Assembly (NCBI GenBank): GCA_027001105.1
Contig: JALTMZ010000079.1
Coordinates: forward strand, 7,696 to 20,845
Direction: 5' to 3'
Length of the DNA: 13,150 bases
Origin: Thermococcus sp.
Lineage (GTDB): Archaea > Methanobacteriota_B > Thermococci > Thermococcales > Thermococcaceae
In this document: positions 1 to 13,150 of the stretch, in pieces
How the letters are laid out: each line of letters starts with the position of its first letter
Numbering within the stretch: the first letter of the stretch is position 1
Program-made: the position numbers and the translations under genes
Notes under the pieces: generated by a model
The model's input: only the letters and a program-made list of their open reading frames with translations
The model's database searches: none
Told to the model about the DNA's origin: nothing

Positions 1-164
1 ACAAATTTCTTGGGAAGAAATGGGAATATTGGTTCATCCCCATTAACAATGCCACCATCAAAATCAATGACAAAATTGTTTTTGTCCAGCCAAAAGAGGA
101 TGGCATCATGAAAATTGAGATTAGAAGGGTTCCAATCTTGTTGATAATAAGTAGGAGGTGTTGA
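1..164 (+). CDS. C-terminal fragment of probable DUF1850 protein (TRAP transporter accessory)
   Basis: An open frame enters from the left edge (first full codon at 3) and stops with TGA at 162-164. It gives about 53 residues, beginning KFLGKKWEYWFIPINNATIK and ending in ISRRC. The stop lies inside the ribosome binding site of the next gene and 2 nt before its ATG, so the two are co-transcribed. In archaeal and bacterial TAXI-type TRAP operons the fused permease is commonly preceded by a small DUF1850 protein, and the fragment's short beta-rich character fits that. The identification rests mainly on context, because the conserved N-terminal part lies outside the window. Confidence 0.55.
   Translation, partial: KFLGKKWEYWFIPINNATIKINDKIVFVQPKEDGIMKIEIRRVPILLIISRRC
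154..160 (+). promoter_or_regulatory. Ribosome binding site of the TRAP permease
   Basis: GGAGGTG, a near-perfect anti-16S match, ends 6 nt before ATG 167. It favours ATG 167 over the in-frame GTG at 158, which lies within the Shine-Dalgarno sequence itself. Confidence 0.8.
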
Positions 165-166
165 TT

Positions 167-2458
167 ATGGGAGAGAATCTTGAAAAAATCGAAAAGAAAA
201 TAGCACTCGAAAAAACGAGAACACTACCACCAAAACTGGAAAACGTGGTAAAGGCTGCAGCAATACTCATAGGTATCTTCGAGATACTGTTTATATTTAA
301 CTTTACATTTACAGTATATTCCCTATTTGACAAATTAGGCATAAGAATCGAAATTTTAAAGCTTGATTTTCAGGATCAGCAGGTAATGGCGTTTGTTTTG
401 GGCATGATATTTGTTATAGCATTCCTTAGATATCCAATAATAAAGAAGGACAAGTATCTCAAGAAAGTGCAGCTAATAGACTACCTCTTAATACTCCTTG
501 GATTAGCAGCCGCACTGTATAAATTCTGGAGATGGCCGACATATATGGTATACTATGACGTTAACCAGACAGATGTTATATTTGGATTTCTTGCTATAAT
601 CTTGGTCTTAGAAGCCACCAGAAGAGCAATAGGGTGGATCCTGCCAACAATAGTCACTGTATTCCTTCTCTATGGTATAAAAGATGCGGGTTTCAACTGG
701 ACACGTATAGCTCAGTATCTCTACCTCGATCAGGGTATTTTTGGTATTCCATTCTACGTCATGACAATCTACGTCTTTGCATTCGTATTCTTTGGTGCAT
801 TCTTGCTGAAAATTGGAGTTAGTGACTATATCACCGAATTCATGATATCCATCTTTGGACCAAGACCTGGAGGTCCTGCAAAGGCCGCTGTTATCTCAAG
901 TGGTATGATGGGAACGGTTAGTGGGAGTTCAGTTGCCAACGTTCTAACAACGGGAACATTCACAATCCCACTTATGAAAAAAGCAGGTTATCCACCAGAG
1001 ATAGCCGGCGCTGTTGAGCCTGTGGCTTCAACTGGAGGTCAGCTGATGCCTCCAGTAATGGGTGCAGCTGCATTTATCATGGCACAGTTTCTTGGTGTCC
1101 CATATAATAAGCTTATCATTGCAGCAGTACTACCAGCATTAATCTATTACTCAGGGGTTTATCTATTCATTGATCTTGAGACTAAACGCTTAGGTTTGAA
1201 AGGAATGCCAAGAGAACACTTTAAACCAATAAAGTATTTTCTGAGGAAACTGTACATATTGTTGCCAATAGTTGTAATTACTGTTGCGTTGGTATGGGGT
1301 ATTGCACCACATATTGCGGCAGTTTCTTCACTGGGTATTGCAATCTGGGTTGCATGGGTTTCAAAAGATGAAATTCCTGGACATGAACCACTTTATGTGG
1401 CAACAGTTCTTATTACAACCCTCCTAATGTTCACAGGAAGACAACATGCAAAACCTGTAGGGGTTGCTCTCCTGATAAGTGGACTGACACTAATCATCAT
1501 GGCAATTACCACAGACAAAGTAGAGTTCAACGAAAAATTCTACATAAGCATGCTGTTCATATTCCTTGTGGCACTTGGAAAGTTCCTCTATATGAGAAAA
1601 GAAGAAATCCTTTTAATGAGCGGTGTCTTTGGAATAATTTTCTCTCTAATAGTTGGTTACAAATCCAAAACAGAAGGCGGTAAAGCAATGTATTCGGCAA
1701 CTTATGAGTCCATGATAAGTGCAGGTAAGACAAGCACAACAGTTATGCTTGCAGCTGCAAGTGCTGGTTTAATTCAAGGTGTTCTTACAATGACTGGACT
1801 CGTTACGTCTCTTGGATACAGACTTGTTGATTTAGCCGGAGGAAACCTACTGTTGCTCTTAATGATGGCAATGATATTCAGCCTAATACTTGGTATGGGT
1901 GTGCCAACAACCGCAAACTACGTTATCACGTCATTGGTAGCAGCTCCAGCAGTCTTTAACGCTGTGGCAAACAATCCAGTTTACTCTGCATCGGTTCCAG
2001 GATATGCAACCCCAATCGCACTATTAGCAGCTCACTTCTTCGTGTTCTACTTTGGAATACTTGCTGATCTAACACCTCCTGTTGCCCTGGCAGCATACGC
2101 GGGTTCAGCATTAGCTGGAGGAGACTTCTGGAAAACCGCAACTAATTCGGTTAAATATGCCTTAGCCGGCTACATTGGACCATACATATACTTTACTCAT
2201 CCAGAAATGTTCCTGATAACAGTCCAGCAGTGGACACCAGAAGTTGCACTCAGAGTACTCTACTACTTCATAGCAACAATACTCATAATGTACCTCCTAT
2301 CAATAGCTATCACGGGTTACTATAAGAAACCAATAAGAAAAGAACTCAGAGTCATCTTTGGTGCACTTGGATTGGTGGGAGCAACATTACATCCAATTCC
2401 AATAGCCTTAGTTGTGCTTTCAATTATGGGTGTTATACTATATGCAAGAAAATCTTGA
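167..2458 (+). CDS. TRAP transporter fused permease (DctQ-DctM type, TAXI family)
   Basis: A 763-aa polytopic membrane protein, the permease of a tripartite ATP-independent periplasmic transporter. In this family the small DctQ-like and large DctM-like subunits are fused, and uptake is driven by an ion gradient with a TAXI-type binding protein. After a short charged N-terminus come four or five N-terminal helices (about 27-170), then the DctM core. Family signatures are visible: GMMGTVSGSSVANVLTTG at about 246-263, GGQLMPP at about 290-296, LGMGVPTT at about 575-582, and LADLTPPVALAAYAGSALAGG at about 632-652 (two short adjacent blocks). The stretch at about 400-505 looks like extra transmembrane segments between the two DctM halves, which makes the protein longer than many fused permeases. 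The upstream gene ends 2 nt before the start. The binding protein is not in the window. The substrate (organic acid or amino acid) cannot be read from the sequence. Confidence 0.93.
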   Translation: MGENLEKIEKKIALEKTRTLPPKLENVVKAAAILIGIFEILFIFNFTFTVYSLFDKLGIRIEILKLDFQDQQVMAFVLGMIFVIAFLRYPIIKKDKYLKKVQLIDYLLILLGLAAALYKFWRWPTYMVYYDVNQTDVIFGFLAIILVLEATRRAIGWILPTIVTVFLLYGIKDAGFNWTRIAQYLYLDQGIFGIPFYVMTIYVFAFVFFGAFLLKIGVSDYITEFMISIFGPRPGGPAKAAVISSGMMGTVSGSSVANVLTTGTFTIPLMKKAGYPPEIAGAVEPVASTGGQLMPPVMGAAAFIMAQFLGVPYNKLIIAAVLPALIYYSGVYLFIDLETKRLGLKGMPREHFKPIKYFLRKLYILLPIVVITVALVWGIAPHIAAVSSLGIAIWVAWVSKDEIPGHEPLYVATVLITTLLMFTGRQHAKPVGVALLISGLTLIIMAITTDKVEFNEKFYISMLFIFLVALGKFLYMRKEEILLMSGVFGIIFSLIVGYKSKTEGGKAMYSATYESMISAGKTSTTVMLAAASAGLIQGVLTMTGLVTSLGYRLVDLAGGNLLLLLMMAMIFSLILGMGVPTTANYVITSLVAAPAVFNAVANNPVYSASVPGYATPIALLAAHFFVFYFGILADLTPPVALAAYAGSALAGGDFWKTATNSVKYALAGYIGPYIYFTHPEMFLITVQQWTPEVALRVLYYFIATILIMYLLSIAITGYYKKPIRKELRVIFGALGLVGATLHPIPIALVVLSIMGVILYARKS

Positions 2459-2460
2459 CA

Positions 2461-2475
2461 TTTCTTTTATTTTTC
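2461..2475 (+). terminator. T-rich terminator after the TRAP operon
   Basis: A pyrimidine/T-rich tract, TTTCTTTTATTTTTC, begins 3 nt after the TRAP permease stop codon. Thermococcales terminate at oligo-T stretches. The tract overlaps the 3' end of the convergent pilin-like gene. Confidence 0.55.
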
Positions 2476-2643
2476 AATATTTGAATAAGAACTCTGAAGC
2501 TCCCTCAATAATACCCTTGTGGCATTTTCTATTGTTCGTCCAGCTTCATTGGCTATGTTCTTTATGTATCGTATAACTAAACTTACTATGAGTAGTGCCA
2601 CTAAAATCATGAACAAATATTCAATTGCCGCTTGTCCTCTCAA
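2467..2643 (-). CDS. Class III signal peptide (prepilin-like) small protein
   Basis: A 58-aa protein starting with TTG at 2643 and ending with TAA at 2467-2469. The N-terminus reads LRGQAAIEYLFMILVALLIV. The Q-A-A-x-E block followed directly by a hydrophobic helix is the archaeal class III (QxSxE-type) signal peptide of adhesion-pilus-like proteins, cleaved by an EppA/PibD-type peptidase before the Q. A 30-40 residue polar helical tail follows. An in-frame TAG lies just upstream, so TTG is the only reasonable start, and a G-run (GGGGGG) sits about 7 nt before it. It lies 12 nt after the 46-aa membrane peptide gene and is probably co-transcribed. Its 3' end faces the TRAP permease with 8 nt between stops. 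A short TTG-start gene like this is easily missed. Likely role: a minor surface-pilus or secreted helical protein; the partner is unknown. Confidence 0.8.
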   Translation of the reverse strand: MRGQAAIEYLFMILVALLIVSLVIRYIKNIANEAGRTIENATRVLLRELQSSYSNIEK

Positions 2644-2655
2644 TTTATTTCCCCC

Positions 2656-2796
2656 CTATGGAAGTGCTGCAATCATGTGCTTTGCGATAAACCCGGCAGC
2701 AATTATTATGCCTAAAGCAACACCGGCTGTTATAATGATAAAATCTACAAACTTGTCTATTAACCAGATAACCACTTTCTTTGTCTTTTCCTCCAC
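2656..2796 (-). CDS. Small membrane protein, 46 aa, unknown function
   Basis: A GTG-start ORF encoding 46 residues, beginning VEEKTKKVVIWLIDKFVDF and continuing into a hydrophobic Gly/Ala/Ile helix (residues about 18-38), ending KHMIAALP. GAGGTGA lies 4 nt upstream of the GTG, a strong ribosome binding site, and an in-frame TGA precedes it. The organisation is an amphipathic cytoplasmic N-terminus plus one transmembrane segment. It is followed 12 nt later by the class III signal-peptide gene, so the pair forms a mini-operon. I recognise no named family. It could be a membrane partner or anchor for the pilin-like protein; that is inference from adjacency only. Confidence 0.72.
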   Translation of the reverse strand: MEEKTKKVVIWLIDKFVDFIIITAGVALGIIIAAGFIAKHMIAALP

Positions 2797-2857
2797 ATTC
2801 TCACCTCACTAACACTATAATTATAGAGCTTAATCTTTTTCAGTTTTAATTACCAAA

Positions 2858-2885
2858 GTATAATAAAGATCAAGAATTTATAAAG
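2858..2885 (-). promoter_or_regulatory. Candidate TATA elements for the small pilin operon
   Basis: Reading on the minus strand, TTTATAAA (2878-2885) and TTTATTATAC (2858-2867) are both TATA-like. Placing transcription starts about 26 nt downstream gives leaders of roughly 60 or 40 nt before GTG 2796. The sequence alone does not decide between them. Confidence 0.4.
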
Positions 2886-2911
2886 CTTGCGCCAGTTTAC
2901 GTGATATGAGT

Positions 2912-2924
2912 AAAAACTTAAATA
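2912..2924 (+). promoter_or_regulatory. BRE/TATA promoter of the 61-aa gene, leaderless start
   Basis: AAAAA (BRE-like, 2912-2916) is followed by CTTAAATA (2917-2924). The centre of the TATA element lies about 27 nt before the GTG at 2948, so transcription should begin at or within a few bases of that codon. This supports a leaderless mRNA and argues against the out-of-frame ATG at 2932. Confidence 0.55.
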
Positions 2925-2947
2925 GGACGCAATGGTAATAATCCCTG

Positions 2948-3133
2948 GTGGTAATCCTGAGTCCCAGCATAAGCGGGGCAATAAAAGATCCAACGTCACG
3001 TTACGAAATGAAGAGAAAAGATGCCGAGTTATGGGCAAAGAAATATCAACAAAATGCTGCCTTTGAAAACAGCGAGCATGAATCAATTTTTTCAAAAATA
3101 AAAAGGTTCTTCGCAAAGATATTTGGAAAATAA
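2948..3133 (+). CDS. Conserved-looking small protein, 61 aa, unknown function
   Basis: The protein starts MVILSPSISGAIKDP, has a charged middle rich in K, E and Q, and ends in a basic amphipathic segment, FSKIKRFFAKIFGK. No signal peptide, metal motif or known domain is visible. The C-terminal helix could bind membrane or nucleic acid. The start is GTG 2948; no convincing Shine-Dalgarno sequence precedes it, but promoter spacing fits a leaderless start. It converges on the isomerase-like gene with only 3 nt between the stop codons, so the two transcripts must overlap at their 3' ends. I do not recognise a family. Confidence 0.6.
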   Translation: MVILSPSISGAIKDPTSRYEMKRKDAELWAKKYQQNAAFENSEHESIFSKIKRFFAKIFGK

Positions 3134-3136
3134 AAG
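3125..3136 (-). terminator. T-rich tract downstream of the isomerase-like gene
   Basis: On the minus strand CTTTTATTTTCC follows immediately after the TAA of the isomerase-like gene, and a second T-rich stretch lies further on at about 3084-3108. Both fit oligo-T termination. They lie inside the convergent 61-aa gene. Confidence 0.35.
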
Positions 3137-4345
3137 TTAGTAAAGCATGACTTCAAACCCAAGCTCACTTAACAGATCAGCCAGCTCTTCGCTGTCAACA
3201 TAGACCAGAAGATGATGATTTCCTAATGTGCCATCCACAAAGTCTTTAGCGTCCTCAATTTTGAGCTTAAGCTGGGTTCTGCATCTCTGCTCACTTTTTT
3301 CTCTCTCAGCTACCATAACACTGGCTACAACAGCTTTTCTTCCCCTTATTTTAAGGAGTGACGCTTTTTTCCGAGGCAAATCTACCTCAACTCCAACCCC
3401 CATACCGCTTTCAAAGTGGGATCTTAAGGTATAACCAGCGATTAGGGGAGCAGTGCAATGGGCCAAAATTATATAATCCTCTCCGTAATCAGCTATATTG
3501 CCCATAAATGCCGGTTTATTGAAGAATTTTCTAATTATCGCCATTCCAAGCAGGGAGTTAAGCTCCCCCTCACAAGCCGCCGGTATTCCTTCGGCATTGA
3601 ACAATGCTAATGCCAAGCATGGTGTTGCTTTAATCTTTCCAATCAGATCAAAGCAGCCTATTGTAAAGCCATCAAGTTTATAGTCTTCGATAATTCTCTT
3701 TAGCGCGACATAAATTCTGCCAGCCTTTACAAGGTCTTCCCTGTTAGGCTCTCTAATTTCTCTCGCTTTTGCTATTACATCCTCAACAGCTTTCCATCCT
3801 TCTGCCTCAGTTACAGATTCGTAGTATTCATAAAACTTCTTCAAGCTTATATGGACATAAGGAAGCTCAAACTTCTCGTTAATGAGCCATGGGGAAATTC
3901 TACCAATCAAACCGAGTCTCAAGTTTAGGAACTTATCGAGCATCTCTTTCATATCATCATAGCCAAGAAGAGCTGCTTTAAGCTCTTCATAACTTGTAAC
4001 CAGTGTTGAAGGTATAAGTCTGTCCCTGAGATATTCCCTAATCTCTACAGCAGCTGCTATTGAGTTGTTGAAGGAATCACCAAAGAGAATCACTGGCTTT
4101 CTGTAGATTGCAAACTCCTTCAGCGGATTTTCAGTTCCACCAGTTAATGGGTATAAGACAATTGCATCAACCTTATTGAAGTCTATTTCCTCCTTAAGGT
4201 CTTTGAACTCTTTTTTTGTGGAAATAAATGCCCCGCCAACAACTTCAAACTCTTCAGAAAGCCTTGTTAAAAACTGCGATGCTTTTTTCTCAAACTTTTT
4301 TGGGTCTGCAATTTCGCTAACTCCAAAGACAACTCCTACTTTCAT
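3137..4345 (-). CDS. L-fucose/L-arabinose isomerase family-like protein
   Basis: A 402-aa protein resembling COG2407 (FucI/AraA-type) proteins. The N-terminal Rossmann-like part (1-150) starts MKVGVVFGVSEI and includes the loop YPLTGGTENP (65-74). The middle/C-terminal core carries the family blocks TPCLALALFNAEGIPAACEGE (about 241-261) with acidic metal ligand E259, PAFMGN (278-283), ILAHCTAP (293-300) with H296, then RSHFESGMGVGVEV. In true isomerases these acidic and His residues bind Mn2+ for aldose-ketose interconversion. The protein is shorter than FucI (about 590 aa), and the archaeal substrate is unknown, so only a related fold and metal site should be assumed. Its ATG overlaps the stop of the upstream PIN toxin gene by 4 nt (ATGA), implying translational coupling in the toxin-antitoxin operon. 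Confidence 0.78.
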   Translation of the reverse strand: MKVGVVFGVSEIADPKKFEKKASQFLTRLSEEFEVVGGAFISTKKEFKDLKEEIDFNKVDAIVLYPLTGGTENPLKEFAIYRKPVILFGDSFNNSIAAAVEIREYLRDRLIPSTLVTSYEELKAALLGYDDMKEMLDKFLNLRLGLIGRISPWLINEKFELPYVHISLKKFYEYYESVTEAEGWKAVEDVIAKAREIREPNREDLVKAGRIYVALKRIIEDYKLDGFTIGCFDLIGKIKATPCLALALFNAEGIPAACEGELNSLLGMAIIRKFFNKPAFMGNIADYGEDYIILAHCTAPLIAGYTLRSHFESGMGVGVEVDLPRKKASLLKIRGRKAVVASVMVAEREKSEQRCRTQLKLKIEDAKDFVDGTLGNHHLLVYVDSEELADLLSELGFEVMLY

Positions 4346-4815
4346 TTTACCTCCTCCATCAGTTTTCTTAACAAAACAGGACTTATTCTGATACCAGCAT
4401 TAACCAGCCTTTGAACCTCGGAGTCAAGATCTTCAATCAATCCATGCTTATAAGCGTTAATTAAAACTCCTAACGTTCCAAAAACAATTAAATTCATCTT
4501 TCTTGCCAATATCCTACCCTTCCTCTCATCAATTAAAATAGGAAGGTTGAGGGATTTTGCCAGAGTTATTGCCTCAGCTTCCCCTCTACCTAATAGAAAC
4601 TCCAATTCGGGGAGAGCTTTGACTTTTCTTATCTGAATCCAGCCTTCCTGTATAGCTCTTTCTATCTCCTCACTTCCAGGCAAGAGTTTACCGTGGATAC
4701 ATACTTCCGTATATACGGCATTGGGAATGAACACATTTTCATATTGCTTCAAAAGGTCAAATCTCCCTATTTTTGCGAGAAGTATGAGGGGAGAGGAATT
4801 AGAGACTATTGACAC
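4342..4815 (-). CDS. DUF3368 PIN-domain toxin of a type II toxin-antitoxin pair
   Basis: A 157-aa protein read from GTG 4815. The start block SIVSNSSPLILLAKIGRFDLL, with NSSPLI replacing the usual PIN DxS strand, is the DUF3368 signature. Further motifs are PNAVYTEVC, GRGEAEAITLAKSL and LIDERKGRILARKMNL (acidic residues of the PIN pocket), then GTLGVLINAYKHGLI. The family is predicted to act as an RNase toxin. An upstream in-frame ATG at 4884 would add 23 residues lying inside the antitoxin gene. GTG 4815 is preferred because GGAGG lies about 9 nt upstream and the family begins at this strand. The gene overlaps the antitoxin by 17 nt and the following isomerase-like gene by 4 nt. Confidence 0.86.
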   Translation of the reverse strand: MSIVSNSSPLILLAKIGRFDLLKQYENVFIPNAVYTEVCIHGKLLPGSEEIERAIQEGWIQIRKVKALPELEFLLGRGEAEAITLAKSLNLPILIDERKGRILARKMNLIVFGTLGVLINAYKHGLIEDLDSEVQRLVNAGIRISPVLLRKLMEEVK

Positions 4816-5068
4816 TTGCAAGTTCCTCCTCAAGCTCACTTTCGTCATATTCAAGAATCGGAACATTATGAGCTTTAAGCTCATCTATGAACTTTTGCAG
4901 GGGCAATTCGGCAAATTCTGTAGCCTGTTCAAGAGATAAAACACCCTCTTTAAAGAGCTCAATAGCTAGGAGAACCTTAGCCTCTCTCTCCAATTCCTTC
5001 AAGTCTTTGTTGTAAAACTTGAGGCTCTCAATTATGTCCCGCTTTACTGATATTTTTATGACCTCCAT
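4799..5068 (-). CDS. UPF0175 family antitoxin
   Basis: An 89-aa protein beginning MEVIKISVKRDIIESLKFYN. The helical block REAKVLLAIELFKEGVLSLEQA, then TEFAELPLQKFIDELKAHNVPI and the acidic tail YDESELEEEL, are typical of UPF0175, a DNA-binding antitoxin family paired with DUF3368 PIN toxins. The N-terminal half should bind the promoter and the acidic C-terminus should occlude the toxin. AGGTGG lies 4 nt before the ATG. It is the first gene of the operon. A perfect TTTGATCAAA palindrome 20 nt upstream is a possible autoregulatory operator. Confidence 0.86.
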   Translation of the reverse strand: MEVIKISVKRDIIESLKFYNKDLKELEREAKVLLAIELFKEGVLSLEQATEFAELPLQKFIDELKAHNVPILEYDESELEEELASVNSL

Positions 5069-5151
5069 AATTCCACCTGTTATTTAGTTTGATCAAATTT
5101 ATTTAAGGTTAGCGTTTTAAACCAAAAAGACTAAATAAACTTGTGGTTGCA
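5069..5151. promoter_or_regulatory. Divergent promoter region of the toxin-antitoxin operon and the PIN partner gene
   Basis: This 83-nt AT-rich spacer separates two divergent genes. It holds TTTATTTAA (5098-5106) and TTTTAAA (5115-5121), either of which could serve as a TATA element for one or both strands, plus the AGGTGG ribosome site of the antitoxin (5073-5078). The TTTTAAA element is about 26 nt from both 5091 (-) and 5144 (+), so one element could drive both directions. Exact starts are not determinable. Confidence 0.45.
5088..5097. repeat. TTTGATCAAA palindrome, candidate antitoxin operator
   Basis: A perfect 10-bp palindrome between the TATA-like elements and the antitoxin start. 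Its position, overlapping the expected transcription start of the toxin-antitoxin operon, fits an operator for antitoxin autoregulation. No second copy was noticed nearby, so the function is inference. Confidence 0.35.
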
Positions 5152-5745
5152 ATGATTCGCTTTGTCCTTGATACCAGCATTTTTGTCAATCCAGACGTCA
5201 GGGTAAAATTTGGCAAAACACCAACTGAAGCTATGAAAAAATTTTTAGAATACGCTGAAAAGCTGTTTGGTAAGGTGGAATTTTACATGTCTCCCGGAAT
5301 TTATAGGGAAATTATGCACTTCGTTGATGAGAGCGAGGTTTCTCCTGATGTTGAGCTTTACATAATAAAGAAGCCCCCAAACGTTCACGACATCAAAATT
5401 CCGGCTTTTGTAGTCTATGAGCTGATTGAGGACATTAGAAGGAGAATTGATAAAGGGTTGAGAGTTGCAGAGAAAGCTGTTAGGGAGAGCGTCCTCGATA
5501 CCGATAATGTTGATAAGATTATCCAAAAGCTCCGTAGAAACTACAGGAAGGCTCTAAGAGAAGGAATAGTGGACAGCAAAGAGGATTTTGAACTGATTTT
5601 ATTGGCTAAAGAGCTCGATGCAATAATAGTTTCAGCCGATGTTGGTATTCTTACATGGGCTGAGAAGATGGGGATTAAATGGGTGGATGCTGCCAAGTTC
5701 AAAGAAGTGCTGGATGAGCTCGTGGAGAAGGTTGGAAAGAGTTAA
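5152..5745 (+). CDS. RNA ligase partner protein, PIN domain
   Basis: A 197-aa PIN-fold protein of the COG1458 'RNA ligase partner' type, typically encoded beside Pab1020-family RNA ligases. It begins MIRFVLDTSIFVNPDVR, where D8 and S10 form the first PIN acidic strand. YREIMHF follows, then VDSKEDFELILLAKELDAII and VSADVGILTWAEKMGIKWVD, carrying the later catalytic aspartates. A long basic helix-rich insert (about 95-145, RRRIDKGLRVAEKAVRE and KLRRNYRKALREG) suggests RNA contact. It is predicted to be a nuclease or RNA-binding protein working with the ligase. ATG 5152 is chosen because the protein then starts at the first strand; an in-frame GTG at 5143 adds three residues. It converges on the ligase with 4 nt between stops. 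Confidence 0.87.
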   Translation: MIRFVLDTSIFVNPDVRVKFGKTPTEAMKKFLEYAEKLFGKVEFYMSPGIYREIMHFVDESEVSPDVELYIIKKPPNVHDIKIPAFVVYELIEDIRRRIDKGLRVAEKAVRESVLDTDNVDKIIQKLRRNYRKALREGIVDSKEDFELILLAKELDAIIVSADVGILTWAEKMGIKWVDAAKFKEVLDELVEKVGKS

Positions 5746-5749
5746 ATCT

Positions 5750-6898
5750 TCAATCAACAAAAGCATGTCCATTCCAAAGTTCCCGGATTTCCTTAGTTGC
5801 GTCGTCATAAACCCTCTTGAATGTGATCTTCCAATAGCCGTTGCCAAGCTCCTCAATGTCATCAATATGGATGTTAAGCCCCATCCTTTCGAAATGAGAT
5901 ACCATCTTATAAGCGGTTTCAATTTTCTTTACCCTAACCGTGAAAATCTCAGCAATCATCTCACCAGCCGCAACATCCCATATTGACTCCACAAAGGGCT
6001 GGAGCAAGGCTTTTCCAAGGGCTTTTGCATACTCATCAAAATCCTCTCCCCTTATGCGCTTCTCTGCAATATAAAATGCTAACCTCTTTATGCGCTGCAT
6101 GAAGTAGCCATAAGGCAAATCAAAGAAAATCCTTGAGCCAATCTTTATGTCGTTAACATTTGCATAGGGCGTTACATACTTCACGATTTTCTTCATATCC
6201 AGACTTTTCATGACTATTCCTTCTCGCCCCTCTTTGCTGAGCCTCTCAATCAGCTCATAAAGCTCATCAATCTTTTCATAGCTATAAAGACCAAAGACTT
6301 CAACGCTCTGAATGCCGTATTCTTCAGCCAGCTTTATCCTTTCCTCAACTGGTATACTCCTCCCAGTTCTCTTTTCTTGAATATCGAAGAGGAAAAACTG
6401 AATATCCTCCTCGACATATGGCGGACCTTCGACTAAATATGGGCTCTCTGGACCTGCCATCTCACCGCAGAGAATTAAATTAGGATGATCTTTGAAGAAC
6501 TGCTCGTTTATGAAGTCCCCAATCCTTTCAGTGGTAAACGGACAAACAAAACCGCCTCTTGTTAGAGCTAAAATTTTCTCTCCAACCTTAGCAACTCTAA
6601 CGTTATACCCATCAACTTTTTCCTCCACATAGAAGGGCTTGTTTTTAAAAATTCTCTTTACACCATTTCTCAGATGGACAACTCTCTTTATGTGAGGAAA
6701 TCCCAAAATTATATCAGACTCATTAAACACAACAGTTCCTCTTCTTAGGCCTTTCGCTGAGTCTTTAAACCTAAGATAGCGTAAACCCTCAAATTCATCC
6801 TCAACTATGCCACCTTTCATTTCTAAGATCTCTATTCTCTCTTCGTCAAGTCCAAGCTTGAGGAGAATATGTTTGAAGTGCGAGCTTACCATTTCCAT
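5750..6898 (-). CDS. ATP-dependent RNA ligase, Pab1020 family
   Basis: A 382-aa nucleotidyltransferase of the archaeal RNA ligase family (TIGR01209/Pab1020), homodimeric and able to circularise single-stranded RNA. Motif I is EEKVDGYN with adenylated Lys K94 (KxDG, 94-97). Other motifs are LCGEMAG (about 143-149, E146), IQFFLFDI (about 166-173), EGIVMKS (about 226-232) and KKIVKYVTP (about 236-244), which supplies the motif V lysines. The remainder is the helical dimerisation region with the basic segment RIKRLAFYIAEKRI. Its length equals the family norm. ATG 6898 and a second ATG two codons in are both possible. No Shine-Dalgarno sequence is visible, and the TATA box CTATATAC at 6925-6932 predicts a leader of only a few bases. 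A box C/D sRNA lies directly upstream on the same strand. Confidence 0.95.
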   Translation of the reverse strand: MEMVSSHFKHILLKLGLDEERIEILEMKGGIVEDEFEGLRYLRFKDSAKGLRRGTVVFNESDIILGFPHIKRVVHLRNGVKRIFKNKPFYVEEKVDGYNVRVAKVGEKILALTRGGFVCPFTTERIGDFINEQFFKDHPNLILCGEMAGPESPYLVEGPPYVEEDIQFFLFDIQEKRTGRSIPVEERIKLAEEYGIQSVEVFGLYSYEKIDELYELIERLSKEGREGIVMKSLDMKKIVKYVTPYANVNDIKIGSRIFFDLPYGYFMQRIKRLAFYIAEKRIRGEDFDEYAKALGKALLQPFVESIWDVAAGEMIAEIFTVRVKKIETAYKMVSHFERMGLNIHIDDIEELGNGYWKITFKRVYDDATKEIRELWNGHAFVD

Positions 6899-6924
6899 CC
6901 CACAATAAAATTAGGGATGTGAGA

Positions 6925-6932
6925 GTATATAG
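6925..6932 (-). promoter_or_regulatory. TATA box of the RNA ligase gene
   Basis: CTATATAC on the minus strand (part of ATCTATATACTC) is centred about 30 nt before ATG 6898. It predicts initiation near 6900-6904, so the ligase mRNA is leaderless or nearly so. It also implies that the ligase has its own promoter between it and the upstream sRNA. Confidence 0.6.
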
Positions 6933-6940
6933 ATTTTTGG

Positions 6941-6999
6941 AATATCAGCATTGGGGAAATTTCATCCCCACCTCAGGTGGCCCCGTATTCATCATCAAT
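6941..6999 (-). ncRNA. Box C/D guide sRNA (2'-O-methylation guide)
   Basis: Reading on the minus strand, all four boxes of an archaeal C/D sRNA are present in order with canonical spacing. Box C is ATGATGA (6989-6995). The 12-nt guide ATACGGGGCCAC (6977-6988) follows, then box D' CTGA (6973-6976) and a 4-nt spacer. Box C' is GGGATGA (6962-6968), one base from consensus. A 13-nt guide AATTTCCCCAATG (6949-6961) then runs up to box D CTGA (6945-6948). L7Ae, Nop5 and fibrillarin would assemble on it, and the base paired five positions upstream of each D box would be methylated. A TATA-like TTTATTAA at 7018-7025 is centred about 26 nt before box C. Transcript ends are estimated a few bases outside boxes C and D. 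No ORF covers this interval. Confidence 0.88.
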
Positions 7000-7017
7000 G
7001 AGATCTCCATCATTGAA

Positions 7018-7025
7018 TTAATAAA
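7018..7025. promoter_or_regulatory. Shared TATA-like element for the sRNA (-) and aldo/keto reductase (+)
   Basis: TTAATAAA on plus reads TTTATTAA on minus. Its centre is about 26 nt from 6995-6996, where box C of the sRNA begins, and about 26 nt from 7047-7048, just before the reductase start. One element could therefore direct TBP to both divergent transcripts. This is spacing evidence only. Confidence 0.5.
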
Positions 7026-7047
7026 TGTTAACACAAAATTAATTTTC

Positions 7048-7053
7048 GGGTGA
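7048..7053 (+). promoter_or_regulatory. Ribosome binding site of the aldo/keto reductase
   Basis: GGGTGA lies 5 nt before GTG 7059, the same spacing as other sites in this window. It includes the alternative GTG at 7050, which favours 7059 as the start. Confidence 0.55.
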
Positions 7054-7058
7054 ATGAC

Positions 7059-7895
7059 GTGAAGAGGGTAATTCCGTTTAACGACTTAAAGAAAATCGGG
7101 AATGACAAGGTCACAGCAATAGGAATGGGCACATGGGGGATAGGTGGAAAAGAAAGGGCAGATTATTCAAGAGACAAAGAGAGTATTGAAGCTTTACGCT
7201 ACGGCATGGATTTAGGTATTAATTTAATTGACACTGCCGAATTCTACGGGGCAGGACATAGTGAAGAAATAGTCGGAAATGCCATTAAGGAATACGAAAG
7301 GGATAGCATTTTCATCATCAGCAAAGTTTGGCCTACCAATTTTGGTTATGAAAAAGCAAAGAAAGCCGCTCGGAACAGTGCAAGGAGGCTTGGAACATAT
7401 ATTGATCTTTATTTGCTCCACTGGCCAATTGATGATTTTAAGCGGATCAAAGAGACACTCTGGGCATTGGAAGATTTGGTTGATGAGGGGCTTATACGCT
7501 ACATCGGTGTCAGCAACTTTGATTTGGAGCTCTTGAAGAGAAGTCAGGAGGTTATGAGGAAATATGAAATTGTAGCAAACCAAGTGAAGTACTCCCTCAT
7601 GGATAGACGAGTTGAAAGAACAGGCCTTCTTGAATATATGAAAAAGGAGAATATAGCGCTGATAGCATACACACCGCTGGAAAAGGGACAGTTGGCTCAA
7701 AACTCATGCTTAGCCAAAATAGGAGAAAAATACAGCAAAACGGCTGCTCAAATTGCGCTGAACTATTTAATTTGGTACGAAAATGTAATTGCAATCCCCA
7801 AGGCAAGCAATAAGGAACATTTAAAAGAGAACTTCGGTGCTATGGGCTGGCGTTTGAGTGAAGAAGATTTAAAGAAAGCGAGAGAATGTGTTTAG
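7059..7895 (+). CDS. Aldo/keto reductase
   Basis: A 278-aa NAD(P)H-dependent oxidoreductase of the AKR superfamily with a TIM barrel. The N-terminal GMGTWGIGG loop, [33 protein letters not shown] and YIGVSNF are diagnostic. The catalytic tetrad is D58, Y63, K89 and H121. The C-terminal [17 protein letters not shown] block binds the cofactor phosphate. Thermococcales homologues reduce aldehydes and ketones; the physiological substrate is unknown. Start choice: GTG 7059 has GGGTGA 5 nt upstream and gives [17 protein letters not shown] 7050 (281 aa) would suit a leaderless start from the nearby TATA element and remains possible. Its TAG overlaps the stop of the convergent tRNA-binding gene by 4 bp, so the 3' ends are antisense to each other. 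Confidence 0.93.
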
Positions 7896-8617
7896 CTTTT
7901 CAAGAATGCCTCCACTAAGTTCCTCGTCTCCTTCAAGGCATCGAGCGGAATCCCCTTAGGTAAGCCCCCAATTTCTCCTTTCACATCTTTCAGCACTCCC
8001 TCTCCAGCACCAAGGAACATCCCTTCACTGACAATTCCTCTGAAGTTTGCTGGTGGCAACAAAGCAACAGCCACTCTGTTCCCTTCTTTAACTGTCAAAT
8101 CATTTGTAACAACTGTTATTGCTCTATCCCCAATGTTCACATTACAAACCAAAAGTCTATCAGCATTTGGATGCTTTCCTACACTCATGACCTCACCGAC
8201 TTTTATATCCACAGCAATTACTGGATCATTGATTTTTCCTAAAGCTAATCTCTTGTCCAAATTAAGTATTGTGTTGAGGAAAAATCTAACTTTAGCAACT
8301 GCTTCCTCCACTTTCTCTTTTTCACTCTTGTCAGCCAAGCTTAAGAACTTGTGATGCCACTCCTCTCCACCTAATGCCTCAATTATCCCCTGGGCTTTCT
8401 CTTTAAGGGCTTCCATTTGTGGAGTATCAATTAGTTCCTTGGGGTCAAGATATGAATATCTCATGGCTTGCAATTCAGGGAGCATCTCTTTGGCTAACTT
8501 TATTGCCTTCTTCTTGTCCCATCTGCCTTTAAATTTTGCATGTTCAATTGTCTTTAAGAACAGCTCAACCGCTTTTTCTGCGATGAGCAAGCGGTAATCC
8601 TTACTCGTGTCCCACAT
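7892..8617 (-). CDS. tRNA-binding protein with C-terminal EMAP/tRBD OB-fold
   Basis: A 241-aa two-part protein. Residues 1-125 are helical and charged (starting [15 protein letters not shown]). Residues about 132-226 form the tRNA-binding domain found in Arc1p/EMAPII and at the C-terminus of Met[48 protein letters not shown]. Such domains bind tRNA structure without sequence specificity and often assist aminoacyl-tRNA synthetases, so it may be a stand-alone cofactor. Start ATG 8617 has GGTGA 5 nt upstream; an in-frame GTG at 8626 overlaps that site and is disfavoured. The first 17 nt overlap the 3' end of the preceding gene. It is the last gene of the long minus-strand operon. Confidence 0.88.
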
Positions 8618-9671
8618 TCCCCTCACCTTTCAGAGCTTTTAGAACTCTACTCTTAACAGTTTCGTTTTGAATGCCCTCAGCTATTGAAAGAGCTTTCTCC
8701 TTTTTTCCAAAGCGAGCATATGTTAAGGCTATATCACCCAGAACTTCTGAGGCTTTGAGTCTATCTTCAATTATCCCTGCCAATATCAACGCATCTTCAA
8801 GAAGTCCTATTTTCATGAACTTTTGGGCAACTCTCACCAACTCCATGTCATTGGGCTTGAACTTGCCTGTCAGCATCATATTGAAAGCATCGGTCAAGAT
8901 TTTTCTTGCCAGCTCTGGTTTATCATGAAGGATCAACCAATAAGAAATCTCTAAGAGTCCCAGCACTCGTTCTTTAGGATCAAGGTACCTTATTGAGGCA
9001 ATTGCTTTTTCAATGTCACCTTTTCCAAGAAATTCAGCAATGGCCAAGTTCTTCCGCTTGAGAACATTTTGGACAAATTCTATCTTTTCATTAACCAGTT
9101 TTGCTTGGGTCATGAAGCGAATGGACTGATAAATCTCTTTTGCAAGGCTGTAAAATTGAATTGAGATCCTGTTTGGGATATCATCTCCGACTCTAACTAA
9201 TCTCCTTGCAATATTTGAAAGAACTGAGACTGTAATTGAGTAAGGCTCCTTTGAACCACGTATTGTATTGTAAGCTAAAAGGAAAGTTCTGAAACTCTCT
9301 TCAAACAAATCAGCTTTTGCCATATAATATGCAATGTCAGCCAAAGCTTCTGCTTTCCAAGATGGATGGGGCAGAGATTTTGCAATATCAACAGCCTTTT
9401 GAAAGAGAGGCTCATCAACTTTCTCTTTTCCCATGGCATATGCTGAATACGCCAGTATTGCATGAGCAATGGCTTTGTCTTGAGGGCGATCTAAAGACTC
9501 AGCAACCTCAAACATTTGAGAAAAAATGAACTCCTGATGATCTCTACTATCAACAGACCGCAGAATATACGCCAGAACTTCAAGCTTTAAAATTGTGTTC
9601 TCCATCTTGAGGGCAACTTCTATGGCATCTTTTATTTTCCTTTCCTTAAGGAGCTTTTCAATTTCCCTCAT
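8601..9671 (-). CDS. TPR-like alpha-helical repeat protein
   Basis: A 356-aa, all-helical, soluble protein with no signal peptide. Repeated paired-helix units are visible, for example [60 protein letters not shown] and [20 protein letters not shown]. Each has the alternating small/aromatic pattern of TPR/SEL-like repeats (A or G then Y at the turn). Such solenoids scaffold protein complexes. ATG 9671 is preferred because GGTGA sits exactly 5 nt upstream; the in-frame GTG at 9680 overlaps that site. It begins 5 nt after the Zn-ribbon gene and overlaps the tRNA-binding gene by 17 nt, so a role in RNA or protein synthesis is suggested by context only. It seems restricted to Thermococcales-type genomes, as far as I recall. 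Confidence 0.8.
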
Positions 9672-9676
9672 CGAGT

Positions 9677-10003
9677 TCACCGCTTAACCCTCTTATCCCA
9701 CTCCTCAAGCATCATATCAAGGGCAAGCAAATTGGTTAGCTTCAGCTTAACTTTTTTGTTTTCGTAATCTATCCCACCCTTAAAATCATTTAACAGCTCA
9801 AAGATTTTTTCTGCCTCTTTGATGTCAAGATGCCTACCATAAAATTCCTCTTTGCAATGTGGACACATAAAAACAAATTCCTCAAATGCAGAAATAAACC
9901 TACCTTTATCAGCCAGCAACTCACTAAAGTTTTCAAGCGTGAGCATCTGCTCAATTAACTCTTCCCATTTTAATGCCTCACCACATATTGGGCATCGTGC
10001 CAT
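9677..10003 (-). CDS. Zn-ribbon-like conserved hypothetical protein
   Basis: A 108-aa protein with two CPxC knuckles: MARCPICGE (C4, C7) and FMCPHCKEEFYG (C47, C50). They probably bind one zinc, with about 39 residues of helix between them. The C-terminal half (about 57-108) is charged and ends EEWDKRVKR. The long spacing between the cysteine pairs is unusual for a classical zinc ribbon (about 10-25). Its ATG directly abuts the TAA of the DHH gene, with GAGGGGAG upstream inside that gene. Its TGA lies in the ribosome binding site of the next gene. Function is unknown; operon position suggests a role in nucleic-acid or translation processes. Confidence 0.82.
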   Translation of the reverse strand: MARCPICGEALKWEELIEQMLTLENFSELLADKGRFISAFEEFVFMCPHCKEEFYGRHLDIKEAEKIFELLNDFKGGIDYENKKVKLKLTNLLALDMMLEEWDKRVKR

Positions 10004-10981
10004 TTAAACTCCCCTCAAAAATTTCTCAATCTCTTTCACTAAAAACTTAATGGCTTCATCAAGATTTCTCTTACCATTTGCTCCAGCAGCCCCGGCATGA
10101 CCTCCCCCTGAACCTTCGATGATTGGGCCAACTTTTTCCATTATTTTGCCTAAGTGGAGCCCCCTCTTTACTAAATGCTCCTTTGCTCTTGCAGAAATCC
10201 TAACACCCTTCTTTTCACTCCCCACTATTGCAACGTCCGCTCCAAGCTGGAGAAAGACTTTACACGCTAAAGATTCATAAGCAGAGACTTTGGATGTCAC
10301 TATTATGTATTTTCTGAATTTTTTAATCTCCATCCTCTGGCATGCTTTTAAAATAGCCATTCTCTTCGCTTGGTCAATGTTCTCATCACTTACCGGGGCT
10401 GTTAAGTTGTAGATTTCTCCCATCTGGATTGAAAATCTCTCAAGAATCTCGCTTACAGTTTTAAATGTCTTTGCATTTGCGTATCTGAAATTAGCTGTAT
10501 CTGTCGCTATTCCCGCAAGTATTGCTTTTGCTGCAATTTCATCATAAAAGTTGAAGTACTTTAAGAGCTCCCACACTATTTCAGCTGTGGATGTTCTTAA
10601 AGAATCAACAATTCTTATGTGGGCTTTTATTGGATTCTCTTTCTCGATGTGATGGTCAATTACAATTACAAACCTATCTTTTGGAATTTCAACTGGTTCA
10701 AGCTGTTCAATTGATGAAGTATCAAATATGACAACCACATCTTCTTTAACTTCAGGGTCTTTTTCAACTTTTGCAAAGGATAACAAACGCTTCGCATAAG
10801 AAGAAACGCTTTGAGCAACGCCAATTCGATTATTTAAACCCATGCTGTTGAGATATCGAGAAAAAGCAATTGCACTACCCAATGAATCTGGGTCAGCATT
10901 GTGGTGACATAAGAGCAGAAAAGAATATCCCTTTTCTTTTGCCTCCTCCAAAAATCGCTTAAGTTTTATTTTGCCCCGCAA
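10004..10981 (-). CDS. DHH-DHHA1 family phosphoesterase (RecJ/NrnA-like)
   Basis: A 325-aa soluble phosphoesterase. Mn2+-binding DHH motifs are in order: CHHNADPDSLGSA (25-37), IFDTSS (85-90, D87), DHH at 109-111, and GIATDTANFR (157-166). The DHHA1 substrate domain carries the glycine-rich EGSGGGHAGAAG (289-300). Family members degrade short oligonucleotides (nanoRNase), cyclic-dinucleotide products or pAp, or act as RecJ-like exonucleases. The size and motif spacing suit the NrnA/nanoRNase group better than long RecJ. The TTG start at 10981 follows GAGG and overlaps the DUF3194 gene by 23 nt; no better in-frame start exists nearby. A role in final RNA turnover would match its RNA-metabolism neighbours. 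Confidence 0.9.
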   Translation of the reverse strand: MRGKIKLKRFLEEAKEKGYSFLLLCHHNADPDSLGSAIAFSRYLNSMGLNNRIGVAQSVSSYAKRLLSFAKVEKDPEVKEDVVVIFDTSSIEQLEPVEIPKDRFVIVIDHHIEKENPIKAHIRIVDSLRTSTAEIVWELLKYFNFYDEIAAKAILAGIATDTANFRYANAKTFKTVSEILERFSIQMGEIYNLTAPVSDENIDQAKRMAILKACQRMEIKKFRKYIIVTSKVSAYESLACKVFLQLGADVAIVGSEKKGVRISARAKEHLVKRGLHLGKIMEKVGPIIEGSGGGHAGAAGANGKRNLDEAIKFLVKEIEKFLRGV

Positions 10982-11270
10982 TTTTCCTCAACCTTTCCTC
11001 AACTTTTTTATAAGCTAATCTTAATGCTTCATCAACCAGCTTATCAACATCAACCCTCACAAATATTGGTACCTCAAGGTATACCTCAAGCTCCAAATCA
11101 AGTGTCTCTTCCTTGTTTATTCTGGCTGTAACCTCTATGTCCTTCACTTCACTCCGTGTTAGATGTTCAAATATGTATTCAATTGCAGTCTCTTGAGCCA
11201 GCTCCCCTAAAGCAATGAGCTCATCTTCACTGAGCTTTGGTAATCCAATGTAAATAACCCTTTTTGTCAT
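10959..11270 (-). CDS. DUF3194 family protein
   Basis: A 103-aa acidic protein beginning MTKRVIYIGLPKLSEDELIA, with the beta-strand block EVTARINKEETLDLELEVYLEVPIF (in two segments) and ending VEERLRKIAGQNKT. It matches the small archaeal protein usually encoded between prefoldin beta and the DHH phosphoesterase in Thermococcales (DUF3194). Function is uncharacterised. ATG 11270 is chosen: GGTGA (11276-11280) is 5 nt upstream, while the ATG at 11282 has no ribosome site. It lies 44 nt after pfdB and overlaps the DHH gene by 23 nt, so the two are translationally linked. Confidence 0.82.
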   Translation of the reverse strand: MTKRVIYIGLPKLSEDELIALGELAQETAIEYIFEHLTRSEVKDIEVTARINKEETLDLELEVYLEVPIFVRVDVDKLVDEALRLAYKKVEERLRKIAGQNKT

Positions 11271-11314
11271 CCCAATCACCATACGAGGAGTAAAGAGTAA
11301 AATTAGGCAAAGAA

Positions 11315-11665
11315 TCAGCCAGCTGTTGGTCTGAGCATTGACTGTATTTTCTGAGTCAGCTCCTTAATTTTTTCATTGAGCTTCTGCTCTTGTCTGTTAA
11401 GGGCATTCAGTCTAACTTCAAGGGTCTCGATCTTCTCCTTAAGTTCTTCAACGGCTTTATCCTTGCTGGTTTTCACTATTAGGGTTCCAACAGTCTTGTA
11501 GATCGGAGTATTCTCCTCAACTTTTTCGATTTCCTCAAGAGCTTTCTTGGCGTCATTCAAATCAACCTGAACTTTCTGTTTCTGCTGGATAACAAGTTGT
11601 AATTGCTGTTGATAGCTCTCAAGCTGCCCCAATAAAGCCTGAACTTGTGGTGGAATGTTCTGCAT
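11315..11665 (-). CDS. pfdB: Prefoldin subunit beta
   Basis: A 116-aa coiled-coil subunit of the hexameric archaeal prefoldin, which holds unfolded proteins and hands them to the thermosome. Two long coiled coils (about 5-48 and 68-112) flank the hairpin core EENTPIYKTVGTLIVKTSKD, diagnostic of the beta class. The N-terminus MQNIPPQVQALLGQLESYQQ and its length are standard. ATG 11665 follows GGAGGTG at normal spacing. The 64-nt gap after pcc1 is the longest in the lower part of the operon and contains CTTAAATG at about 11711-11720, so an internal promoter is possible. Confidence 0.96.
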   Translation of the reverse strand: MQNIPPQVQALLGQLESYQQQLQLVIQQKQKVQVDLNDAKKALEEIEKVEENTPIYKTVGTLIVKTSKDKAVEELKEKIETLEVRLNALNRQEQKLNEKIKELTQKIQSMLRPTAG

Positions 11666-11710
11666 TTCAACACACCTCCATAATCGTTAATCCAACCAAA
11701 AATCAGTGAA

Positions 11711-11720
11711 AACATTTAAG
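11711..11720 (-). promoter_or_regulatory. Possible internal promoter before prefoldin beta
   Basis: On the minus strand TTCTTAAATG lies about 50 nt before the pfdB ATG. A start 26 nt downstream would leave a roughly 25-nt leader containing GGAGGTG. This is weak evidence based on composition and spacing. Confidence 0.3.
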
Positions 11721-11729
11721 AAGGTTTTG

Positions 11730-11972
11730 CTAAAGCTCTGCAACATCCATAGCAACTTTAATCCATCTTAAATAGGAATTGAGAGTTCCCCTTAGAGCTG
11801 AGTTATCTTGAGCCGTGAAGTGCAAAATAATTTTATTCCCTTCCCTCTTAAACTCAATTTCACTTCTTCGATAGGGAACACTCAAATGCTCAAAAAGGAC
11901 GCTCTCGTAAACAATTTTTGCAATCTCCTCGCTTGGGAACTCAATCTCTATAGTTCCCTTTATCCTATTCAT
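11730..11972 (-). CDS. pcc1: KEOPS complex subunit Pcc1
   Basis: An 80-aa protein, the full Pcc1 length. MNRIKGTIEIEFPSEEIAKI, then VPYRRSEIEFKREGNKIILH and SALRGTLNSYLRWIKVAMDV match the alpha-beta dimerisation domain that binds Kae1. KEOPS makes N6-threonylcarbamoyladenosine on ANN-decoding tRNAs. Its ATG overlaps the stop of the Brix gene as ATGA (11969-11972), so translation is coupled. Placement beside a ribosome-biogenesis gene and prefoldin is the standard Thermococcales order. Confidence 0.93.
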   Translation of the reverse strand: MNRIKGTIEIEFPSEEIAKIVYESVLFEHLSVPYRRSEIEFKREGNKIILHFTAQDNSALRGTLNSYLRWIKVAMDVAEL

Positions 11973-12607
11973 TCACGCTCTCTCCTTTTGACTTTAATGC
12001 CCAATGCTTCTTTATAGTCCCATCTCCTTCCATCTTCCATGATCCAGATTTTTACACTAATTAAAGGTCCAACTGGTCTTTCTTTTGTTATATCTAAGCG
12101 GTAAAAGTTGATCGCCATCCCTCTTGGATGTCTCTCAATAACACCAAGAACATCAGTATTGTATCTGTCCGCTATATAAGTCAAGCTCTTGTCCCCTCTT
12201 GGAATGAATTTTCCGTTTGTAAGTTCGGCAAAAGCTTGGGCAAAGGCTATATGGTCGAGACCAACCCTCTTAGCAGTTGTGACAATAAACGGCATTTCCT
12301 CACGGATTGGTCTTATATTCCTGAAACCAATCTCTCTCTGAAGTTTAATCCCGTGAAGGTAGAGATAGCCGAGATATCCCCAATCGTCAGGAGAAACTTT
12401 GATGAAAGTCATTTTAAGCGGATTTCCTTTCCAGACATTTATTATCAAAAGTCTCTCATAACCTCTGTCGTAAGCTTCCATAAGCAGGTCTTGGATTGTC
12501 TTCTTTCCTCTTGTTAGATATGTGGAGTTGGGGAACACCCTCTCCAGATCATGTCCAAAGCTTCTCGTTCTTCTTGTAGGTCTGTGTGAGGTTGTTATCA
12601 GCATCAT
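11969..12607 (-). CDS. Brix domain ribosome biogenesis protein
   Basis: A 212-aa archaeal IMP4-like Brix protein, probably acting in rRNA binding during ribosome assembly. It begins MMLITTSHRPTRRTRSFGHDL, followed by LERVFPNSTYLTRGKKTI and LLIINVWKGNPLKMTF, with the C-terminal Brix strand IWIMEDGRRWDYKEALGIKV and a basic tail ending KRRERE. ATG 12607 is preferred over the GTG at 12616 because GAGTGA lies 5 nt upstream of ATG 12607; ATG 12604 is a second possibility. It overlaps pcc1 by 4 nt and lies 67 nt downstream of rpoP. Confidence 0.93.
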   Translation of the reverse strand: MMLITTSHRPTRRTRSFGHDLERVFPNSTYLTRGKKTIQDLLMEAYDRGYERLLIINVWKGNPLKMTFIKVSPDDWGYLGYLYLHGIKLQREIGFRNIRPIREEMPFIVTTAKRVGLDHIAFAQAFAELTNGKFIPRGDKSLTYIADRYNTDVLGVIERHPRGMAINFYRLDITKERPVGPLISVKIWIMEDGRRWDYKEALGIKVKRRERE

Positions 12608-12645
12608 CGCTATCACTCATAAGTAATACAAAGCAATTAAAAGCT

Positions 12646-12670
12646 TTTTGAAAAATCGAAACTTTCAAAA
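12646..12670. repeat. AT-rich inverted repeat between rpoP and the Brix gene
   Basis: TTTTGAAA (12646-12653) and TTTCAAAA (12663-12670) form a perfect 8-bp inverted repeat with a 9-nt loop in the 67-nt spacer. It could be a weak RNA hairpin or simply AT-rich chance. No operator or terminator function can be shown. Confidence 0.3.
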
Positions 12671-12674
12671 GAGC

Positions 12675-12824
12675 TTAGATCGCTTTTACTCTTCTTGCAA
12701 CTTTAGGTCTCGGTTTGTAGAGTATCTTGCTTCCGCAGTATGTACAGCGGACTTCTCTTGTAATCGCTAAATCAAGCTTAACTTCTTTTCCACATTTTGC
12801 ACATCTATAAACAACTTCAACCAT
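12675..12824 (-). CDS. rpoP: DNA-directed RNA polymerase subunit P (Rpo12)
   Basis: A 49-aa zinc-ribbon subunit of archaeal RNA polymerase (counterpart of eukaryotic Rpb12), bound at the Rpo3/Rpo10 assembly platform. It reads MVEVVYRCAKCGKEVKLDLA and then TREVRCTYCGSKILYKPRP. The zinc ligands are C8, C11, C27 and C30, and the basic tail VARRVKAI is typical. ATG 12824 follows GGTGA. The gene lies 29 nt after rpl37Ae. Confidence 0.95.
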   Translation of the reverse strand: MVEVVYRCAKCGKEVKLDLAITREVRCTYCGSKILYKPRPKVARRVKAI

Positions 12825-12853
12825 TTTTCTCACCAAAAAAGATTTATCAGGGC

Positions 12854-13108
12854 TCAGGCCCTTGAAACTATTCTCTTAGCGACTTTCCCAGCTGGTGTTA
12901 CTGGCAGATAAGCGCCGCCGGCAAAGGTTGCACCGCACTTCTGACACTGCCAAATTCCGGTGCTTATTCTCCTTACAGCCTTCCTTCCGCAGACTGGGCA
13001 TGTGTGCTTTTGCTTCATCTTTGCTTCTACAGCAGCTACCCTTCTTCTGATCTTGAGACCGTACCTTGGACCAAATCTTCCAGCTGAACCAACCTTTTTA
13101 GTTGCCAT
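12854..13108 (-). CDS. rpl37ae: 50S ribosomal protein L37Ae
   Basis: An 84-aa large-subunit protein (eL43 family) with a C2-C2 zinc ribbon: CPVCG (C37, C40) and CQKCG (C55, C58). The N-terminus [20 protein letters not shown] and the C-terminus [20 protein letters not shown] match the family end to end. ATG 13108 with GAGGTGA upstream is chosen over the ATG at 13117, which would prepend MML. It is the first complete gene of the minus-strand operon; the operon may extend beyond the right edge. Confidence 0.97.
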
Positions 13109-13150
13109 GAGCATCACCTCTAATGATCTTTAAGCTGAAGGGTATAGCAG
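13109..13150 (-). other. Upstream region of rpl37Ae, partial
   Basis: Only 42 nt remain before the window edge. They hold GAGGTGA, the ribosome site of rpl37Ae. One minus-strand frame ends at TAG 13120-13122, just upstream of this site, as the tail of a co-transcribed upstream gene would. The fragment is too short to identify. Confidence 0.35.

Follow-up and report, generated by a model that had tools for sequence, protein, structure and literature searches.

A gene for the guide RNA sR35 directly precedes the Pab1020-type RNA ligase gene throughout one genus of Thermococcaceae, probably as an incidental neighbour

The DNA analyzed here comes from Thermococcus sp. (assembly GCA_027001105.1, contig JALTMZ010000079.1, positions 7,696-20,845 of the forward strand), and this whole stretch of 13,150 nt is called the window below. 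The window belongs to an 80% complete draft genome (G000), one of seven genomes of its genus (g1) in a sample of 94 Thermococcaceae genomes that were searched; of the other genera of the sample, g3 appears to be Pyrococcus. The part of the window under study contains an RNA ligase gene, a box C/D sRNA gene upstream of it on the same strand, a convergent gene for a PIN-domain protein and a divergent gene for a reductase, with the following features in window coordinates:

5143-5745, plus strand: HARP, a PIN_5 "RNA ligase partner" encoded convergently with the ligase (TIGR03875, PF08745)
5750-6892, minus strand: ATP-dependent RNA ligase of the Pab1020/Rnl3 type; the revised start gives a length of 380 aa (TIGR01209, PF09414, PF18330)
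6926-6933, minus strand: TCTATATA, TATA-like box and putative promoter element of the ligase gene (genus alignment and offsets)
6943-6999, minus strand: C/D sRNA gene, Rfam sR35 (RF01123; cmscan and four-box motif scan)
6945-6948, minus strand: box D, CTGA (sequence, motif scan)
6949-6961, minus strand: D guide, AATTTCCCCAATG, with an insecure target (candidate 23S G1790/1791)
6962-6968, minus strand: box C', GGGATGA, one mismatch (sequence, motif scan)
6973-6976, minus strand: box D', CTGA (sequence, motif scan)
6977-6988, minus strand: D' guide, ATACGGGGCCAC, which pairs with 23S rRNA over 10 bp and has C1825 as its predicted target (LSU numbering of genome G087)
6989-6995, minus strand: box C, ATGATGA (sequence, motif scan)
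7018-7025, strand open to both: TATA-like element, TTTATTAA (minus) or TTAATAAA (plus), of putative function (genus alignment)
7050-7895, plus strand: aldo/keto reductase, divergent neighbour (PF00248, synteny)

The sRNA belongs to a known family of guide RNAs, and its position before the ligase is specific to the genus. An earlier note on this DNA, made from the letters alone, had read a complete C/D guide RNA with box D at 6945-6948 of the minus strand, and the four boxes are indeed present, with guide-sized spacings of 12, 4 and 13 nt (C-D', D'-C' and C'-D) and one mismatch in box C'. The Rfam covariance search that the note had proposed identified 6943-6999 of the minus strand as sR35 with 65.4 bits (gathering score 60, E 1.9e-14), and cmscan repeated on locus L046 again gave 65.4 bits for sR35; the genome search scored this site differently, at 52.2 bits, which is below the gathering score of 60, over a slightly shorter match (2-56). 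The site is the sole match of the four-box motif scan on both strands of the window. A chance match of four boxes is unlikely, since the same scan of 400 kb from another genome of the genus, G087, returned 10 sites, as against none in that sequence read backwards.

Because the draft genome that contains the window (80% complete) yielded no rRNA match, the targets of the guides were sought in G087. The D' guide forms 10 Watson-Crick base pairs with the 23S rRNA of G087, and the fifth nucleotide before box D' stands opposite C1825; a guide-rRNA duplex that includes this N+5 nucleotide, together with the order and spacing of the boxes, is characteristic of archaeal C/D box sRNAs. Shuffled guides did equally well on the G087 LSU in 1 of 200 cases, and in 8 of 200 cases when the g3 guide was compared with a g3 LSU. 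All three LSU sequences compared contain the target site, GGCCCCGTAA. By analogy with its family, sR35 most likely uses the D' guide to direct fibrillarin to 2'-O-methylate 23S rRNA. The best 23S sites for the D guide are no better than those of shuffled guides; a candidate site common with g3 is located near G1790 in G087 and near G1810 in G004. In contig C1 of G002, a g2 genome, the SSU and the LSU rRNA were each matched twice, as against once in the other four matching genomes.

The ligase matches TIGR01209 with 503.5 bits (cut-off 136.9) and contains the Pab1020 C-terminal domain PF18330, by which it is a member of Rnl3, and the PIN protein matches TIGR03875 ("RNA ligase partner") with 234.3 bits (cut-off 95.3), so that the assignment of the two proteins to the Pab1020 family and to its PIN partners by the earlier note is borne out. 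The name HARP for the PIN_5 partner proteins is that of PMC12153264. ATG 6892 is the probable start codon of the ligase, in place of 6898, because the sequence ATGGT(A/G)AG is common to the genus and G089 has no upstream ATG. With this start, the sRNA still lies just before the ligase, as had been claimed, at a distance of 52 nt from box D to the start codon in place of the about 47 nt given originally. The TATA-like box TCTATATA occurs 10-11 nt past box D in all seven genomes of the genus (11 nt in the window), in agreement with the TATA box that had been placed shortly after box D, and a TATA-like sequence is found, as judged by eye, at a similar place in relatives lacking the sRNA.

On the other side of the sRNA, the element at 7018-7025 is likely to be the TATA box of the divergent aldo/keto reductase gene and is possibly also used for the sRNA. 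Its TTATTAA core is present in all seven genomes of the genus and, in a way that would fit a reductase promoter, at the loci of G002 and G093, which lack the sRNA, and therefore a promoter shared in two directions appears possible. The reductase perhaps starts at GTG 7059 and not at 7050, judging by eye from a preceding GGTGA site and an ATG at this place in G093. Between HARP and the gene that follows it, 4342-5068 of the minus strand encodes UPF0175 and DUF3368 proteins that resemble a VapBC-like pair; tblastn detected this pair at the locus in G000 and G087 and found none at the loci of G092, G088, G090, G091 and G089.

A search of the phylum (115 genomes) for the ligase gave matches in 83 genomes, all of them Thermococcaceae, and the control genomes of M. 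jannaschii and M. acetivorans also carry the ligase. Over the cut-offs, both the ligase and HARP were found in 79 of the 94 family genomes, neither in 9, the ligase alone in 3 and HARP alone in 3. The exceptions to co-occurrence are mostly incomplete drafts, and in G042 the two genes are represented by adjoining fragments, both below the cut-off. The region upstream of the ligase was scanned in 82 of the 83 ligase-matching genomes (7 of g1, 3 of g2, 9 of g3, 51 of g4, 11 of g5 and 1 of g6); G064, whose ligase is truncated and lies on a small contig, was left out, as were a second partial ligase copy in G061 and a C-terminal ligase piece in G053. The scan reached 700 nt upstream of the point where the ligase profile match begins, except in G067 (455 nt), G086 (384 nt) and G003 (699 nt). 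Downstream flanks were scanned at loci L032-L061 (n=30), L119 and L120, among which a C/D motif was present at the seven g1 loci only.

The earlier note had suggested that the intergenic region be compared across genomes, and the comparison gave a divided answer. All seven g1 genomes contain sR35, over the Rfam cut-off, before the ligase on the same strand, whereas in the 75 other Thermococcaceae genomes the roughly 700 nt before the ligase never contain a C/D sRNA. The same arrangement, over the cut-off, is found at two named loci, L121 (Thermococcus sp.) and L122 (a T. paralvinellae isolate), which do not count as independent since their upstream sequences resemble those of G091 and G089, respectively. 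When 15 loci were submitted to cmscan with a limit of E 0.1, a C/D family was recovered in each of the nine g1-type loci and in none of the other six, namely the sRNA-less loci L119 and L120 and four loci of g3, g4 and g5. Thus, among the Thermococcaceae genomes scanned, a C/D sRNA beside the ligase is confined to a single lineage.

The sRNA itself is distributed more widely than its position. The exact D' guide with its boxes was detected in 7/7 genomes of g1, where it is present in one copy per genome by this pattern (permuted copies fall outside the pattern), in 8/9 genomes of g3 and in 0/78 of the remaining family genomes, five of which have matches to the guide with two mismatches that were not counted as sR35. 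In g3, more than 330 kb separate sR35 from the ligase in six genomes, two further genomes have them on different contigs, and at all eight loci it is found just 3' of the apparent end of another gene, as seen by eye and without an ORF call. Low-scoring sR35 matches (below 34 bits) in g2, g4 and g5 were not counted as sR35 either; the fifteen whose identity was read (L017-L031) proved to be another sRNA, with the D' guide TCTGGAGCCCC.

The surrounding genes are shared beyond the genus. The order tRNA-binding protein, divergent aldo/keto reductase, ligase, PIN protein and a further gene is common to g1 and G002 (g2), and the reductase, the ligase, the PIN protein and the same further gene are found in G093 (g6); between reductase and ligase, no sRNA was detected in G002 or G093. 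In a tree of 32 ligase sequences, the seven g1 genomes group together with a support of 99/97. Because the blocks of G002 and G093 are without the sRNA and the g1 ligases group together, the sRNA was most likely gained before the ligase on the stem of g1; loss elsewhere would be an alternative, and this history of positions is drawn from few lineages, since sR35 is confined to g1 and g3.

The frequency of C/D sRNA genes before other genes was estimated from 400 kb (20%) of one genome, G087, that do not include the ligase locus, with simple ORF calling. Five of the seven good candidates (at most one box mismatch) lie directly before an ORF on the same strand, at a distance of 4-64 nt, as do six of all ten candidates when those with two mismatches are included. 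As these five pairs were found among 427 ORFs of at least 80 aa, about 1% of the genes would have a C/D sRNA upstream. Three of these five pairs served as controls, and each is uninterrupted in all five genus genomes that are at least 90% complete, including the source genome G087 (4/4 others); over all seven genomes, one pair is contiguous in 7/7 and two in 5/7, the misses falling in G000 and G089, which are both incomplete. At G000:C147:510-1873, about 1.1 kb come between the sRNA and the gene of one control pair, which is contiguous in five genomes of the genus. Since C/D sRNAs often precede genes in the sampled member of the genus, the adjacency of sR35 and the ligase looks ordinary, and since the control pairs are similarly kept, its conservation is about as usual for such pairs; both statements draw on a background taken from 20% of a single genome with simply called ORFs and on the three control pairs.

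On these grounds we consider it likely that sR35 is an ordinary guide for rRNA methylation that came to stand before the ligase in the ancestor of the genus and is incidental to the chemistry of the ligase. In this scenario, the sR35 gene would have settled between the aldo/keto reductase and ligase genes in the g1 ancestor, within a gene block that is probably older than the insertion; the ligase would have retained its own promoter just past the sRNA, and sR35 would be at most one among many possible substrates of the ligase. Two points speak against an incidental position, namely that the pair is kept in all genomes of the genus, including two drafts that are 75-80% complete, and that a role in C/D RNA processing has been proposed for the enzymes of the HARP-ligase locus (PMC12153264).

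The latter point leads to the least probable of the readings considered, in which sR35 would be the cognate substrate or sensor of the ligase, HARP would trim its 5' end, and the three genes would be kept together for this reason. In its favour, the sRNA, the ligase and HARP adjoin one another in all seven genomes of the genus, HARP and Rnl3 co-occur and have been assigned a proposed joint role on C/D RNAs (PMC12153264), and the ligase of T. kodakarensis is needed for circular C/D sRNAs: in its knockout, 24 of 31 circular RNAs were lost or strongly reduced, 18 of them C/D sRNAs (Liu et al. 2022, PMC9014305). According to the same source, however, at least three terminal pairs are possible in 21 of 24 circularised RNAs, as against at most two in 16 of 17 C/D RNAs that are not circular, and the sR35 of all seven genus genomes has at most two leading pairs, also with its ends shifted by up to two nucleotides. 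In direct register, the sR35 of eight g3 genomes likewise does not exceed two leading pairs; when shifted, it reaches as many as five, including one G-U pair. A stem of at least 3 bp is a trend and not a rule, and many other C/D candidates are equally weak, three leading pairs in direct register being reached by 3 of 14 sR23-like control sRNAs and by 1 of 10 G087 candidates; since 3/14 controls reached three pairs, the test discriminates poorly. The suggestion that the sRNA is a preferred substrate of the ligase is therefore weakly disfavoured by comparison with PMC9014305. The conserved guide-RNA/ligase module that had also been suggested is not supported, given that C/D sRNAs before an ORF are common (5/7) and that sR35 lies away from the ligase in g3. 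The ligase and HARP, moreover, adjoin without the sRNA in G002, G003 and G093, and a module conserved across the family is ruled out by the 75 other genomes, none of which has a C/D sRNA upstream of the ligase.

A transcriptional effect of the sRNA on the ligase in cis is possible: transcription of the sRNA through or into the ligase promoter could raise or lower ligase expression, or the two could be co-transcribed and the sRNA cut from the leader. Between box D and the ligase start, none of the seven genomes of the genus has a T run longer than 4, so that read-through into the ligase stays possible, and the TATA-like box is kept right past box D. According to Tripp et al. 2017 (via PMC7994747), only 20% of archaeal C/D genes are preceded by a TATA-like motif, and an sRNA that overlaps the 5' end of a gene lowers the transcription of that gene; sR35, however, does not overlap the ligase gene. 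The ligase has a TATA-like box of its own, its sRNA-less relatives look similar by eye, and other genes of the G087 sample commonly have this layout too, which together make such coupling unlikely. A stronger version, in which sR35, the ligase and HARP would form a cis-linked locus where transcription or processing of the sRNA sets the output of the ligase and so ties sRNA supply to circularisation capacity, seems very improbable.

As it stands, the adjacency offers no support that could be cited for a joint pathway of HARP, the ligase and C/D RNAs. It does provide a test bed, since the same sRNA and ligase adjoin in one genus and lie apart in another, and related genomes have the block without the sRNA; a cis effect, if it exists, should be easily seen in this comparison. 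A search of mostly open-access literature retrieved no earlier report of the adjacency.

The sRNA of the window shares with the Rfam family sR35 (RF01123) its boxes and size, and its D' guide core TACGGGGCC is identical to that of g3 genomes, whereas the g1 copy precedes the ligase and the g3 copies lie just 3' of the apparent end of another gene, and the D guide reads TTTCCCC(C)AATG in g1 and TTTCTCCCAAGG in G004. The ligase resembles Pab1020 and TkoRnl (Rnl3, TIGR01209) in its full-length family match and in 71-75% identity to nine g3 ligases, and differs from them in that it adjoins HARP and a C/D sRNA. The HARP-Rnl3 pair described by Seshadri and Gopalan (2025, PMC12153264) is similar in the convergent, adjoining PIN_5 protein and ligase, and dissimilar in that a C/D sRNA stands upstream of the g1 ligase, none being named in section 3 of that paper. 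Mobility of C/D sRNAs is described as a real but unexplained phenomenon in archaea (N. equitans, PMC3491384); unlike mobile C/D sRNAs, sR35 is present in a single copy per g1 genome by pattern, but its differing positions in g1 and g3 would fit such mobility.
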